Positions 1-64,000 of a stretch of 64,000 bases of DNA are shown here, one piece after another. Each line of letters begins with the position of its first letter. Positions within the stretch are counted from its first letter, which is position 1. The translations under genes and the position numbers were made by a program. Source of the DNA: Steroidobacter sp. GTDB taxonomy: Bacteria > Pseudomonadota > Gammaproteobacteria > Steroidobacterales > Steroidobacteraceae. The notes under the pieces were generated by a model. It saw only the letters and a program-made list of their open reading frames with translations, had not been told where the DNA came from and did no database searches. The stretch lies in the NCBI GenBank assembly GCA_025929585.1, contig JAICPY010000002.1:1-64000 (forward strand), in the 5' to 3' direction.

Positions 1-310
1 AATGCGACGCATACGATTTCTCCCTGGGTCCTAAGGCTGTTAGTCGTCAGCTTTGCTGAGATGACTTCCAGACATAAGCGGCGCCCAGAGTGTGACGCTC
101 GTCACGGAATAAGGGAAGTGGGTGACAGCTCCGAGATTCCCCCATAGCCATCTGAGACTTACGCTGATCGCGGCGCTCAGCGAATAACCAATGTTCGGAC
201 TCCGGACTGATATCTAGTTCTCGCATAGAGCTTTGCGTTTGGGTTCACAATCACCGGTGGTGCTCGATTGATTGGCATATCGCAGGCCATTTGCTGAGGA
301 ATCGTTCTGG
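1..310. other. Intergenic region upstream of the kinase gene
   Basis: No protein gene is supported here. A perfect dyad GTGACG-CT-CGTCAC lies at 92-105 and could be an operator. A minus-strand ATG at 10-12, preceded by a GGGAG-like ribosome binding site, could begin a gene that leaves the window on the left, but only four codons are visible. Kinase-TPR genes of this type often neighbour an ECF sigma factor gene; that is a guess about what lies outside. Confidence 0.5.
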
Positions 311-3043
311 ATGGGTACGCAGACGGCGCCAAGAAGTTGCATCGACTGGGACGAGGTGAACGCCTTGTTCGAGAGAGCGACTAGCCTGCCTCCCGAAGAG
401 CGCCATGCCTTTATCGACAAAGAAACCTCCAACAATCCAGCGCTGAGGGGCGAATTGCTTAGCCTCTTAGCCTTCGATGTTCAGCAGACAGTCAGTCCCC
501 TTTCGCGGGCTGTGGGCTCAGCACTTGTTAATGTGATCAGTGATCAGCGCCGGATGCTGCTTGGGCGTGTGATAGGTAACTACAAACTCGTGTCGATTCT
601 TGGCGAAGGCGGCACGGGCACGGTTTATCTTGGAGAACGAGCAGACAACCAATACTCGGCACGAGTTGCGGTTAAGATCGTCGATCACACGGCGATTCAG
701 GGCAATCTCGGCGAAAGGTTTCGTGCCGAACGGCAGATCCTGGCGAACCTGAATCACCCGAACATCGCCCGCCTTCTAGATGCCGGCGAAACTGAAGATG
801 GTCAGCCATATCTGATCATGGAGTGTATCGAGGGCGAACCCGTTGACGAGTACTGCGATCGCCACTCTCTTGACCTTCGACAACGTTTGGAACTGTTCAG
901 TGACATCTGTTCGGCCGTTCAGTATGCACATCAGAATCTAATCGTTCATCGTGATATCAAGCCAGCCAATATCTTGGTGACAGAAAGCGGCGTACCGAAG
1001 CTCCTCGACTTCGGTATTGCCAAGTTGCTCGATACGGGTTCGAGTAACCCGAAACCGGATATGACTCGCATGAATGATCGGTTGCTTACTCCTGAGTACG
1101 CGAGCCCGGAGCAGATACTTGGGAGCGCGATCACTACCGCCAGCGATGTGTACTCGCTTGGAGTAGTTCTCTATCAACTTCTCTGTGGCCTTCGTCCCTA
1201 CAAAGTGCCTGCCTCCGCTAGTCAACTGGAAATGGAGAGATCGATATGCATCAGCGATCCAGAGCGGCCCAGCTCAGCAGTCAGACGCACCCCAGAGTCA
1301 CCGCACTTTCCTCGCGAGGCTATCGCCTTTGCTCGAGCATCGTCTCCGGAGCGCTTGGCGCGAAGCCTCACCGGGGATCTTGATGCAATCGTGCTGCGCG
1401 CGCTTCGCAAGGAGCCTCAACACCGATATACCTCAATCGAGCAATTCACTGCCGACATACGCCGTCACCTAGCTCACGAGCCAGTGCAAGCTCGACAAGG
1501 AACCTGGATCTACTATGGACAACGATTCGCGAAGAGACATACAGCAGGTGTCATCGCCGGTGCAGGCTTCCTTGTGTTCTTGGTGGGAGTGGCAATTGTC
1601 ATGTCCATTCAGCGCCAGCAGATAGCACATGCATTAGAGCGTGCCACTCAGCAAGGGCAACGCGCGGAGACGGTGTCGAAGTTCATGATGAACGTCTTCA
1701 GTGCCGCAGACCCGTTTGTCAATATTGGAAAAGAACCAACAGCGAAGAGTCTGCTTGAGCAGGCTGCTCGCAGAATCCAAACAGATTTGGGCCAACAGCC
1801 TGCGGTCAGGGCGCGACTTCTCGAAGCAATCGGCGGTTCGTACCGGCGGATGGGCCAACCAGCTCGCGCTATACCGTATCTCCAAGAATCCGTGGACATA
1901 CAGAGAACGTTAGCAGTCGGGTCCGAGCGCTTAGCCTCGGCCTTGACGGAGCTAGCTATTGCGCAACGCGAGACCGCCAGATACCAAGAATCGGACGCGA
2001 CCTTTGCAGAGGCACTTCACGCGATGCGGGAAGCGGAAGGTACAAAGTCCGAAGCGCATGCCCAGGTTCTGGTTGACCTTGGACGTTTAGAATTGTATCG
2101 CAGCCACAATGACGAAGCTGCAAAGTATCTTAAGACCGCACTACAAACGATGCGGGAACTGAAAGGTGAGAATGATCCTGAAGTAGGCGCCATTCTGGCG
2201 GAACTCGCACACGTATTGGTCTGGAGCAACGAGCTAGAACAGGCGGAGCAGACAGCTCGTGCAGCCGTACAGATCTATGCACTCGTTCCAGAAACGCATC
2301 CTGACCGAATTATGGCGGACTCGCGGCTAGCTCAGATTTTGCTTTATAGAAATCGACATGCGGAAGCCGCTCCAATCTTCGAAAGAGTACTTGCGGCGCA
2401 AAGGTCGGTTTATGGCTCCAGTACTGGCGCGGTCGCGGACACGCTTGGCAATATGGCGCAATTGCGGATCGCGCAAAACAATTCGGCGGCAGCGGAAGAG
2501 CTTATCCGAGAGGCACTCGCCATCTACAAAGACGCGAGAAGCACGGATAGCGCGAGGATCGGATATCTCCAAACCATGCTCGGTACGGTACTTCTGAAAC
2601 AAGACGAGTTGCTGAACGCGGAGGACATTCTGCGAGACACAGTAGCTCTTTTTGAAAGGGCACTCCCTGCAGATCACCAATATGTAGCATCGGCTGAGTA
2701 CTATCTCGGCGAGACACTCCTCCGTCAGCAGAAACTTGCGGATGCCGAAGCAGCCTTGAGTGCATCGATGAATCGCTGGAAACGCAGCGATGCCCCACCC
2801 TGGCGTGCAGCGCGATCGAAGAACGCACTGGGAGAAGTCCTAGTACGCCAGGGGCGCAGCAACGAAGGAGAGCAGTACCTTGTCGAGACGTTCCGCGCGC
2901 TCTCTGCCGACAGCGGCGCAGACCAAGATGCCAAAGATCGAGCCCGTCAAAGAATCGAGCGCTTCTACGTCGATCGCGGCCAGAAAGCGAAGTTTGATCG
3001 TTTGATGCAAGAACAAAGCACTCGTGTAGCAGGCAACCGCTAA
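311..3043 (+). CDS. Membrane Ser/Thr protein kinase with C-terminal TPR repeats
   Basis: Predicted Hanks-type kinase of 910 residues. An N-terminal segment (about 7-55) with a LPPEER motif is typical of the PknB-TPR architecture. The kinase domain spans about 88-400, with glycine loop GEGGTGTVYLG (98-108), a VAVK lysine near 122, the catalytic HRDIKPAN motif (about 213) and DFG (about 233). A single membrane segment follows near 411-433, then an extracytoplasmic tetratricopeptide region to the C terminus. All catalytic motifs are present, so it should be active. The ATG at 311 is preferred over an in-frame TTG at 272 because a TGAGGA box precedes it. No cognate phosphatase, sigma factor or substrate lies beside it in the window, so its target is unknown. 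It converges with the RamB-like gene, with 114 bp between. Confidence 0.9.
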   Translation: MGTQTAPRSCIDWDEVNALFERATSLPPEERHAFIDKETSNNPALRGELLSLLAFDVQQTVSPLSRAVGSALVNVISDQRRMLLGRVIGNYKLVSILGEGGTGTVYLGERADNQYSARVAVKIVDHTAIQGNLGERFRAERQILANLNHPNIARLLDAGETEDGQPYLIMECIEGEPVDEYCDRHSLDLRQRLELFSDICSAVQYAHQNLIVHRDIKPANILVTESGVPKLLDFGIAKLLDTGSSNPKPDMTRMNDRLLTPEYASPEQILGSAITTASDVYSLGVVLYQLLCGLRPYKVPASASQLEMERSICISDPERPSSAVRRTPESPHFPREAIAFARASSPERLARSLTGDLDAIVLRALRKEPQHRYTSIEQFTADIRRHLAHEPVQARQGTWIYYGQRFAKRHTAGVIAGAGFLVFLVGVAIVMSIQRQQIAHALERATQQGQRAETVSKFMMNVFSAADPFVNIGKEPTAKSLLEQAARRIQTDLGQQPAVRARLLEAIGGSYRRMGQPARAIPYLQESVDIQRTLAVGSERLASALTELAIAQRETARYQESDATFAEALHAMREAEGTKSEAHAQVLVDLGRLELYRSHNDEAAKYLKTALQTMRELKGENDPEVGAILAELAHVLVWSNELEQAEQTARAAVQIYALVPETHPDRIMADSRLAQILLYRNRHAEAAPIFERVLAAQRSVYGSSTGAVADTLGNMAQLRIAQNNSAAAEELIREALAIYKDARSTDSARIGYLQTMLGTVLLKQDELLNAEDILRDTVALFERALPADHQYVASAEYYLGETLLRQQKLADAEAALSASMNRWKRSDAPPWRAARSKNALGEVLVRQGRSNEGEQYLVETFRALSADSGADQDAKDRARQRIERFYVDRGQKAKFDRLMQEQSTRVAGNR

Positions 3044-3157
3044 CGGGTGGTGCAACAAAATCCTTCTCTTCGGGATGAGCCATGTCTTACTTGGCGCGAC
3101 GCAGTCTCGATTGTGCCGGCGCTGCTGCATGACGATGTATCAATCCACATCGCCGCC

Positions 3158-4717
3158 CTACTTCCCTCGCCCCAACCTCTCCATAATTTCCTCTCTCACA
3201 TCCGTTATCTCCCTCGCCCGCGACGCATGACTGTTCTCGCACTGACGAGGTCGCGGGCAGTCGCTGCTTCGTGGGCAAATGATTCTGGCCGGTTGCAGTA
3301 GCGCATCTTCGACCCACGCGATGTTCAACACACGTGCGGCACCGCGCAGTGCTTCCTGAGCTGCTTCCGGAATTTTAGATTCGCCGTGGCGATGCAAGCA
3401 CGCTTCCGTGATGGTCGCGATAATGCTGTCCGAATCACCGGAATGGGATTGAAGGGCTGGCGCGAGATCCACACCAACGGAGATGACGTGCGGATTGCCG
3501 GCCATGTCGTTGACCCTTCGGGAATGACAACAATAGAGCAACGAGTGTTCTCCATCCCGCAGCACGGAGATCTGCGAGCTCTGAGCCTTACTGCCTTTGG
3601 CATCGAGCATTCGGAACACAGCCCAGTGCGGGCATGGATCGCTCACCTGAGCCAGGTTGCCCCAGGGCAGTGGAATCCCGTTGCCACGATACACAGCTCG
3701 CAAGTAACCGGGCGGATAGGCATCGAAAAAATGCCAGTATGGGTACGGTGAGACTTTAGTCATCCGGCGCATCACGACGGCCGGTGTAAGTTCCATCTTT
3801 TCCCCTGCCTCCACTCGATAACGTTCTCGATTTAGAAAGCGGCGGAACGCGATCTTCGGACACAGCAATGCACCTGCGAAGAAGCTGCATTCGAAGTCTC
3901 GCCAAGCATGCAAGACGTCTTGCGCATTCATCCCGACCGAGTGCTGGCCTCCTTCCGGACTGCCGCTCATCTCCCCGCCGGTTGCGTGCGTCGACTTCAA
4001 TCCATCGCCGCCATGCAGCACCTTATGAGCTAGATGAGAGGCGAGATCGAACTTCAATCGTGGGGGATCCTCTTGCAGGCTTCGGTTCAGATAGATAACA
4101 CCTGGAGATTCGAAGAACGATCTCACCATGCTGCGCACTTCGCGATCCTTATCACGCGCGAGCACAGGTTTACGGTCGAACCAGCGCAACTCTAACCCGT
4201 GGCGCTTACAGAGCCGCATCAAGTCTTCCGCCGACAGAGGGAACCGTCGCTCGCCAATGCTTTCGGCGGAACGCTCGAGATCCGGGAAGTCGTTGCGAGA
4301 CATTTCCTGGTACGAGCGAATCAGCAGATGCGCGAACTGGCGGCCGCTCGTGCCGGTCTGCGACAGTAATTCCGGAATGGCCGCTTGCAGCAAGTCTTTC
4401 GAGAACAAGAAGGCCGGCTCGAGCGGAACGGAAGCGGCTCCGCCCATTCGCTCCTTCGCGATCGTGCTTTCGATCTCCGGATTGTCATCGAAGAACCAAT
4501 TCGGCTCGCGTTGAAAGACCCTCGCGAACAACTCCAATACGCCTGCAGAGGGAATCCGTTTGCCACTCTCGATCATGCTCAGATACGACACTGAGGGTGC
4601 GCTGCTCGCGTCGAGCTGGATGCAACGAGTGGACAAGTCCTCGAGCGTCAACCGATTGCGTTTGCGCAGTGCGCGAAGCTTTGCGCCCAAGAAATGGCTC
4701 TTGCGGGTGAAGGTCAT
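3158..4717 (-). CDS. XRE-family regulator, RamB/ScfR type (short-chain acyl-CoA / glyoxylate regulator)
   Basis: Protein of 519 residues with an N-terminal Cro/C1 helix-turn-helix (about 10-72, containing SYLSMIESGKRIPS), a central IrrE-like region and a C-terminal DUF2083-like part with a Cys cluster (CPRSSDCPRPRQC). The IrrE-like segment reads FDLASHLAHKVLH at 223-235, so the glutamate of a metalloprotease HExxH is missing and peptidase activity is unlikely; the FECSFFAGALLCP block around 275-286 is typical of this regulator family. Members such as RamB and ScfR control glyoxylate and methylcitrate genes in response to acyl-CoA status. The gene is divergent from aceB with 73 bp between starts, which strongly suggests that it regulates aceBA and itself. 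Ligand and direction of regulation are not visible. Confidence 0.85.
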   Translation of the reverse strand: MTFTRKSHFLGAKLRALRKRNRLTLEDLSTRCIQLDASSAPSVSYLSMIESGKRIPSAGVLELFARVFQREPNWFFDDNPEIESTIAKERMGGAASVPLEPAFLFSKDLLQAAIPELLSQTGTSGRQFAHLLIRSYQEMSRNDFPDLERSAESIGERRFPLSAEDLMRLCKRHGLELRWFDRKPVLARDKDREVRSMVRSFFESPGVIYLNRSLQEDPPRLKFDLASHLAHKVLHGGDGLKSTHATGGEMSGSPEGGQHSVGMNAQDVLHAWRDFECSFFAGALLCPKIAFRRFLNRERYRVEAGEKMELTPAVVMRRMTKVSPYPYWHFFDAYPPGYLRAVYRGNGIPLPWGNLAQVSDPCPHWAVFRMLDAKGSKAQSSQISVLRDGEHSLLYCCHSRRVNDMAGNPHVISVGVDLAPALQSHSGDSDSIIATITEACLHRHGESKIPEAAQEALRGAARVLNIAWVEDALLQPARIICPRSSDCPRPRQCENSHASRAREITDVREEIMERLGRGK

Positions 4718-4790
4718 TATGTTAGTGAAATTAACAATGTGAAATTCTCGAAGTCAAATTCCGCCTCTCCATGTGGCTATAGTCAACACC
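4718..4790 (+). promoter_or_regulatory. Divergent regulator/aceB promoter with operator-like direct repeats
   Basis: Two 8-bp direct repeats GTGAAATT lie at 4725-4732 and 4739-4746, 14 bp apart start to start. The first overlaps a GTTA-N7-TAAC dyad at 4721-4735. A -10-like TATAGT at 4778-4783 would place the transcription start on or next to the aceB ATG at 4791. The repeats are a candidate binding site for the divergently encoded RamB-like protein, by position only. Confidence 0.5.
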
Positions 4791-6395
4791 ATGAACACCG
4801 CAGTACGCAATCAAAAAGCAGCAGGCACGCTCGAGATCTTCGGATCCCCCGTCCATCGCGAGGACGAAGTGCTAACCAAGCCGGCACTCGCGCTGCTCAA
4901 GACCCTGCACCAGCAATTCAATGCTCGGCGGCTGGAGTTGCTCGCGGCAAGAGCGCGTAGACAGGGTGATCTGGATTCAGGAGAACTTCCGCACTTTCTT
5001 GCCGAGACGGCTTCGATTCGGAAGGACTCGTGGCGTGTTGCTACAGTGCCGTCCGATCTGCAGGACCGCCGCGTAGAAATTACCGGGCCAGTGGATCGCA
5101 AGATGATCATCAATGCTCTCAACGCGCCGGTCGAAGCATTCATGGCGGATTTCGAGGATTCCACCTCGCCTACTTGGCCGAATATCGTGAGCGGACAGAT
5201 CAATCTGCGAGATGCGATCGACCGCTCGATCACCTTCGCCGACGCCAATACTCGCAAGGTCTACAAACTGCAAGAGCGGACGGCCACCTTGATCGTGCGT
5301 CCGCGAGGTTGGCACCTGAACGAGAAGCACGTGCAGATCGATGGCGAGCCTGTCTCCGCATCGCTCTTCGACTTCGCGATTTACTTTGCCAATAACCATG
5401 AAGCGCTCGCACGTGCCGGCACGGGGCCTTACTTTTATCTACCGAAACTCGAAAGCCATCTCGAGGCGCGCCTCTGGAATGATGTCTTCATCGCCGCCCA
5501 AGATGCCACGGGATTGAAGCGTGGGACGATCAAGGCGACGGTTTTGATCGAGACGATTCTGGCGGCCTTTGAGATGGATGAGATTCTGTTCGAGCTGCGC
5601 GAGCACATCGCGGGTCTGAACTGTGGACGGTGGGATTACATCTTCAGCTTCATCAAGAAGTTCAGAAATCGTGCCGAGTTCGTGCTGCCGGATCGAAGCG
5701 CCGTCACCATGGATAAGCATTTCCTCAAATCGTACGTGCAGTTGCTCATCAAGACCTGCCATCGGCGCGGTGCACACGCGATGGGCGGAATGGCAGCGCA
5801 AATCCCGATCCGAGATAACCCGAGCGCGAACGAAGCTGCATTAGCACGAGTGCGAGCGGACAAGGAGCGCGAAGCGAGCGCAGGTCATGACGGCACATGG
5901 ATAGCGCATCCAGGACTCGCCGAGATTGCACACGCCGCCTTCAACGCTTCACGCGCGCCGAATCAGTTACACATCCTTCGAGATGACATTCAGTTGACAG
6001 CAGACGATCTCTTGCGCATCCCAAAGGATGAGATCACCGAAGGCGGAATGCGCCACAACATAAGAGTGGGTGTCCAGTATCTGGCTGCCTGGTTGAACGG
6101 CTCGGGGTGTGTACCTCTGTATCACCTGATGGAAGATGCGGCGACCGCGGAAATCTGCCGCGCTCAACTATGGCAATGGCGCAGACATGGCGCACGGCTA
6201 TCGAACGGCCAACTTCTCACTGAAGAGTTTCTCGGAGCTGCGCTCGCTGAAGAGATGGACCAGATCCAGCGAACCGTCGGATCGGACTATGCCAACGGCC
6301 AATACAAGCTTGCCGCTGACGTATTCCGGCGGTTGATCATGGATGAGACATTCGAGGAATTCCTGACGCTTCCCGCGTATGACTTGCTGCCCTGA
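4791..6395 (+). CDS. aceB: Malate synthase A
   Basis: Condenses acetyl-CoA with glyoxylate to give malate, the second step of the glyoxylate shunt. The 534-residue length matches malate synthase A. Family blocks are present in order: ADFEDSTSPTWPN near 119-131, RPRGWHLNEKH, the acidic helix IETILAAFEMDEILFELR and LNCGRWDYIFSFIKKF, ending in the short C-terminal tail LPAYDLLP. The ATG at 4791 is preferred over an in-frame GTG at 4773. No Shine-Dalgarno sequence precedes 4791 and a -10 box lies only 7 nt upstream, so translation may be leaderless. It is followed 33 bp later by aceA and is probably co-transcribed with it. Confidence 0.97.
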   Translation: MNTAVRNQKAAGTLEIFGSPVHREDEVLTKPALALLKTLHQQFNARRLELLAARARRQGDLDSGELPHFLAETASIRKDSWRVATVPSDLQDRRVEITGPVDRKMIINALNAPVEAFMADFEDSTSPTWPNIVSGQINLRDAIDRSITFADANTRKVYKLQERTATLIVRPRGWHLNEKHVQIDGEPVSASLFDFAIYFANNHEALARAGTGPYFYLPKLESHLEARLWNDVFIAAQDATGLKRGTIKATVLIETILAAFEMDEILFELREHIAGLNCGRWDYIFSFIKKFRNRAEFVLPDRSAVTMDKHFLKSYVQLLIKTCHRRGAHAMGGMAAQIPIRDNPSANEAALARVRADKEREASAGHDGTWIAHPGLAEIAHAAFNASRAPNQLHILRDDIQLTADDLLRIPKDEITEGGMRHNIRVGVQYLAAWLNGSGCVPLYHLMEDAATAEICRAQLWQWRRHGARLSNGQLLTEEFLGAALAEEMDQIQRTVGSDYANGQYKLAADVFRRLIMDETFEEFLTLPAYDLLP

Positions 6396-6428
6396 GGTCG
6401 AGTTGAATTTTTTGTCGGAGCACGCCCT

Positions 6429-7721
6429 ATGAACACAAATCCGTCGGCTTCCATCGAAGAACTGCGCCAGCTTTGGCAGAACGATCCAAGATGGGGAGGA
6501 GTCCAACGCCCTTATTCAGCCGAAGATGTGTTGAGGCTCCGAGGCACCGTCCACATCGAGCATTCGCTCGCGCGACTGATGGCTGAGAAATTGTGGAGCT
6601 ATCTGCACGAGAAACCTTTCGTGAACGCCTTGGGTGCACTGACCGGCAATCAGGCGATGCAGCAGGTCCGCGCCGGGCTAGATGCCATTTATCTTTCGGG
6701 ATGGCAGGTTGCCGCGGATGCCAATTTGGCGGGACAGATGTATCCGGATCAATCCTTGTACCCAGCCGATTCCGTACCTGCAGTGGTCAAGCGCATCAAT
6801 CAAACACTGCGACGAGCGGATGAGATTTATCATGCCGAAGGCAATGACTCGATCGATTGGTATAAGCCGATCGTGGCCGATGCCGAAGCGGGCTTTGGCG
6901 GGGTGCTGAACGCCTTCGAGCTCATGAAGCAGATGATCGAAGCAGGCGCGGCTGGTGTGCATTTCGAAGATCAACTCTCGTCCGCAAAGAAGTGCGGGCA
7001 CATGGGTGGCAAAGTGCTCGTGCCCACTCAGGAAGCGATCAGCAAGCTGGTCGCCGCCAGGCTCGCGACGGACGTGTGCAATGTCCCGACACTGATCGTC
7101 GCTCGCACCGACGCCGAAGGTGCAGGACTCATCACTTCGGATATCGATGAACGTGATCGGCCCTTCATCAAATCGAAGGAGCGTACTGCCGAAGGATTCT
7201 TCGAAGTCAAGAAAGGGCTCGAACAAGCGATAGCTCGCGGCATCGCCTATGCGCCGTATGCAGATCTTGTCTGGTGTGAAACCGCCACGCCTGATATCAC
7301 GGAAGCGCGCCACTTTGCAGAGGCCATTCATCGCGAATTCCCGGGCAAGCTGCTCGCCTACAACTGCTCTCCCTCGTTCAATTGGAAACGCAAGCTCGAC
7401 GATCTTGCCATCGCCAAGTTCCAGCGCGAGCTCGGCGCGATGGGCTATAAATTCCAGTTCATCACATTGGCAGGCTTCCACGCTCTGAACTATTCGATGT
7501 TCGATCTAGCGCGTGGTTACAAGGACAAGCAAATGTCCGCGTATGTCGCCCTGCAAGAACTCGAGTTCGCCGCCGAGAAAGTTGGTTACACTGCTACGCG
7601 GCATCAACGAGAGGTCGGCGTGGGCTACTTCGATGATGTGACTCAAACCATTCTGTCGGGTAAATCATCGACAACTGCGCTAAGAGGAAGCACAGAGGAG
7701 CAGCAGTTCCAACGAGCGTGA
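6429..7721 (+). CDS. aceA: Isocitrate lyase
   Basis: Cleaves isocitrate to succinate and glyoxylate, the first glyoxylate shunt step, feeding the malate synthase encoded just upstream. The 430-residue length is close to the short enterobacterial type. The catalytic motif [11 protein letters not shown] is intact, as are [10 protein letters not shown] (Mg/substrate loop) and NCSPSFNW (glyoxylate/succinate pocket). A GGAG box precedes the ATG. Gene order aceB-aceA, with a divergent RamB-like regulator, indicates growth on acetate, fatty acids or other acetyl-CoA-yielding substrates. A strong hairpin follows the stop codon. No isocitrate dehydrogenase kinase/phosphatase gene (aceK) is present next to it. 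Confidence 0.98.
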
Positions 7722-7730
7722 GAGCTCACC

Positions 7731-7769
7731 ACGACGGCACTGCGACTGATTCTGGCGCAGTGCCGTTGT
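7731..7769. terminator. Bidirectional hairpin between convergent genes
   Basis: A near-perfect 14-bp inverted repeat (ACGACGGCACTGCG at 7731-7744 and CGCAGTGCCGTTGT at 7756-7769) with an 11-nt loop sits between aceA and the convergent lipoprotein gene. It lacks a long U tract but is well placed to end both transcripts. Confidence 0.7.
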
Positions 7770-7776
7770 CTTACCG

Positions 7777-8316
7777 TCACTGAGCGTTGGCTGTGAACTC
7801 GCGCATCGCGGCACTTCCGTCACGCCACACCACGTATCTCGCACGAATAGTATCGTCGGCCAGGTCCAAGGAGAGCTTGGGGGCGAGCGACAACGAGCTC
7901 AACGCTGCGCTATCGACTGGATAGAACCAAGTCTTCGCCGATCGCGGTGCACTTGCGTCCAGCGGCTGTGCTACCCCTAAAGCCCGCCCCTCCTCCTTCG
8001 CGGGCGCCAAATCTATTGAAGCATCGCCGACATGAAGCGCGAGCGCCGGCGCTTGATCCGGTGCCATATCTTCGGCAGGCCAATGCTTCACTACTGCCAG
8101 ATACTTTCGATGCGTGCCCATGCGGTTTACATCTATGGCGTAGAGATGAACGAAATCCAGCTGAGGAGGCGCACCGTCCCGGTTGAATATCCAGGGTTCC
8201 GCAACGACAGTGACCGTAGCCGCGGTTTGTTCATCCAAATATTGGCGCGGCTCATCACTTGGCGTGGTCGAGCAAGCTGCGAGGAGCAAAGCGGCGATGC
8301 AGATTAGATTACGCAT
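7777..8316 (-). CDS. Small putative lipoprotein of unknown function
   Basis: A 179-residue protein with a clear type II signal sequence and lipobox LAAC (Cys15), followed by a short Thr/Ser/Pro linker, so membrane anchoring is expected. The rest is a globular, Asp/Ala-rich region that I do not recognise. An AAGGGT box precedes the ATG. It faces aceA convergently and is divergent from the exported ligase gene, so it is probably a single-gene unit. No function can be assigned from sequence or context. Confidence 0.7.
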   Translation of the reverse strand: MRNLICIAALLLAACSTTPSDEPRQYLDEQTAATVTVVAEPWIFNRDGAPPQLDFVHLYAIDVNRMGTHRKYLAVVKHWPAEDMAPDQAPALALHVGDASIDLAPAKEEGRALGVAQPLDASAPRSAKTWFYPVDSAALSSLSLAPKLSLDLADDTIRARYVVWRDGSAAMREFTANAQ

Positions 8317-8508
8317 GGAAACCCTTCTTGATTCTTGAGGATAGTTACGCGCGGCTTGATTGTATGAGTTGCCGGCGCGCGCGCCATCGTTCGAATGGGC
8401 ACAAGTAGTCTACCTTCGCTGGCCGAATTTCAGTGGGTTTGCGGACATATTCACGCTTCGCTTCCAAACGCGGCCAACTAGACTCGCAGAATGAGCGAGG
8501 AGAGAAGA
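8317..8508. other. Divergent intergenic region, lipoprotein / exported ligase
   Basis: 192 bp must hold promoters for both genes. I see no convincing -35/-10 pair or operator. A GAGGAGAGAAGA stretch just before 8509 is the ribosome binding site of the ligase. Confidence 0.4.
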
Positions 8509-9381
8509 ATGGCACAGGGAAATCGCATCAGCCGGCGGCAATTTGCGCGTGCATTGACTCAGGCGGCCGGAATCCTTGCCTTACCGAGCATCAGCATCGG
8601 GTCGCCCCTGAGAGATCAGCCGGCTCTAATGCTCGCGAACGCGTATACGCAGGATGTCGACGTCCAATCGTATTGGGTCAGCGAAAAGTACGACGGGGTA
8701 CGAGCTTACTGGAACGGTAGAAGCCTCGTTACTAGGACGGGCAATGCCGTTGCGATACCGAATTGGTTCGCGAAGGATTACCCCAGGGATGCGCTGGACG
8801 GTGAGCTTTGGATTGACCGCGGGCGATTCGAAGAATTGCTAGCGGCGGTCCGAGACAAGCATCCCGACCACGAAGCATGGCGCGAGGTTAAATTCATGGT
8901 CTTTGACCTGCCGGGACACTCGGGCACGTCGACCGAACGCCTCGCGGCATTGCGTGCGCTTGTCACCTTACCGGATTCATCGAGCCTGCAGCTAGTACCG
9001 CATTGGCGAGTTCCGGACCATGCCTCACTCGAACAAGAACTCGAGCGAATCGTCAGGGAAGGCGGTGAAGGACTGATGCTGAAGCGAGGGGAAGCGCACT
9101 ATCACGCACAACGAAGTAATGACCTGCTCAAGCTGAAGCCCTATCACGATGCAGAAGCCAAAGTGATCGGCCACGTACCGGGACGGGGAAAGCATAAAGG
9201 CGCGCTTGGAGCGTTAGAGGTCCAGCGCTCCGATGGAGTGATTTTCCGAATCGGGACAGGCTTTACAGATGCGCAACGACACGCGCCACCGCCGATCGGC
9301 AGCTGGGTCACGTATCGCTACCATGGCAGTACGATGAAGGGGGTACCGCGATTCGCGAGCTTCCTGCGAGTTCGCGACTAG
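8509..9381 (+). CDS. Exported ATP-dependent DNA ligase (Lig E type) with twin-arginine-like signal
   Basis: Minimal ATP-dependent DNA ligase of 290 residues without extra DNA-binding domains, as in the proteobacterial Lig E group. Nucleotidyltransferase motif I is EKYDGVR (lysine near 61); LDGELW, EGLMLKR and LLKLKPY follow, then a short OB-fold (about 215-288) that ends at FLRVRD. The N terminus ISRRQFARAL plus a hydrophobic stretch resembles a Tat signal, predicting export. The ATG at 8509 is chosen because a GAGGAGAGAAGA box precedes it; another ATG lies at 8491. Lig E enzymes are thought to act on periplasmic or extracellular DNA in naturally competent bacteria. The ComEA-like protein at 14931-15239 fits, but it is not in the same operon. 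Confidence 0.85.
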   Translation: MAQGNRISRRQFARALTQAAGILALPSISIGSPLRDQPALMLANAYTQDVDVQSYWVSEKYDGVRAYWNGRSLVTRTGNAVAIPNWFAKDYPRDALDGELWIDRGRFEELLAAVRDKHPDHEAWREVKFMVFDLPGHSGTSTERLAALRALVTLPDSSSLQLVPHWRVPDHASLEQELERIVREGGEGLMLKRGEAHYHAQRSNDLLKLKPYHDAEAKVIGHVPGRGKHKGALGALEVQRSDGVIFRIGTGFTDAQRHAPPPIGSWVTYRYHGSTMKGVPRFASFLRVRD

Positions 9382-9413
9382 GGCAGACTTCGCATTCAAC
9401 GGCGAGGTTTTCA

Positions 9414-10211
9414 ATGCCCAAGTCAGGAGTGATTCGAGTTGGCATCGGCGGCTGGACGTATGAGCCGTGGCGAGAAACTTTCTATCCAGCCGACCTGCCG
9501 AAGAAATCCGAGCTGCACTACGCAAGTCGGCAAGTGACCGCCATCGAAATCAACGGCACGTTCTACCGACTACAAACGCCGGCAGTGTTCGCAAAATGGC
9601 GCGATGAAACCCCCGACACCTTTGTCTTTACTATCAAGGCTCCACGCTACATCGTGCAGCGGCGAAACCTTGCGGAAAATGCAGAATCGCTGCAGAAATT
9701 CTTGGGCAGCGGGCTTGTTGAGCTCGGCAGCAAGCTCGGTCCCATCCTCTGGCAACTCGCGCCGACGAAGAAATTCGATTCGATGGAGCTGACGCAATTC
9801 TTCGCGCTCCTACCTGCGACGCTGAGCGATCTGCCACTGCGCCACGCACTCGAAGTTCGGCACGCGAGCTTCGCAAGTGAGGAATATCTCGATCTGGCGC
9901 GGAAACATCGAATCACGACCGTCTACACTCATTCCGCGGAGTACCCGGGAATTGCAGATTTAACTGGTGAGTTCGTCTACGCGCGTTTGCGCTCCTGCGT
10001 ATCCTCCGAGCCGACTGGATATCCGACAAACGAACTGAAAAGCTGGGCAACACGAACAAAGGAGTGGGCCGAAGGTGGGATGCCCGCACTGTTGCCGGCT
10101 ATCACCGAACGCGAATCACCGCGCATACCGAGAGATGTCTATCTGTTCTTTATCAACGGCGCGAAGGAGCGAGCACCGGCGGCCGCCCGACATCTACTGT
10201 CGTTGCTTTGA
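9414..10211 (+). CDS. DUF72 (YecE-like) family protein
   Basis: 265 residues, the usual length of the DUF72/YecE family, which adopts a TIM-barrel-like fold of unknown biochemical role. Family signatures visible are VGIGGWTYEPWRETFYP near the N terminus, AIEINGTFYRLQ (about 46-57), FTIKAPRYI, ALEVRHASF near the middle and VYLFFINGAKERAPAAA at the C terminus. It starts 32 bp after the ligase gene on the same strand, with GGCGAGG upstream of the ATG, so the two may be co-transcribed. No enzymatic function can be stated. Confidence 0.85.
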   Translation: MPKSGVIRVGIGGWTYEPWRETFYPADLPKKSELHYASRQVTAIEINGTFYRLQTPAVFAKWRDETPDTFVFTIKAPRYIVQRRNLAENAESLQKFLGSGLVELGSKLGPILWQLAPTKKFDSMELTQFFALLPATLSDLPLRHALEVRHASFASEEYLDLARKHRITTVYTHSAEYPGIADLTGEFVYARLRSCVSSEPTGYPTNELKSWATRTKEWAEGGMPALLPAITERESPRIPRDVYLFFINGAKERAPAAARHLLSLL

Positions 10212-10515
10212 TCGATTGCCCAACCCGATAGTCATTGGCCGAACTATCTGTAGGACGCCCCGATCGTGCAAACCCATTGATCGTGCAGCGAGGGAGTCGA
10301 AGTACGACTTGATGCCGACCGCCGACGCATGTGCACCGCGCCTCATGTCTGCGGCCCGCCTGAAACCTTTTGTCATTACCGGACCACTTACGGGAGACTC
10401 CATTAGCGTGAACTGCTTACGTTTCCGAGGCGGGCATGAGCCTACACTTACCCTTCTCCGGCAGACATCTCCTGCTTGATTGCAGGCAAAATTGAATATC
10501 CACCGTTATTGCACC
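10212..10515. other. Intergenic region upstream of the subtilisin gene
   Basis: 304 bp without a supported gene. An open frame from upstream crosses it on the plus strand but overlaps the DUF72 gene and lacks coding character. No clear promoter, terminator or repeat is visible. Confidence 0.4.
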
Positions 10516-12558
10516 ATGGCTATGTCAATGAAACGCATCGCGGCCGTTTGTTGCCTGGCTAGTCTCTCGTTCAACACGCTCGCGCAGGAATACAACGGGG
10601 AGTTCGGACGTGATTCGGTGCAAACGACCGATCGCATTATCGTGAAATGGAAAGATTCGCTTAATGAGGTGGCCTCGCAATACAAAGCGCAACAGCTGAG
10701 CACCAAAACCCGACTCAAATTGAATACGCGTGAGCGAGTGTCACGGCGGATGGAAGTACTGCAACTCGAGCGGCGCTTGCCGATTTCCGAGCTCGCGCAA
10801 ACGATCGAGACGCTCAGCGCAGATCCGGCCGTGGAGTACGTGTCGCCTGATTTTCGGCGGCAGGCGCATGCGCTGCCAAATGACACGCTGATTGCCTCGC
10901 AGTGGTATCTATTGGGTAATGAGGTGTCAGCGTTACGCGCCGAGGCTGCTTGGGATGTCACGACCGGCAGCAGTGGCACGGTCGTCGCGGTATTGGATAC
11001 GGGCGCTCGTTACGACCACCCTGATCTACTCGCCGCGTCCCAGGGCGGCAAGCTCCTGCCTGGTTACGATTTCGTGTCGGGGGAAAGCGCCTCGAGCTTT
11101 CTCGCAGCGAACGATGGAAATGGCCGCGACGCGGATGCCACCGATCCGGGAGATTGGGTCAGCGACAGCGACATCAGCAAACCCACGTTCAGTGAGTGTG
11201 AGATCAAAAGCAGTTCCTGGCATGGCACACGCGTCGCCGGTGTCATCGCAGCGAAGACGGGCAATGCCGAAGGGATGGCAGGATTGTCTTGGAACAGCTG
11301 GATCCTGCCGGTTCGGGTACTCGGCAAATGCGGCGGGCGTGACTCAGACATCATGGCTGCCATGCGCTGGGCGGCGGGACTGCAAGTGCCTGGTATCCCG
11401 CTGAATCCGTATCCAGCGAAGATCATCAACCTCAGCTTGGGTGGTAGCAGCGTTTGCACGAACGCGTATCAGGATGTTGCATCCGAGCTCGCCGCTTTGG
11501 GCGTCCTCATCGTTGCTTCAGCGGGCAACGAAGGCGGACCAGTGAGCGCTCCAGCGAATTGTGCCGGCGTACTCGGGGTGACGGGCGTGCGTCAGATCGG
11601 AACCAAGGTCGGCTTCAGCAACCTCGGAGCCAGCGTAGGCATCGCCGCGCCCGGCGGCAACTGCGTTAACGTGAATGGCGGTCCGTGTTTGTTCTCGATT
11701 CTGACGGCGACGAATCTTGGCGGGACGACGCCGACGACTTCCGGGTATACAGATCAGGTGAACATCAACGTTGGAACGAGCTTCTCCGCTCCGCTCGTGT
11801 CGGGAACCGCTGCACTCATGCATGCTGTCAATGCGCGTCTTGGCACGCAGCATCTTTTCACGCGCCTTCAGCAAGGTTCGAATCCATTCCCTGCGAACCC
11901 GAACACCGGTACTCCAACGTGTCACGTTCCCACCGGTCCCGCCGATATACAAAACACCGAATGCTACTGCACGACGAGCACGTGTGGCGCCGGGCTACTT
12001 AACGCGAACGGAGCGGTGACTCAAGCTTCGAGGCCAGCCGTAGCAGTACAGTTGCCCGACACCATCTTTGCTGGCCAAAGTTTAACGCTGGATGCCAGTG
12101 AGAGCGTTGCGGCGTGCAATCGCCAAATTACTTCGTACCAGTGGAGCGTTGTGTCTGCGACCAACGGCGCGCCTGCGTTGACGACGACGAACGAAGCTAC
12201 GACGACGGTGCTAGCACCCGCATCGGGCTCTTTCGTCTTGCGTGTGACAGTGACGGACGAAGTTGGCGCGCAAGACTTTGCCGATGTGACAGTGAGTGCC
12301 AACGATGCATCGACGACGGCCTTGCCATTGGTCAATGGGGCAACCTGTCCAACACCGTTTACGGTTGCCCAGGTGCCGCCACCTAACACTGATCCTCCAC
12401 CAACGCAGACCCCTCCGCCTTCAAGCCCAACACCAACGCCGACTCCGCGTGGTGGGGGCGGCGGTGGGGGTCAGTTTGGGTGGGAACTGCTGGCCTTGGG
12501 GTTCCTTGCCTGCGCGCGCAAGGCATGCATGACGCAACGATCCACGCTCGCTTCTTGA
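10516..12558 (+). CDS. Secreted S8 (subtilisin-like) serine protease with GlyGly-CTERM-like tail
   Basis: Preproprotease of about 680 residues. A Sec signal peptide (MKRIAAVCCLASLSFNTLAQ, from the third clustered ATG) is followed by an I9-type propeptide (about 35-118, starting DRIIVKW). The catalytic triad is complete: Asp161 in VLDTGARYDHPDL, His236 in SWHGTRVAG, Ser422 in GTSFSAPLVSG. After the protease domain comes a PKD/Ig-like domain (about 515-595), a Pro/Thr-rich linker, a run of glycines, a short hydrophobic helix and a basic end. This tripartite tail resembles GlyGly-CTERM, processed by rhombosortase in type II-secreting gammaproteobacteria. Which of ATGs 10516, 10522 and 10528 is used is unclear; none has a good ribosome binding site. 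It abuts gabT convergently, 9 bp apart. Confidence 0.9.
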   Translation: MAMSMKRIAAVCCLASLSFNTLAQEYNGEFGRDSVQTTDRIIVKWKDSLNEVASQYKAQQLSTKTRLKLNTRERVSRRMEVLQLERRLPISELAQTIETLSADPAVEYVSPDFRRQAHALPNDTLIASQWYLLGNEVSALRAEAAWDVTTGSSGTVVAVLDTGARYDHPDLLAASQGGKLLPGYDFVSGESASSFLAANDGNGRDADATDPGDWVSDSDISKPTFSECEIKSSSWHGTRVAGVIAAKTGNAEGMAGLSWNSWILPVRVLGKCGGRDSDIMAAMRWAAGLQVPGIPLNPYPAKIINLSLGGSSVCTNAYQDVASELAALGVLIVASAGNEGGPVSAPANCAGVLGVTGVRQIGTKVGFSNLGASVGIAAPGGNCVNVNGGPCLFSILTATNLGGTTPTTSGYTDQVNINVGTSFSAPLVSGTAALMHAVNARLGTQHLFTRLQQGSNPFPANPNTGTPTCHVPTGPADIQNTECYCTTSTCGAGLLNANGAVTQASRPAVAVQLPDTIFAGQSLTLDASESVAACNRQITSYQWSVVSATNGAPALTTTNEATTTVLAPASGSFVLRVTVTDEVGAQDFADVTVSANDASTTALPLVNGATCPTPFTVAQVPPPNTDPPPTQTPPPSSPTPTPTPRGGGGGGGQFGWELLALGFLACARKACMTQRSTLAS

Positions 12559-12567
12559 GCGGAAAGC

Positions 12568-13851
12568 TCAACCAATCGTTACTTCGCTCAGTGAGCGTTC
12601 GAGGATTTCCATCCCTTCATCGATGATGGCGTTGGAAGCGGTGAGAGGCACTAGAAAGCGAATCACGTTGCCATAAACGCCGCAGGACAGCAGCACTAAC
12701 CCGTTGAGCGCGCAACGTTGCACGAGTGCTTTAGTCAGATCGGCATCTGGACCAGCGCTGCCCGTTTGCTTGACCAATTCCATCGCAATCATGGCGCCCA
12801 GCCCGCGTACCTCCCCGATGCAGTTGAATCGCTCCTGCAGAGATCGCAAACGCCCGAGGAGTCGCTCGCCGACTTCCTCAGCGCGTCGCGGCAGGTTTTC
12901 CCGCTCCATGACTTCGATTACTGCGAGTGCAGCGGCACAACTAACAGGTGATGCGGCGAACGTGCCGCCTAGGCCGCCCGGGACTGGCGCATCCATCATG
13001 TCCGCTTTACCGACGACCGCTGCCAGCGGAAACCCTCCGGCGAGGCTTTTCGCCATCGTCGTCAGATCCGCTTCGATACCGTAGTGTTCCATTGCGAACA
13101 AGCGGCCCGTGCGGGCGAATCCGGTTTGGATCTCATCGGCGATGAACACGATGCCATGGCGATCGCAGAGTGCGCGCAAGGCCTGCATGAATTCCAGCGG
13201 TGCAATGTAGAAGCCGCCTTCACCGAGCACGGGCTCGACAATGATTGCAGCGACACGCTCGGGCTCGACGTCATACTTGAACAAGTGCTCGAGTGCTTCG
13301 AGACTGTCATGCGTAGAAACACCGTGGTAGGTAATCGGAAATGGTGCGTGATAAACATCGCCGGGAAATGGACCGAACCCGACCTTGTAGGGAGTAACTT
13401 TCCCGGTTAAAGCCATCGCCATATAGGTCCGCCCGTGGAACCCACCGCCGAAAGCGATAACGGCTGATCGTCGAGTGTGGGCTCGCGCTATCTTCACCGC
13501 ATTTTCGACTGCTTCCGCACCGGTGGTCACGAGCATGGTCTTTTTCGTTGACGGACCTGGGACGAGAGCGTTGAGCTTTTCGGCCAATTCCACGGCAACG
13601 CGATACGGGGTGATCATTACGCATGTGTGCGTGAATGCATCGAGCTGTTTCGTAACGGCCGCCTTCACATGCGGATGTAAATGGCCGGTATTGACGACAG
13701 CTATACCTCCCGCAAAATCGATGAAGCGACGCCCTTCGGCGTCCCACAGCTCAGCGTTCTCTGCGCGTTCGATGTAGATAGGCAGCATGGTCGACATGCC
13801 GCTGGTGATCGCGGCCTGCCGACGCCGATGCAGATCGGAATTGGTAGACAT
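12568..13851 (-). CDS. gabT: 4-aminobutyrate (GABA) aminotransferase
   Basis: Class III PLP-dependent aminotransferase of 427 residues, the standard GabT length. It transfers the amino group of GABA to 2-oxoglutarate, giving succinic semialdehyde. Seen are FIDFAGGIAVVNTGHLHP near the N terminus, the PLP-binding aspartate in FIADEIQTGFARTG, and the Schiff-base lysine in TMAKSLAGGFPLAAV. The gene lies 19 bp downstream of galU on the same strand. A succinate-semialdehyde dehydrogenase gene (gabD) is not adjacent, so related omega-amino acids (for example 5-aminovalerate) remain possible substrates. Confidence 0.92.
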   Translation of the reverse strand: MSTNSDLHRRRQAAITSGMSTMLPIYIERAENAELWDAEGRRFIDFAGGIAVVNTGHLHPHVKAAVTKQLDAFTHTCVMITPYRVAVELAEKLNALVPGPSTKKTMLVTTGAEAVENAVKIARAHTRRSAVIAFGGGFHGRTYMAMALTGKVTPYKVGFGPFPGDVYHAPFPITYHGVSTHDSLEALEHLFKYDVEPERVAAIIVEPVLGEGGFYIAPLEFMQALRALCDRHGIVFIADEIQTGFARTGRLFAMEHYGIEADLTTMAKSLAGGFPLAAVVGKADMMDAPVPGGLGGTFAASPVSCAAALAVIEVMERENLPRRAEEVGERLLGRLRSLQERFNCIGEVRGLGAMIAMELVKQTGSAGPDADLTKALVQRCALNGLVLLSCGVYGNVIRFLVPLTASNAIIDEGMEILERSLSEVTIG

Positions 13852-13870
13852 GAGCCGGCGTGATCGTGGC

Positions 13871-14764
13871 CTACTTTTCCTCGACCTTTGAAGTCAGGCC
13901 GGTGAGATATTCTTTGAACTTCGCGCCAAGGCTCTCGTGCTTGAGGGCGTATTCAACGGTAGCCTGCAAATAACCGAGCTTGCTGCCACAGTCATAGCGC
14001 TTGCCTTCGAACTCATAGGCAAACACCGATTCTTCGGCCAACAAATCGGCAATTGCATCGGTTAGTTGAATCTCGCCGCCCGCTCCCCGTCCGGTGTTCT
14101 CTAGTTTCTCGAAAATCGTTGGACTGAGTACATACCGACCCACTACGGCCAATGTCGATGGCGCGTTTTGCGGACGCGGCTTCTCGACGATTTGTTTCAC
14201 GCGGCTGATGCGGCCTTCACGTTCATCGGTTGCGACGATGCCGTACTTGTCTGTCTCGCTCCTGGGCACGGTTTCAACACCCAAAACGCTGCCGCCGCGC
14301 TCTGCATAGACATCTGCCATCTGGCGAAGACACGGTGTAGTTGCGTCGATCAAGTCGTCCGCGAGGTGAACGAAAAAGGGTTCGTCACCCACTACCGGCT
14401 TCGCACACCACACTGCATGGCCTAAGCCCAACGGGGATGGCTGACGAATGTAGATGCAGCTCGCCCATGAGGGAACGATGTCCCGCAACGATCGCAGGAG
14501 ATCCGCCTTGCCTTGCAACTCGAGTGCTTCTTCCAACTCCGGGTCGGTATCGAAGTGATCTTCGATCGCGCGCTTGGAGCTGCCAGTGATGAACACGAGC
14601 TTGCGTGCACCCGCAGCCAATGCCTCCTCCGCTGCGTACTGGATCAGAGGTTTGTCTACGATCGGCAACATCTCCTTCGGGCTCGCCTTAGTAGCGGGCA
14701 AAAAGCGAGTCCCACGACCGGCCACGGGGAACACTGCAGTCCGAATTTCTTTCAACTGAGCCAC
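13871..14764 (-). CDS. galU: UTP-glucose-1-phosphate uridylyltransferase
   Basis: Makes UDP-glucose from UTP and glucose-1-phosphate for envelope polysaccharide and LPS precursors. The 297 residues match bacterial GalU. The nucleotide-binding N terminus contains [19 protein letters not shown], followed by [12 protein letters not shown]; the catalytic region has [13 protein letters not shown] and HLADDLID, with GEIQLTDAI near the C terminus. The start is a GTG preceded by a strong AGGAGG box at good spacing. It may be co-transcribed with gabT downstream. The 166-bp gap to the ComEA-like gene holds a degenerate G-rich repeat arm and a GC-rich hairpin. Confidence 0.97.
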
Positions 14765-14840
14765 TCCAGATCCTCCTTCTCACGGACAACCATGATAGCA
14801 AGAGGAAGCGATGGCGGCTGGCGGGGTTCTCTAAGAGAGA

Positions 14841-14870
14841 AGCGGATGGCGGGTAGCGGATGGCGGATGG
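14841..14870. repeat. Single degenerate G-rich repeat arm (family A-like)
   Basis: Tandem variants of GCGGATGGC/GCGGGTAGC fill this stretch between galU and the ComEA-like gene. The unit is close to the GGCGATAG units of the paired-arm elements, but no inverted partner is evident; a shorter GAAGCGATGGC copy lies upstream near 14808. Confidence 0.55.
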
Positions 14871-14892
14871 AAACAAAGTTGAAGGCTTTGGA

Positions 14893-14922
14893 CGGCGGCG
14901 ACGCTCACAGGGAACGCCGCCG
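14893..14922 (-). terminator. GC-rich hairpin downstream of the ComEA-like gene
   Basis: An 8-bp inverted repeat CGGCGGCG (14893-14900) / CGCCGCCG (14915-14922) lies 9 bp past the stop codon of the minus-strand gene. There is no U tract, so intrinsic termination is only possible. Confidence 0.45.
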
Positions 14923-14930
14923 CCGGGAAC

Positions 14931-15239
14931 TCACTCCGCCTTCTTGGCGGCAGCGGCTCCATCGACGCGAATGTTCGCTCGATTGAGCTCCAGGGTTTTC
15001 GCACCGATGCCCTTCACCTTGCGAAGGTCCTCAGCCGACTTGTAGGCGCCGTTCTTCGATCGATAGTCGACAATGGCCTGCGCGCGGCTCAAGCCGATGC
15101 CCTGCAGTTCTTTCGCTATCGTCGCCGCATCCGCTTTGTTGATGTCGACAGGCCCGGCCCACGCCATCAACGGCATCAAGCTAGCCACTAGAACTTGCAC
15201 TGAACGCCGCACCGCGCTGCGCTGATTGATCTTCAACAT
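14931..15239 (-). CDS. Secreted ComEA-like helix-hairpin-helix DNA-binding protein
   Basis: A 102-residue protein with an N-terminal Sec signal (about 1-28, ending LMAWA) and a mature part made almost entirely of two helix-hairpin-helix motifs: VDINKADAATIAKELQGIGL and AEDLRKVKGIGAKTLEL. This is the compact ComEA form of gammaproteobacteria, which binds incoming double-stranded DNA in the periplasm during natural transformation. The C terminus is a short Ala/Lys tail. The gene has a 266-bp upstream region containing a tetranucleotide microsatellite. Other HhH proteins of this size have uncharacterised roles, so a competence function is inferred. Confidence 0.85.
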   Translation of the reverse strand: MLKINQRSAVRRSVQVLVASLMPLMAWAGPVDINKADAATIAKELQGIGLSRAQAIVDYRSKNGAYKSAEDLRKVKGIGAKTLELNRANIRVDGAAAAKKAE

Positions 15240-15371
15240 TCGCCTCTCCTTAGCTTAGTGATTGAGTACTCGACCGGCAGGTTTGAGCTGCCACGATCGA
15301 TTCTGCCGCTGTCGGAACGGCACGGAAGTATGAAAATCTTGCAGTTTGGCGAGAAATGGAAGGAAGGATGA

Positions 15372-15419
15372 ATGGATGGATGGATGGATGGATGGATGGA
15401 TGGATGGATGGATGGATGG
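15372..15419. repeat. Tetranucleotide microsatellite, ATGG x 12
   Basis: Twelve perfect tandem copies of ATGG (48 bp), bordered by imperfect GGATGAATGG on the left. It lies about 130 bp upstream of the ComEA-like start codon and directly next to the paired-arm element at 15420-15506. Arrays of this kind are prone to slipped-strand length change. Confidence 0.97.
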
Positions 15420-15506
15420 AAGGCGATAGGGGATAGCGGATAGGCGATAGGCGGAATGCAAACGTCTTGTTCTTACTATCCCCTATCCCCGATCCCCTAT
15501 CGCCTT
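15420..15506. repeat. Paired-arm inverted element A1 (GGCGATAG/GGGGATAG units)
   Basis: The left arm 15420-15450 and the reverse complement of the right arm 15476-15506 agree at 28 of 31 positions by hand alignment, with a 25-nt spacer. Both arms consist of 7-8 nt units GGCGATAG, GGGATAG and GCGGATAG. The right arm reaches the first base of the lapB stop codon (15506-15508). As RNA it would form a long imperfect hairpin right after lapB. Confidence 0.9.
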
Positions 15507-16687
15507 CATCTCCTATGCATCCCCGGCGTGACATCCAACAGAGCGACAGGGGCGAACGCGTCCCAGCCGCGGCAGCCGGGGCATTGCCAAAAGTGTGCGG
15601 CGCTTGCGAAGCCGCAATCTACGCAGCGGTAACGTTGTGTACGTCGAAGGATCCGGCCCAGCGCCAGAGACAATTCACGACGCTGGTCGATGGAGAATTG
15701 GTTCGGTTCCCCGGCGAGCGCTCGCGCGATCTCACCAAGCGACGGCTCTTCGCGCAGTAGATCGGGTAGACAATCCAGAACGAAGCTTTCCTGCTCCAGG
15801 CCGGCGACGATTGCGGCATAGGCAAGCTCAGCCCGCGCTGCTGGATCCGGTCTAATCCAAGCAGCGAATCGTTTCTCGATATCCTGGCCCCCGCCTTCGC
15901 GTAACGCGCGCATGACTCGCGGCAGTGCAAGCGGCAGCAACTTCGGATGTAACTCAACGACCCGCTGACACAGCGTCGCGGCGAGTGAGTGTTCACCCAT
16001 ATCGGATGCGATATCGGCACGTAGCAGCGCACTGCGCGGAAAATTGCGCTGAGCTTCACGCGCTCGATGTAAATACGCACGTGCGGCCTCGAAATCCTGA
16101 CGAGCTCGAGCGCGCTCGGCGAGTTCGCAGTGGTAGTGAGCGATGGCCGTCGGATGCTCAGGCGTGGATACCGATAGAAGGCGCTCGTGCGCGGTGACGG
16201 CCTGCTCCCAATCACGTTGCTGCTCGTAAATGCGCAACAAGTAGCGCAGCGCGTTGATGCGCATCGGACCTTCTGCGGCAAGCTGTTGAAACAGCTCTTC
16301 GGCACGATCGAACAATCCGGCGCCGAAGTAATCCTCTGCGAGCGCGAACATCGCGTGCTGCCGGTGTTCTTCGCTGAGCGTAGGTCGAGCGATGATATTT
16401 TCGTGCACGCGAATCGCGCGATCGACTTGCCCTCTACGGCGATACAAATTGCCTAAAGCAAAATGCGTTTCCACCGTGTCGTTGTCGACATCGACCATCC
16501 GCAGGAATACTTCCAGTGCTTTGTCCGGCTCTTCGTTCAGAAGAAACCGCAGACCTTGGAAATAGCCTTTCGAGAGCTCACTGCGATGCTCTACCCGCGG
16601 GGGACGGCGATATCGACCGAGAAACCAGCCGGCGCCGGCTGCGATGAACAGAGCGATGATGAGCGTCAGAGAGGGCTCAGCCAGCAT
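15506..16687 (-). CDS. lapB: Lipopolysaccharide assembly protein LapB (YciM)
   Basis: Inner-membrane TPR protein of 393 residues that, with FtsH, controls LpxC turnover and so balances LPS against phospholipid synthesis. An N-terminal membrane anchor (about 4-20, LTLIIALFIAAGAGWFLG) precedes several TPRs, and the C terminus carries the rubredoxin-like metal site CVDCGF...CPGCRGWDAF with two CxxC pairs. The start at 16687 is chosen because the anchor begins there; it overlaps the end of lapA by 11 nt, indicating coupled translation. The stop codon abuts a paired-arm repeat. Confidence 0.96.
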   Translation of the reverse strand: MLAEPSLTLIIALFIAAGAGWFLGRYRRPPRVEHRSELSKGYFQGLRFLLNEEPDKALEVFLRMVDVDNDTVETHFALGNLYRRRGQVDRAIRVHENIIARPTLSEEHRQHAMFALAEDYFGAGLFDRAEELFQQLAAEGPMRINALRYLLRIYEQQRDWEQAVTAHERLLSVSTPEHPTAIAHYHCELAERARARQDFEAARAYLHRAREAQRNFPRSALLRADIASDMGEHSLAATLCQRVVELHPKLLPLALPRVMRALREGGGQDIEKRFAAWIRPDPAARAELAYAAIVAGLEQESFVLDCLPDLLREEPSLGEIARALAGEPNQFSIDQRRELSLALGRILRRTQRYRCVDCGFASAAHFWQCPGCRGWDAFAPVALLDVTPGMHRR

Positions 16688-16964
16688 CGTTGCTCGAAGC
16701 TTCTGCGCGCACGCGGGCTTCGGCGATGCGCAACGCACGGCGAAGCTTGCCGCGTTCGCTGAGAAGCTCCGCTACCCAAGCAACTCGCCAGAACAATCCA
16801 GCGAGCAGCCCGATTACGAATGCAATCACCAATGCCAGCCCAACCGATGATCGAAGTTTCAGGAACGCGAGCTCGATTGCGACACGCTCTTGATTCATCG
16901 CCGTGACGAACAAGGCAATGAGGGCAGCCAAAACGAGCGACAGGCGGAAGAGGAAGCGGGACAT
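16677..16964 (-). CDS. lapA: Lipopolysaccharide assembly protein LapA-like
   Basis: A 95-residue membrane protein with two hydrophobic segments (about 3-20 and 40-60) and a charged cytoplasmic C-terminal helix, the usual LapA/DUF1049 layout; AMNQERVAIEL between the segments is typical. LapA works with LapB in LPS assembly. It lies between ihfB and lapB, as in other gammaproteobacteria, and overlaps lapB. No good ribosome binding site is visible, and an arm of element B1 begins only 11 nt upstream of its ATG. Confidence 0.88.
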   Translation of the reverse strand: MSRFLFRLSLVLAALIALFVTAMNQERVAIELAFLKLRSSVGLALVIAFVIGLLAGLFWRVAWVAELLSERGKLRRALRIAEARVRAEASSNDAG

Positions 16965-16975
16965 GGCTGATGGTG

Positions 16976-17181
16976 GAGTCCGTGGTCTGCAGTCCGCAGT
17001 CTACAGCCAACAAAAACAGGATCACACGGTTGGCTCGAGGCCCGGGCGCATTGGGTCAGCAACCAGCTACGCACAATGACTGAGGGTTTGCGGCGTAGGC
17101 AGAAGCTCGTTGGGGCAAACCCAACGTTGCGGCCGCATCGTCTTTTCTGGCTGCGGACTACGGACTACAGACTACGGACTC
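16976..17181. repeat. Paired-arm inverted element B1 (GCAGTCT/GTAGTCC units)
   Basis: The left arm 16976-17008 and the reverse complement of the right arm 17149-17181 agree at 28 of 33 positions, separated by 140 bp. The arms are built from 7-nt variants such as GCAGTCC and GTAGTCT. The right arm ends 8 nt from the ihfB stop codon. Short dyads such as TTGGG-GCAAA-CCCAA (17110-17124) lie in the spacer. Confidence 0.88.
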
Positions 17182-17189
17182 TGCCTTAA

Positions 17190-17492
17190 TCAGTCCCTGA
17201 TCGCGTTATCCGCGCCGTCGTTGACGCGCTCACGCAGATCCTTGCCGGGCTTGAAGTGCGGGACATATTTGCCGGAGAGCGCGACTGTCTCGCCGGTCTT
17301 GGGGTTACGACCTTGGCGTGGTGGACGAAAGTGCAGCGAAAAGCTGCCGAAGCCACGGATCTCGATGCGGCCCCCCTGAGCAAGGGCATCGCTCATGATC
17401 TCTAGGATCTGCTTCACTGCTAGCTCGACATCCTTGGCCGGCAGATGTTTCTGCTTAGCTGCAATGAGCTCGATGAGTTCCGATTTCGTCAT
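17190..17492 (-). CDS. ihfB: Integration host factor, beta subunit
   Basis: A 100-residue HU/IHF-fold protein that pairs with IHF-alpha to bend DNA at specific sites in transcription, recombination and replication. Visible blocks are [12 protein letters not shown] at the N terminus, the core [11 protein letters not shown] and the DNA-intercalating arm [11 protein letters not shown] with its conserved proline. The ATG at 17492 gives the standard length; a longer open frame upstream runs into repeat element B2 and is not coding. It lies downstream of rpsA, the canonical arrangement. Confidence 0.96.
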
Positions 17493-17518
17493 GCCGGGCC
17501 CGTTGTTGTTCTTGCCGA

Positions 17519-17604
17519 GGCCGAAGGCTGTAGATCCTAGACTGTAGCTAGAGGACTCCCCTCCTCTATACATCGCCACAGCCTACGGCCTACAGCCTTC
17601 GGCC
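17519..17604. repeat. Paired-arm inverted element B2 (GGCTGTAG units)
   Basis: The left arm 17519-17554 and right arm 17563-17604 share an outer 15-nt block GGCCGAAGGCTGTAG and an inner TAGAGG, separated by an 8-nt loop. The middle parts are related tandem units with a small length difference. It lies between rpsA (stop 14 nt away) and ihfB (start 27 nt away). As RNA it would form a compact long hairpin. Confidence 0.88.
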
Positions 17605-17618
17605 ATCAGTGCTTCGAA

Positions 17619-19298
17619 TCAGGAAGCGTCCTGGCCTCCGATGTGCTCCTTCAGCAGATCGCCCAAGCTGGTGCCGCTCGAGGTTTCGCCCGTGCGATAG
17701 CTCTGGACCGCTTCGGCTTCTTCGTGCATTTCTTTCGCCTTGATCGATAGGGCAATCGTGCGGGTCTTGCGATCGACGTTGGTGAACTTCGCTTCGACCT
17801 CTTCATCGACCTTGAGTATCGTGCGAGCGTCCTCGACGCGATCACGCGACAACTCGGAAGCACGCAGGTGTCCCTCGACGCCGCCACCCAGATCGATGAT
17901 CGCACCCTTGGCATCGACTTCGCGCACTTTGCCGCGCACGATCGTGCCTTTCGGATGCTCTGCAATCCAAGCTGAGAACGGGTCTTTCGCAAGCTGCTTG
18001 ATACCAAGCGAAATGCGCTCGCGTTCCGGATCGATCGACAGGACCATCGCTTCGACGGTTTGGCCCTTCTGGTAATTACGCACTGCTTCTTCGCCAGGCA
18101 CATCCCAGGAGATGTCGGAGAGGTGCACGAGGCCGTCGATGCCGCCGTTCAAGCCGATGAAGATACCGAAATCGGTGATCGACTTGATCTGGCCGCTGAC
18201 TTTATCGCCACGGTTGAAGCTGTCGCCGAAATCTTTCCACGGATTCGCCTGACACTGCTTGATGCCTAACGAGATGCGGCGGCGCTCCTCATCGATGTCG
18301 AGCACCATGACTTCGACTTCCTGACCGATATGCACGACCTTGGAAGGATTGACGTTCTTGTTCGTCCAATCCATTTCGGAGACGTGCACCAAGCCTTCGA
18401 CGCCTTCTTCGATTTCCACGAAGCAGCCGTAATCGGCGATGTTCGTCACCTTGCCGAACAGGCGGGTGCCGGTTGGATAACGGCGCGCAATGTTCTGCCA
18501 AGGATCGTTGCCAAGTTGCTTGATGCCGAGGCTGACGCGTTGACGTTCGCGGTCGAACTTCAAGATACGCACATCGATTTCATCACCGACGGTGACGACT
18601 TCCGAGGGGTGTTTGACCCGCTTCCAGGCCATATCGGTAATGTGCAAGAGGCCGTCGATGCCGCCCAAGTCGACGAACGCACCGTAATCGGTGAGGTTCT
18701 TGACGGTGCCTTTGACGACTGCGCCTTCCTGCAACTTCTCGAGCAACTCACTGCGCTCTGCGCTGTATTCCTGCTCGACTACGGCACGACGAGAGACAAC
18801 GACGTTGTTGCGCTTCTGATCGAGCTTGATGACTTTGAATTCGAGGGTCTTGCCTTCTAGATACGAAGGATCGCGCACCGGACGGACATCTACGAGCGAA
18901 CCTGGAAGGAACGCGCGCACGAAATCGATCTCGACCGTGAAACCGCCTTTGACGCGGCCATTGATCATGCCTTTGACGATTTCCTGTTTTTCGAATGCCT
19001 CTTCGAGCCGCGACCAGGTGCGAGCACGCTTGGCCTTCTCGCGGGACAGGCGGGTTTCACCCGAACCGTCTTCAACGCTATCTAAGGCGACTTCGACGTC
19101 GTCACCGACGCTGATTTCGATCTCGCCACGATCATTCTTGAACTGTTCGACCGGGATAACGGCTTCGCTCTTGAGGCCTGCGTTGACGAGGACCACGTCA
19201 GGTCCGATATCAACGATGCGCCCCATCAGAATGGCACCTGGCTTGATCCTCTGGGACGCCAGGCTTTCCTCGAACATCTGCGCAAAACTTTCGGTCAT
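17619..19298 (-). CDS. rpsA: 30S ribosomal protein S1
   Basis: A 559-residue protein with six S1 RNA-binding repeats, the standard size for proteobacterial S1, which brings mRNA to the 30S subunit. Repeats show the typical [31 protein letters not shown] pattern, seen for example in [19 protein letters not shown] and [20 protein letters not shown]. The ATG at 19298 ([13 protein letters not shown]) matches the family; a longer frame upstream is rejected. A 6-bp hairpin lies 12-27 nt upstream, between the coding start and the rest of the leader. It follows cmk on the same strand with a 199-bp gap that may carry its own promoter. Confidence 0.98.
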
Positions 19299-19309
19299 GA
19301 GTACTTCCA

Positions 19310-19325
19310 GGGTCGATTTCGACCC
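19310..19325 (-). promoter_or_regulatory. rpsA leader hairpin
   Basis: GGGTCG-ATTT-CGACCC forms a 6-bp stem directly upstream of the modest GGAAG ribosome binding site of rpsA. S1 genes are commonly autoregulated through structured leaders, so this may take part in S1 feedback; that is inference. Confidence 0.4.
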
Positions 19326-19497
19326 GTATCCCTTGCGGTCATCCCGACACACGAGGGGTTATTGCTTCAAACCGCGCATCCGGCGCGGAGCCTATAAAAA
19401 CGTAACGCTGGGCGAGAGCCATTGGTCCGATCCAAAACGAAGACGCACGGCAAGCCCTGCTAACTACCGCATGCAGCCTGCGGCCTAGCATCTATGA

Positions 19498-20202
19498 TCA
19501 CTTCACCGGGAAACGTGCGGCGGCCAGTTCAAGCACACGTGCAACGACGTCATCGATCGTCATCGAGGTGGAATCCACGATGACAGCGTCGTCGGCAGGC
19601 TTGAGCGGTGCGACCGCGCGACTTGCATCGCGCTGATCGCGCTCGGCGATCTCCAGCGAAAGGGCGGCGAGGTTAGCACTCAGCCCCTTGTCTTTCAACT
19701 GGTTATAACGACGTCTGGCCCTTTCTTCAGGGCTCGCCGTAAGGAAGATCTTGAGCCCAGCGTCGGGAAATATCACCGTCCCCATATCTCGTCCGTCGGC
19801 TACGAGCCCCGTGGAGCGCGCAAAGGCTCTTTGGCGCTGGAGGAGGCCTGCTCGAACCCCCGGCATCACTGCAACGCGGGACGCGCCATTACCCGCCTGC
19901 TCGCTGCGGATTTCGTTACTGACCTCGGTTCCGTCGAGCCAGATGCGCTCGGTGCCGTCTGCCCCTACCCCGAAGCTGGCAGCCAAGGTTTCGGCGACTT
20001 TCGCGTGCGCGGCTTCATCGTCGGCTGGTAGACCCCGCTTCGCGCTCGCCAATGCGACCATACGGTAAAGCGCACCGCTGTCGAGCAGATGCCAACCCAG
20101 ATGGGTGGCGACCTGGCGCGCGATCGTGCCTTTTCCGGAGCCACTCGGACCGTCGATCGTGATTACTGGGAACCGGTCTGTTTTGGAGGCCTGTACGCTC
20201 AT
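19498..20202 (-). CDS. cmk: Cytidylate kinase
   Basis: Phosphorylates CMP and dCMP to the diphosphates. 234 residues, the normal Cmk length. The P-loop is GPSGSGKGTIARQVA near residues 18-32; the CMP-binding region includes LLDSGALYRMVAL and the later VADGRDMGTVIFPDAGLKIFL; the lid contains SPEERARRRYNQL. It lies between aroA and rpsA in the conserved order aroA-cmk-rpsA-ihfB. The ATG at 20202 is the first in frame with the family N terminus. Confidence 0.97.
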   Translation of the reverse strand: MSVQASKTDRFPVITIDGPSGSGKGTIARQVATHLGWHLLDSGALYRMVALASAKRGLPADDEAAHAKVAETLAASFGVGADGTERIWLDGTEVSNEIRSEQAGNGASRVAVMPGVRAGLLQRQRAFARSTGLVADGRDMGTVIFPDAGLKIFLTASPEERARRRYNQLKDKGLSANLAALSLEIAERDQRDASRAVAPLKPADDAVIVDSTSMTIDDVVARVLELAAARFPVK

Positions 20203-20293
20203 GGCTTCGGTCGGAGAGCGGACCCGGAAACACTGCTACGCGGCTTGGCTTTGTCTTTCACGGTCTGCCGTCCGCGCTTCCCGCTCACTTGCC

Positions 20294-21604
20294 TCAGATC
20301 AACTCCACGTTGAGTCCCGCGGCGCGTGCAATGCCAGGGAAGTCGGGGAAAGACGTTGCAACATTCGCGACATCGGCAATGCGAATCGGTGCGGCGGCGC
20401 GAAGACTCGCGATGGCAAAGGACATCGCGATGCGATGATCGCCGTGACTGTCGACATTGCCTCCTGAGAACACGGGTCCGTTCGGCCGACCCTGAATGCG
20501 AATTCCATCGGGCAGCACTTCTGATGTCACGCCCATCGCAGTGAGGCCCTCGGCCATTACGGCAATACGATCGCTCTCTTTCACGCGGAGTTCTTCTGCG
20601 CCCGTAACGAGCGTTTCGCCGTCCGCGCAGGCGGCTGCAATGAACAGTGCGGGGAATTCATCGATGGCCAGCGGCACCAAATGCTCGGGTACATGGATCC
20701 CCTTGAGCTTTGCTGGACGCACTTCGATATCAGCAACCGGTTCTGCGCCGGCTGATCGATGATTCACGACTCGTAGGTTCGCGCCCATCAGCGCGAGAAT
20801 GTCTAACAAGCCTGTGCGCGTCGGATTGATGCCTACACCCTTAATAGTCAAACCGTCGCCTTGCGCAATCGAGCCCGCGATCAAGAAGAATGCCGATGAC
20901 GAGAAATCGCCGGGCACCTCCAACGAACACGCTTCGAGACGCGAGGGCGGCGTCAGCCGCACTTCGCCGTGCGCCGCGGTGACTTCGCAGCCGAAGCTCT
21001 GCAGCATCCGCTCCGTATGATCGCGCGTAATGGCAGGTTCGATCACGGTCGTCGGACCCGCGGCATAAAGGCCGGCTAGCAAGATGGAAGACTTTACCTG
21101 CGCACTCGCAACAGGTAAGTCATATCGAATTCCCGTGAGCTTCGCACCACCCGCAATACGCACCGGCGGCTTTCCCTGCAGCGTCTCGATCTGAGCACCC
21201 ATTTCCCGCAGCGGCTTCGCCACACGCTCCATGGGACGCTTCATCAGCGAGCTGTCACCGATCAATTCGCTATCGAACGACTGACCAGATAGCAGGCCGG
21301 TCATCAGACGCATCGCGGTGCCGGCATTGCCCATATCCAGCGAGCGGTTGGCGCCCTTCAAGCCTTTGAGCCCAACACCATGCACTCGGACCTCGCGCTC
21401 GCCGGTGCGCTCCACACGCACACCGAGTGCCTGCATCGCCTTCATCGTCGATAAGCAATCTTCGCTCTCCAGGAAGCCTCTGACTTCAGTGACACCTTCT
21501 GCGATGCCGCCGAGCATCAACGAGCGGTGTGAGACTGATTTATCTCCGGGCACCCGGACGGCACCGCTGACAGCGGATGCAGGATGGACGAGGTAGTTCG
21601 ACAT
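20294..21604 (-). CDS. aroA: 3-phosphoshikimate 1-carboxyvinyltransferase (EPSP synthase)
   Basis: Joins shikimate-3-phosphate and phosphoenolpyruvate in the chorismate pathway. The 436-residue product from the ATG at 21604 begins MSNYLVHPASAVSGAVRVPG, close to the family start. Active-site motifs are PGDKSVSHRSLMLG near the N terminus, GNAGTAMRLMTG (about residue 90), DHTERMLQSFG and, toward the C terminus, KESDRIAVMAEGL and GDHRIAMSFAIA. Gly at the position after LGNAGTA-type motifs is normal, with no obvious insensitive-type substitution. It follows hisC and precedes cmk on the minus strand. Confidence 0.97.
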   Translation of the reverse strand: MSNYLVHPASAVSGAVRVPGDKSVSHRSLMLGGIAEGVTEVRGFLESEDCLSTMKAMQALGVRVERTGEREVRVHGVGLKGLKGANRSLDMGNAGTAMRLMTGLLSGQSFDSELIGDSSLMKRPMERVAKPLREMGAQIETLQGKPPVRIAGGAKLTGIRYDLPVASAQVKSSILLAGLYAAGPTTVIEPAITRDHTERMLQSFGCEVTAAHGEVRLTPPSRLEACSLEVPGDFSSSAFFLIAGSIAQGDGLTIKGVGINPTRTGLLDILALMGANLRVVNHRSAGAEPVADIEVRPAKLKGIHVPEHLVPLAIDEFPALFIAAACADGETLVTGAEELRVKESDRIAVMAEGLTAMGVTSEVLPDGIRIQGRPNGPVFSGGNVDSHGDHRIAMSFAIASLRAAAPIRIADVANVATSFPDFPGIARAAGLNVELI

Positions 21605-21663
21605 GACAGCCAGATGATTGAACTTAACTTCGGTGAATGATGGATGGAGAGGATTCGACACAA

Positions 21664-22788
21664 TCAGCGCAGCACAAGTGCTTGTTCCAGGGCGGCAAGC
21701 ATACGCTGATTTTGGGCGGGCGTTCCCAACGTGATCCGCAAATGGTTCGGCAAGCCATAGCCACCTACCGGACGCACGATCACGCCTGAACGCAGCATCG
21801 CGTCATAGATTGGCAGAGCCGGACGAGCGCAGTCCACGAGTAGAAAGTTTCCTTGCGTCGGAAAATAGCGAAGCCCCAACTTATCGAGACCGGCTCGTAT
21901 GTAAGCGAGCGCTTCGCGGTTCGCGGCGACGGAGCGCGTCACGTGTTCCTGATCCTTCAATGCCGCCTCGGCGGCACCGAGTGCAATCGTGTTTACGTTG
22001 AAGGCCTGGCGGACGCGATTGAGCGCATCGGCGATGACTGGATGAGACAGCGCGTATCCGACGCGCAAACCGGCTAGCCCATACGCCTTTGAAAAAGTGC
22101 GCGTGACGACAAGATTTGAAAACTCATCCAACCAGCGGCTTGCATCTGGAAACTCAGGATCGTCGGCGTATTCGATGTACGCTTCGTCCACAACGATGAG
22201 CGTCGTCTTCGGCAGGGAGGAAATAAAATCACGCAACGAACCTTCGCGAACAAACGTGCCGGTCGGATTGTTCGGATTCGCGACGAACACCAGTCGAGTG
22301 CGCTCGCTCACGAGCGCAGCCATCGCAGACAAATCATGGCCCAACGGCATGGCATCGGTCTCGCTGAGCGCTTTAGCGACACGCGCTGTCGCGCCGGTTG
22401 CCTGCACGGCGATCGGATACACCGCGAACGCATACTGCGAATACACCGCCTCGGTGGATTGCGTCAGAAATGCTTCAGCCAACATCACGAGAACATCATT
22501 GGAACCATTGCCCAGCGTGATGCAATCCAACGCACAGCTATGTTTCGCCGCGAGCGCACGCTTCAGCGCATACCCATTGCCATCCGGATAGAAGCCAATC
22601 TGCGCAGCCGCGTTCGCAATGGCAGCTCGCGCAAGCGGCCCTGGGCCAAATGGATTCTCGTTCGAAGCGAGCTTGATGCTGCCGGAAATACCGTACTCAC
22701 GCTCGAGCTCCTCAATCGGCTTTCCAGGTACGTAGGGCGCTATGTCACGCACGGGTAGCGCGACAAGCGATTTGGGATCGAAGGGCAT
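21664..22788 (-). CDS. hisC: Histidinol-phosphate aminotransferase
   Basis: PLP aminotransferase of 374 residues converting imidazole-acetol phosphate to histidinol phosphate; copies sited in aromatic operons often also act on phenylpyruvate or hydroxyphenylpyruvate. The start at 22788 (MPFDPKSLVALPV) fits the family. Seen are LASNENPFGPGP, LGNGSNDVLVMLAEAFL, the NPNNPTGTF block, DEAYIEY, and the Schiff-base lysine in TFSKAYGLAGLRVGY. Position between pheA and aroA, rather than in a his operon, suggests at least a partial role in Phe/Tyr synthesis. Confidence 0.94.
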   Translation of the reverse strand: MPFDPKSLVALPVRDIAPYVPGKPIEELEREYGISGSIKLASNENPFGPGPLARAAIANAAAQIGFYPDGNGYALKRALAAKHSCALDCITLGNGSNDVLVMLAEAFLTQSTEAVYSQYAFAVYPIAVQATGATARVAKALSETDAMPLGHDLSAMAALVSERTRLVFVANPNNPTGTFVREGSLRDFISSLPKTTLIVVDEAYIEYADDPEFPDASRWLDEFSNLVVTRTFSKAYGLAGLRVGYALSHPVIADALNRVRQAFNVNTIALGAAEAALKDQEHVTRSVAANREALAYIRAGLDKLGLRYFPTQGNFLLVDCARPALPIYDAMLRSGVIVRPVGGYGLPNHLRITLGTPAQNQRMLAALEQALVLR

Positions 22789-22884
22789 TTCAATGGAGCC
22801 TGTGGCGTGCGTGCGGCGTGCGGGATCGCGCGGGGAATCGCACACCGTGTGTAGCCTGGGAACGCAGCTCGCCGCGCGCCTTCT

Positions 22885-24057
22885 TCACAGCACCGCGCAT
22901 GGGTACGAGCCGAGCACACGAAACAACGAAGATTGCTTCTTCAAATCATCCAGAGCATGTTTGAGCGGAGGTTCGTCTGCATGTCCGAACACATCGATGA
23001 AGAACACGTAGTCCCATTTGCGCCGTCGCGAGGGACGCGACTCAATGCGAGTCATGCTGATGTTATTTCGGGCAAGCGGTTCGAGCAGCCGATGCAACGT
23101 GCCGGGCGATTGAGTATCCCCCGCTGATAACAACAATGTCGTTTTGTCATTGCCGCTGGCAGCGAACAGCTTACGGCCGATCACCAAGAACCGCGTGGTG
23201 TTGTCCTCGGTATCTTCGATCTCCGGAACGATTACATTCAAGCCATAGACCTCTGCTGCAGTCTGACCTGCGATCGCTGCCGTTCCATCCTCGTCCCGAG
23301 CTCGACGCGCAGCCTCCGCATTGCTGCTGACTGCAATGCGCTCGATGCCCGGCAGGTGCTCATCCAACCAGTGCCGGCACTGAGCGAGGGATTGTTGGTG
23401 AGAGCAAATGCGCAGAATGTCCTCCATCCGGCGCATGCGGCCCATCAGATTCTGATGGATACGCAGCTCGATCTCGCCGCAAATTTTAAGCGGTGAAGTG
23501 ATGAACATATCCAATGTGTTGTTCACCGTGCCTTCGGTTGAATTCTCGATCGGCACGACGCCGAAGTCGGCATGTCCTGCCTGCACCTCTTCGAAGACTT
23601 CAGAAATCGCCGCCAACGGCAACGCGCGCACCGAATGACCGAAGTGTTTCAACACAGCTTGCTGTGAGAAAGTGCCTTCGGGACCGAGGAACGCAACCTT
23701 CAGCGGTTCTTGCTGAGCCAGACACGCGGACATGATTTCGCGGAACAAGCGAACAACCTCTTCATTGCGCAACGGCCCATCGTTTCGCTCGACCACCCGC
23801 CGCAATACCTGCGCTTCACGTTCGGGGCGATAGAACTCTGCAGTACTTACTGCACCACCCGTTCCTTCCGGGTTCTTCTTCGACACGCCAACTTGCTGAG
23901 CGAGCTTCGCTCGGTCGTTGAGCAGCTGATGGATACGCTCATCGATGCGATCGATGTCATCGCGAATCGTGGCCAAATCGATTGCAGGACGCGCCGCAGA
24001 TGCTTTGCTCGCGCGTTTGCTCGCTTGCCGCTTCGTCTTCTTTGAACGCGCCGCCAC
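22885..24057 (-). CDS. pheA: Chorismate mutase / prephenate dehydratase (P-protein)
   Basis: Bifunctional phenylalanine pathway enzyme of 390 residues with a GTG start. A basic N-terminal tail (1-25) precedes an AroQ chorismate mutase (about 25-115, with RDDIDRIDERIHQLLNDRA). The dehydratase domain starts at VAFLGPEGTFSQQAVLKHFG (about 121) and includes VPIENSTEGTVNNTLDMF. A C-terminal ACT domain contains the ESRPSRR regulatory motif and would bind phenylalanine. The Lys/Arg/Ala-rich extension is unusual in length and probably disordered. The gene follows serA by 16 bp. Confidence 0.96.
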   Translation of the reverse strand: MAARSKKTKRQASKRASKASAARPAIDLATIRDDIDRIDERIHQLLNDRAKLAQQVGVSKKNPEGTGGAVSTAEFYRPEREAQVLRRVVERNDGPLRNEEVVRLFREIMSACLAQQEPLKVAFLGPEGTFSQQAVLKHFGHSVRALPLAAISEVFEEVQAGHADFGVVPIENSTEGTVNNTLDMFITSPLKICGEIELRIHQNLMGRMRRMEDILRICSHQQSLAQCRHWLDEHLPGIERIAVSSNAEAARRARDEDGTAAIAGQTAAEVYGLNVIVPEIEDTEDNTTRFLVIGRKLFAASGNDKTTLLLSAGDTQSPGTLHRLLEPLARNNISMTRIESRPSRRRKWDYVFFIDVFGHADEPPLKHALDDLKKQSSLFRVLGSYPCAVL

Positions 24058-24073
24058 GGCTCACCCGCCTTCG

Positions 24074-25243
24074 TTAGAGTGCGCGGACTGCAAGTACACC
24101 TTGAATTGAACGTACCGTCTCGATGAGCTCAGGCGACAGTGCACCATCGACATCGATCAGTGTGTACGCAAGCTCGCCGCGAGATTTGTTTAGCAGATCC
24201 GCGATATTCAACTTAGCGCCCGCCAGCGCGGTCGAGATTTGACCGACCATGTTCGGCACGTTCTCGTTCGCGATCGCGAGCCGCGCTGAGCCTGCCGTTC
24301 TAGGCAGAATGGCTTCCGGGAAGTTGACGGAGTTGCGGATCGTGCCGTTCTCGAGGAAGTCGCGCAGAGTGTCCGCGACAATGACCGCACAATTCTCTTC
24401 AGCTTCACCCGTGGAGGCACCGAGGTGCGGCAGCGCAATGACTTTGGGGTGATTCTTGAGCTCGTTGGTTGGGAAGTCGCAGATGTAGGCGCTCAGCTTG
24501 CCCTCATTCAGCGATTCCAAAGCGGCTGCGTCATCGACGATCCCTGCTCTGGAAAAGTTCAGAACGACGCCATTGGGTTTGAGGAGTTTCAAACGAGCCG
24601 CATTCACTAGTTTTCGTGTGGCATCCATCAACGGCACATGCACCGTGACCATGTCACTGCGTGCGAACAAATCATCGAGCGACAATGCTTGCTCTACACC
24701 TGAGGAGAGCTGCCAGGCACGTTGCACGGTAATCTGAGGATCGAAGCCCAGTACACGCATGCCAAGTAAGTGCGCGGCGTTCGCCACCTCGACGCCGATC
24801 GCGCCAAGACCTATTACGCCTAAAGTGCGTTCCGGCAATTCGTAACCAACGAACTTCTTCTTACCTTTCTCTACCGCCTCTTCGATCTCATGATCGCCGC
24901 CCTTGAGGGCGCGCACGTATTCCCAAGCTTGGCAAATGTTGCGAGCGGCGAGGAATAGCCCCGCAATGACCAATTCCTTCACCGCGTTGGCATTCGCACC
25001 CGGCGCATTGAAAACGGGGATGCCGCGCTTGGACATCTTTGCCACGGGAATATTGTTGGTGCCTGCACCCGCGCGCGCGATCGCCTTGACGCTCGCCGGG
25101 ATCTCCATCGAATGCATGTCCGCGGAGCGCAGCAGGACGGCATCAGGATGGCCAATCTCCGAAGCCACTTCATAGCGATCACGCGGCAGCCGTTCCAAAC
25201 CGCGAACGGAGATGTTGTTGAGAGTGAGAATCTTGAAAGACAT
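24074..25243 (-). CDS. serA: D-3-phosphoglycerate dehydrogenase
   Basis: First enzyme of serine synthesis, oxidising 3-phosphoglycerate with NAD. 389 residues: N-terminal substrate domain, a Rossmann domain with GVIGLGAIGVEVANAA, the catalytic arginine in NFSRAGIVDD and histidine in LPHLGASTGEAEEN, then a C-terminal ACT domain (about 315-389) for serine feedback. In the related Pseudomonas order gyrA-serC-pheA this gene is normally elsewhere; here it sits between serC and pheA, so both serine enzymes before serB are adjacent. A G-rich paired-arm element fills the gap upstream toward serC. Confidence 0.95.
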   Translation of the reverse strand: MSFKILTLNNISVRGLERLPRDRYEVASEIGHPDAVLLRSADMHSMEIPASVKAIARAGAGTNNIPVAKMSKRGIPVFNAPGANANAVKELVIAGLFLAARNICQAWEYVRALKGGDHEIEEAVEKGKKKFVGYELPERTLGVIGLGAIGVEVANAAHLLGMRVLGFDPQITVQRAWQLSSGVEQALSLDDLFARSDMVTVHVPLMDATRKLVNAARLKLLKPNGVVLNFSRAGIVDDAAALESLNEGKLSAYICDFPTNELKNHPKVIALPHLGASTGEAEENCAVIVADTLRDFLENGTIRNSVNFPEAILPRTAGSARLAIANENVPNMVGQISTALAGAKLNIADLLNKSRGELAYTLIDVDGALSPELIETVRSIQGVLAVRAL

Positions 25244-25260
25244 AGTGCGGAAGTGTTTAG

Positions 25261-25346
25261 AGGGTAGGGGATAGTAGGAAAGAAGGCATTGAATGAGGGG
25301 CTGCGGGCTTTTCTTGCTACCCCTACCCCCTGATCATTACCCCCTG
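25261..25346. repeat. Paired-arm inverted element A2 (GGGTAGGGG units), overlapping the serC stop
   Basis: The left arm 25261-25287 pairs with the reverse complement of about 25306-25329, both reading GGGTAGGGG(A)TAG followed by an A/G-rich run. The right-side repeat continues through the serC stop codon (25337-25339) into its last codons, which encode Thr-Arg-Gly. It fills the 93-bp gap between serC and serA. Confidence 0.8.
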
Positions 25347-26413
25347 GTTCGCTCGAACTCCTTCATGAAGCTCACGAGCGCGTCCACTCCTTCCATGGGC
25401 ATCGCGTTGTAGAGGCTTGCACGCATACCGCCGACGGAGCGATGCCCGGCCAATGTTACGAGTCCGACGTTCTTCGCTTCTTCGAGAAAAGTCTTATCGA
25501 GCTCGGGCTTGGCGAGCGTGAAAGGCACGTTCATCCTCGAGCGCGCGTCCTTCGCGACCGGGTTGCGATAGAAGGACGATGAGTCGATCGTCGCATAGAG
25601 CTTCGCGGCTTTCGCCTCGTTGAGCTTACCCATGGCTTCGAGACCGCCCTTGCGCTTCAACCATTGAAGCACGAGACCGGCGATATACCACGCGTAGGTC
25701 GGCGGCGTGTTGAGCATCGAGCCATCCTTCGCCATGGCAGCGTAGTCGAGGAAAGAAGGCGTACCTGAGCGCGCATGTCCGAGCAGATCCTCGCGCACGA
25801 TCACCAGCGTCAATCCTGCCGGCCCGATATTCTTCTGCGCGCCTGCGTAGATGATGCCGAACTTCGAGACCTCGATCGGCCGAGAAAGAATGTTCGATGA
25901 CATGTCCGCAACGAGCGGCGCGTTGTTCACTTCAGGCACGAAGTGATACTCGACGCCGCCGATTGTTTCGTTGGGCGTGTAATGCACATAAGCTGCGTTG
26001 TCCGACAGCTTCCAGCTAGACACAGCTGGAATTGACGTGTACGGCTCGCCTGCGTCGGCAGCGACGTTGACCTTCGCATAACGCTTCGCTTCGCCGATCG
26101 CCTTCTTCGACCAGGCGCCGGTGTTCACGATGTCGATCACGCTATCGGCTGTCGTGAGGTTGAGCGGAATACCAGCGAACTGCCCCGTGGCGCCGCCTTG
26201 CAAGAACAGCACTTTGTAGTTGCTTGGCACGCCGAGCAATTCGCGAACATCCGCCTCGGCCTGCTCGGCGATCGATACGAAGGCTTTGCCGCGATGGCTC
26301 ATCTCCATCACCGACATGCCGCTGCCGTGCCAATCGAGCATTTCTTCGCGAGCTTGCTCGAGGACTTCGACAGGGAGCACTGCAGGGCCGGGACTGAAGT
26401 TATAGACGCGCAT
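25337..26413 (-). CDS. serC: Phosphoserine aminotransferase
   Basis: PLP enzyme of 358 residues that forms 3-phosphoserine from 3-phosphohydroxypyruvate, and also acts in pyridoxal phosphate synthesis. The ATG at 26413 gives [20 protein letters not shown], the exact family start. Further blocks are [29 protein letters not shown] and the Schiff-base lysine in [15 protein letters not shown]. It lies 49 bp downstream of gyrA, as in other gammaproteobacteria. Its last codons overlap the G-rich repeat A2. Confidence 0.97.
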
Positions 26414-26462
26414 GGATGGAATCAGTATTGGAAATAATGAACGTGATGAAGAGAAATGAAGA

Positions 26463-29066
26463 TCAGAGCGGATCAATGCCGTCGATACCCTCGCCGCCTT
26501 CGACGCCCTCACCTTCAGGGCCATCGCCTTCGACGCCGTCTGAGAGGATGCGTTCGAGACCAACGAGCCGATCGCCTTCATCCAGGCGAATCAGTCGGAC
26601 ACCTTGAGTATTGCGGCCTTGGACGGAGATATCGCTTACCGGTGTGCGCACGAGCGTGCCGCTCGAGCTGATCAGCATGACTTCATCGTCTTGCTTGATC
26701 TGCATCGCGCCGACCAAGCGGCCATTACGCTCGCTCGTTTGTAGCGCGATAACGCCCTGACCGCCCCGACCATGGACAGGATAATCGTCGAGCGGTGTCA
26801 ATTTGCCGTAACCGTTGGCGGAGGCGGTAAGGATCATTCCTGCCTCGTTGAGAATGATCAGAGAAATAACCTCTTCATCATCGGGCATACGAATGCCACG
26901 TACACCTGCCGCCGTGCGACCCATCGGGCGCACGTCGTTTTCATCGAACCGAATCGCTTTACCGCTGCTCGAGCACAGAATGATCTGCTTGGTGCCATCG
27001 GTGATGTCGGCGCCGACGAGCCTATCGCCTGGATCGAGCTCGATGGCGATGATGCCGGCCTGACGCGGACGCGAGAAAGCTTCCAACGACGTCTTCTTCA
27101 CGGTTCCCGCGGCAGTCGCCATAAACACGAACTTGTTCTCTTCGAATTCATGAATCGGCAAGACCGCATTGATTCGCTCGCCTTCTTGTAAAGGAAGCAA
27201 ATTGACGATCGGCTTACCGCGCGAACCGCGGCTGGCCTGAGGCAGCTGATAGACCTTCAGCCAGTACAGCTTGCCTGAGCTCGAAAAGCACAGCAGGGTA
27301 TCGTGAGTGTTCGCGACGAATAACTTATCGACGAAGTCCTCATCCTTGACGGAGGTTGCCGCCTTTCCTCGACCCCCTCGGCGCTGCGCCTGATAAACAG
27401 TGACCGGTTGCGCCTTGGCGTAGCCACCATGCGAGAGTGTCACGACGACGTCTTGTTGCTCGATCAGATCTTCGATTGTCAGATCCGAATGATCCTGCAC
27501 AATCTCGGTCCGGCGCTCGTCGGCATACTTCGCACGAATATCTTCTAGCTCGGCACGAATAACGGTCAGCAGCCGCTCGGGACGAGCGAGGATGTCGCCC
27601 AAGTCTTGGATCTGCGCAAGCAGCTCCTGGAACTCATGGAAGATCTTGTCCTGCTCCAGGCCGGTGAGCCGATGGAGCCGTAAATCCAGAATCGCTTGCG
27701 CCTGCACATCCGAAAGACGATAGCCTTCGGGCTTCAGTCCGTATTCCTCAGCCAAGCCATCGGGACGCGTCGCAACCTCCCCCGCTCTCTCCAACATCTG
27801 CGGCACGCCGCCGGCTGGCCATACGCGCCCCATCAAGCCAACCTTCGCTTCCGCCGGCGTCGGCGAGGCCTTGATCAATGCGATCACCTCGTCGATGTTC
27901 GCAAGCGCAACGGCTTGGCCTTCTAAAATATGGGCGCGTTCGCGGGCTTTGCGCAGGTCATAGATCGTGCGGCGAGTAACGACTTCACGACGATGGCGTA
28001 GAAACGCCTCGAGCATCTCCTTGAGGTTGAGCAGCTTCGGCTGACCATCTTGGAGCGCAACCATGTTGATGCCGAACACCGATTCCATCGGCGTGTGCTT
28101 GAACAGATTGTTCAGCACGATGTCGGCCACTTCGCCTCGCTTCAATTCGACGACGACACGCATGCCGTCTTTGTCCGATTCATCGCGCAGGCCATCCGAG
28201 GCGATCCCTTCGATGATCTTCTCGCGCACCAGATCGGCGATACGTTCGAGAAGTCGGGCCTTGTTGACTTGGTAAGGCAATTCGGTGATGACGATCGACT
28301 GGCGGCCTTTCGCGTCCTCCTCGATTGCCGTGCGAGCACGCACGTATAAGCGGCCGCGGCCGGTCAGATACGCGGATGCAATTTCCTGCGATCCATTGAT
28401 GATGCCGGCCGTTGGGAAATCCGGGCCGGGAATGTGCTGCATCAATCCGCCGATCGAGATATTCGGATCGTCGATGAGCGCAATGCAGGCACTGACAACC
28501 TCGCCGAGATTGTGCGGCGGGATATTGGTCGCCATGCCAACGGCAATGCCAGATGAACCGTTGACGAGCAGGTTCGGCACTCGCGTAGGCAAAACGACGG
28601 GCTCTTGCTCCTTGCCATCGTAGTTGTCGCGGAAATCGACCGTTTCTTTGTCGATGTCGGCGAGCAACTCCGAGGCAAGCGCCGTCATTCGACATTCGGT
28701 GTATCGATAGGCCGCTGGCGGATCGCCATCGATCGAGCCGAAGTTGCCCTGGCCATCGACGAGCAGATAGCGCATCGAAAACGTCTGGGCCATGCGTACC
28801 AGAGCGTCGTATGTCGCGGTATCGCCGTGGGGGTGATATTTGCCGAGTACGTCACCGACCACACGCGCGCACTTCACGTACGGGCGAGAATAGACGTTGT
28901 TACTCTCGTGCATTGCGAACAGAATTCGCCGGTGGACAGGCTTTAGACCATCACGCACATCGGGCAACGCGCGCCCGACGATGACGCTCATGGCATAGTC
29001 GAGATACGACTGGCGCATCTCGTCTTCGAGATTGACGTACAGAATTTCGCGCGCGATTTCGACCAT
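26463..29066 (-). CDS. gyrA: DNA gyrase subunit A
   Basis: Breakage-reunion subunit of gyrase, 867 residues. The catalytic tyrosine is Tyr122 in [10 protein letters not shown]. The quinolone-resistance region reads [10 protein letters not shown] at 78-87, so position 83 is Thr (natural in several species) and Asp87 is kept. The GyrA box RRGGRGK and six C-terminal beta-pinwheel repeats follow, ending in an acidic Glu/Gly/Asp-rich tail that may modulate wrapping. It heads the serC-serA-pheA supra-operon and has an extended -10 promoter and a leader hairpin upstream. Confidence 0.98.
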
Positions 29067-29250
29067 GAAGCGTATCTATTCGGCTCGTTTCGAGTGAAAA
29101 AAGGCTACGAACCGAGACGACCAGAGCCGCGTTTCTGTAGCCGGTTTTGCAACCCGAAATCGGGTGCAACAAAGTATCGAATCTTAGCACAGTAGCGCGG
29201 CTAACCGAATCGCTGCGCTCACTTGAAGCTATACTTTCCACCTCCCCCGA
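29067..29250. promoter_or_regulatory. gyrA / mtaD divergent promoter region with leader dyad
   Basis: On the minus strand an extended -10 TGCTAAGAT (hexamer at 29181-29186) could start gyrA near 29174, giving a leader of about 107 nt. An imperfect dyad at 29147-29169, TTGCAACCCGA against TCGGGTGCAA with one bulge, lies at the very start of that transcript. On the plus strand a -10-like TATACT is at 29230-29235, 16 bp before the mtaD ATG. Confidence 0.5.
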
Positions 29251-30567
29251 ATGGCCCCGCGCATGGACCCCATCGACACGCTGATCAACGCCCGCTGGAT
29301 CATTCCGATCGAGCCGGTAGGCCGCGTTCTCGAATTCCACAGTGTTGCCATCCAGGCGGGCCGAATCCTCGCCGTCGGTCCGACCTCAGAGCTCTCGGGT
29401 CGGTTCGCGGCACGCGAGATCGTCGATCGCACGGATCACGTTCTTCTACCGGGATTCGTGAATGCGCACACCCATGCCGCTATGACCTTACTCAGAGGCG
29501 CTGCTGAGAGCGCCTCGTTCGAACGGTGGCTGCGCACGCAGGTTTGGCCTTTGGAGCACCGCTGGATCGATGCCGAATATGTTCGTGACGGCACCGAGCT
29601 CGCCATAGCGGACATGCTCACGAGCGGTACCACCTGCTTCGGTGACATGCATCTGTATCCGGAAGTGGTAGCACAGACGGTGTCAGCCGCTCAGATGCGC
29701 GCATGTGTAGGTCTGCCTGTTATCGAGGAGTCGACGTCCTGGGCGGAGTCCGCAGGCGAGTGCCTCGAAAAAGGGCTCAAGCTGCATGACGACTATCGGG
29801 ATGATCCGCTCGTCACGACCTGTCTTTCACCCTATGCATCCTGGGCGTTGGGAGACGAAACCCTCATCCGAGTGCGTCGCGCTGCGGATGAGCTCGAATT
29901 GCCGATGAGCATGCACGTAAACGAATCGGCCGACGAGGTGGTCGCCGAGGGCGAGCGAACGATTGCGCGGTTGGACAGATTGGGCCTGTTGTCTCCGCTG
30001 CTCGCAGCCGTGCACATGATTCACTTGGACGATGTGGATTTGGATGCCTGTGCCAATGCCGGGATCAGCGTCGTGCATTGTCCTCAGTCCAATTTGAAGC
30101 TTGGCAATGGGGTGAGTCCGGTGGCGCGATTCAAAGCGCGAGATATGAATATCGCCGTCGGCACAAATGGCGCTGCGAGCAACAATGACTTGAGCATGCT
30201 CGATGAATTGCGTACTGCCGCCCTGTTGGCGCGCGGCATTCCGTCGGCTCACGTGACCATCGAGGCGCACGAATGGCTGCGCTTCGCGACCTTGAATGGC
30301 GCACGTGCGCTGGGGCTCGGCGAGGTCATCGGATCTCTGACACCGGGCAAATGGGCTGATTTGTGCTGCATCGATTTGAAACGCGCGCACACTCAGCCGG
30401 TCTACGATCCCGCCGCCCAGATCGTATTTGCAGCTTCCCGCGACCAGGTCAGCGATGTCTGGGTCGCAGGACGCGCCCTGTTGAGCTCATCGCGTCTGAC
30501 CAGGCTCGATCTCGAAGACGTGTTGGAGCGAGCTCAGCGCTGGCGAGAACGCATCAGTAAGGCTTAG
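29251..30567 (+). CDS. mtaD: 5-methylthioadenosine / S-adenosylhomocysteine deaminase (TRZ/ATZ family)
   Basis: Amidohydrolase of 438 residues (434 if the ATG at 29263 is used). Metal ligands are visible in NAHTHAAMTLLRG (HxH), SMHVNESADE and the HCPQSNLKLGNG block, with the final Asp/Asn region GTNGAASNNDLSMLDEL. The canonical last Asp motif reads GTNGAASNN rather than GTDGxxSNN, so the metal-binding Asp is replaced by Asn in this window's reading; activity should not be assumed. The location directly before ubiG is the conserved MtaD position in Pseudomonas relatives. It would deaminate MTA or SAH in methionine salvage. Confidence 0.88.
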   Translation: MAPRMDPIDTLINARWIIPIEPVGRVLEFHSVAIQAGRILAVGPTSELSGRFAAREIVDRTDHVLLPGFVNAHTHAAMTLLRGAAESASFERWLRTQVWPLEHRWIDAEYVRDGTELAIADMLTSGTTCFGDMHLYPEVVAQTVSAAQMRACVGLPVIEESTSWAESAGECLEKGLKLHDDYRDDPLVTTCLSPYASWALGDETLIRVRRAADELELPMSMHVNESADEVVAEGERTIARLDRLGLLSPLLAAVHMIHLDDVDLDACANAGISVVHCPQSNLKLGNGVSPVARFKARDMNIAVGTNGAASNNDLSMLDELRTAALLARGIPSAHVTIEAHEWLRFATLNGARALGLGEVIGSLTPGKWADLCCIDLKRAHTQPVYDPAAQIVFAASRDQVSDVWVAGRALLSSSRLTRLDLEDVLERAQRWRERISKA

Positions 30568-30570
30568 ATC

Positions 30571-31278
30571 ATGATTCAAGCTTCCAATCACGATCCCAGA
30601 GAGATCGCGCGCTTCGATGTGGTCGCCCAGCGCTGGTGGGATCCGCAAGGCGAGTTCAAACCGCTACATGCGCTCAATCCGGTGCGGCTTGCCTACGTCG
30701 AGGCCCGAGCCGGACTGCAAGGACAGCGTGTCCTCGATGTGGGGTGTGGCGGCGGGCTGCTCAGTGAAGCCATGGCTCGCGCCGGGGCGATCGTGACCGG
30801 CATCGATCTCGCCCCGATGACTATCGAAGTGGCCGAGCTACATGCATTGGACAGCGGGCTGTCGATCCAGTACCTGAGACAATCAGCCGAAGCGCATGCT
30901 CTCGAGCATCGATCTCAGTACGATCTGATCACGTGCATGGAAATGCTCGAACACGTGCCGGATCCGATGAGCGTATTGCGAGCGATGCATAGCCTGGTCA
31001 AACCCGGCGGCTATGTGTTTCTGTCGACGCTCAATCGAAACTTGAAGTCGTACCTGCTTGCCGTCGTCGGTGCAGAGTACATACTGAACCTTCTGCCTCG
31101 CGGCACTCACACCTATGAGCGCTTCATCCGGCCCTCCGAGTTGGCCCGATGGGCGCGAGCTGCGGGCCTTTCGCTCGAAGATATCAGCGGACTGAGCTTC
31201 GACCCGTTTTCCAATGTGGCAAAGCTCAGTAAAGATGTGGACGTCAACTATCTGATGTGTGTGAGAAGGGAGGCATGA
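30571..31278 (+). CDS. ubiG: Ubiquinone biosynthesis O-methyltransferase
   Basis: SAM-dependent methyltransferase of 235 residues that carries out both O-methylations of ubiquinone synthesis. Motif I is VLDVGCGGGLLSEAMA; the N-terminal IARFDVVAQRWWDPQGEFKPLHALNPVRL block is diagnostic of UbiG in shortened view (FDVVAQRWWDPQGEFKPLH), and FLSTLNRNLKSYL follows later. It starts 3 nt after the mtaD stop, so the two are translationally close and surely co-transcribed. The product methylates lipid intermediates at the inner membrane. Confidence 0.96.
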   Translation: MIQASNHDPREIARFDVVAQRWWDPQGEFKPLHALNPVRLAYVEARAGLQGQRVLDVGCGGGLLSEAMARAGAIVTGIDLAPMTIEVAELHALDSGLSIQYLRQSAEAHALEHRSQYDLITCMEMLEHVPDPMSVLRAMHSLVKPGGYVFLSTLNRNLKSYLLAVVGAEYILNLLPRGTHTYERFIRPSELARWARAAGLSLEDISGLSFDPFSNVAKLSKDVDVNYLMCVRREA

Positions 31279-31353
31279 GAGGTCTAGACCTGTAGCGTCT
31301 AACGTCAGATTGCCACCTCCGCTTCGCTTCTTCGATCACTCACTTGCAGCAAG

Positions 31354-32739
31354 ATGCCTTCAAATACAACCTCAGTCGTTCTTGCCATCGTCGCGCTGCT
31401 ATTCGGATTCGTCATCGGCGCTCTCTTGATTGCCTGGCGCGCGCGCAAGCGTTCTGAAGCGCTCCATGTCGAGCTCGCCGTGCTCAAATCCCAAGTAAAG
31501 ACCGAGGATCAACTAGATCGCGAACGCCAAGCCGCGTTCGACAGGGCCGTGGAACAACTGCGTGGTACTTTCGATGCAGTCGCCGGAGCGTCACTACGTT
31601 CGAACAGCGAGGTGTTCCTCAAACTGGCTCGGGAACATCTCGGCCAACATCAACAGTCGGCCGCAGCCGCCCTGACCGCGCGCGAGAAAGCCATCGAGAC
31701 GATGCTCGCACCGATCAAAGAAGCATTATCGAAAACCGAGCAGCAGATGCTGCGCATCGAGAAGGAACGTGCGGAGACTTTCGGCAGTCTCAGGAGCTCA
31801 TTGGAATCGGTAGCCCTGGGACAGCAGGCTCTGCAAAAAGAAACCCGCACTTTGGTCAATGCTCTGCGCCGACCGGAGGTGCGCGGACAGTGGGGAGAGA
31901 TGACACTGCGGCGGCTCGCAGAGCTCGCCGGCATGGTCGAGCATTGCGACTTCATCGAGCAAGCACACGTACGAACCGATGAAGGCAATTTGCGTCCCGA
32001 TATGATCGTTCACATGCCTGATGGACGCGACCTCATCGTCGATGTGAAGACGCCATTAGATGCTTATCTGGATGCGGTCGATGCCACGGATGACGAGCAA
32101 CGCGCGATTGCAATGCGCAGGCACGCACAGGCGGTGGGGGAACGCGTTCGTCAGCTCGCCGCCAAGAGTTATTGGAGCCAGTTCGAAAAAAGTCCGGACT
32201 TCGTGATTCTTTTCATTCCGGGCGATCAGTTCCTGTCAGCAGCGCTCGCGGAAACGCCGACCTTACTCGAGGACGCGATCCGTCAAGATGTAATCATCGC
32301 GACACCCTCGAGCTTCGTCGCCTTGCTAAAAGCAGTCGCCTATGGCTGGCGCCAGATGTCGCTCGCGAAAAACGCCGAGACGATTCGCACGTTGGCTGAG
32401 GATCTGTATCGCCGGCTCGCGGTTTTCACGAGTCACTTGAGCAAACTCGGCCGCAGTCTCGGAACCAGTGTGGATTCATTCAACAGCGCCGTGGGCTCCT
32501 TGGAACGGCAGGTACTTCCCGGCGCGCGCAAGTTCACCGAACTGGGTGTTCGACCCGACCGCGAAATCGAGACACTGGAACCCATTGACCGCTTGACGCG
32601 CGAGCCGCAGGTGGCAGTGGCTGAAGGCGCTCGCCCGCAACGTGAAGAACAGCCTTCGTTGTTCGCAGAAGTCGTGCCACCTGATGCAGGCAGTCCTGCC
32701 GAAGACGCAATTGGCAAGAGCGAAGCACAAGAGCCCTAA
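31354..32739 (+). CDS. rmuC: DNA recombination protein RmuC
   Basis: 461 residues: an N-terminal membrane segment (about 4-27), a long coiled coil (about 30-170), and the RmuC nuclease-like domain (about 175-400) with RPEVRGQWGEMTLRRLAE, RPDMIVHMPDGRDLIVDVK, FVILFIPGDQFLSAAL and ATPSSFVALLKAVAYGWRQ. The DVK motif fits a restriction-like PD-(D/E)xK fold. RmuC limits inversions at short inverted repeats, which is notable in a genome with many inverted-arm elements. It sits downstream of ubiG, where Pseudomonas has mupP. Confidence 0.94.
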   Translation: MPSNTTSVVLAIVALLFGFVIGALLIAWRARKRSEALHVELAVLKSQVKTEDQLDRERQAAFDRAVEQLRGTFDAVAGASLRSNSEVFLKLAREHLGQHQQSAAAALTAREKAIETMLAPIKEALSKTEQQMLRIEKERAETFGSLRSSLESVALGQQALQKETRTLVNALRRPEVRGQWGEMTLRRLAELAGMVEHCDFIEQAHVRTDEGNLRPDMIVHMPDGRDLIVDVKTPLDAYLDAVDATDDEQRAIAMRRHAQAVGERVRQLAAKSYWSQFEKSPDFVILFIPGDQFLSAALAETPTLLEDAIRQDVIIATPSSFVALLKAVAYGWRQMSLAKNAETIRTLAEDLYRRLAVFTSHLSKLGRSLGTSVDSFNSAVGSLERQVLPGARKFTELGVRPDREIETLEPIDRLTREPQVAVAEGARPQREEQPSLFAEVVPPDAGSPAEDAIGKSEAQEP

Positions 32740-32758
32740 TCCGAGCGTCCTTCTTGCA

Positions 32759-33604
32759 ATGGATACGAGCGCAATCGACAGTTCGTTGCTCAATCGCGCC
32801 GCGCCTCCTGGGTCGTTGCGATATTTCGCGCTGCTCTATACGCCGGCGGAACAGCGCGATGCGATCGCAGCCCTGTTCGTGATCGATAACGAGCTGCGTG
32901 AATCCGCAAATAGCGCAAATCACGATGTAGCGCATACGCGCTTGCAATGGTGGCGCGCCGAGATCGATCGTCTCGTGAATGCGGATCCTCAGCATCCCGC
33001 GACACGGCTGATTCACTCACGGCACCACGGCGGGCGCAGTTCGCTTACAAAGTTGCATGAGATCGTCGCCGCGGCAGACATGGACCTGGCGCGAATGACT
33101 TACCTCAATCAACAAGAGCTTCGTGCTTACTGCGCGCGCAGTGGCGGCGCATTGCTCGAACTCATGGCAGCGCAGCTTTCGACTTCTCTGGAGGAGAACG
33201 AAAGTGCGCGCTCAGCCATAACCAAGCTCGGGATCGGCATTCGCCAAACCGAGATCGTCCGCGATCTTCGCCAAGACGCCCACGACGGGCGCGTCTATCT
33301 GCCGCTCGACGAGATGGAACGTTTAGCCATTGCTCACGAGCAATTGAACGAACGGGAAACTTCTCCGTCAGTGCGCGAACTCTTAAAAGTCTTGCAACAG
33401 GATGCTCGCGAGCATCTGAGCAAACCTGCCGTAAACGAACCGCTGCACGAGGCACTACGACCGATCTGGGTGCTCACCGCACTTCACCGCCGCCTGCTCG
33501 ATCGCATCGCCGCTCGCAACTACGATGTAGCGCCTGAACGCATCGAGCTCGGCCCGTTAGAGAAGCCATGGGTGGCGTGGAGGGCGGCTAGAAGGGGGAT
33601 ATGA
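32759..33604 (+). CDS. Squalene/phytoene synthase-like protein, probably non-canonical
   Basis: 281 residues of the COG1562 isoprenoid synthase fold. The first aspartate-rich motif expected in active head-to-head synthases is absent (region reads FVIDNELRESA), while the second is recognisable as IVRDLRQDAHDGRVYLPLDEM. This pattern resembles the NDUFAF6-like branch, whose mitochondrial member assists complex I assembly; nuo genes are elsewhere in the window but not adjacent. The start at 32759 leaves 19 bp after rmuC; a longer open frame would overlap rmuC. Its stop codon TGA touches the left arm of element C1. The enzymatic role is uncertain. Confidence 0.75.
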   Translation: MDTSAIDSSLLNRAAPPGSLRYFALLYTPAEQRDAIAALFVIDNELRESANSANHDVAHTRLQWWRAEIDRLVNADPQHPATRLIHSRHHGGRSSLTKLHEIVAAADMDLARMTYLNQQELRAYCARSGGALLELMAAQLSTSLEENESARSAITKLGIGIRQTEIVRDLRQDAHDGRVYLPLDEMERLAIAHEQLNERETSPSVRELLKVLQQDAREHLSKPAVNEPLHEALRPIWVLTALHRRLLDRIAARNYDVAPERIELGPLEKPWVAWRAARRGI

Positions 33605-33750
33605 CGAGGTGACGGGTGACGAGTGACGCGGTCAGAAAGAAGACACGCCAGTTACGTCACATTCGCCTGCGCCTCTGGACATCCCTCAAATCCTTCAACG
33701 ACACTGCGCCTCTTCTGACCCCGTCACCCCGTCACTACGTCACCTCGTCA
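33602..33750. repeat. Paired-arm inverted element C1 (GTGACGG/GTGACGA units)
   Basis: The left arm 33602-33637 and right arm 33712-33750 are inverted copies made of 7-9 nt units GAGGTGACGG and AGTGACG, both ending toward the loop with GGTCAGAA. Alignment needs two small gaps. The left arm starts inside the TGA stop of the preceding gene (33602-33604). The spacer of 74 nt has no gene. It occupies nearly all of the gap before yciK. Confidence 0.88.
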
Positions 33751-33760
33751 CTCAAAAGAC

Positions 33761-34501
33761 ATGCTCTCCTACTCCCCTCCTCCAAATTCGCTCCACGACC
33801 GCATCGTTCTGATTACAGGTGCTAGCGATGGCATCGGCAAGGCTGTTGCGACGGCCGCGGCGGCGCATGGGGCAACGGTGATTCTTCACGGGCGCAATGT
33901 CCGCAAGCTCGAAGGTGTTTATGACTCGATCGTGCAAGCCGGCGGCCCGCGACCTTCGATTCTGCCGCTGGATTTCGAAAAGGCTGGACCTGCCGAATAC
34001 GAACAACTCGTCGCCGCGATCGACAAAGAGTTCGGGCGTCTGGATGTGTTATTGCACAATGCAGGCATGCTCGGAGAGCGCGCTCCGATCGAGCACTATG
34101 ACGTCGCGAAATGGATGCGCACGCTCCATGTCAACGTGAACGCGCCGTTCATCCTGACACGCAGTTGCATGGCGTTGCTGAAGCGCTCGCAAGATCCCTC
34201 GATCGTATTCACATCAAGCGGTGTCGTTGCACAACCACGAGCGTTCTGGGGCGCGTATCTCGTGTCGAAGTGGGCAAGCGAAGGATTGATGCGCATGTTG
34301 GCGGACGAGCTCGAGGTCGCACCGGCGATGCGGGTGAACAGTATCAATCCAGGGAAAGTGCGCACGAACATGCGCCTGCAAGCCTATCCGGCTGAAGATC
34401 GCAGCAAGCTTGCGGCGCCGGAATCGATCGTCACGCCCTATCTCTATTTGTTCGGGCCCGATAGTCGAGGCGTCAGCGGCGAGACTTTCGATTGCCAGTA
34501 G
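33761..34501 (+). CDS. yciK: Short-chain dehydrogenase, YciK family
   Basis: NAD(P)-dependent short-chain dehydrogenase of 246 residues. The cofactor motif is TGASDGIGKAVA, followed by HNAGMLG, a catalytic serine in FTSSGVV and the YLVSK catalytic pair. The C terminus GETFDCQ resembles YciK. The physiological substrate of YciK is not established. In Pseudomonas it follows ubiG-mupP; here rmuC and a squalene-synthase-like gene lie between. Its 3' end overlaps the convergent RluB-like gene by 29 bp. Confidence 0.9.
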   Translation: MLSYSPPPNSLHDRIVLITGASDGIGKAVATAAAAHGATVILHGRNVRKLEGVYDSIVQAGGPRPSILPLDFEKAGPAEYEQLVAAIDKEFGRLDVLLHNAGMLGERAPIEHYDVAKWMRTLHVNVNAPFILTRSCMALLKRSQDPSIVFTSSGVVAQPRAFWGAYLVSKWASEGLMRMLADELEVAPAMRVNSINPGKVRTNMRLQAYPAEDRSKLAAPESIVTPYLYLFGPDSRGVSGETFDCQ

Positions 34502-35351
34502 ATCTGCGATCAGGTGCGGGGCGCTTACGCCCTGGGCCGCCGCGGCGCGCAGACCCGGGCGTACGCTGTTCGTGAACCTGCTTAGCGGTTGGCGGCTCGG
34601 CCAGGCCAGCCAGTGCGTATAGCGCGGCAACTTGCTTATCCGATAGAGCGCGAGAACGACCGCGCGGTAGATCTCTCGGGAGCTCGAGATTCGCAAACTT
34701 GACTTGCGTGACTCTGCTCACCTTCAAGCCGCGACTTTCGAATAGTGCACGAACGGCCGCGCGTCGATGTGCGCGGTGAGATGTCACGGCAAACCATCTA
34801 TTCGTGCCCTCACCTCCCGCCGGCTCCACACTTTCGAATTCAACGGCTTCATCGTCGTATTGCACGATGAGTGGAATCGAAGCCAAGTCGAAGTCGGGAT
34901 GCGGAATCAAGACGCGAGCGACATATGCTGCAGGCGTACTCTCGGCGCGGCGGCGCAACGCATCGGCAAGGCGGCCATCGCTGGTCAGGAGCAGCAAGCC
35001 GCTGTCTCCGGCTTGCATTGTATTGATCACGAGCCAGCGAGCACCTCGCACTGCCGGCAATGACTCCATCACCGACTTCGCGTCGATATCGCCCTGTGCA
35101 TCCGCAGAGCCGGCCGTGATCGGTTGTCCTTGCGCCTTGTGGTAGATCAATACCTGAGGTGCGGCCGTGATTTTCAGCCGCGATGAAACATCCCTACCGT
35201 CGATTACAACGCGGTCGCCCGCGCTATAGCGATCGCCGAGCTGAGCCGGCCGCTGATTGAGCAGCACGCGTCCCTCGGAAATCCATTTCTCGATCTCGCG
35301 CCGGGAGCCCAAGCCATGCTGCGCGAGCAGCTTGTGGAGACGTTCTGACAT
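34473..35351 (-). CDS. RluB-family pseudouridine synthase homologue lacking the catalytic aspartate
   Basis: 292 residues with an N-terminal S4 RNA-binding domain (1-60, RLHKLLAQHGLGSRREIEKW) and a pseudouridine synthase fold (about 65-225). The family motif GRLDxxTxGLLLLT is replaced by INTMQAGDSGLLLLT (109-123): Gln113 stands where the catalytic Asp should be, and the upstream KPxG reads HKAQG. DNA in this region translates cleanly, without a frameshift. The C-terminal tail (about 235-292) is Arg/Lys/Pro-rich. Location next to scpB-scpA is the canonical rluB site, which normally modifies 23S rRNA U2605. I infer an rRNA-binding protein with reduced or no synthase activity. Confidence 0.85.
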   Translation of the reverse strand: MSERLHKLLAQHGLGSRREIEKWISEGRVLLNQRPAQLGDRYSAGDRVVIDGRDVSSRLKITAAPQVLIYHKAQGQPITAGSADAQGDIDAKSVMESLPAVRGARWLVINTMQAGDSGLLLLTSDGRLADALRRRAESTPAAYVARVLIPHPDFDLASIPLIVQYDDEAVEFESVEPAGGEGTNRWFAVTSHRAHRRAAVRALFESRGLKVSRVTQVKFANLELPRDLPRGRSRALSDKQVAALYALAGLAEPPTAKQVHEQRTPGSARRGGPGRKRPAPDRRSTGNRKSRR

Positions 35352-35358
35352 TGGAGAA

Positions 35359-35451
35359 GGGGGTCGTGATCAGGGGGTAGGGGGTAGCGAAAGGAAAAGA
35401 AGCTCGGGCCAAATTTTGTTCTCTACCCCCTATCCCCTAAACACGACCCCC
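35359..35451. repeat. Paired-arm inverted element A3 (GGGGGTAG units)
   Basis: The left arm 35359-35387 and the reverse complement of 35423-35451 agree at 26 of 29 positions, each beginning GGGGGTCGTG and ending GGGGGTAG, separated by 35 nt. The right arm lies 9 nt from the scpB stop codon and the left arm 7 nt from the RluB-like start codon, so the element fills the whole gap. Confidence 0.9.
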
Positions 35452-35460
35452 TCACACTTA

Positions 35461-36270
35461 TTAATTTTCGCGCGGCGGCTCGCTTATGACGATGCGCTCG
35501 TCGGCGTCTTCTTCAGATGCCACCATTGTTGGCGACGACTCACCATCCTCATCATCTGCTTCGCTCTCGCCGTCGCCCGAGCCGTCGGCAAGCAGTTCGG
35601 ATTCGCTATCGTCGGTTCCGCCTTCAGCCTCGGTCGCTTCGCTTGACGTTTCCTCCTCGGCCTCGCTAGCGACTTCCGGAGCATCGCCGCTTGCCGCTTG
35701 AGTCGAATCGCCGCCGGGAAGCTCGAGCTGTACACCGATCGTTTCCACATCCTTCAGCTCGGCGAGCGTTGGGAGCTGATCCAAGCTTTTGAGTCCGAAG
35801 TAATCGAGGAACTCTCGAGTCGTTCCCAGCAGCTCGGGGCGGCCCGGAACCTCACGATGACCTACGATGCGGATCCAATTTCGTTCCTGCAGGGTGCGCA
35901 TGATCGTCGAACTAATCGACACACCCCGAATCTCTTCGATTTCGCTTCGAGTGATCGGCTGGCGATACGCGACCAGAGCCAGTGTTTCAAGCAAAGCTCG
36001 CGAATAGCGCGACGGCCGTTCTTGCCATAGCCGAGAGACGATGTCAGCCACGCGCGGCCGCACCTGAATGCGCCATCCACTCGCGACTTCCAGCAGTTCC
36101 ACGCCACGTTCGGCGTACTCCGCAGCGAGCAGGTCCAAGGCGGTTTTCATTTGCTCGGTGCTCGGGCGTTCGCGCTCATCGAACAGCTCCAGCAACTGCT
36201 GCATCGGCACGGGACGGCCCGCTGCAAGCAAGGTCGCTTCGATGATGTTCTTCAGCTCGTTGTCATTCAT
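35461..36270 (-). CDS. scpB: Segregation and condensation protein B
   Basis: Winged-helix partner of ScpA and SMC, 269 residues. Residues 1-165 form the two winged-helix domains (IEATLLAAGRPVPMQQLLELF, RALLETLALVAYRQPITRSEIE, IVGHREVPGRPELLGTT, DYFGLKSLDQLPTL). The rest, about 180-269, is an acidic Glu/Asp/Ser-rich tail, longer than usual and probably disordered. It lies 61 bp after scpA on the minus strand and precedes the RluB-like gene. With scpA and smc the window encodes the entire SMC-ScpAB condensin. Confidence 0.95.
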   Translation of the reverse strand: MNDNELKNIIEATLLAAGRPVPMQQLLELFDERERPSTEQMKTALDLLAAEYAERGVELLEVASGWRIQVRPRVADIVSRLWQERPSRYSRALLETLALVAYRQPITRSEIEEIRGVSISSTIMRTLQERNWIRIVGHREVPGRPELLGTTREFLDYFGLKSLDQLPTLAELKDVETIGVQLELPGGDSTQAASGDAPEVASEAEEETSSEATEAEGGTDDSESELLADGSGDGESEADDEDGESSPTMVASEEDADERIVISEPPREN

Positions 36271-36331
36271 CGTCTGTTACCGCTCATGGATTACCGATCT
36301 TGATTACCATCTCGATTACGATTTGGCTCGA

Positions 36332-37471
36332 TTACGGATTTGGGTTTTCGTCGGCAGGGTTTTCGGTGGCAGGTGCATCCGGCGGCGATTCAGCCGACTC
36401 GGAAGGCTCGACTGTACCCTGCTCGGTATCATGCCCAAGCGAAGCAACCGTCGTCACGTTGTCTGTCTCGACCGACTCGGACGATTCAGACTGCTCCGGC
36501 TCATCTTCATCGTCGATCACATCTTCATCCGGATGCGCCGGCTGAGCGAGCGCCGCTTCGTTCTCGGCATCGGCATCTGCAACCCCACCCTCGACCACAG
36601 TGAGGCGGCGCGCGCCAGTCGCCGTACGGACGTGAATCGGTGCGTAAGCCTCGCCTTGAACGATCTCGATCAAACCTTCCTTCATCAGCTCGAGGATGGC
36701 GATGAACGTCACCGTCACCCCCATGCGCCCTTCCTCTGGCCGGAACAATTGTGCGAAGTCGACAAACGCGGTCTCGCGCAAGCTACTCAGGATGTCCGAC
36801 ATGCGTTGACGGACCGACAAGCGTTCACGAGCCACATGATGGTGCGCGAACATTTCAGCACGCGAAAGCACGTCCTTGAACGCGACCAACATCTCCTGAA
36901 GCGTGACCTGCGGCAGCACCCTGACGACTTTCCGCTCGGCTAATTCCGCAGAAGCTGGCAGCGTGTCTCGCTCCAAACGAGTAAGCCGGTCAATGTCTTC
37001 TGCCGCTTTCTTGAAGCGTTCGTACTCTTGGAGCCTGCGCACGAGCTCGGCGCGGGGATCGTCCTCTTCCTGTCCTTCGGCTGCCGCAATCCGCGGCAGC
37101 AGCATGCGCGACTTGATCTCGGCAAGCATTGCCGCCATCAGCAGATACTCACCGGCAAGCTCGAGCTGCAGCTCAGCCATCACTTCGATGTACTTCATGT
37201 ACTGCCGCGTGATCTCCGCGATCGGGATGTCCAGGATGTCCAGGTTCTGGCGGCGGATCAGATAGAGCAGCAGATCGAGCGGCCCTTCGAACGCCTCCAA
37301 GAAAACTTGCAGCGCATCGGGTGGGATGTACAAATCCCGCGGCAGCTCGGTAACGGGCTCGCCTTCCACAACCGCAAACGGCATTTCTGCCTGCTGCGGC
37401 GGTTCCGGCAACAGCGCCTCGGATTCCAGCTGCGAACCTGTGTTCTCGACCAATTTGAGTTCGGGTTTCAT
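36332..37471 (-). CDS. scpA: Segregation and condensation protein A
   Basis: Kleisin subunit bridging the SMC heads, 379 residues. The N-terminal part has the hallmark FEGPLDLLLYLIRRQNLDILDIPIAEITRQY in overlapping form (FEGPLDLLLYLIRRQNLDI near 59-77), and the C-terminal winged helix includes VTFIAILELMKEGLIEI, about 250-270. Both ends carry extra low-complexity sequence; the acidic C-terminal tail (about 300-379) matches the acidic tail of ScpB. Gene order scpA-scpB is standard. The ATG lies 10 bp from repeat element A4. Confidence 0.95.
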   Translation of the reverse strand: MKPELKLVENTGSQLESEALLPEPPQQAEMPFAVVEGEPVTELPRDLYIPPDALQVFLEAFEGPLDLLLYLIRRQNLDILDIPIAEITRQYMKYIEVMAELQLELAGEYLLMAAMLAEIKSRMLLPRIAAAEGQEEDDPRAELVRRLQEYERFKKAAEDIDRLTRLERDTLPASAELAERKVVRVLPQVTLQEMLVAFKDVLSRAEMFAHHHVARERLSVRQRMSDILSSLRETAFVDFAQLFRPEEGRMGVTVTFIAILELMKEGLIEIVQGEAYAPIHVRTATGARRLTVVEGGVADADAENEAALAQPAHPDEDVIDDEDEPEQSESSESVETDNVTTVASLGHDTEQGTVEPSESAESPPDAPATENPADENPNP

Positions 37472-37480
37472 GTGTCGGAG

Positions 37481-37573
37481 GGAAGCGGATAGGGGATCGG
37501 CGATAGGGGATAGTCAGAGTTCACTCAGTCTTTCCCTTCTGCCATCGCCTATCCCCTATCCCCTATCGCCTTC
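37481..37573. repeat. Paired-arm inverted element A4 (GGCGATAG/GGGGATAG units)
   Basis: The left arm 37481-37512 and the reverse complement of 37542-37573 agree at about 26 of 32 positions, with a 29-nt spacer. Units are nearly identical to A1, 22 kb away, for example GGCGATAGGGGATAG. The right arm is 5 nt from the trpS stop codon and the left arm 9 nt from the scpA start. Confidence 0.88.
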
Positions 37574-37578
37574 TATGT

Positions 37579-38796
37579 TCACCTGTAGTTCATTCCCATC
37601 GCTTGGTGGACTTCTTCCAGCGTTTGTCTCGCAACGTCGCGGGCGCGGGCGCACCCATCCGCGATGATCCCGCGCACGAGGTCGCGGTTTTGCTCGAACT
37701 CTCGAGCGCGTTCACGAATCACGCTGATTTCCGCCACCACTGAATCCGCCAGCCGCTTCTTGCAATCCAAGCAGCCGATACCGGCCGTGCGGCAGCCTTG
37801 CTGCACCCACGCTTGAGTCTCAGCGTCTGAATAGATTTTGTGAAGATGCCAGACCGGGCATTTTTCCGGATCGCCAGGATCATTGCGTCGTACTCGCGCA
37901 GGATCCGTTTGCATGGTCTTGATCTTCTTAGCAACGATGTCGGGATCTTCACGCAACCCGATCGTGTTGGCGTACGACTTCGACATCTTACGACCATCGA
38001 GGCCAGGCACTTTCGGCGTCGCCGTGAGCAAGGCATCCGGCTCCACGAGAATGCTGCGCCCGGTGCCTTCTAAATAACCCAGCAGACGCTCACGATCCGC
38101 GAGCGTCAGGCGCGCGTTTCCATCCAAGATGGTGCGCGCCTTGGTCAAGGCTTCGGCATCGCCTTGTTCTTGATAAAGACGTCGCAACTCGTTGTAGCGC
38201 GTACTGTTGCGACTACCTAAGCTCTTCAGCGCCTTCTCCACCTTCAATTCGAAGTCCGGTTCCTTGCCGTAAACGTGGTTGAAGCGCCTCGCGACCTCGC
38301 GGGTGATCTCGACATGCGCGACTTGATCCTCGCCAACGGGGATCAGAGTCGGCTTGTACAACAAAATGTCTGCGCTCTGAAGCAGCGGATAGCCTAAAAA
38401 TCCGTAGGTGGCCAAATCCTTGTCGCGCAACTGATCTTGCTGATCTTTGTAGGTCGGCACTCGTTCGAGCCAACCCAGAGGCGTGATCATCGAGAGCAGC
38501 AAATGCAGCTCGGAATGCTCAGGCACTCGCGATTGAATGAATAAGGTTGCGGTCGAGGGATTGATGCCAGCGGCAAGCCAGTCGATGACCATTTCCCATA
38601 CATAGTCATTCAGCGAAGATGTGTCTTCGTAGCCTGTGGTCAGCGCGTGTATGTCGGCGACGAAGAAGTAGCATTCGTGCTGATACTGAAGCTCGATCCA
38701 ATTCTTCAGCGCCCCGTGATAGTTGCCGAGGTGCAAAGCGCCGGTCGGCCGCATGCCGGAAAGGACTCGCCCTGTGGTAGTACTCGCTGCGCTCAA
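37579..38796 (-). CDS. trpS: Tryptophanyl-tRNA synthetase
   Basis: Class I synthetase charging tRNA-Trp, 405 residues with a TTG start. The HIGH-type motif is HLGNYHG near residue 22 and the KMSKS motif is DGRKMSKSYANT (about 265). It is longer than the E. coli enzyme (334) because of an insertion of about 65 residues between the nucleotide fold and KMSKS, a form known in other proteobacteria; a CRTAGIGCLDCKK Cys cluster lies near the C terminus. No in-frame ATG exists upstream of the HIGH motif, so TTG at 38796 with a GAGGG box is the best start. It has its own promoter and a 16-bp palindrome in the leader. Confidence 0.95.
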   Translation of the reverse strand: MSAASTTTGRVLSGMRPTGALHLGNYHGALKNWIELQYQHECYFFVADIHALTTGYEDTSSLNDYVWEMVIDWLAAGINPSTATLFIQSRVPEHSELHLLLSMITPLGWLERVPTYKDQQDQLRDKDLATYGFLGYPLLQSADILLYKPTLIPVGEDQVAHVEITREVARRFNHVYGKEPDFELKVEKALKSLGSRNSTRYNELRRLYQEQGDAEALTKARTILDGNARLTLADRERLLGYLEGTGRSILVEPDALLTATPKVPGLDGRKMSKSYANTIGLREDPDIVAKKIKTMQTDPARVRRNDPGDPEKCPVWHLHKIYSDAETQAWVQQGCRTAGIGCLDCKKRLADSVVAEISVIRERAREFEQNRDLVRGIIADGCARARDVARQTLEEVHQAMGMNYR

Positions 38797-38835
38797 TGCC
38801 GGGGAACCCTCTGAATAATAGCGATCCGTACGCCC

Positions 38836-38851
38836 GAACCCGCGCGGGTTC
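38836..38851 (-). promoter_or_regulatory. Perfect 16-bp palindrome in the trpS leader
   Basis: GAACCCGCGCGGGTTC lies 40 nt upstream of the trpS start codon, inside the predicted leader. It could be an operator or a 6-bp RNA hairpin with a GCGC loop. Confidence 0.5.
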
Positions 38852-38925
38852 TAACGTGCGCTTTCTTGCCAAAAATCACTGGTTTACGTGGACTTGTTAG
38901 ATCAGGAAGGCAATAAAGTCGGTGC

Positions 38926-38938
38926 GCGGTGCATTATA
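38926..38938 (-). promoter_or_regulatory. trpS: Predicted trpS promoter (-10 TATAAT)
   Basis: A perfect minus-strand TATAAT at 38933-38938 lies just after the yciO stop codon, predicting a start near 38926 and a leader of about 130 nt. No good -35 hexamer is visible at 16-18 bp. Confidence 0.5.
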
Positions 38939-38949
38939 CGCAGCACGCG

Positions 38950-39573
38950 CTACTGAAACACGCTGACCTCACCCTTCCCATGTCGCACAACCACGGGTGC
39001 AGCGCCCGCCAGGTCGATCACGCTGGTGGGCTCGAAACCGCAGTTGCCGCCATCGATCACCGCGTCCACGACGTGTTCGAGTCGCTCCTGAATCTCTCTG
39101 GCATCGCTCATGGGCAGCTCCTCGCCCGGCATGATGAGCGTCGAGCTCATGATCGGTTCGGCGAGCTCGGACAGTAAGGCGCGAGGTACTGGGTGATCGG
39201 GAACGCGAATCCCGATCGTACGCCGCTTGGGATTCTGCAGTCGTTTGGGAGTCTCGCGCGTCGCCTCGAGCAGGAACGTGTACGGGCCGGGGGTGAATGC
39301 CTTCAAGGTGCGATATTGCTGATTGTTGACCCGCGCGTACTTGGCAATTTCCGACAAGTCGCTACACACCAACGTGAAATGATGATGCTTGTCGGTTTGG
39401 CGGATTCGTGCGATTCGCTCCATGGCTGCCTTATCGCCGATATGGCAACCGAGCGCATAGCTCGAATCCGTCGGGTATACGACCACGCCGCCGTCTCGAA
39501 TGATCTCGACCGCCTGCTTGATCAGGCGAGGCTGAGGATCTTTGGGATGAATTTCGAAGAATCGGCTGGTCAC
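38950..39573 (-). CDS. yciO: YciO-type Sua5/YrdC family protein
   Basis: 207-residue YrdC-fold protein most like YciO. From a GTG at 39573 the N terminus SRFFEIHPKDPQPRLIKQAV aligns well with E. coli YciO and gives its length; longer in-frame starts are rejected. Other blocks are GGVVVYPTDSSYALGCHIGD, RIRQTDKHHHFTLVCSDLSE and FTFLLEATRETPKR-like PGPYTFLLEATRETPKRLQ. YrdC/Sua5 proteins make threonylcarbamoyl-AMP for tRNA t6A; the YciO branch is weaker in this reaction and its role is unsettled. Confidence 0.9.
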   Translation of the reverse strand: MTSRFFEIHPKDPQPRLIKQAVEIIRDGGVVVYPTDSSYALGCHIGDKAAMERIARIRQTDKHHHFTLVCSDLSEIAKYARVNNQQYRTLKAFTPGPYTFLLEATRETPKRLQNPKRRTIGIRVPDHPVPRALLSELAEPIMSSTLIMPGEELPMSDAREIQERLEHVVDAVIDGGNCGFEPTSVIDLAGAAPVVVRHGKGEVSVFQ

Positions 39574-39684
39574 GGCTATAAATGGAATGAACCAGGCAGT
39601 GCGCACGGAGTCTTCCGAAGGGTCGACTGCCAATAACCCTCCATCCGCGTATCATACGACCTCTTTTCTGCTCGACCGTCCTCC

Positions 39685-40236
39685 ATGCAACTGCTGTTCG
39701 ATTTCTTTCCCGTCATCGCGTTTTTTATTGCCTACAAGCTCGCGGGCATTTACGTCGCAACCGTCGTCATCATCGTGGCGGTCATCGTGCAAACCGCCGT
39801 ACAGTGGGTGCGCCATCGAAAAGTAAGCACCATGGCCCTCATCTCCGGTGCGTTGGTCTTGGTATTTGGCGGGCTAACATTGTGGATCCAGGATGAGATG
39901 TTCATCAAATGGAAGGTCACGGTCGTGAATTGGTTGTTTGCGCTCGGGTTTCTTTCGAGCCATTTCATCGGCGATCGCCCCTTCATCCAACGCATGCTTT
40001 CCGGCAATTTCGAGTTAGAGAGAGCCTTGTGGCTCAAGCTCAGCTGGATGTGGATTGCCTTCTTTGTGACGCTGGGCGCGATCAATCTTTACATCACCTA
40101 CAACTTCAGCACCGATGTGTGGGCTGCATTCAAACTGTACGGGATGATTGGCCTGACTATCGCGTTCGCGCTGCTGCAAGGTGTTTGGCTGGCCTCGAAA
40201 GTACCGCCTGAGGCCTCGAAGACGACTGAATCATGA
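39685..40236 (+). CDS. yciB: Inner membrane septation protein A (YciB)
   Basis: 183-residue protein with about five membrane segments, the YciB/IspZ type linked to cell envelope and division. It starts MQLLFDFFPVIAFFIAYKLA, the characteristic N terminus, with an IYVATVVIIVAVIVQ segment next and FLSSHFIGDRPFIQRMLS between helices. The stop codon overlaps the bolA start (ATGA), indicating coupling. It is divergent from yciO. Order yciB-bolA-ppiC is conserved among relatives. Confidence 0.93.
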   Translation: MQLLFDFFPVIAFFIAYKLAGIYVATVVIIVAVIVQTAVQWVRHRKVSTMALISGALVLVFGGLTLWIQDEMFIKWKVTVVNWLFALGFLSSHFIGDRPFIQRMLSGNFELERALWLKLSWMWIAFFVTLGAINLYITYNFSTDVWAAFKLYGMIGLTIAFALLQGVWLASKVPPEASKTTES

Positions 40237-40541
40237 TCGCTCCGCTCGCAGGGACTCGATCCGAGCGCATTAGAGCGCAGATTCAAACCGAGCTTCCAGA
40301 CTCCTCGATCGATGTGGTGGACGAAAGTCATCTGCATGTTGGGCATGCCGGTGCACGCGAGGGCAAGGGCCATTTCCGCGTGCGCGTCGTCAGCTCCAAG
40401 TTCGCCGGGCTTCGGCCCCTGCAACGTCACCAGCTCATCTATCGGCTGGTCGATGAGCTGATGCAAACCGAAATCCATGCATTGAATATCGTCGCGCTAA
40501 CGCCTGAAGAGGCAGATTTGCAGAACATCCGCCCGGCATGA
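40233..40541 (+). CDS. bolA: BolA family protein
   Basis: 102 residues, the size of BolA-type Fe-S regulators that partner with monothiol glutaredoxins. The conserved stretch is ESHLHVGHAGAREGKGHFRV, followed by SSKFAGLRPLQRHQLIYRLV and a C-terminal HALNIVALTPEE typical of BolA proper. It starts inside the yciB stop codon, so the two are translated in a coupled way. It could act as a stress-related regulator or an Fe-S trafficking partner; the sequence does not decide. Confidence 0.92.
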   Translation: MIAPLAGTRSERIRAQIQTELPDSSIDVVDESHLHVGHAGAREGKGHFRVRVVSSKFAGLRPLQRHQLIYRLVDELMQTEIHALNIVALTPEEADLQNIRPA

Positions 40542-40643
40542 CGGTCCAAACCTCAACGGCGCCAATTTGATTGCGTGCCGCTTTTACCCTTCCTCTACTT
40601 TCGTCCTCCTCACCTCATCACACTCGCTTCGCAAAGGTCCTCT

Positions 40644-41465
40644 ATGTCCATCCGCCCTACCCTCATCGCGCTTGTTTCATTTGTGCTCGTTGCGGCTTGC
40701 GCAAAAAATGATACGACGCCGACCGAGGCTGCCGCGCCCGCAGACCAAGTTGTTGCGACCGTAAACGGCGAACCAGTCTCAAAGTCCTCGTTCGATCTGT
40801 ACGTGCAGACCATCGCTCGCCAAGCGGGCCGCGAGATTCCGGAGGACCAGAAATCGGAAATTCTCGATCAATACATCGGTATGCGCCTTGCGGCCGAGCA
40901 GGCTGAGAAATCCGGTCTGACGAAAGAGCCTACCGTACGCGATCAGCTCGAGCTCTCGCGGATGAACGTAATCGTCGATGCAGCACTCCAAAAATATTTG
41001 GAAGACAATCCGGTCAAAGACGAGGAGTTGAAACCCGAGTACGACGCGCAAGTTGCCGCGATGCCACGTGAGTATCACGCCCGTCACATCCTCGTCGATG
41101 AGAAAGCTGCTGCCGATGAGATCACGAAGGAACTTCAGGGCGGAGCGGACTTCGCGAAATTAGCGGCGAAGCGCTCCAAAGATTCATCGAAGTCCAGCGG
41201 CGGCGACTTGGGTTGGTTCACCCCGGATTCGATGGTGAAGCCATTTGCCGATGCCGTCGTCACCATGAAGCCGGGCGAGATCACTAGCGCGCCGGTGCAA
41301 AGCGAATTCGGCTGGCACGTCATCAAGCTGGAAGACAGCCGCGCCTCGGCACCCCCTCCATTCGAAGAAGTGAAAGACCGCGTCAAAGTCCTCGCTCAAC
41401 GCAAGAAGCTGCAAGCGTATCTAGAGCAGTTGAGGAACGAGGCGAAGGTGGAGAAGAAGATCTGA
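40644..41465 (+). CDS. Lipoprotein peptidyl-prolyl isomerase, parvulin type
   Basis: 273-residue periplasmic folding factor. The ATG at 40644 begins a lipoprotein signal with lipobox VAAC (Cys19). A SurA-like N-terminal helical part (about 45-150) precedes one parvulin domain (about 155-255) with HARHILVDEKAAADEI, KRSKDSSKSSGGDLGWF and SEFGWHVIKLED. A single domain and lipid anchor point to a PpiC/PrsA-like chaperone of outer-membrane proteins. The gene converges with ligA; element B3 lies between the two. Confidence 0.9.
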   Translation: MSIRPTLIALVSFVLVAACAKNDTTPTEAAAPADQVVATVNGEPVSKSSFDLYVQTIARQAGREIPEDQKSEILDQYIGMRLAAEQAEKSGLTKEPTVRDQLELSRMNVIVDAALQKYLEDNPVKDEELKPEYDAQVAAMPREYHARHILVDEKAAADEITKELQGGADFAKLAAKRSKDSSKSSGGDLGWFTPDSMVKPFADAVVTMKPGEITSAPVQSEFGWHVIKLEDSRASAPPPFEEVKDRVKVLAQRKKLQAYLEQLRNEAKVEKKI

Positions 41466-41473
41466 ACGGTATG

Positions 41474-41562
41474 AGTCTGTAGTCCGCAGTCTGTTGTCCG
41501 CAGCTAGAGGGCCGAGTGTCGAGCTCTCCTCTAGCCGCGGACTGCGGACTGTAGACTGCAGA

Positions 41563-41564
<2 letters not shown>
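41474..41564. repeat. Paired-arm inverted element B3 (GCAGTCT/GTAGTCC units), overlapping the ligA stop
   Basis: The left arm 41474-41510 and the reverse complement of 41528-41564 agree at 30 of 37 positions, with a 17-nt loop. The loop-proximal ends read CTAGAGG and CCTCTAG, the same tip sequence as in B2. The right arm enters the ligA stop codon (41563-41565). It lies between convergent ppiC-type and ligA genes and could act as a bidirectional transcript end. Confidence 0.92.
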
Positions 41565-43596
<2,032 letters not shown>

Positions 43597-44532
43597 TTAG
43601 TAGCGAGTGATCGACGGACCGCCGCGATGCCCGGACTGCAACGGACGCTCGAATTCGCGGACTTCCTGACGCATCCGTTCGATACGATGCACGGTGAGTG
43701 GCACGCCTCGATCATCCTGCAACGTGCCGCCGAGGAACTGCTGCAAGCGACGCGCGCAAGCCACCAGCTCGTTCAATGCATGCATGCCTGGCACGGGAGC
43801 CGGTAGCTGAGCAAACATCGTGATACCCGGGTATTGGGTTTGCGGCATTTTCTCTGGATCAAAGGTGCCAGGCTCGACCATGCTCGCGACACTGAAGACA
43901 CTCGCGCCGTCCTCGTGTAACCGGTGGTACACACCGTATTTGCCGTGCTGAAGCGCTTCGGCTTCGAATGCCTCCAGAAGCTTCGTACCTTCGATGCGAT
44001 GCGGCGAGGCCGACAGTCGCAACGAGAGGATCTTGCGACGTTCGACTCGGCGAGGTGCAGGCGTATCGCTGCTCGAGAGCGTCGGCGCTGCGTCCTCTCC
44101 CTGATCAGCCGGCTCCTGATTCTCTACGGGCAATTCAACAGTAGCTTGAGAATCCGCGAACGTCGGCTCGACGCGCCCTCGCCATGTATCGCCCGATGGG
44201 GCGCGTACGGACTGCACCTCTTCACGGGTGTTCGTTACATGAGCACTGCGAGCTGCGGGGCTAGCCTTGCGCTCAACGGTGACATCCAAAGGATAGTCCT
44301 CGGAACTTCCTAGGTCACCCGAGTCCGCCTCGAATTCTTCTTCCACTGAATGTTGGAAAGAATGCCCAGCGGAGATCGCGTCCGCCTGCTCTTCAAACAA
44401 ACCGGGTTCCGGCCTTACTCGTTGCGCACCTTCGCGTTCGGCCTCCCGCAAGCTATTTCGCCTGCCCCACAAGTAAATACCTGCGAGCAGCACGATGGCG
44501 AAACCAATGAGGATCCAGCGAAGCTCAGGCAT
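43597..44532 (-). CDS. zipA: Cell division protein ZipA
   Basis: 311-residue bitopic membrane protein that tethers FtsZ to the membrane. The start at 44532 gives the N-terminal anchor ELRWILIGFAIVLLAGIYLW followed by a basic patch; the middle (about 35-165) is a charged, flexible linker; the C-terminal domain (about 170-305) is the FtsZ-binding fold with KILSLRLSASPHRIEGTKL and KYGVYHRLHEDG. The order smc-zipA-ligA supports the call. A degenerate single repeat arm lies upstream. Confidence 0.95.
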   Translation of the reverse strand: MPELRWILIGFAIVLLAGIYLWGRRNSLREAEREGAQRVRPEPGLFEEQADAISAGHSFQHSVEEEFEADSGDLGSSEDYPLDVTVERKASPAARSAHVTNTREEVQSVRAPSGDTWRGRVEPTFADSQATVELPVENQEPADQGEDAAPTLSSSDTPAPRRVERRKILSLRLSASPHRIEGTKLLEAFEAEALQHGKYGVYHRLHEDGASVFSVASMVEPGTFDPEKMPQTQYPGITMFAQLPAPVPGMHALNELVACARRLQQFLGGTLQDDRGVPLTVHRIERMRQEVREFERPLQSGHRGGPSITRY

Positions 44533-44554
44533 AACATTGCGGCCGCCGGCCATG

Positions 44555-44626
44555 ATCCGCGGTCTGTGGTCTGCACCGCCCTGGGTGTTCCCGTTGGTCT
44601 CGGTCCGCAGCCAGAACAGCTGCAGC
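44555..44626. repeat. Single degenerate repeat arm B4 (GTGGTCTGCA units)
   Basis: Variants of GGTCTGTGGTCTGCA and GTTGGTCTCGGTCCGCAGCC fill the zipA-smc gap. The second part closely resembles the left arm of B5 at 55111-55145. No inverted partner arm is convincing, so it may be a decayed element. Confidence 0.6.
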
Positions 44627-44679
44627 CCTAGATGACACTCCCCGCCTTTTGCTCAATTGGCGCATCGTGCCCCTCCACA

Positions 44680-47600
44680 TCACATTGCCGCCATCCGCAC
44701 TGCTTCGTCCACATCGACCGCGACGAGGCGTGAGACGCCCGGTTCATGCATGGTGACGCCGATGAGTTGCGAGGCGAGCTCCATCGTCGTCTTGTTGTGG
44801 GTGATGAACAGGAACTGCACTCGACTGGACATTTCCTTGACCGTATCGCAGAAGCGCCCGACGTTATTGTCATCGAGAGGCGCATCCACCTCATCGAGCA
44901 GACAGAACGGAGCCGGATTCAGCTCGAAGATCGAGAACACGAGCGCGACTGCCGTCAGCGCTTTCTCGCCGCCGGAGAGTTGGTTGATCGTACTGTTTCG
45001 CTTACCCGGTGGCCGCGCCATGATCGAGACACCGGCGCTGAGGATGTCCTCGCCCGCGAGTTCCAAGTACGCATGACCGCCCCCGAATAGACGCGGAAAA
45101 CGCTCCTTCAATCCCGCATTCACGCGATCGAAGGTATCTTGGAAACGCGAACGCGTTTCGCGATCGATCTTGCGAATCGCCGTTTCGAGTGTCTCGAGCG
45201 CATCGGTGAGATCCTTGAATTGGCGATCCAAGTATTCCTTCCGCTCGGACTGCTCTTTGAACTCGTCGATCGCAGCGAGGTTGACTTGGCCCAATCGATC
45301 GATCTTTTGCGTTAGATCGGTGAGAGTTTGTTCCCAAGCGTCGATATCCGCCTCGGCAACCATTTCCTGATAGACCGTTGCTAAGTCGAACTGCGTTGCT
45401 TTGAATTGATCGAGCAACGTTTCGCGTCGAACCTTTAATTCTTGCGCTGCCATGCGCACATCTTCCAAACGAGCACGCGCCTCCTCCACCGAGGCTTCCG
45501 CGTCAACTCGGCTCTGATCGAGCGAGCGCATTCTGCTTTCGGCACTCTCGAGTGCTTCGCGTGCGGCCGACAGTTCTTGCTCGATGCCGACGCGTTGTTG
45601 CAGTGCTGCTTCGAGCGTCGCAGAGAGTTCCTGCAACGGCGCTTCGCCCTCGGCGAGTTGTCGCGTGAGCTCCTCTTTGCGGTTCTGCATTTGCTGAAGT
45701 TGTTGTCGCAGCCGCTCGAGTCCCGCCGAGATTGACGTGAGTGCCGAGCGTTTCGATTCAACGCGGATCGCAACTTCTTGTGCGCCGTCTCGGTCCGTTT
45801 GTGCTTGCGAACGCTTGTACGAAAGATTTTGCTTGAGCTCATCACGCTGACGCTCGAGGTCGATACGTGAAGTCTCGAACTCGGCCATTTCATCCATGCC
45901 TTCCTGGAGCCGATTTCGCGCCTCGGCAATCGTGATTGCGGTCTTCTCGTGGTCGGCGTCGATCTCTTCCAACTCGGCGAGAATTCGTCGCGCCCGCTCG
46001 CTCGTCTGCTCAGCCTTGGTACGAAGCGCGCCTATCTGTGCGCTCAATTCACTGTGCGCGCGATGCAGACGATTGACCTCCGCCTGAAGCTCATCGCGCC
46101 GATGCTCTTGTGAGGTCAACTGCTCACGAGCAACCGACAGCTCGGTCTGCAGGGCATCGCGGCGCTCTTCTGCTGACGATACGGCCTCCCGCAGGTTGCG
46201 CATCTCCTTTTCCCGCTCGATCACGCCGGCGTGCACATCTTGGTCGCGACTCACGCGCAGCCAATCCCTTCCGATCCATACTCCGTCGCGAGTGATGACG
46301 GATTCGCCGTTCAACAATGCGCGGCGCTTTTCCAATGCCTCTGGCAACGTGTCGACGGCAATGATGCCCGTGAGCAATGCGGAAATAGCGGCGGGTCCTT
46401 GGACGCGCGCGAGCAAGCGTCCCGACTCGACATTTTGGGAGCTTTGGCCACCTTCGGCAAAAAAAGCCACCGATCCGGCTTCGAGCGATTCGATATTGCC
46501 GGCGATTGCATCGATCGTGTCTACCGACACGGCTTCGAGATAAGAACCCAACACTGTTTCCACAGCGCGCTCCCACCCCGCCTCGACGGTGAGCTGTTGA
46601 GCCAGACGTGGCCGCTCGCTCAATGTGTTGGCAGAGAGCCACTCCGTCACCTTGCCTTGCGCCAATCCAAGCGCCGCTTGTTGCAACGCTTGAAGCGACA
46701 TGAGCTGGCCTTGCGCAGTTTGGAGCTCATGACGTCCGCGCTCCAAAGCGCTTGCAACCTCGCGTTCGCGTTCACGCCAGTGCTGCAATTGATCTGTCAC
46801 CTCACGAAGTGCGGCGACACTGCTTTCACCTTGATTGCGAGACTCGCTCTCCTCGAGTTCCAGGCTGGAGATCCGCTCGCTCGTATCTGCGGCGTTGAGC
46901 TCACCGAGCTCGGTGCGTAGCCGATCGCGCTGACTCGCCAGTCGCGCAAGTTGATGTTCCAGTTGTTCGATACGCGCTCGCTCGACCTGGGTCTTCTCGC
47001 TTGCCGCGCGTGACTCGCGGTTGAACTCCTCCCATCCTTCCTGCCACTGCTGCATGGCTTCTTCCGCCTCGGCGAGCGCGGCAGCAGACATCCGTTCTCG
47101 CTCGCGTGCAGCGGCGAGCCCCGGCTCGAGCTCTTCGAGCTCACGCCGAAGCGTTTCAATCTGCGCTTCGTCGCGGCTCAGGTGCAGTGTGGCTTCGGCA
47201 GCCCCTGTTTCGGCTTGCTCCAGATCCTGCCGCTGACGTTGCCTGAGCTCGCGCCCGTATTGGATCGACTGCTCGGTGCGAGAGATCTCGGCACCGACTT
47301 GATAGTAGCGGCCCTGGACTGCATTCAACGCTTCGGATTTTTCGGTGAAGTCCTCACGCGCAGTCTCGATCGCCGATTCGAACGAGCGCAATTGCGCAAT
47401 CACTGCCTGCAAAGCCGTGTCTCTCTCTCGCAGAATTCCTTCTTTGGATTGCGAATCCTGCTCGATCGCGCGCAGCCGTAGCGCAATCAGTTCAGCGGAT
47501 AGTTTGCGTTCGTCCTGCTTGAGCGCCTGATACCGGCGTGCGGTCGCTGCCTGACGCTGCAAGTGTCGCAGCTGCTTCTCGACTTCTTCGCGAACATCGT

Positions 47601-48183
47601 TCAGACGCTCGAGATTTTCCTTGGTGTGCGAGATGCGATTTTCCGTTTCCCGACGCCGTTCTTTGTACTTCGATATCCCGGCCGCCTCTTCAATGAAGCC
47701 GCGCAGCTCATCGGGGCGTGCCTCGATAACGCGCGAAATCATGCCTTGCTCGATGATCGCGTAGCTGCGCGAACCCAGCCCCGTGCCCAAGAACAATTGC
47801 GTGATGTCTTTGCGGCGGCAGCGTGTGCCGTTCAAAAAGTAAGCAGAAGTGCCATCTCGGGAGACCACCCGCTTCAAAGCGACTTCGGCAAAGCCCGCGT
47901 ACTGACCTGCGAGTTGCCCATCGGAATTGTCGAACACCAGCTCGACCGAGGCCGTACCGACAGGCTTACGGGATGCAGATCCATTGAACACGACATCCGC
48001 CATGGAATCCCCGCGCAAGTGTTTGGCGGAGATCTCACCCATCACCCAGCGCACGGCGTCGATGATGTTCGATTTGCCGCAGCCGTTCGGGCCGACGACG
48101 CCGATTAGATTACTGGGAAAATTCACCGCGGTCGGATCCACAAAGGATTTGAACCCGGCCAGTTTGATTTTGCTGAGTCGCAT
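44680..48183 (-). CDS. smc: Chromosome segregation protein SMC
   Basis: Condensin ATPase of 1167 residues. Walker A is GPNGCGKS at 31-38; a long coiled coil leads to a hinge (about 510-650), back through the second coil to the ABC signature LSGGEKALTAVAL and Walker B CLLDEVDAPLDD near 1095-1115. All key residues are present. It works with ScpA and ScpB, encoded about 10 kb away in the same window. It is followed by zipA and is divergent from the DksA-like gene. Confidence 0.98.
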   Translation of the reverse strand: MRLSKIKLAGFKSFVDPTAVNFPSNLIGVVGPNGCGKSNIIDAVRWVMGEISAKHLRGDSMADVVFNGSASRKPVGTASVELVFDNSDGQLAGQYAGFAEVALKRVVSRDGTSAYFLNGTRCRRKDITQLFLGTGLGSRSYAIIEQGMISRVIEARPDELRGFIEEAAGISKYKERRRETENRISHTKENLERLNDVREEVEKQLRHLQRQAATARRYQALKQDERKLSAELIALRLRAIEQDSQSKEGILRERDTALQAVIAQLRSFESAIETAREDFTEKSEALNAVQGRYYQVGAEISRTEQSIQYGRELRQRQRQDLEQAETGAAEATLHLSRDEAQIETLRRELEELEPGLAAARERERMSAAALAEAEEAMQQWQEGWEEFNRESRAASEKTQVERARIEQLEHQLARLASQRDRLRTELGELNAADTSERISSLELEESESRNQGESSVAALREVTDQLQHWREREREVASALERGRHELQTAQGQLMSLQALQQAALGLAQGKVTEWLSANTLSERPRLAQQLTVEAGWERAVETVLGSYLEAVSVDTIDAIAGNIESLEAGSVAFFAEGGQSSQNVESGRLLARVQGPAAISALLTGIIAVDTLPEALEKRRALLNGESVITRDGVWIGRDWLRVSRDQDVHAGVIEREKEMRNLREAVSSAEERRDALQTELSVAREQLTSQEHRRDELQAEVNRLHRAHSELSAQIGALRTKAEQTSERARRILAELEEIDADHEKTAITIAEARNRLQEGMDEMAEFETSRIDLERQRDELKQNLSYKRSQAQTDRDGAQEVAIRVESKRSALTSISAGLERLRQQLQQMQNRKEELTRQLAEGEAPLQELSATLEAALQQRVGIEQELSAAREALESAESRMRSLDQSRVDAEASVEEARARLEDVRMAAQELKVRRETLLDQFKATQFDLATVYQEMVAEADIDAWEQTLTDLTQKIDRLGQVNLAAIDEFKEQSERKEYLDRQFKDLTDALETLETAIRKIDRETRSRFQDTFDRVNAGLKERFPRLFGGGHAYLELAGEDILSAGVSIMARPPGKRNSTINQLSGGEKALTAVALVFSIFELNPAPFCLLDEVDAPLDDNNVGRFCDTVKEMSSRVQFLFITHNKTTMELASQLIGVTMHEPGVSRLVAVDVDEAVRMAAM

Positions 48184-48507
48184 CGCGCTCCTGAACGCCG
48201 AAAGGCGGCACGCTGAAAGTCATATTAGAAGTCTCCCGCGCGCTGGAACAGACGCTCTTGCGCCACGGGTACCGGATCCTCCGAGCTCGCGCTCATTGGA
48301 TCTGCCGGTCGAATGTGCGCGGTAGTGTATGTGATCACTACCGCTCTGACACGAGTGTATTGGCTCAAAACACCAGGCTTTCGGGATCCGCAAAAAGCTG
48401 TTGCAACACTGGCTGTACGAGGGGGGCTGCGTCTGTATAATCGCGCCCCTCGTGTGGTTATGACCTGCCCGGAAGCCGCGAGTCGGCAGGGCGCGGAGGC
48501 TCTCTCG
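48184..48507. promoter_or_regulatory. smc / dksA divergent region with two dyads and a -10 box
   Basis: 324 bp without a gene. A perfect 9-bp inverted repeat GCGGTAGTG / CACTACCGC (48319-48327 and 48336-48344, 8-bp spacer) is operator-like. A consensus -10 TATAAT (48436-48441) for the plus-strand gene is framed by an 8-bp inverted repeat ACGAGGGG (48417-48424) / CCCCTCGT (48446-48453). No good -35 is seen, which may mean activator dependence. The predicted leader is about 60 nt. Confidence 0.6.
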
Positions 48508-49323
48508 ATGGCCGCAAAGAAACCGTCTGCCAAGGCGACGAAGGCCAAGAAGTCTGTTGTCAAGAAAGCGGAACCTGCCAAGAAAGCAGCTCCCGCCAAG
48601 AAGCCGGCTGCCCGCAGCAAACCTGCGGCGTCGACTCGAGCGCCGGTCAAAGCCGCTGCCAAGCCGACAGCGAAGAGCGCACCGGTCGCAAAGCACACGA
48701 AGTCCGTGGCCGCGAGTGAACAGCCCGCAAAGGCCACGCCCAAACCTACACCCAAGCCGACGCCCCCGGCGCCGGCCAAAGCGATTATCGCCGCCAAACC
48801 CGTAATGCCGATCTCCCTAGACTCAGACAGCGGCAATGGAAACGATGCCGACGACGCCGACAGCCCCGATGCCTTGAGCAGCAACCTTCTCGCCGGTCCA
48901 CGGAATGTAAAACCCTACATTCCGCGACGTGGCGAGCAGTACATGAACAAGGAGCAGCTCGACCACTTTCGGCAAATCCTCAACAACTGGAAACGCGATC
49001 TGATGCAAGAGGTCGATCGCACCGTGCTGCACATGAAAGATGAAGCAGCGAACTTCCCGGATCCCAACGATCGCGCCACTCAGGAGTCCGAGTTCAGCCT
49101 CGAGCTTCGCACCCGCGATCGTGAACGCAAGTTGATCCGTAAGATCGAGGAAGCGCTGAAGCGCATCGATGATGGCAGCTACGGCTACTGCATCGAAACG
49201 GGCGAGGAAATCGGTATCAAGCGCCTCGAGGCGCGGCCCGTCGCTACGCTGTGCGTGGAAGCTCAAGAACGCCGTGAACGTCGCGAAAAGCAGTACGGCG
49301 ATCGCGACGATCGCTATCGCTGA
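48508..49323 (+). CDS. dksA: DksA-family RNA polymerase-binding protein with histone-H1-like N-terminal tail and incomplete zinc site
   Basis: 271 residues. Residues 1-100 are Lys/Ala/Pro-rich (for example MAAKKPSAKATKAKK), like a histone H1 tail; about 140-271 is DksA. The coiled-coil tip acids Asp185 and Asp188 (DPNDRA), which act in the secondary channel, are kept. The zinc finger is reduced: Cys228 and Cys249 remain, but the partners are Thr231 and Ala252, so CxxC...CxxC has become CxxT...CxxA, as in zinc-independent DksA2 and alphaproteobacterial forms. The ATG at 48508 is used; a longer frame upstream would span the promoter. It precedes gluQRS, the standard order, so it is probably the main stringent-response cofactor with ppGpp. 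Confidence 0.9.
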   Translation: MAAKKPSAKATKAKKSVVKKAEPAKKAAPAKKPAARSKPAASTRAPVKAAAKPTAKSAPVAKHTKSVAASEQPAKATPKPTPKPTPPAPAKAIIAAKPVMPISLDSDSGNGNDADDADSPDALSSNLLAGPRNVKPYIPRRGEQYMNKEQLDHFRQILNNWKRDLMQEVDRTVLHMKDEAANFPDPNDRATQESEFSLELRTRDRERKLIRKIEEALKRIDDGSYGYCIETGEEIGIKRLEARPVATLCVEAQERRERREKQYGDRDDRYR

Positions 49324-49328
49324 GCCAG

Positions 49329-49348
49329 CCGAGGACTGAAATCCTCGG
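49329..49348 (+). terminator. Hairpin after dksA
   Basis: CCGAGGA-CTGAAA-TCCTCGG, a 7-bp stem starting 5 nt after the dksA stop. There is no U tract, so it may attenuate or stabilise rather than terminate before gluQRS. Confidence 0.5.
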
Positions 49349-49407
49349 TACGGCGAGTTCCCGCGGCGTCTTTTGATCGCAAGCCGCATCCTCGAGGGGC
49401 GATATCC

Positions 49408-50313
49408 GTGATCTATCGCGGCCGTTTCGCCCCCTCCCCAACTGGGCCGCTGCACTTTGGTTCGCTCGTCACCGCCGTCGCCAGCTACCTCGAAGCGCGC
49501 GCCGCGGGCGGCCAGTGGCTCGTACGGGTTGAGGATTTGGATACACCGCGCGTGGTACCCGGAAGCGCGGATCAGATCCTGAGCACGCTCGAGGACTTTG
49601 GCTTTGAATGGGCCGGTCCCGTGCTTTATCAAAGCACGCGCAATGCCGCGTACGAATCGGCGATCGCTCGGCTCTTATCCTCGGGCCAGGCGTTTCCTTG
49701 CTCCTGCTCCCGAAGCGAAATAGAAGCCGCGCAGTCACACGTCCGATTACCTGGCGAAGATGCTCATTATCCTGGCTGGTGCCGCAATGGAGTGCGCGAA
49801 CCAAATCGAGCACTCGCCATCCGCTTCCGCGTAGAAGAAGAAGCCGTCGAATTCGAAGATCGAATCCAAGGCCAGGTCTCGATTGATCTAACAACGGAAG
49901 GTGGCGACTTCGTGATTCGACGTCGCGACGGACTGATTGCCTACCAACTTGCCGTCGTCGTAGACGACCATGATCAAGGGATCTCGCACGTCGTACGAGG
50001 TGTCGACTTACTTAACAGCACGCCCCGCCAACTCGTCTTACAGCGCGCACTCGGCTTTGAACACCTCGAATACGCACATGTGCCGCTAGTCATCGACAGG
50101 AATAAGATGAAACTATCCAAATCCGCCGGTGCGGGGGCGTTGGACCTGCAACGTCCAACCCATGATCTCTGGCGGGCATTACGATTCCTGCGGCAATCGC
50201 CGCCACTTGAACTGCGTCTAAGTGGCCTTTCTACACTTTGGGAATGGGCCATTCAGAACTGGCAAGTGCACTCGCTGCGTGGGCTAAGGGAGGCCTGCGA
50301 AGAAATGCTCTGA
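49408..50313 (+). CDS. gluQRS: Glutamyl-Q tRNA(Asp) synthetase
   Basis: 301-residue truncated glutamyl-tRNA synthetase paralogue that attaches glutamate to queuosine in tRNA-Asp. A GTG start yields YRGRFAPSPTGPLHFGSLVT, the family N terminus with the HIGH-like HFGSL; a zinc-binding block CSCSRSEIE...YPGWCR follows, then a KMSKS-like MKLSKSAGA. No anticodon-binding domain is present, as expected. The gene follows dksA, its conserved partner. Confidence 0.95.
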   Translation: MIYRGRFAPSPTGPLHFGSLVTAVASYLEARAAGGQWLVRVEDLDTPRVVPGSADQILSTLEDFGFEWAGPVLYQSTRNAAYESAIARLLSSGQAFPCSCSRSEIEAAQSHVRLPGEDAHYPGWCRNGVREPNRALAIRFRVEEEAVEFEDRIQGQVSIDLTTEGGDFVIRRRDGLIAYQLAVVVDDHDQGISHVVRGVDLLNSTPRQLVLQRALGFEHLEYAHVPLVIDRNKMKLSKSAGAGALDLQRPTHDLWRALRFLRQSPPLELRLSGLSTLWEWAIQNWQVHSLRGLREACEEML

Positions 50314-50397
50314 TTTGCATCCGAGCAGGGGGTCAATATTATGAACGGGCTTGAAACACGATCGGTTCTTCGCTCCGGCTTGTCTCGAGGAGCTTCC

Positions 50398-50922
50398 ATG
50401 AACGAGTCGAGAGTCATCAAGAAGTATCCAAACAGGCGTCTGTATGACACTGTCGAAAGTCGCTACATCACGCTGGCCGACATTCGTCGCTTAGTGATGG
50501 ACAAGATCGACTTCGTGGTCATCGATAAGAAGACGCAAGAGGACATCACGCGCTCGATTTTGCTTCAGGTCATTGCGGAGCAAGAGCATGTGGGCGAGCC
50601 GCTGATGAGCCAGGATTTTCTGTCTCAGGTGATCCGCTCCTATGGTGGAGCGATGCAGAGTTTCGTCGGCAGCTATCTCGAACAAAGCTTGAAGTTGCTG
50701 GCGACTCAGCAGCCACAAATGCGCGATCATATGCGCGGCGTGATGGGCGAGGATGCCTATGACACGATCGCAACGATGACTCAACGCAATCTAGAACGCT
50801 GGAGATCTGCGCAAGATGAGATCTTCAAAGCGATGAGCGGAAATACGACCGCGTCCGCCGGAACACGCTCGAGAGAACGCGACGGCGACGGCGGCGAGGA
50901 GCCGCGAGAAAACCAACTCTAG
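50398..50922 (+). CDS. phaR: Polyhydroxyalkanoate synthesis repressor PhaR-like
   Basis: 174 residues with the PHB/PHA accumulation regulator DNA-binding domain at the N terminus: VIKKYPNRRLYDTVESRYIT and LADIRRLVMDKIDFVVIDKK, followed by QEDITRSILLQVIAEQE. The C-terminal tail is charged and short. The ATG at 50398 is chosen for its AGGAG box. PhaR proteins sense PHA granules and repress phasin genes; no pha synthesis genes are in the window. A GC-rich hairpin follows. Confidence 0.9.
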   Translation: MNESRVIKKYPNRRLYDTVESRYITLADIRRLVMDKIDFVVIDKKTQEDITRSILLQVIAEQEHVGEPLMSQDFLSQVIRSYGGAMQSFVGSYLEQSLKLLATQQPQMRDHMRGVMGEDAYDTIATMTQRNLERWRSAQDEIFKAMSGNTTASAGTRSRERDGDGGEEPRENQL

Positions 50923-50934
50923 TAAGTCCACCAT

Positions 50935-50954
50935 CCTCCCCCACACGGGGGAGG
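50935..50954. terminator. Bidirectional hairpin between phaR and pnp
   Basis: CCTCCCCC-ACAC-GGGGGAGG, a perfect 8-bp stem with a 4-nt loop between the convergent genes. No U tract follows on either strand. Confidence 0.6.
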
Positions 50955-50976
50955 AGATGAGCCAACTCAGCAGCGA

Positions 50977-53061
50977 CTATGCTGCGTCGACGTTGCGCAT
51001 GCTCAGGCGGATGCGACCCTGGCGATCCACTTCGAGCACTTTCACCCGAATGACATCGCCTTCCTTGAGCTTGTCGCTGACGCGCTCGACGCGCTCGTCT
51101 GAAATCTGCGAGATGTGCACCAAGCCGTCCTTGCCAGGCAGGATGGTTACGAAGGCGCCAAAATCCATCAGGCGCGCAACGCGGCCTTCATAAATCTGGC
51201 CGACTTCCACTTCCGCTGTGATCAACTCGATGCGTCGCTGAGCTTCGCGGCCCGACACGCCATCGACGGACGCAATCTTCACCGTACCGTCGTTCTCGAT
51301 GTCGATGGTCGTTCCCGTCTCCTCGGTGATGGCACGAATCACTGCGCCACCTTTGCCGATGACTTCGCGGATCTTCTCCGGATCGATCTTCAGGGTGATG
51401 ATCGAAGGCGCCCATTCCGACATCTTTGCGCGCGAAGCCGGCAGGACCTTGTCCATCTCATCGAGAATATGCAGACGACCCGCTTGAGCCTGCTCGAGCG
51501 CGACCTTCATGATCTCTTTGGTGATGCCATTGATCTTGATGTCCATCTGCAGCGCTGTGACGCCAGTGCGCGTTCCCGCCACTTTGAAATCCATGTCGCC
51601 CAGATGATCTTCGTCGCCGAGGATATCGGTTAGCACCTGGAAGCGATCACCTTCTTTGACGAGACCCATTGCCACGCCAGCAACCGCCGCTTTGATCGGC
51701 ACACCTGCATCCATCAACGACAAGCTCGTGCCGCAGACGCTGGCCATCGAGCTCGACCCATTGGACTCGAAAATTTCAGATACGACGCGGATGACATACG
51801 GGAACGTCGTCATATCAGGCATCACGGCGGAAATACCGCGGCGTGCAAGATTGCCATGACCGATTTCGCGGCGCTTCGGTGAACCCATCATTCCCGTTTC
51901 GCCAACGCTGAATGGCGGGAAGTTGTAGTGGAGCATGAACGGCTCTTTACGCTCTCCGCCGAGCGCATCGATGATCTGCGCATCGCGACCTGTTCCGAGC
52001 GTCGTCACGACCAAAGCCTGAGTTTCACCGCGCGTGAACAGAGCGGAGCCGTGCGTTCGCGGCAGCACACCGGTGCGGATCGAGATCGGCCGAACTGTTT
52101 TCATGTCGCGGCCATCGATACGCGGATCGCCGGCTAGGATGCGGCGGCGGACAATCCGATATTCGAGGTTGCCGAACTCCTTCTCGACATCATCGGCAAC
52201 GAAAGCCGCGCCTTCCGCGGCTAGAGCTGCAACTGCAGCTTCTTTGATTTCTTGGATGCGTTTGCGCCGCGCTTGCTTCTCAGTGATCTTGTACGCATCG
52301 GCAAGTGCTGCCTCCGCCTGAGCGGCGAGCGCGGACTCGAGCGACGCGTTGGTCGCGGCAGGTTGCCAATTCCACGAGGGCTTGCCAGCTTCTGCCTTGA
52401 GCTCGTTGATAACGCGAATCGCGGCCTGCATCTGCTCGTGACCGAAGACCACTGCGCCGAGCATCACGTCTTCCGACAACGCCTTGGCTTCGGACTCGAC
52501 CATCAACACGGCTTCTGCCGTGCCGGCCACGACCAGGTCCAACTGCGATTCTTTGAGCTGCGGGTTCGTCGGGTTCAAGATGTATTGGCCATCTTTGTAG
52601 CCGACTTTCGCTGCGGCGATCGGACCCTGAAACGGTACACCCGAGAGTGCGAGCGCCGCCGAAGCACCGAGCATGGCGGGGATGTCGGGATCGACTTCAG
52701 GATTCAATGACACCACGGTCGCCACGACCTGCACTTCGTTGAAAAAACCTTCCGGAAACAGCGGCCGAATCGGTCGGTCGATCAAACGAGACGTCAGCGT
52801 CTCCTTTTCGGAAGGACGGCCTTCGCGTTTGAAGAAACCGCCCGGGATGCGGCCAGCGGCGTAGGTCTTTTCGACGTAATTCACTGTGAGCGGAAAGAAG
52901 TCCTTGTTCGGATCAGCTTCCTTGCGGGCAACAGCCGTCACGAGGACGACAGTCTCTCCCATGGTGACGAGGACCGAACCATCCGCCTGTCTTGCAAGCT
53001 CGCCGGTCTCCAGGGTGACTTGATGCTGCCCATAGGCGAACGTTTTCTTGATTGCACTCAC
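50977..53061 (-). CDS. pnp: Polynucleotide phosphorylase
   Basis: 3'-5' phosphorolytic exoribonuclease of 694 residues. Two RNase PH domains flank an all-alpha linker, followed by a KH domain ([20 protein letters not shown], GxxG loop) and an S1 domain at the C terminus ([24 protein letters not shown]). The start is a GTG at 53061, giving the family N terminus [20 protein letters not shown]; a longer TTG frame is less likely. It ends the rimP-to-pnp transcription unit and is preceded by hairpins after rpsO. Confidence 0.97.
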
Positions 53062-53232
53062 GATACTTTTCCTAGGCCGACGGTACCGCGCCGGCAATTA
53101 CGACTGCTGATGAAAAACGAAAGCCGCCTCGGCCTCTCGATACGACCGTGCGATGCAGATTCTTGAGCAGAACCATCACGACGGGATCGAAAGTTGCCGG
53201 GCGGCTGAAAATGGCGAGAGAGTGATAACTGA

Positions 53233-53265
53233 CCGGTACGAGACCGGCGGCGCGACTAGCGCCGC
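53233..53265 (-). promoter_or_regulatory. Two adjacent hairpins at the rpsO 3' end, one enclosing the stop codon
   Basis: GCGGCGC-GACTA-GCGCCGC (53247-53265) is a perfect 7-bp stem whose 5-nt loop contains the rpsO TAG stop (minus strand). Directly downstream CCGGT-ACGAG-ACCGG (53233-53247) forms a second 5-bp stem. The rpsO-pnp gap in E. coli carries a terminator and RNase III/E sites; these may serve the same role. Confidence 0.55.
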
Positions 53266-53525
53266 AAACCCAAGCGAGAAACGACTTCTTGATAACGCTC
53301 AGGTGCAGTGTCTTTCAGGTAGTCGAGCAATTTGCGGCGCTGATTGACCATCTTGAGCAGACCGCGTCGCGATGCGTGATCGCGCTTATGCGTCGTGAAG
53401 TGTTCGCCCAGCTCGTTGATACGAGCACTCAGTAATGCGATCTGCACTTCCGGCGAACCGGTATCGTTACTGCCGCGTCGATACTGCTCGACGATCCCGC
53501 CTTTCTGCTCTGTCGACAATGACAT
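53256..53525 (-). CDS. rpsO: 30S ribosomal protein S15
   Basis: 89 residues, the exact bacterial S15 length, an early-binding 16S rRNA protein. From ATG 53525 it begins [18 protein letters not shown]; further motifs are [17 protein letters not shown] and [22 protein letters not shown] longer upstream frame is rejected. It lies between truB and pnp as in other gammaproteobacteria. Confidence 0.98.
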
Positions 53526-53633
53526 CTTGCCCAATCCTCGATATGACTTCCTGCGGAAGTCGGTCAATAGTGGCCGTTTAAGGAGGCGCGCATTGTACTC
53601 GCGCAGCCAATAATCTCAAGTAAAACCGAGGGA

Positions 53634-54602
53634 TTACGATCCCAAGTCAGCTTGCTCTACAACCTTGGGCGCCTCGACGGCGCGTACCGTGGGGACGTCC
53701 GTAAACAGCCGGAGCGGCTTTATCGTGCCCCCTGGCTGGCCTGCGACAAGACCCAGGAACCGACCCTGCCGACCGTAAGCCCGCGCCTCTGCAAGAAAAC
53801 ACGCTGCGGCGGGGTGCGGGACGGACTGTCCCATGAGCAGGCGGCGCTCGGCCTGTTCATCCAGCTCCAACTTCGGTAAATCCGCAAAAGCGGCATCAGG
53901 CCCCAACAAGGTCGCATCTCGCGCATCTGGCGCCAGCTCCGCGAGTTGCGTTAGCGAATACATCGGGAAGGTACTGAAAGGGTCTACGCACAGACGTCTG
54001 AGGTCCTCGACGTAACCCAGAGTGCCCAAGCTTTGCGCCAAATCGGCTGCCAGCGTCCGGATGTACGTGCCCTTGGAGCAATGGACCTCGAACTCCAGCC
54101 CCTGCGCCGAGAGACTGACCAACGTCATATCTCGTAGCCAGATCTTTCGTGCTGCGCGCTCGACTGACTGCCCATTACGGGCGAGCTCATACAGCCGCTT
54201 CCCCTCGAACTTCAGCGCCGAGTGCATCGGCGGGATTTGCTCCTGCTCGCCTTCGAAAGCTTTCAATACGGTCAATACGGCCTCGGTGCCGAGACTCGGA
54301 ATGGGTGCCTCTTCGATCACCGGCGTTTCCATATCACCCGAAGCGGTTCGCGCGCCCAGCCGAACTCGAACTCGATAGGTCTTGCCGGAATTGAGCAATC
54401 TTCCGCACACCTTAGTCGCTTGTCCAAAACAGACGGGCAACAGCCCGCTGGCGAGCGGATCCAAGCTGCCGGCGTGCCCGGCCTTCTTGGCGCCGAAGAG
54501 CGATCGCACTTCCTGCAACGCGGCGTTCGAGGAAAGTCCGAGCGCTTTGTCTAGCAGCAAGATGCCATCGAGATCGCGATAGAAGCGGCGAGGTTTGCTC
54601 AC
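53634..54602 (-). CDS. truB: tRNA pseudouridine(55) synthase
   Basis: 322 residues, standard TruB, which makes psi55 in the T loop of nearly all tRNAs. It has the N-terminal DGILLLDKALGLSSNAAL block, the catalytic aspartate in HAGSLDPLASGLLPVCFG, and the later KGTYIRTLAADLAQSLG motif, with a C-terminal PUA domain (about 245-310). The start is a GTG. Position between rbfA and rpsO is canonical. Unlike the RluB-like protein in this window, its catalytic Asp is present. Confidence 0.97.
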   Translation of the reverse strand: MSKPRRFYRDLDGILLLDKALGLSSNAALQEVRSLFGAKKAGHAGSLDPLASGLLPVCFGQATKVCGRLLNSGKTYRVRVRLGARTASGDMETPVIEEAPIPSLGTEAVLTVLKAFEGEQEQIPPMHSALKFEGKRLYELARNGQSVERAARKIWLRDMTLVSLSAQGLEFEVHCSKGTYIRTLAADLAQSLGTLGYVEDLRRLCVDPFSTFPMYSLTQLAELAPDARDATLLGPDAAFADLPKLELDEQAERRLLMGQSVPHPAAACFLAEARAYGRQGRFLGLVAGQPGGTIKPLRLFTDVPTVRAVEAPKVVEQADLGS

Positions 54603-54689
54603 GAGAAAGAAAGCGAATAGCGGGTTTGGTTGGAGGAGGAGCTCGAGCTAGTGCTCAGTATCGAGGTCTTTCGAATCACATCCCGCAAT

Positions 54690-55082
54690 TCACGGGTCAC
54701 GATCTTGATCCTCTTCATCGACGTGACGCTCCTCATCTTCCTTCACTGCCTTGTGAATCAGCGCCGATAGACGAGCGCCACCTTCAATGAGCTCGTCTTT
54801 GACAAAGCGCAGCTCTGGACTATGCCGCAAGCCCAGCGAACGACCAACTGGGCCTCTCAGGTAGTCCGCAGCTTCGTCCAGAATTTCTTGAGCCAGCTGC
54901 GGATCCGCACCGAGTACTGAGTAGTAGACGGTCGCATAACTCAGATCGCTCGACATGCGCACTTCGGTCAGCGTCACCATCCCCAATCGAGGATCGCGTA
55001 ACTCCCGTCGCATCAGCTCGCTGAGCGCTCGCTGCAACTGCTGTCCGACACGACGGGCACGAGGAAAAGGTTTGGAAGGCAT
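54690..55082 (-). CDS. rbfA: Ribosome-binding factor A
   Basis: 130-residue KH-fold assembly factor for the 30S subunit, needed for 16S rRNA 5' maturation and cold adaptation. Motifs: RVGQQLQRALSELMRRELRDP, LGMVTLTEVRMSSDLSYATV, and LRHSPELRFVKDELIEGG. The C-terminal tail is acidic (DEEDQDRDP-like). It follows infB, but with a 188-bp gap occupied by repeat element B5, larger than usual for this operon. Confidence 0.96.
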   Translation of the reverse strand: MPSKPFPRARRVGQQLQRALSELMRRELRDPRLGMVTLTEVRMSSDLSYATVYYSVLGADPQLAQEILDEAADYLRGPVGRSLGLRHSPELRFVKDELIEGGARLSALIHKAVKEDEERHVDEEDQDRDP

Positions 55083-55120
55083 TGCGTCTTAGTCTTGGTC
55101 CGCGCCCGAGGGGGTTCCGT

Positions 55121-55263
55121 TGGTCTCAGTCTGTAGTCCGCAGCCAGAGGCCTGCAGATTATGCTTGCTCTGGGATAACGCTCTGACGCGGCAAAGGTTC
55201 GTAACCATCGCCTTAGACCGCGCCGAGTTTGCCTGCAGACTGCGAACTACAGTCTACAGACCC
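55121..55263. repeat. Paired-arm inverted element B5 (GTAGTCCGCAG units)
   Basis: The left arm 55121-55151 and right arm 55231-55263 are inverted relatives sharing GGTCT, CTGTAGT(C/T)CGCAG and AGGC blocks with a few indels; the spacer is about 80 nt. The right arm lies 7 nt from the infB stop codon. It interrupts the infB-rbfA junction inside an essential operon, so transcripts must read through it. Confidence 0.8.
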
Positions 55264-55270
55264 ACCTACC

Positions 55271-57850
55271 TCACATCGTGCGGGCGATTTCCACGCGCGA
55301 GTAACACTCGATTTGATCGCCGGCTCGCACGTCGTTGTAGTTGCGCACGCCGATGCCGCATTCGGTACCGGAACGCACTTCGTTCACATCGTCCTTGAAT
55401 CGACGCAGAGACTCCAATTCGCCCTCGAAGATCACGACATTATTACGCAACACACGAATCGGATTGTTGCGCCGGACATAGCCGTCGACCACGATGCAAC
55501 CAGCCACCGTGCCGAACTTGCTCGAACGGAACACGTCGCGAACTTCCGCAAGGCCCACGATCTGCTCTTTGACCTCGGGCGCCAACATGCCCGAAAGCAC
55601 CTGCTTCACGTCGTCGATCGCTTCGTAAATGATGCTGTAGTAGCGAACGTCGATGCCGGATTCCTTGATCATGCTGCGAGCCGAGCTGTCGGCACGTACG
55701 TTGAAACCGATGATTCGCGCATTCGAGGCCTGTGCCAGCGTCACGTCGGACTCAGTGATGCCACCGACACCGCTCGATACCACCTTCACGGCCACTTCAT
55801 CCGTAGACAGATTGTTCAACGCATCGCGTAACGCTTCCGCACTACCCTGCACGTCGGCCTTCAGCACGACCTGCACAGTTGCGGTCTTGCCATCGCCCAT
55901 CTGCGACATCATGTCTTCGATCTTCGCCGGACCCTGCTTCGCGAGCTTGGTATCGCGGAACTTGCCTTGGCGATAAAGCGCAACCTCACGTGCCTTACGC
56001 TCACTTTCGAGTACCAGAATTTCATCACCGGCATTTGGCGCACCGGACAGACCGAGTACCACGACCGGCAATGAAGGACCGGCTTCTGTAACCGGCCGGC
56101 CCGCTTCGTCGAACATCGCGCGCACGCGGCCGAACTCTTGACCCGCAATAATCGGGTCGCCCGGCCGCAAGGTGCCACGCTTGACGAGAACGGTCGCAAC
56201 TGCGCCCCTGCCCTTCTCCATGCTGGACTCGATGACTACGCCGGCGGCCGGGCCGTCTTGCGGCGCCTTCAGTTCAAGCACATCGGACTGCAACAGGATC
56301 GAATCGAGCAGTTGATCGATGCCTTGTCCGGTGCGTGCCGAAACGGGCACGAACAACGTGTCGCCACCCCAGTCTTCAGGAATGACGTTGTGCTTCACTA
56401 GATCGTTGCGTACTCGCTCCGGATCGGCGTCGTGTTTGTCTATCTTGTTCATCGCCACGACGATCGGCACTTCTGCTGCGCGCGCGTGCTGAATCGCTTC
56501 GATGGTCTGCGGCATCACGCCATCGTCTGCAGCGACCACTAGTACGACGATATCGGTGATCTGCGCACCGCGAGCACGCATTGCCGTGAATGCAGCGTGG
56601 CCTGGCGTGTCGAGGAAGGTGACCACGCCCTTGTCGGTCTCGACATGATAAGCGCCGACGTGCTGAGTAATTCCGCCTGCTTCCCCGGCGGCAACTTTCG
56701 TGCGGCGAATATAGTCCAGGAGCGAAGTTTTGCCGTGGTCTACGTGACCCATCACGGTGACGACCGGAGGGCGTGATGCCAACTCGTGTCCGGCATCGGC
56801 GGTTTGCAAATCGTCTTCGATCGCGCTTTCTTTGACGAGCACGGGTGTATGCCCGAGTTCCTCCACGACAAGCACAGCCGTGTCCTGGTCGATCGGTTGA
56901 TTGATCGTAGCCATCACGCCCATGTTCATCATGACTTTGATGACTTCGTTGGCCTTTACCGCCATTCGTTGTGCAAGCTCAGCGACGGTGATCGTTTCGC
57001 TGATCTGAACATCATGTTTAACGGGCGCAGCGGGACGCTCGAAGCCGTGCTGAGTCGCTACATTGACCTGCACGGGCCGGCGCGAGCGCGATGCTTGGCT
57101 CTGCTTTTTCTTCTTGAAACGTGCGCTCGCATCGCTCGAGACGTGCAATTCTTGCCGCCGCGGCGCGTTGTCACGCTCGCGTTCGCGACCGCGCTCTGCT
57201 GGCCGGGCTGCCGCCGGTTGTTCCTGCGCTTGAGATGCGACAAGTGCCGCTTGGCGAAGCTCGACTTCACTACGCTCGCGGGCCTCTTGCAGCAATCGCG
57301 CGTTCTCTTCCGCCATGACACGCGCTTCTTCTTCGGCGCGTCGTTGCAGTTCCGCCTCTTCCTGTTCGCGACGCCGACGCTCAGCTTCGAGCGCTTCTGC
57401 TTCCAGGCGCTCGCGCTTCACGTTCTCGTCTTCTTGGACTTCGACGACTAAGGGCGCCGGCGCCGGCTCCGGCTCGGGCGCCGCTTCCGGCGCTGGCTTC
57501 TGCTTGTCGACTTCCTCTTGCTGAACGCGCGCCTGCTCTTCGAGTACGCTGCGATTCAAATAGGTTTTCTTGCGGCGAACTTCGACGTTCACCAAGCGCG
57601 CACGGCCTTGCGCTGAGGCGACCTTGATCTCCCCCTGCGACTTACGCTTGAGCGTAATCTTGCGTGGTGCGGCTTCTTCTCCACGTCCGTGAGAACGGCG
57701 CAGAAAAGTCAGCAACTCCATTTTGGCCTCATCGCTGATTGTGTCATCGGCGCCGGACACCTCGATGCCTGCCTCATCGAGCTGCGTCAACAAACGCTCG
57801 ACCGGCACTTTTAGCACTTCGGCAAATTGGCTAACTGTCACATCCGCCAT
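55271..57850 (-). CDS. infB: Translation initiation factor IF-2
   Basis: 859-residue GTPase that places initiator tRNA on the 30S subunit. From ATG 57850 the N terminus [20 protein letters not shown] is an IF2-N domain; a charged, Glu/Arg/Ala-rich region (about 90-270) follows; a second IF2-N domain precedes the G domain with [14 protein letters not shown] (G1), [11 protein letters not shown] (G3) and NKIDKHDAD (G4); domains II-IV end at [12 protein letters not shown]. It lies between nusA and rbfA. Confidence 0.98.
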
Positions 57851-57965
57851 GAACCGCCCTCCGCTCTCCACTCGGACACTGCTAACCCCGAGTTATCCGA
57901 TGGAAACAGCAGCTTGAGAATACTCACTGCCACTCGTTCGACAACCGTCTGTTTATCTCGCTTTA

Positions 57966-59471
57966 TCAAGCCTGCTGACCTGCACTTTCGAACCAGTGTT
58001 TGCGTGCCGCCATGATCAGAGCGCCTGCGCGCTCCGCATCCACGCCGTCAATCTCGAGCAAGTCATCGATCGCCTGCTCAGCTAAATCTTCCCGAGTCAC
58101 GATGCCGCGGCTCGCCAGCTGCAGCGCCAATCCTTCATCCATACCTTCGACTTGCAAGAGATCTTCCGCGGGCTCCGAGCCGTCAATTTCCTCTTCGTTC
58201 GCGATTGCCTGCGTAAGCAATACGTCGCGGGCGCGATTGCGCAGTTCTTTGACGATTTCCTCGTCGAACTCTTCGATGCCGTTGAGCTCCGAAGCCGGCA
58301 CATAGGCGATCTCTTCGATCGTCGAGAAGCCTTCCTGCACCAAGATCTGCGCCACGTCCTCGTCGACATCCAGCTGCAGCTTGAAGAGCTCGACGAGCTG
58401 ACGAGATTCGCCCTCGCTTTTCTCCTCAGCCGCCTGCTCGGTCATTACGTTGAGCTCCCAACCGGTCAGCTCGCTTGCCAATCGAATGTTCTGACCGCCC
58501 CGGCCGATTGCTTGCGACAGCTTTTCCTCGGTCACCGCGATGTCCATCGAGTGCGAATCCTCGTCCACGACGATGGAAACCACTTCCGCCGGCGCCATCG
58601 CATTGATGACGAACTGCGCAGGATTCTCATCGAAGGGGATGATGTCTACGCGCTCGCCCGCGATCTCGTTGGAGACCGCCTGCACGCGTGAGCCACGCAT
58701 ACCGACACAGGCACCGACGGGATCGATACGATTGTCGTTACTCTTGACCGCAATCTTGGCGCGAACACCCGGATCGCGCGCGGCACCCAAGATCTGGATC
58801 AGACCTTGACCGACTTCCGGCACTTCGAGCTTGAATAGCTCGATCAGGAACTCTGGAGCGGTGCGCGTCAAAAACAACTGTGGACCGCGCTGCTCGGAGC
58901 GAACGTCCTGCAAGAACGCTTTGACGCGATCTTGTGAGCGAATCGGCTCACGCGGAATCATCTGATCGCGCGGGATGAAGCCTTCCGCATTGCTGCCGAG
59001 ATCTACGAACACGCCGTTGCGGTCCACGCGCTTGACGATGCCGGATACCAATGTGCCGACGCGGCCTTTGTACTCGTCCACGACCTGCGCACGTTCCGCC
59101 TCGCGCACCTTCTGCACGATGACTTGCTTTGCGGTCTGCGCTGCAATGCGCCCGAATGCCACGGATTCCATCGGCACTTCGACAAATCCGCCGACTTCAG
59201 CCTCTTTGGAGATATCGGTCGCATCATCGAGCCGCAACTCGCGATCGGGTGATTCCAACTCGGTGGAATCGTCGGCAAAAACCTTCCAGCGGCGCCAGGT
59301 ATCGTAGTCGCCGGTTTTGCGATTGATCGATACGCGCACGTCGATGCCTTCGCCGTGACGCTTGCGCGTCGCCGAGGCCAGCGCTGCTTCTAGCGCTTCG
59401 AAAATGATTTCCTTGTCGACGCCTTTCTCGTTCGACACCGCGTCAACGACCATCAAGATCTCTTTATTCAT
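57966..59471 (-). CDS. nusA: Transcription termination/antitermination factor NusA
   Basis: 501-residue RNA polymerase elongation factor. ATG 59471 gives [20 protein letters not shown]. An N-terminal polymerase-binding domain (1-125), an S1 domain (about 135-200, [20 protein letters not shown]), two KH domains (about 205-345, with [15 protein letters not shown] and [17 protein letters not shown]) and two C-terminal acidic AR repeats (about 365-500) are visible. It lies between rimP and infB. A 6-bp dyad (ACTCGG/CCGAGT, 57870-57893) is in the 115-bp gap to infB. Confidence 0.97.
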
Positions 59472-59498
59472 CGTGCGAACTCCGCTTTCGAGCTCCAT

Positions 59499-59948
59499 CT
59501 ACATCTGCGGCGCCAAACGCGCCTTGTGTATATCGCCGATCGGCAGAATCACCCTGCCGCCATCCACTTCCAGCGTGATCTGCTGATCATCCGCCGCCAA
59601 CAACTGTCCCGAGAACCGCTTCCGTCCGTCAACGGGCCGCGACATCTCGACACGCACCCGCTCGCCTGCAAAGCGCTCGAAATGCGCTCGCGTGCGAAGG
59701 ACCCGATCCAGACCGGGAGAAGACACCTCCAGGGTGTACTGACCCGGAATCGGGTCGGTACCATCGAGGGTCGCGCTCACCGCCCGGCTCACGCGCTCGC
59801 AGTCCTCGAGCGAAACACCTTCAGGAGAATCGATGTACAGACGGAGCAAACCGCCGCCTGCGCGGGATGCATACTCCAGTTCCCACAGCTCGTAGCCGAG
59901 CTCGGACACGACCGGGCCGAGCAGCTCGTTTAGCTGATCTCGTAGCAT
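59499..59948 (-). CDS. rimP: Ribosome maturation factor RimP
   Basis: 149-residue 30S assembly factor. Blocks: LGYELWELEYASRAGGGLLRLYID, EGVSLEDCERVSRAVSATLD, YTLEVSSPGLDRVLRTRAHF and GRKRFSGQLLAADDQQITLE, the standard two-domain RimP. It opens the rimP-nusA-infB unit after tandem terminators of the tRNA gene and has a GGAGGTGACC box before its ATG. Confidence 0.97.
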   Translation of the reverse strand: MLRDQLNELLGPVVSELGYELWELEYASRAGGGLLRLYIDSPEGVSLEDCERVSRAVSATLDGTDPIPGQYTLEVSSPGLDRVLRTRAHFERFAGERVRVEMSRPVDGRKRFSGQLLAADDQQITLEVDGGRVILPIGDIHKARLAPQM

Positions 59949-59995
59949 CGGTCACCTCCGGGCACATCAGGCTCAATTTACTTGCCGCAGAAACG

Positions 59996-60015
59996 AAAAA
60001 TGGGCCCAAGGCCCA
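59996..60015 (-). terminator. Second terminator between tRNA-fMet and rimP
   Basis: On the minus strand TGGGCC-TTG-GGCCCA is followed by five T residues, a compact intrinsic terminator 48 nt before rimP. If a promoter lies in 60016-60114 it would act as an attenuator in the rimP leader. Confidence 0.75.
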
Positions 60016-60114
60016 TTCATGTCACCGTCCCTTCCTCACCGAACGTGGCCCTGGAACCTCGTTCGGCATCCATCAATCCGGGCTATCGAATGCGCTTTCA
60101 ATAGCCTTGAAACC

Positions 60115-60141
60115 AAAAAGGCCCTTCGAACGGGCCCTTTT
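60115..60141 (-). terminator. Intrinsic terminator of tRNA-fMet
   Basis: On the minus strand AAAAGGGCCC-GTTCGAA-GGGCC is followed by TTTTT, starting 13 nt after the tRNA. The symmetric A and T tracts make it potentially bidirectional. Confidence 0.85.
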
Positions 60142-60153
60142 CAAGCAAAAGCT

Positions 60154-60230
60154 TGGTAGCGGGGGCAGGATTTGAACCTGCGACCTTCGGGTTATGAGCC
60201 CGACGAGCTGCCAGACTGCTCCACCCCGCA
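60154..60230 (-). tRNA. Initiator tRNA-fMet (CAT)
   Basis: A 77-nt tRNA with anticodon CAT, encoded CCA end and the three G-C pairs in the anticodon stem (CGGG-CTCATAA-CCCG) that mark initiators. D and T arms match E. coli fMet tRNA closely. The 1-72 position is unpaired as required for formylation, but is T1 x T72 rather than the common C1 x A72. The gene lies upstream of rimP, as metY does in E. coli. Confidence 0.97.
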
Positions 60231-60235
60231 GCAGA

Positions 60236-60272
60236 GGGCGCGGATTGTAAGGGCCGGACACCGGGAATTCAA
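60236..60272 (-). promoter_or_regulatory. Promoter of tRNA-fMet with GC-rich discriminator
   Basis: On the minus strand -35 TTGAAT (60267-60272), a 17-bp spacer and -10 TACAAT (60244-60249) form a good sigma-70 promoter. The discriminator CCGCGCCC between -10 and the predicted start near 60236 is GC-rich, typical of stringently controlled stable-RNA promoters. Confidence 0.8.
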
Positions 60273-60422
60273 GGAGAGTGACGCGAAGGTTCCTAGTTTA
60301 TCGTCCGCCCGACGATTCACCTGAACACCGTGGCCTTACCTAAGTGCTGCTGCGATCGAAGATTTCAAGCGCAGCGACTCCGACTTCTAGACCTTGGGCG
60401 CTTAAGCGTGCGATCGGCCCTC

Positions 60423-61865
60423 TTACGGCAGCGCTCTGGCGCAGAGCTCGATCAGGATGGAGGGTGCAATACCTAGAGCGAGCACGGCTAGCCCGTTCAC
60501 GCTCAGGACGGTACGCAACGTCCCGCCCGCTTCGATTGCTACCGCGTCCGTCGGTTCATCGAAGTACATCACCTTCACGACGCGCAAGTAGTAGAACGCG
60601 CCGATCACCGAAAACACGACGGCAGCGGCGGCTAGCCAGGCCAGCCCAACGTTCAGGACCGCAGCGATCACTTCGAGCTTGGCCCAGAAACCGATGAAGG
60701 GCGGCACGCCAGCGGTGCTGAACATGAACATGAGCATCATCGCAGCGAACCAGGGACTCTTACGGTTCAAACCGCGGAAGTCCTCGATGCGATCCGCCTC
60801 GAATCCCTCGCGCGCCAGCAGCAAAATCATACCGAATGAGCCAACGCTCATGATCACGTACGCGAAGGTGTAGTACATCGCCGCTTGGTACCCATCGGTC
60901 GTGCCAGCAAGGATGCCCAACAAGATGAACCCCACATGCGAGATCGTCGAGTAGGCCAGCATGCGCTTTAGATTCGTCTGCGCGATTGCCACGATATTGC
61001 CGAGCGCCATCGAGAGCACGGAGATGACAATCAGCATGTCCTGCCAGTTGGCGACCAGCGAATCCAGCCCCTCGGCGAGGACGCGAATCGCCAACACGAA
61101 CGAGGAAATCTTGGGGGCAGCGCCGATGAACAATGTTACGGGCGTAGGCGCACCGTGATAGACATCCGGCACCCACATGTGGAAGGGCACGGCACCGAAC
61201 TTGAAAGCGATGCCCGAGATGATGAATACCAAGGCGAAGACAAGTCCGAGGTGCGAAACACCCACTTCGCGTAGTGCGAGCGCCAACTCATCGATCTGCA
61301 ATGTTCCGGCGATGCCATACACGATGGAAAATCCGTACAACAACATGCCGGAGGAAATCGCGCCGAGCACGAAATACTTCATCGCCGATTCCGCAGCGAT
61401 GCTCGAGTCACGATCGAATGCAATCATTGCATATAGCGATAGCGACAGAAGCTCCACACCCAGGTAGACGGTCAGCAAATTGCCCGCCGACACCATCACC
61501 ATGATCCCAAGCAGCGCTACCAAGCCGAGGATGAAGTACTCGCCTTTGAACAACCCGCGCCGCTGCAGGTATTCCCTGGAGTAAATGAACGTTACGGCGA
61601 CCGTGCCGTAGGAGAACAACTTCAATAAATCGCCCATCGCATCGCCGACGAACATGCCGTCGAATGCGAGGAATCTTTCGTCGACGCCGTAGCGCAGGGT
61701 CATCCAGGCGCAACCGGCTAGCGAGGCCAACGACAATGCGTAAGTCACCCAACGCAAGCGATCGTTCAAGAAGACATCCACGAGGAGGATGACGCAGATC
61801 GCACAGGTGAGAAAAATCTCGGCCGCGACCGCATGCATTCCGAGATTGGTGATCATGGACTCCAT
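60423..61865 (-). CDS. nuoN: NADH-quinone oxidoreductase subunit N
   Basis: 480-residue antiporter-like membrane subunit of complex I with about 14 helices. The start at 61865 lies 8 nt after nuoM. Typical motifs: LTVYLGVELLSLSLYAMIAF with the conserved Glu, FKFGAVPFHMWVPDVYHGAP with the broken-helix Lys/His, and KRMLAYSTISHVGFILLG. It takes part in proton translocation. It ends the nuo operon, with the tRNA-fMet gene 193 bp downstream on the same strand. Confidence 0.97.
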   Translation of the reverse strand: MESMITNLGMHAVAAEIFLTCAICVILLVDVFLNDRLRWVTYALSLASLAGCAWMTLRYGVDERFLAFDGMFVGDAMGDLLKLFSYGTVAVTFIYSREYLQRRGLFKGEYFILGLVALLGIMVMVSAGNLLTVYLGVELLSLSLYAMIAFDRDSSIAAESAMKYFVLGAISSGMLLYGFSIVYGIAGTLQIDELALALREVGVSHLGLVFALVFIISGIAFKFGAVPFHMWVPDVYHGAPTPVTLFIGAAPKISSFVLAIRVLAEGLDSLVANWQDMLIVISVLSMALGNIVAIAQTNLKRMLAYSTISHVGFILLGILAGTTDGYQAAMYYTFAYVIMSVGSFGMILLLAREGFEADRIEDFRGLNRKSPWFAAMMLMFMFSTAGVPPFIGFWAKLEVIAAVLNVGLAWLAAAAVVFSVIGAFYYLRVVKVMYFDEPTDAVAIEAGGTLRTVLSVNGLAVLALGIAPSILIELCARALP

Positions 61866-61872
61866 CGTAGGC

Positions 61873-63402
61873 TCAGAGTTTCGAGATAGTGATGTGCTGC
61901 ACGAGGTTCTCCACCGTCGGGCGCATGACATCGAGCAATGGGACCGGCCACACACCTAGCAGCATCACCGCCAGCGCGAGCACACCAAGCACAAAGAATT
62001 CTCGGCCGTTTACGTCTTTCAACGCAGCGACGTTTTCGTTCGCAACGGCACCGAAGATCACGCGCTTGACGAGCCAAAGCGTATAGGCAGCGCCAAGAAT
62101 CAGCGTGATGGCGGCCAGGAAGGCGTACCAAAAATCGGCCCGGAAGCTCGCGATGATTACCAGAAACTCACCCACGAAACCGGATGTGGCCGGCAAACCG
62201 GAGTTGGCCATCGCGAACAACACGGCGAATGCCGCGAAGATCGGCATCGTATTCACGACTCCGCCGTAGGCACCGATTTCACGACTATGAACCCGGTCGT
62301 ACAGCACGCCAACGCAGAAGAACATCGCGCCGGACACTAGGCCGTGCGAAATCATCTGAACCATCGCGCCGTCGATGCCCATGGCCGCACCGCGAACATC
62401 TCCGTTTACCCGTAGCAGCTCGAACGCCAAGAATGAACCCAACGTTACGAATCCCATGTGCGCAACCGATGAGTACGCAATCAGCTTCTTCATATCCTGC
62501 TGCACGAGCGCAACGTAGCCGATGTAGACGATGGCGATCAGCGAAAGAGAAATGACCAGCCAGTCGAGCTGCGCAGACGCATCCGGGGTGATCGGCAATG
62601 AGAAGCGTAAGAAACCATAGCCGCCCATCTTCAACATGATAGCTGCCAGGATCACCGAACCGCCGGTGGGCGCCTCGACGTGCGCGTCGGGCAACCATGT
62701 GTGGACCGGCCACATCGGAACTTTCACCGCGAACGCAAGCAAGAACGACAAGAAAATCAGAATCTGTTCATTCAAACCGATCGGCAGGCGCTGGAAGTCG
62801 GCAATCGAGTAGCTGCATTGACCTGCATCGCAGGTTTGCAGATAAAGATAGATCAAGGAGACCAGCATCAACACCGAGCCGAGGAACGTATAGAGGAAGA
62901 ACTTCATCGTCGCGTACACCCGACGCGGACCGCCCCACACACCGATGATGATGAACATCGGTATCAGCATTGCTTCCCAGAAGACGTAGAACAGCAGCGC
63001 ATCGAGCGATGCGAACACGCCAACCATCAATCCCTCGAGGATCAAGAATGCCGCATAGTATTGTGCGGGCTTCTTCTCGATTACGGTCCATGCGGCGATT
63101 ATGACCAGCGGCGTAACAAACGTGGTCAGTATGATCAGCGGCATCGCAATGCCGTCGACACCTAACGAATACAGTGCGCTGAACGCCGGAATCCACGCCG
63201 CCTCTTCCACGAACTGCATCTGAGCGGTCGTCGCGTCGAAGTTCGTATAAAGCAGAATCGAAAGTCCAAACGTGGCGGCAGTGGTGATGAGCGCGATCCA
63301 GCGACCTAGAACGATCGCGCGCTCGCCGAGCGCAAGCGTCACGAGACCGCCGAGGATCGGCAGCCAGATAAGAACACTCAAAATTGGCCAATCGAACTGC
63401 AT
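61873..63402 (-). CDS. nuoM: NADH-quinone oxidoreductase subunit M
   Basis: 509-residue antiporter-like subunit of complex I. Key signatures are the glutamate-bearing helix FYVFWEAMLIPMFIIIGVWG, the KVPMWPVHTWLPDAHVEAPT block with its essential lysine and histidines, and LIAYSSVAHMGFVTLG. All charged residues of the proton channel region seem present. It starts 17 nt after nuoL and is followed by nuoN. Confidence 0.97.
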   Translation of the reverse strand: MQFDWPILSVLIWLPILGGLVTLALGERAIVLGRWIALITTAATFGLSILLYTNFDATTAQMQFVEEAAWIPAFSALYSLGVDGIAMPLIILTTFVTPLVIIAAWTVIEKKPAQYYAAFLILEGLMVGVFASLDALLFYVFWEAMLIPMFIIIGVWGGPRRVYATMKFFLYTFLGSVLMLVSLIYLYLQTCDAGQCSYSIADFQRLPIGLNEQILIFLSFLLAFAVKVPMWPVHTWLPDAHVEAPTGGSVILAAIMLKMGGYGFLRFSLPITPDASAQLDWLVISLSLIAIVYIGYVALVQQDMKKLIAYSSVAHMGFVTLGSFLAFELLRVNGDVRGAAMGIDGAMVQMISHGLVSGAMFFCVGVLYDRVHSREIGAYGGVVNTMPIFAAFAVLFAMANSGLPATSGFVGEFLVIIASFRADFWYAFLAAITLILGAAYTLWLVKRVIFGAVANENVAALKDVNGREFFVLGVLALAVMLLGVWPVPLLDVMRPTVENLVQHITISKL

Positions 63403-63419
63403 AGTGGATTCGTTGTTGG

Positions 63420-64000
63420 TTAGCGCAGCACGTACCAGGCTAGCAATGTGGACAGCCCGATAATCATCGCGAAGGCGTAGTGATAGAGATAGCCGGATTG
63501 CATTCGTCGCATGACGCCGGAAAACCAGCCGACCACGTTAGCTGAGCCATTGACGAGCGCCCCGTCGATCAATCCAACGTCGCCGGCGCGCCACAGAACC
63601 GTACCCAGCCGACGGCTGCCGCGAGCAAACACGGCTTGATAGATCTCGTCGAAGTAGAACTTGTTGACGAGCAACGTGTAGATCGCAGAGAAGCGACCGG
63701 CGATCTTGGCTGGAAGGTCGGGACGCTTGATATACAAAAACCAGGCAGTGAGCACACCGAGCAGCGCTATCCACACCGGGGCAGTTTTGAGACCGTGAAC
63801 CACGAACGAAGCGGGACCATGGAACTCCTCCGCTACGTGCGCCAAAGCATTGTGCGCTTCGCTAACCACGATCGCGTTACCGAAGTAGTCGCCGAACAGC
63901 ACGGGACCAATCGTAAACCAACCGATCACTAGCGAAGGGATCGCCAGCAGGATCAGAGGCAAGGTGACCACCCAAGGACTCTCATGCGGCGCGCCGTGAT
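63420..64000 (-). CDS. nuoL: NADH-quinone oxidoreductase subunit L, C-terminal part (cut by window edge)
   Basis: The open frame continues beyond position 64000, so only about the last 193 codons are seen. The visible start HESPWVVTLPLILLAIPSL is an internal NuoL motif, followed by a long amphipathic region (the lateral helix HL) and a final membrane helix near LLAWYVLR. Truncation is an edge effect, not a mutation. It is the largest antiporter-like subunit of complex I. Confidence 0.95.
   Translation of the reverse strand, partial: HGAPHESPWVVTLPLILLAIPSLVIGWFTIGPVLFGDYFGNAIVVSEAHNALAHVAEEFHGPASFVVHGLKTAPVWIALLGVLTAWFLYIKRPDLPAKIAGRFSAIYTLLVNKFYFDEIYQAVFARGSRRLGTVLWRAGDVGLIDGALVNGSANVVGWFSGVMRRMQSGYLYHYAFAMIIGLSTLLAWYVLR

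Follow-up and report, generated by a model that had tools for sequence, protein, structure and literature searches.

The closest described relative of the protein analysed here is RluB of E. coli, for which a structure with RNA is available. As that structural account describes it, Asp110 is the nucleophile and Arg108 takes the place of the flipped base, with R108A leaving 0.6% of activity and Y140F about 3% (PMC3919597). The same source names Glu135 and Arg138 as the residues holding the A2602 bulge and Arg17 as the anchor between the loop and the S4 domain, and it reports that mutation of the corresponding Asp abolishes activity in TruA, TruB, RluA and RsuA (PMC3919597). It also gives RluB and RluF one stem-loop as substrate, E. 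coli RluF modifying U2605 too, to a small extent (PMC3919597). In E. coli, inactive RlmB(E198A) and RlmL(N309A) are reported still to stimulate 50S assembly, and the inactive pseudouridine synthase RluC(D144A) and inactive RlmN gave no assembly rescue in the experiments described there (PMC11194073). As inactive RluC failed to rescue assembly, the precedent for a catalysis-free assembly role comes from methyltransferases, not from pseudouridine synthases.

The gene described here lies in a window of 64,000 nucleotides from Steroidobacter sp. (Steroidobacteraceae; contig JAICPY010000002.1, positions 1 to 64,000), and by the window we mean this whole stretch. The gene stands downstream of trpS, scpA and scpB, and its end overlaps by 29 nt a short-chain-dehydrogenase-like gene that is the neighbour in many relatives as well (Table 1). 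An initial annotation had taken it for an RluB homologue at the canonical locus, and its linkage to scpA and scpB, syntenic with the GRLD-bearing RluBs of sister families, agrees with this. The S4 domain, the synthase fold and the scpAB-linked locus all place the protein in the RluB lineage as an orthologue. By sequence, its nearest solved relatives are E. coli RluB (9cl9_A, E 6e-41) and 4lab_A, followed by RluF. The RluB model NF007976 was its top NCBIfam match at 152.9 bits, under the cut-off of 290, and its TIGR00093 score of 48 was under the cut-off of 109.3. The S4 domain is intact, as had been claimed, with a score well over the Pfam cut-off of 22.8 bits; the synthase domain is under its own (PF00849, 21.2 bits versus 26.8).

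Alignment of the window protein to E. coli RluB (9cl9_A) places Gln113 at the position of Asp110, Thr111 at that of Arg108 and Asp116 at that of Thr113, within the stretch RGARWLVINTMQAGDSGLLLLTSDGRL of the translation. The reading of NTMQ at residues 110 to 113 in place of GRLD is thereby confirmed in the 292-aa open reading frame. Glu135 and Arg138 of the bulge loop are gone as well (Ser138 and Ala141 in the window protein), and motif III is altered. Retained are Arg17 (also Arg17 here), Tyr140 (Tyr143) and Arg197 (Arg201). The change of KPxG to KAQG, noted at the outset, is true of the window and a few relatives but is not a feature of the group: among the 14 genus members, Pro is kept in 10 and Lys in all 14.

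Table 1. Features of the window around the RluB-derived gene.
Feature	Position	Strand	Basis or remark
RluB-derived ORF	34473-35351	(-)	292 aa, ATG start; S4 domain and degenerate pseudouridine-synthase domain
S4 RNA-binding domain, residues 3-48	35208-35345	(-)	PF01479 43.9 bits; Arg17 kept
Former GRLD motif, now NTMQ, residues 110-113	35013-35024	(-)	Alignment to E. coli RluB
Asp116, shifted acidic residue (E. coli Thr113 position)	35004-35006	(-)	
Former bulge-binding loop (E. coli 131-138), now RRAESTPA	34929-34952	(-)	Glu135 to Ser138, Arg138 to Ala141
scpB, upstream neighbour, canonical rluB context	35461-36270	(-)	PF04079 183.4 bits
scpA	36332-37471	(-)	PF02616 115.5 bits
trpS	37579-38796	(-)	NF008922 689.4 bits
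Short-chain-dehydrogenase-like gene (named from translation)	33761-34501	(+)	ORF; convergent with the RluB-derived gene

Between the RluB-derived gene and scpB lies a 34-nt inverted repeat (35358-35452), 88% complementary with a 27-nt gap and of the type TAGGGGGTA/TACCCCCTA. Similar elements occur at 25258-25332 and, between trpS and scpA, at 37481-37570; the sequences look like a dispersed REP-like element.

To follow the motif loss beyond the window, homologues were first searched in 40 genomes, the window's own and 39 relatives, with a match in 39. All 13 other genomes of the genus carry a homologue at 61-75% identity without GRLD. Other genera of Steroidobacteraceae are also without GRLD and have motifs of their own, such as SPMPRIDGGLEL or QPLPPVDGGLEI. 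Sequencing or assembly error was ruled out, given the same loss in the 13 other genus genomes and in 100 more distinct family proteins, and the view that the codons could be trusted held. In other families of the order, a match was found in 14 of 15 genomes (none in G025) and all 14 read GRLD, as did 71 of the best 80 loci listed in a further scan; the absence of the loss outside the family rests on these two samples. Profile scores were dropped as a guide to such copies outside the family, as those of other-family genomes (1e-61 to 1e-79) overlapped those of the copies lacking the motif.

Site by site, we compared 114 proteins without Asp110, called degenerate copies below, with 117 that have it, counting one row per distinct aligned protein. 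The degenerate set comprises 14 proteins from the genus and 100 from elsewhere (113 from the 217 family genomes and one, L063, from a named MAG), and the Asp110 set 32 family and 85 other proteins; 12 loci with other pseudouridine synthases or fragments, and open reading frames under 130 residues, were left out. The count of Asp110 in the degenerate set, 0/114, holds by construction, the sets having been divided by this residue and most family loci picked with a profile of the degenerate copy. What does not depend on this division is the loss of Arg108 and Arg138, each absent from all 114 degenerate copies and present in 117/117 GRLD RluBs, and the acid at position 113 (110 Asp and 4 Glu among the 114, versus Thr or Ser in every GRLD copy), as well as the residues at positions 17, 74, 117 and 140 given below. 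Glu135 is variable even in GRLD RluBs (present in 82/117), and motif III (GRNREVRR) is not preserved in the degenerate copies.

The S4 residues Arg17, Arg18, Ser16, Gly13 and Lys7 are invariant throughout the degenerate copies. Arg is found at the Arg197 position in 109 of them, and position 140 is Tyr, Phe or Leu in 59, 52 and 3. Most also share Arg at 74 (93/114), Glu at 117 (93/114) and Pro at 108 (96/114), all differing from the commonest residues of GRLD RluB; the window's genus differs here, with Lys74 in 14/14 and Leu117 in 13/14. Over 20 genomes, the degenerate copy scored 36-60 bits with TIGR00093 (cut-off 109.3; sequence read in 18 of the 20), and the matches above the cut-off scored 119-179.

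Wherever the flanks were read, scpB adjoins the degenerate copy (44/44, the other 70 of the 114 having been taken without flanks), and of the 14 matching genomes from other families, 13 have it beside their GRLD RluB too. No scpB was found in the flank (some 1.5-2 kb, or as far as the contig reached) of any of the 32 distinct family GRLD copies. A cysM-like gene (named from translation) is close to the GRLD RluB in three of four inspected loci (L166, L173, L186), and tRNA-Tyr, -Gly and -Thr lie downstream of it at L166 and L167. The opposite case, a GRLD copy at scpB, was sought in the 29 family genomes without a clear degenerate copy. Eighteen of these gave no scpB match, and no GRLD copy was found at scpB in the remaining 11. 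Among those 11, the degenerate motif is readable in five (G174, G176, G127, G154 and G201, where the gene appears frameshifted in its assembly), an RluB-like piece stands by scpB in two (G014, G050), the contig edge comes right after scpB in three (G131, G081, G053), and no RluB-like open reading frame was found in the available stretch next to scpB in G087. The RluB-like frame of G050 (L298) seems to have a low-complexity Arg/Gly-rich extension of about 300 aa before the S4 domain, if there is no start further in; the locus ends inside that domain.

We then asked which other pseudouridine synthases the family encodes. The GRLD-RluB profile at E 1e-60 matched 100 of 217 family genomes, two of these matches (G156, G157) being the degenerate gene itself, which leaves 98; RluF was found in 80/217 with the window's RluF as query (E 1e-40), and G156 and G157 alone stood in both lists. 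The two enzymes occur together in none of the 217 genomes and one or the other in 178, and the 39 with neither no doubt owe part of their number to genome incompleteness. This either/or pattern follows genera and may reflect one or a few events; a Fisher test of RluF against RluB ignores shared ancestry and was given no weight in arguing for a functional link.

The window's genus has GRLD RluB in 0/14 genomes, RluF in 11/14 and a further GRLD enzyme of the RsuA family (L037) in 14/14. A second rluB, which the initial annotation had proposed to look for, was not found: a search of the window's genome (97.6% complete by the assembly's own figure) gave no GRLD RluB, and what it carries instead is an intact RluF (L038, 333 bits versus a cut-off of 318) and this further enzyme. 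The L037 type is an S4 plus GRLD enzyme of 281 aa; one example, L003 1099-1944(-), scores 146.5 bits with TIGR00093, 124 with the RluB model and 107 with that of RluF. It occurs in 30/217 family genomes, none of them with a GRLD RluB, and in genera g1 (all 14 genomes), g32, g8 and g38 only. As a general substitute for RluB the L037 type was only partly supported: it is missing from other genera that have no GRLD RluB, and these carry RluF. G013, a genome 99% complete, has the degenerate copy and an L037-type enzyme, with no RluB or RluF found. A 600-aa protein (L035, G000:C95) has a TrhO/rhodanese-like N-terminus (named from translation) followed by a synthase domain at its C-terminus (PF00849, 101.4 bits). 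Because E. coli RluF modifies U2605 slightly, RluF could cover this position where RluB is missing.

Positions in helix 93 of 23S rRNA were numbered on the E. coli sequence. The pairs named in the RluB structure report also served for this numbering (PMC3919597). U2604 and U2605 are retained in all nine family 23S sequences read, and at the pair 2588-2606 next to the target five genomes of RluF or L037-type genera have G-C and four GRLD-RluB genomes A-U. A 23S search of the window's own assembly gave no match.

Among five close genus genomes (10 pairs), the dN/dS of the degenerate gene was 0.006-0.101 with a median of 0.065, beside 0.042-0.145 and a median of 0.091 for ScpB in the same genomes. 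These ratios show strong purifying selection on the gene in the window's genus. Wider genus pairs gave a median of 0.19 and a maximum of 0.37 (60 pairs, dS <1.5). The family-wide figures were much higher (median 0.65, maximum 1.17; 1405 pairs, dS <1), probably because synonymous sites are saturated when GC-rich sequences so distant are compared, and some near pairs of genus g31 reached 0.46-0.57. The claim of strong selection is thus confined to the close genus pairs, and that for other genera to conservation and several low ratios between near pairs. Mean entropy in the S4 domain was 1.31 bits for degenerate copies versus 1.57 for GRLD copies, and in the synthase domain 1.89 versus 1.42; the GRLD set is taxonomically wider, the degenerate set being one family, and only the contrast between domains is used here.

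In a tree of 66 rows built without the motif columns, a branch supported at 98/97 set apart all 27 degenerate copies sampled, bootstrap values being not fully settled, and these divided into the window's sublineage and one of the SPMP type. Constraining the degenerate copies and the family GRLD copies together was not rejected (p-AU 0.586), the likelihood being slightly higher (5.96) under the constraint. It is possible on this tree that the relocated GRLD copy is a duplicate from the family ancestor and not an import.

AlphaFold2 models of the window protein and of a degenerate copy from the other sublineage (L105) had mean pLDDT of 90.2 and 89.1. The best solved fold match of the window model is the RluB-RNA complex 4lgt_A (Z 23.2, rmsd 2.9, 244 residues, 37% identity), and it also matches 9cl9_A (Z 19.2), by its title RluB on an assembly particle. 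The protein thus shares with E. coli RluB (4lgt, 4lab, 9cl9) its S4 plus synthase plan, its fold and the residues Arg17, Tyr140 and Arg197, and with the sister-family RluBs the scpB-adjacent locus; it differs from RluB in lacking Asp110, Arg108 and the Glu135/Arg138 loop. RluF has the same domain plan but is active, and a separate, intact RluF is encoded in the same genome. More distant matches were pseudouridine-synthase-fold chains of the Trypanosoma brucei mitoribosomal large subunit (6yxx_EC, 7aoi_XP), bound by the entry titles to LSU assembly intermediates, with a 203-residue alignment starting in the S4 domain (Z 9.7, rmsd 8.5-8.6, 14% identity to the window model).

Judging by the mutagenesis of E. 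coli RluB and of other synthases, the window protein is very probably dead as a pseudouridine synthase. If it is, the conservation of the S4 domain and the methyltransferase precedent make an rRNA-binding role in 50S assembly fairly probable. Taken as a whole, we favour, at somewhat better than even chances, the reading that an RluB-derived pseudoenzyme has been retained to bind rRNA and assist 50S assembly. A pseudoenzyme would be expected to show what is seen here, lost catalytic residues together with conservation and purifying selection. The initial suggestion of a pseudoenzyme that binds 23S rRNA fits better than the rivals considered, with Asp110 and Arg108 lost throughout the 114 copies, the S4 anchor invariant and the gene under strong purifying selection; the binding itself is predicted. 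The likeness to RlmB(E198A) and RlmL(N309A) lies in the proposed mode, an rRNA-modification protein acting without catalysis; those two were made in the laboratory from enzymes of a different class, whereas the present loss is natural, occurs across a family and affects a pseudouridine synthase.

Such a history probably ran as follows. In the family ancestor, the RluB of the scpAB locus would have lost Asp110, Arg108 and the loop for the A2602 bulge but retained its S4 domain, its fold and some basic synthase-domain residues, and a new acidic residue would have become fixed three positions past the old Asp. Pseudouridylation of helix 93 would have passed to a relocated GRLD RluB in some genera and to RluF in others, with the further RsuA-family enzyme beside RluF for helix 93 in the window's genus. 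The protein would most likely use its S4 domain and the former RNA cleft to bind the helix-93 stem-loop or nearby rRNA in the pre-50S particle, and act as an assembly or folding factor that leaves the base unmodified. Binding to helix 93 in the manner of RluB is not assured, the bulge-contacting loop being lost, and some other RNA could be what it binds.

Conservation of an acid at position 113 in all 114 copies is also what would be seen if a functional residue had been relocated. The protein might still be a pseudouridine synthase in which Asp116 replaces Asp110, assisted by Tyr143 and Arg201 and acting perhaps on a different uridine. This idea of a shifted Asp, raised in the initial annotation, gains some interest from the acidic site in every degenerate copy, with Tyr or Phe at 140 in 111/114, Arg at 197 nearly as often, and both target uridines kept in the family sequences read. 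Chemistry of the RluB kind at U2605 is made unlikely by the loss of the bulge loop and of Arg108, which is essential in RluB and RluA; motif III is not preserved either, and 178 of the 217 family genomes have RluF or GRLD RluB for the same stem-loop. In the model, the motif-II stretch is a loop ahead of a strand, and because the motif sits in a loop the three-position shift would be a real displacement. We regard continued synthase activity as distinctly unlikely. Also unlikely, in our judgement, is a new activity or ligand site in the old cleft, built from Arg or Lys at 74, the acid at 113 and, in most genera, Glu117. The residues at 74, 117 and 108 that recur in degenerate copies and are not the commonest in GRLD RluB would suit it, but the window's genus misses two of the three, and a synthase domain more variable than that of GRLD copies is unlike a new active site. 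The same low probability applies to a fuller version, in which the RluB fold was re-tooled so that an acid centre three residues on serves other rRNA chemistry or a ligand role, the relocated RluB or RluF splitting the old job.

Both the loss of active-site residues and bulge loop and the variability of the synthase domain are also what decay would leave, with the gene by scpB drifting towards loss after RluF or the other copy had taken over the activity; G087, without an RluB-like frame by scpB, and the seemingly frameshifted gene of G201 might be instances. Against this, the gene matches ScpB in its low dN/dS across the five genus genomes compared, and the S4 anchors are invariant in 114 proteins. 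Decay thus appears to be the rival least compatible with the selection data, and we hold it to be very improbable. A regulator or competitor that sits on helix 93 and times the access of RluF or GRLD RluB would gain from the stem-loop that these two enzymes are reported to share (PMC3919597), and the degenerate copy does occur in genera with either enzyme. It persists, however, in G013, where the L037 type was the only such enzyme found, and we think a competitor role improbable. The assembly-factor reading is the one we retain.

In the titles and opening parts of abstracts of the open literature, with most subscription journals outside that scope, nothing turned up that describes a naturally dead RluB, a pseudouridine-synthase pseudoenzyme or pseudouridine in Steroidobacter. 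RluB, RluF and the S4 plus synthase fold are known; what appears to be new is a natural, probable RsuA-family pseudoenzyme spread through one bacterial family. Across that family RluB and RluF also replace each other on a single stem-loop in an either/or fashion, and the case warns that annotation of rluB by position may cover a gene without activity. It is a question long open what preserves rRNA-modification enzymes, the modification itself or the grip of the protein on rRNA while the ribosome is assembled. A natural counterpart of a catalytically dead mutant, under selection as strong as that on scpB in the genus, would make this question testable in culturable bacteria.
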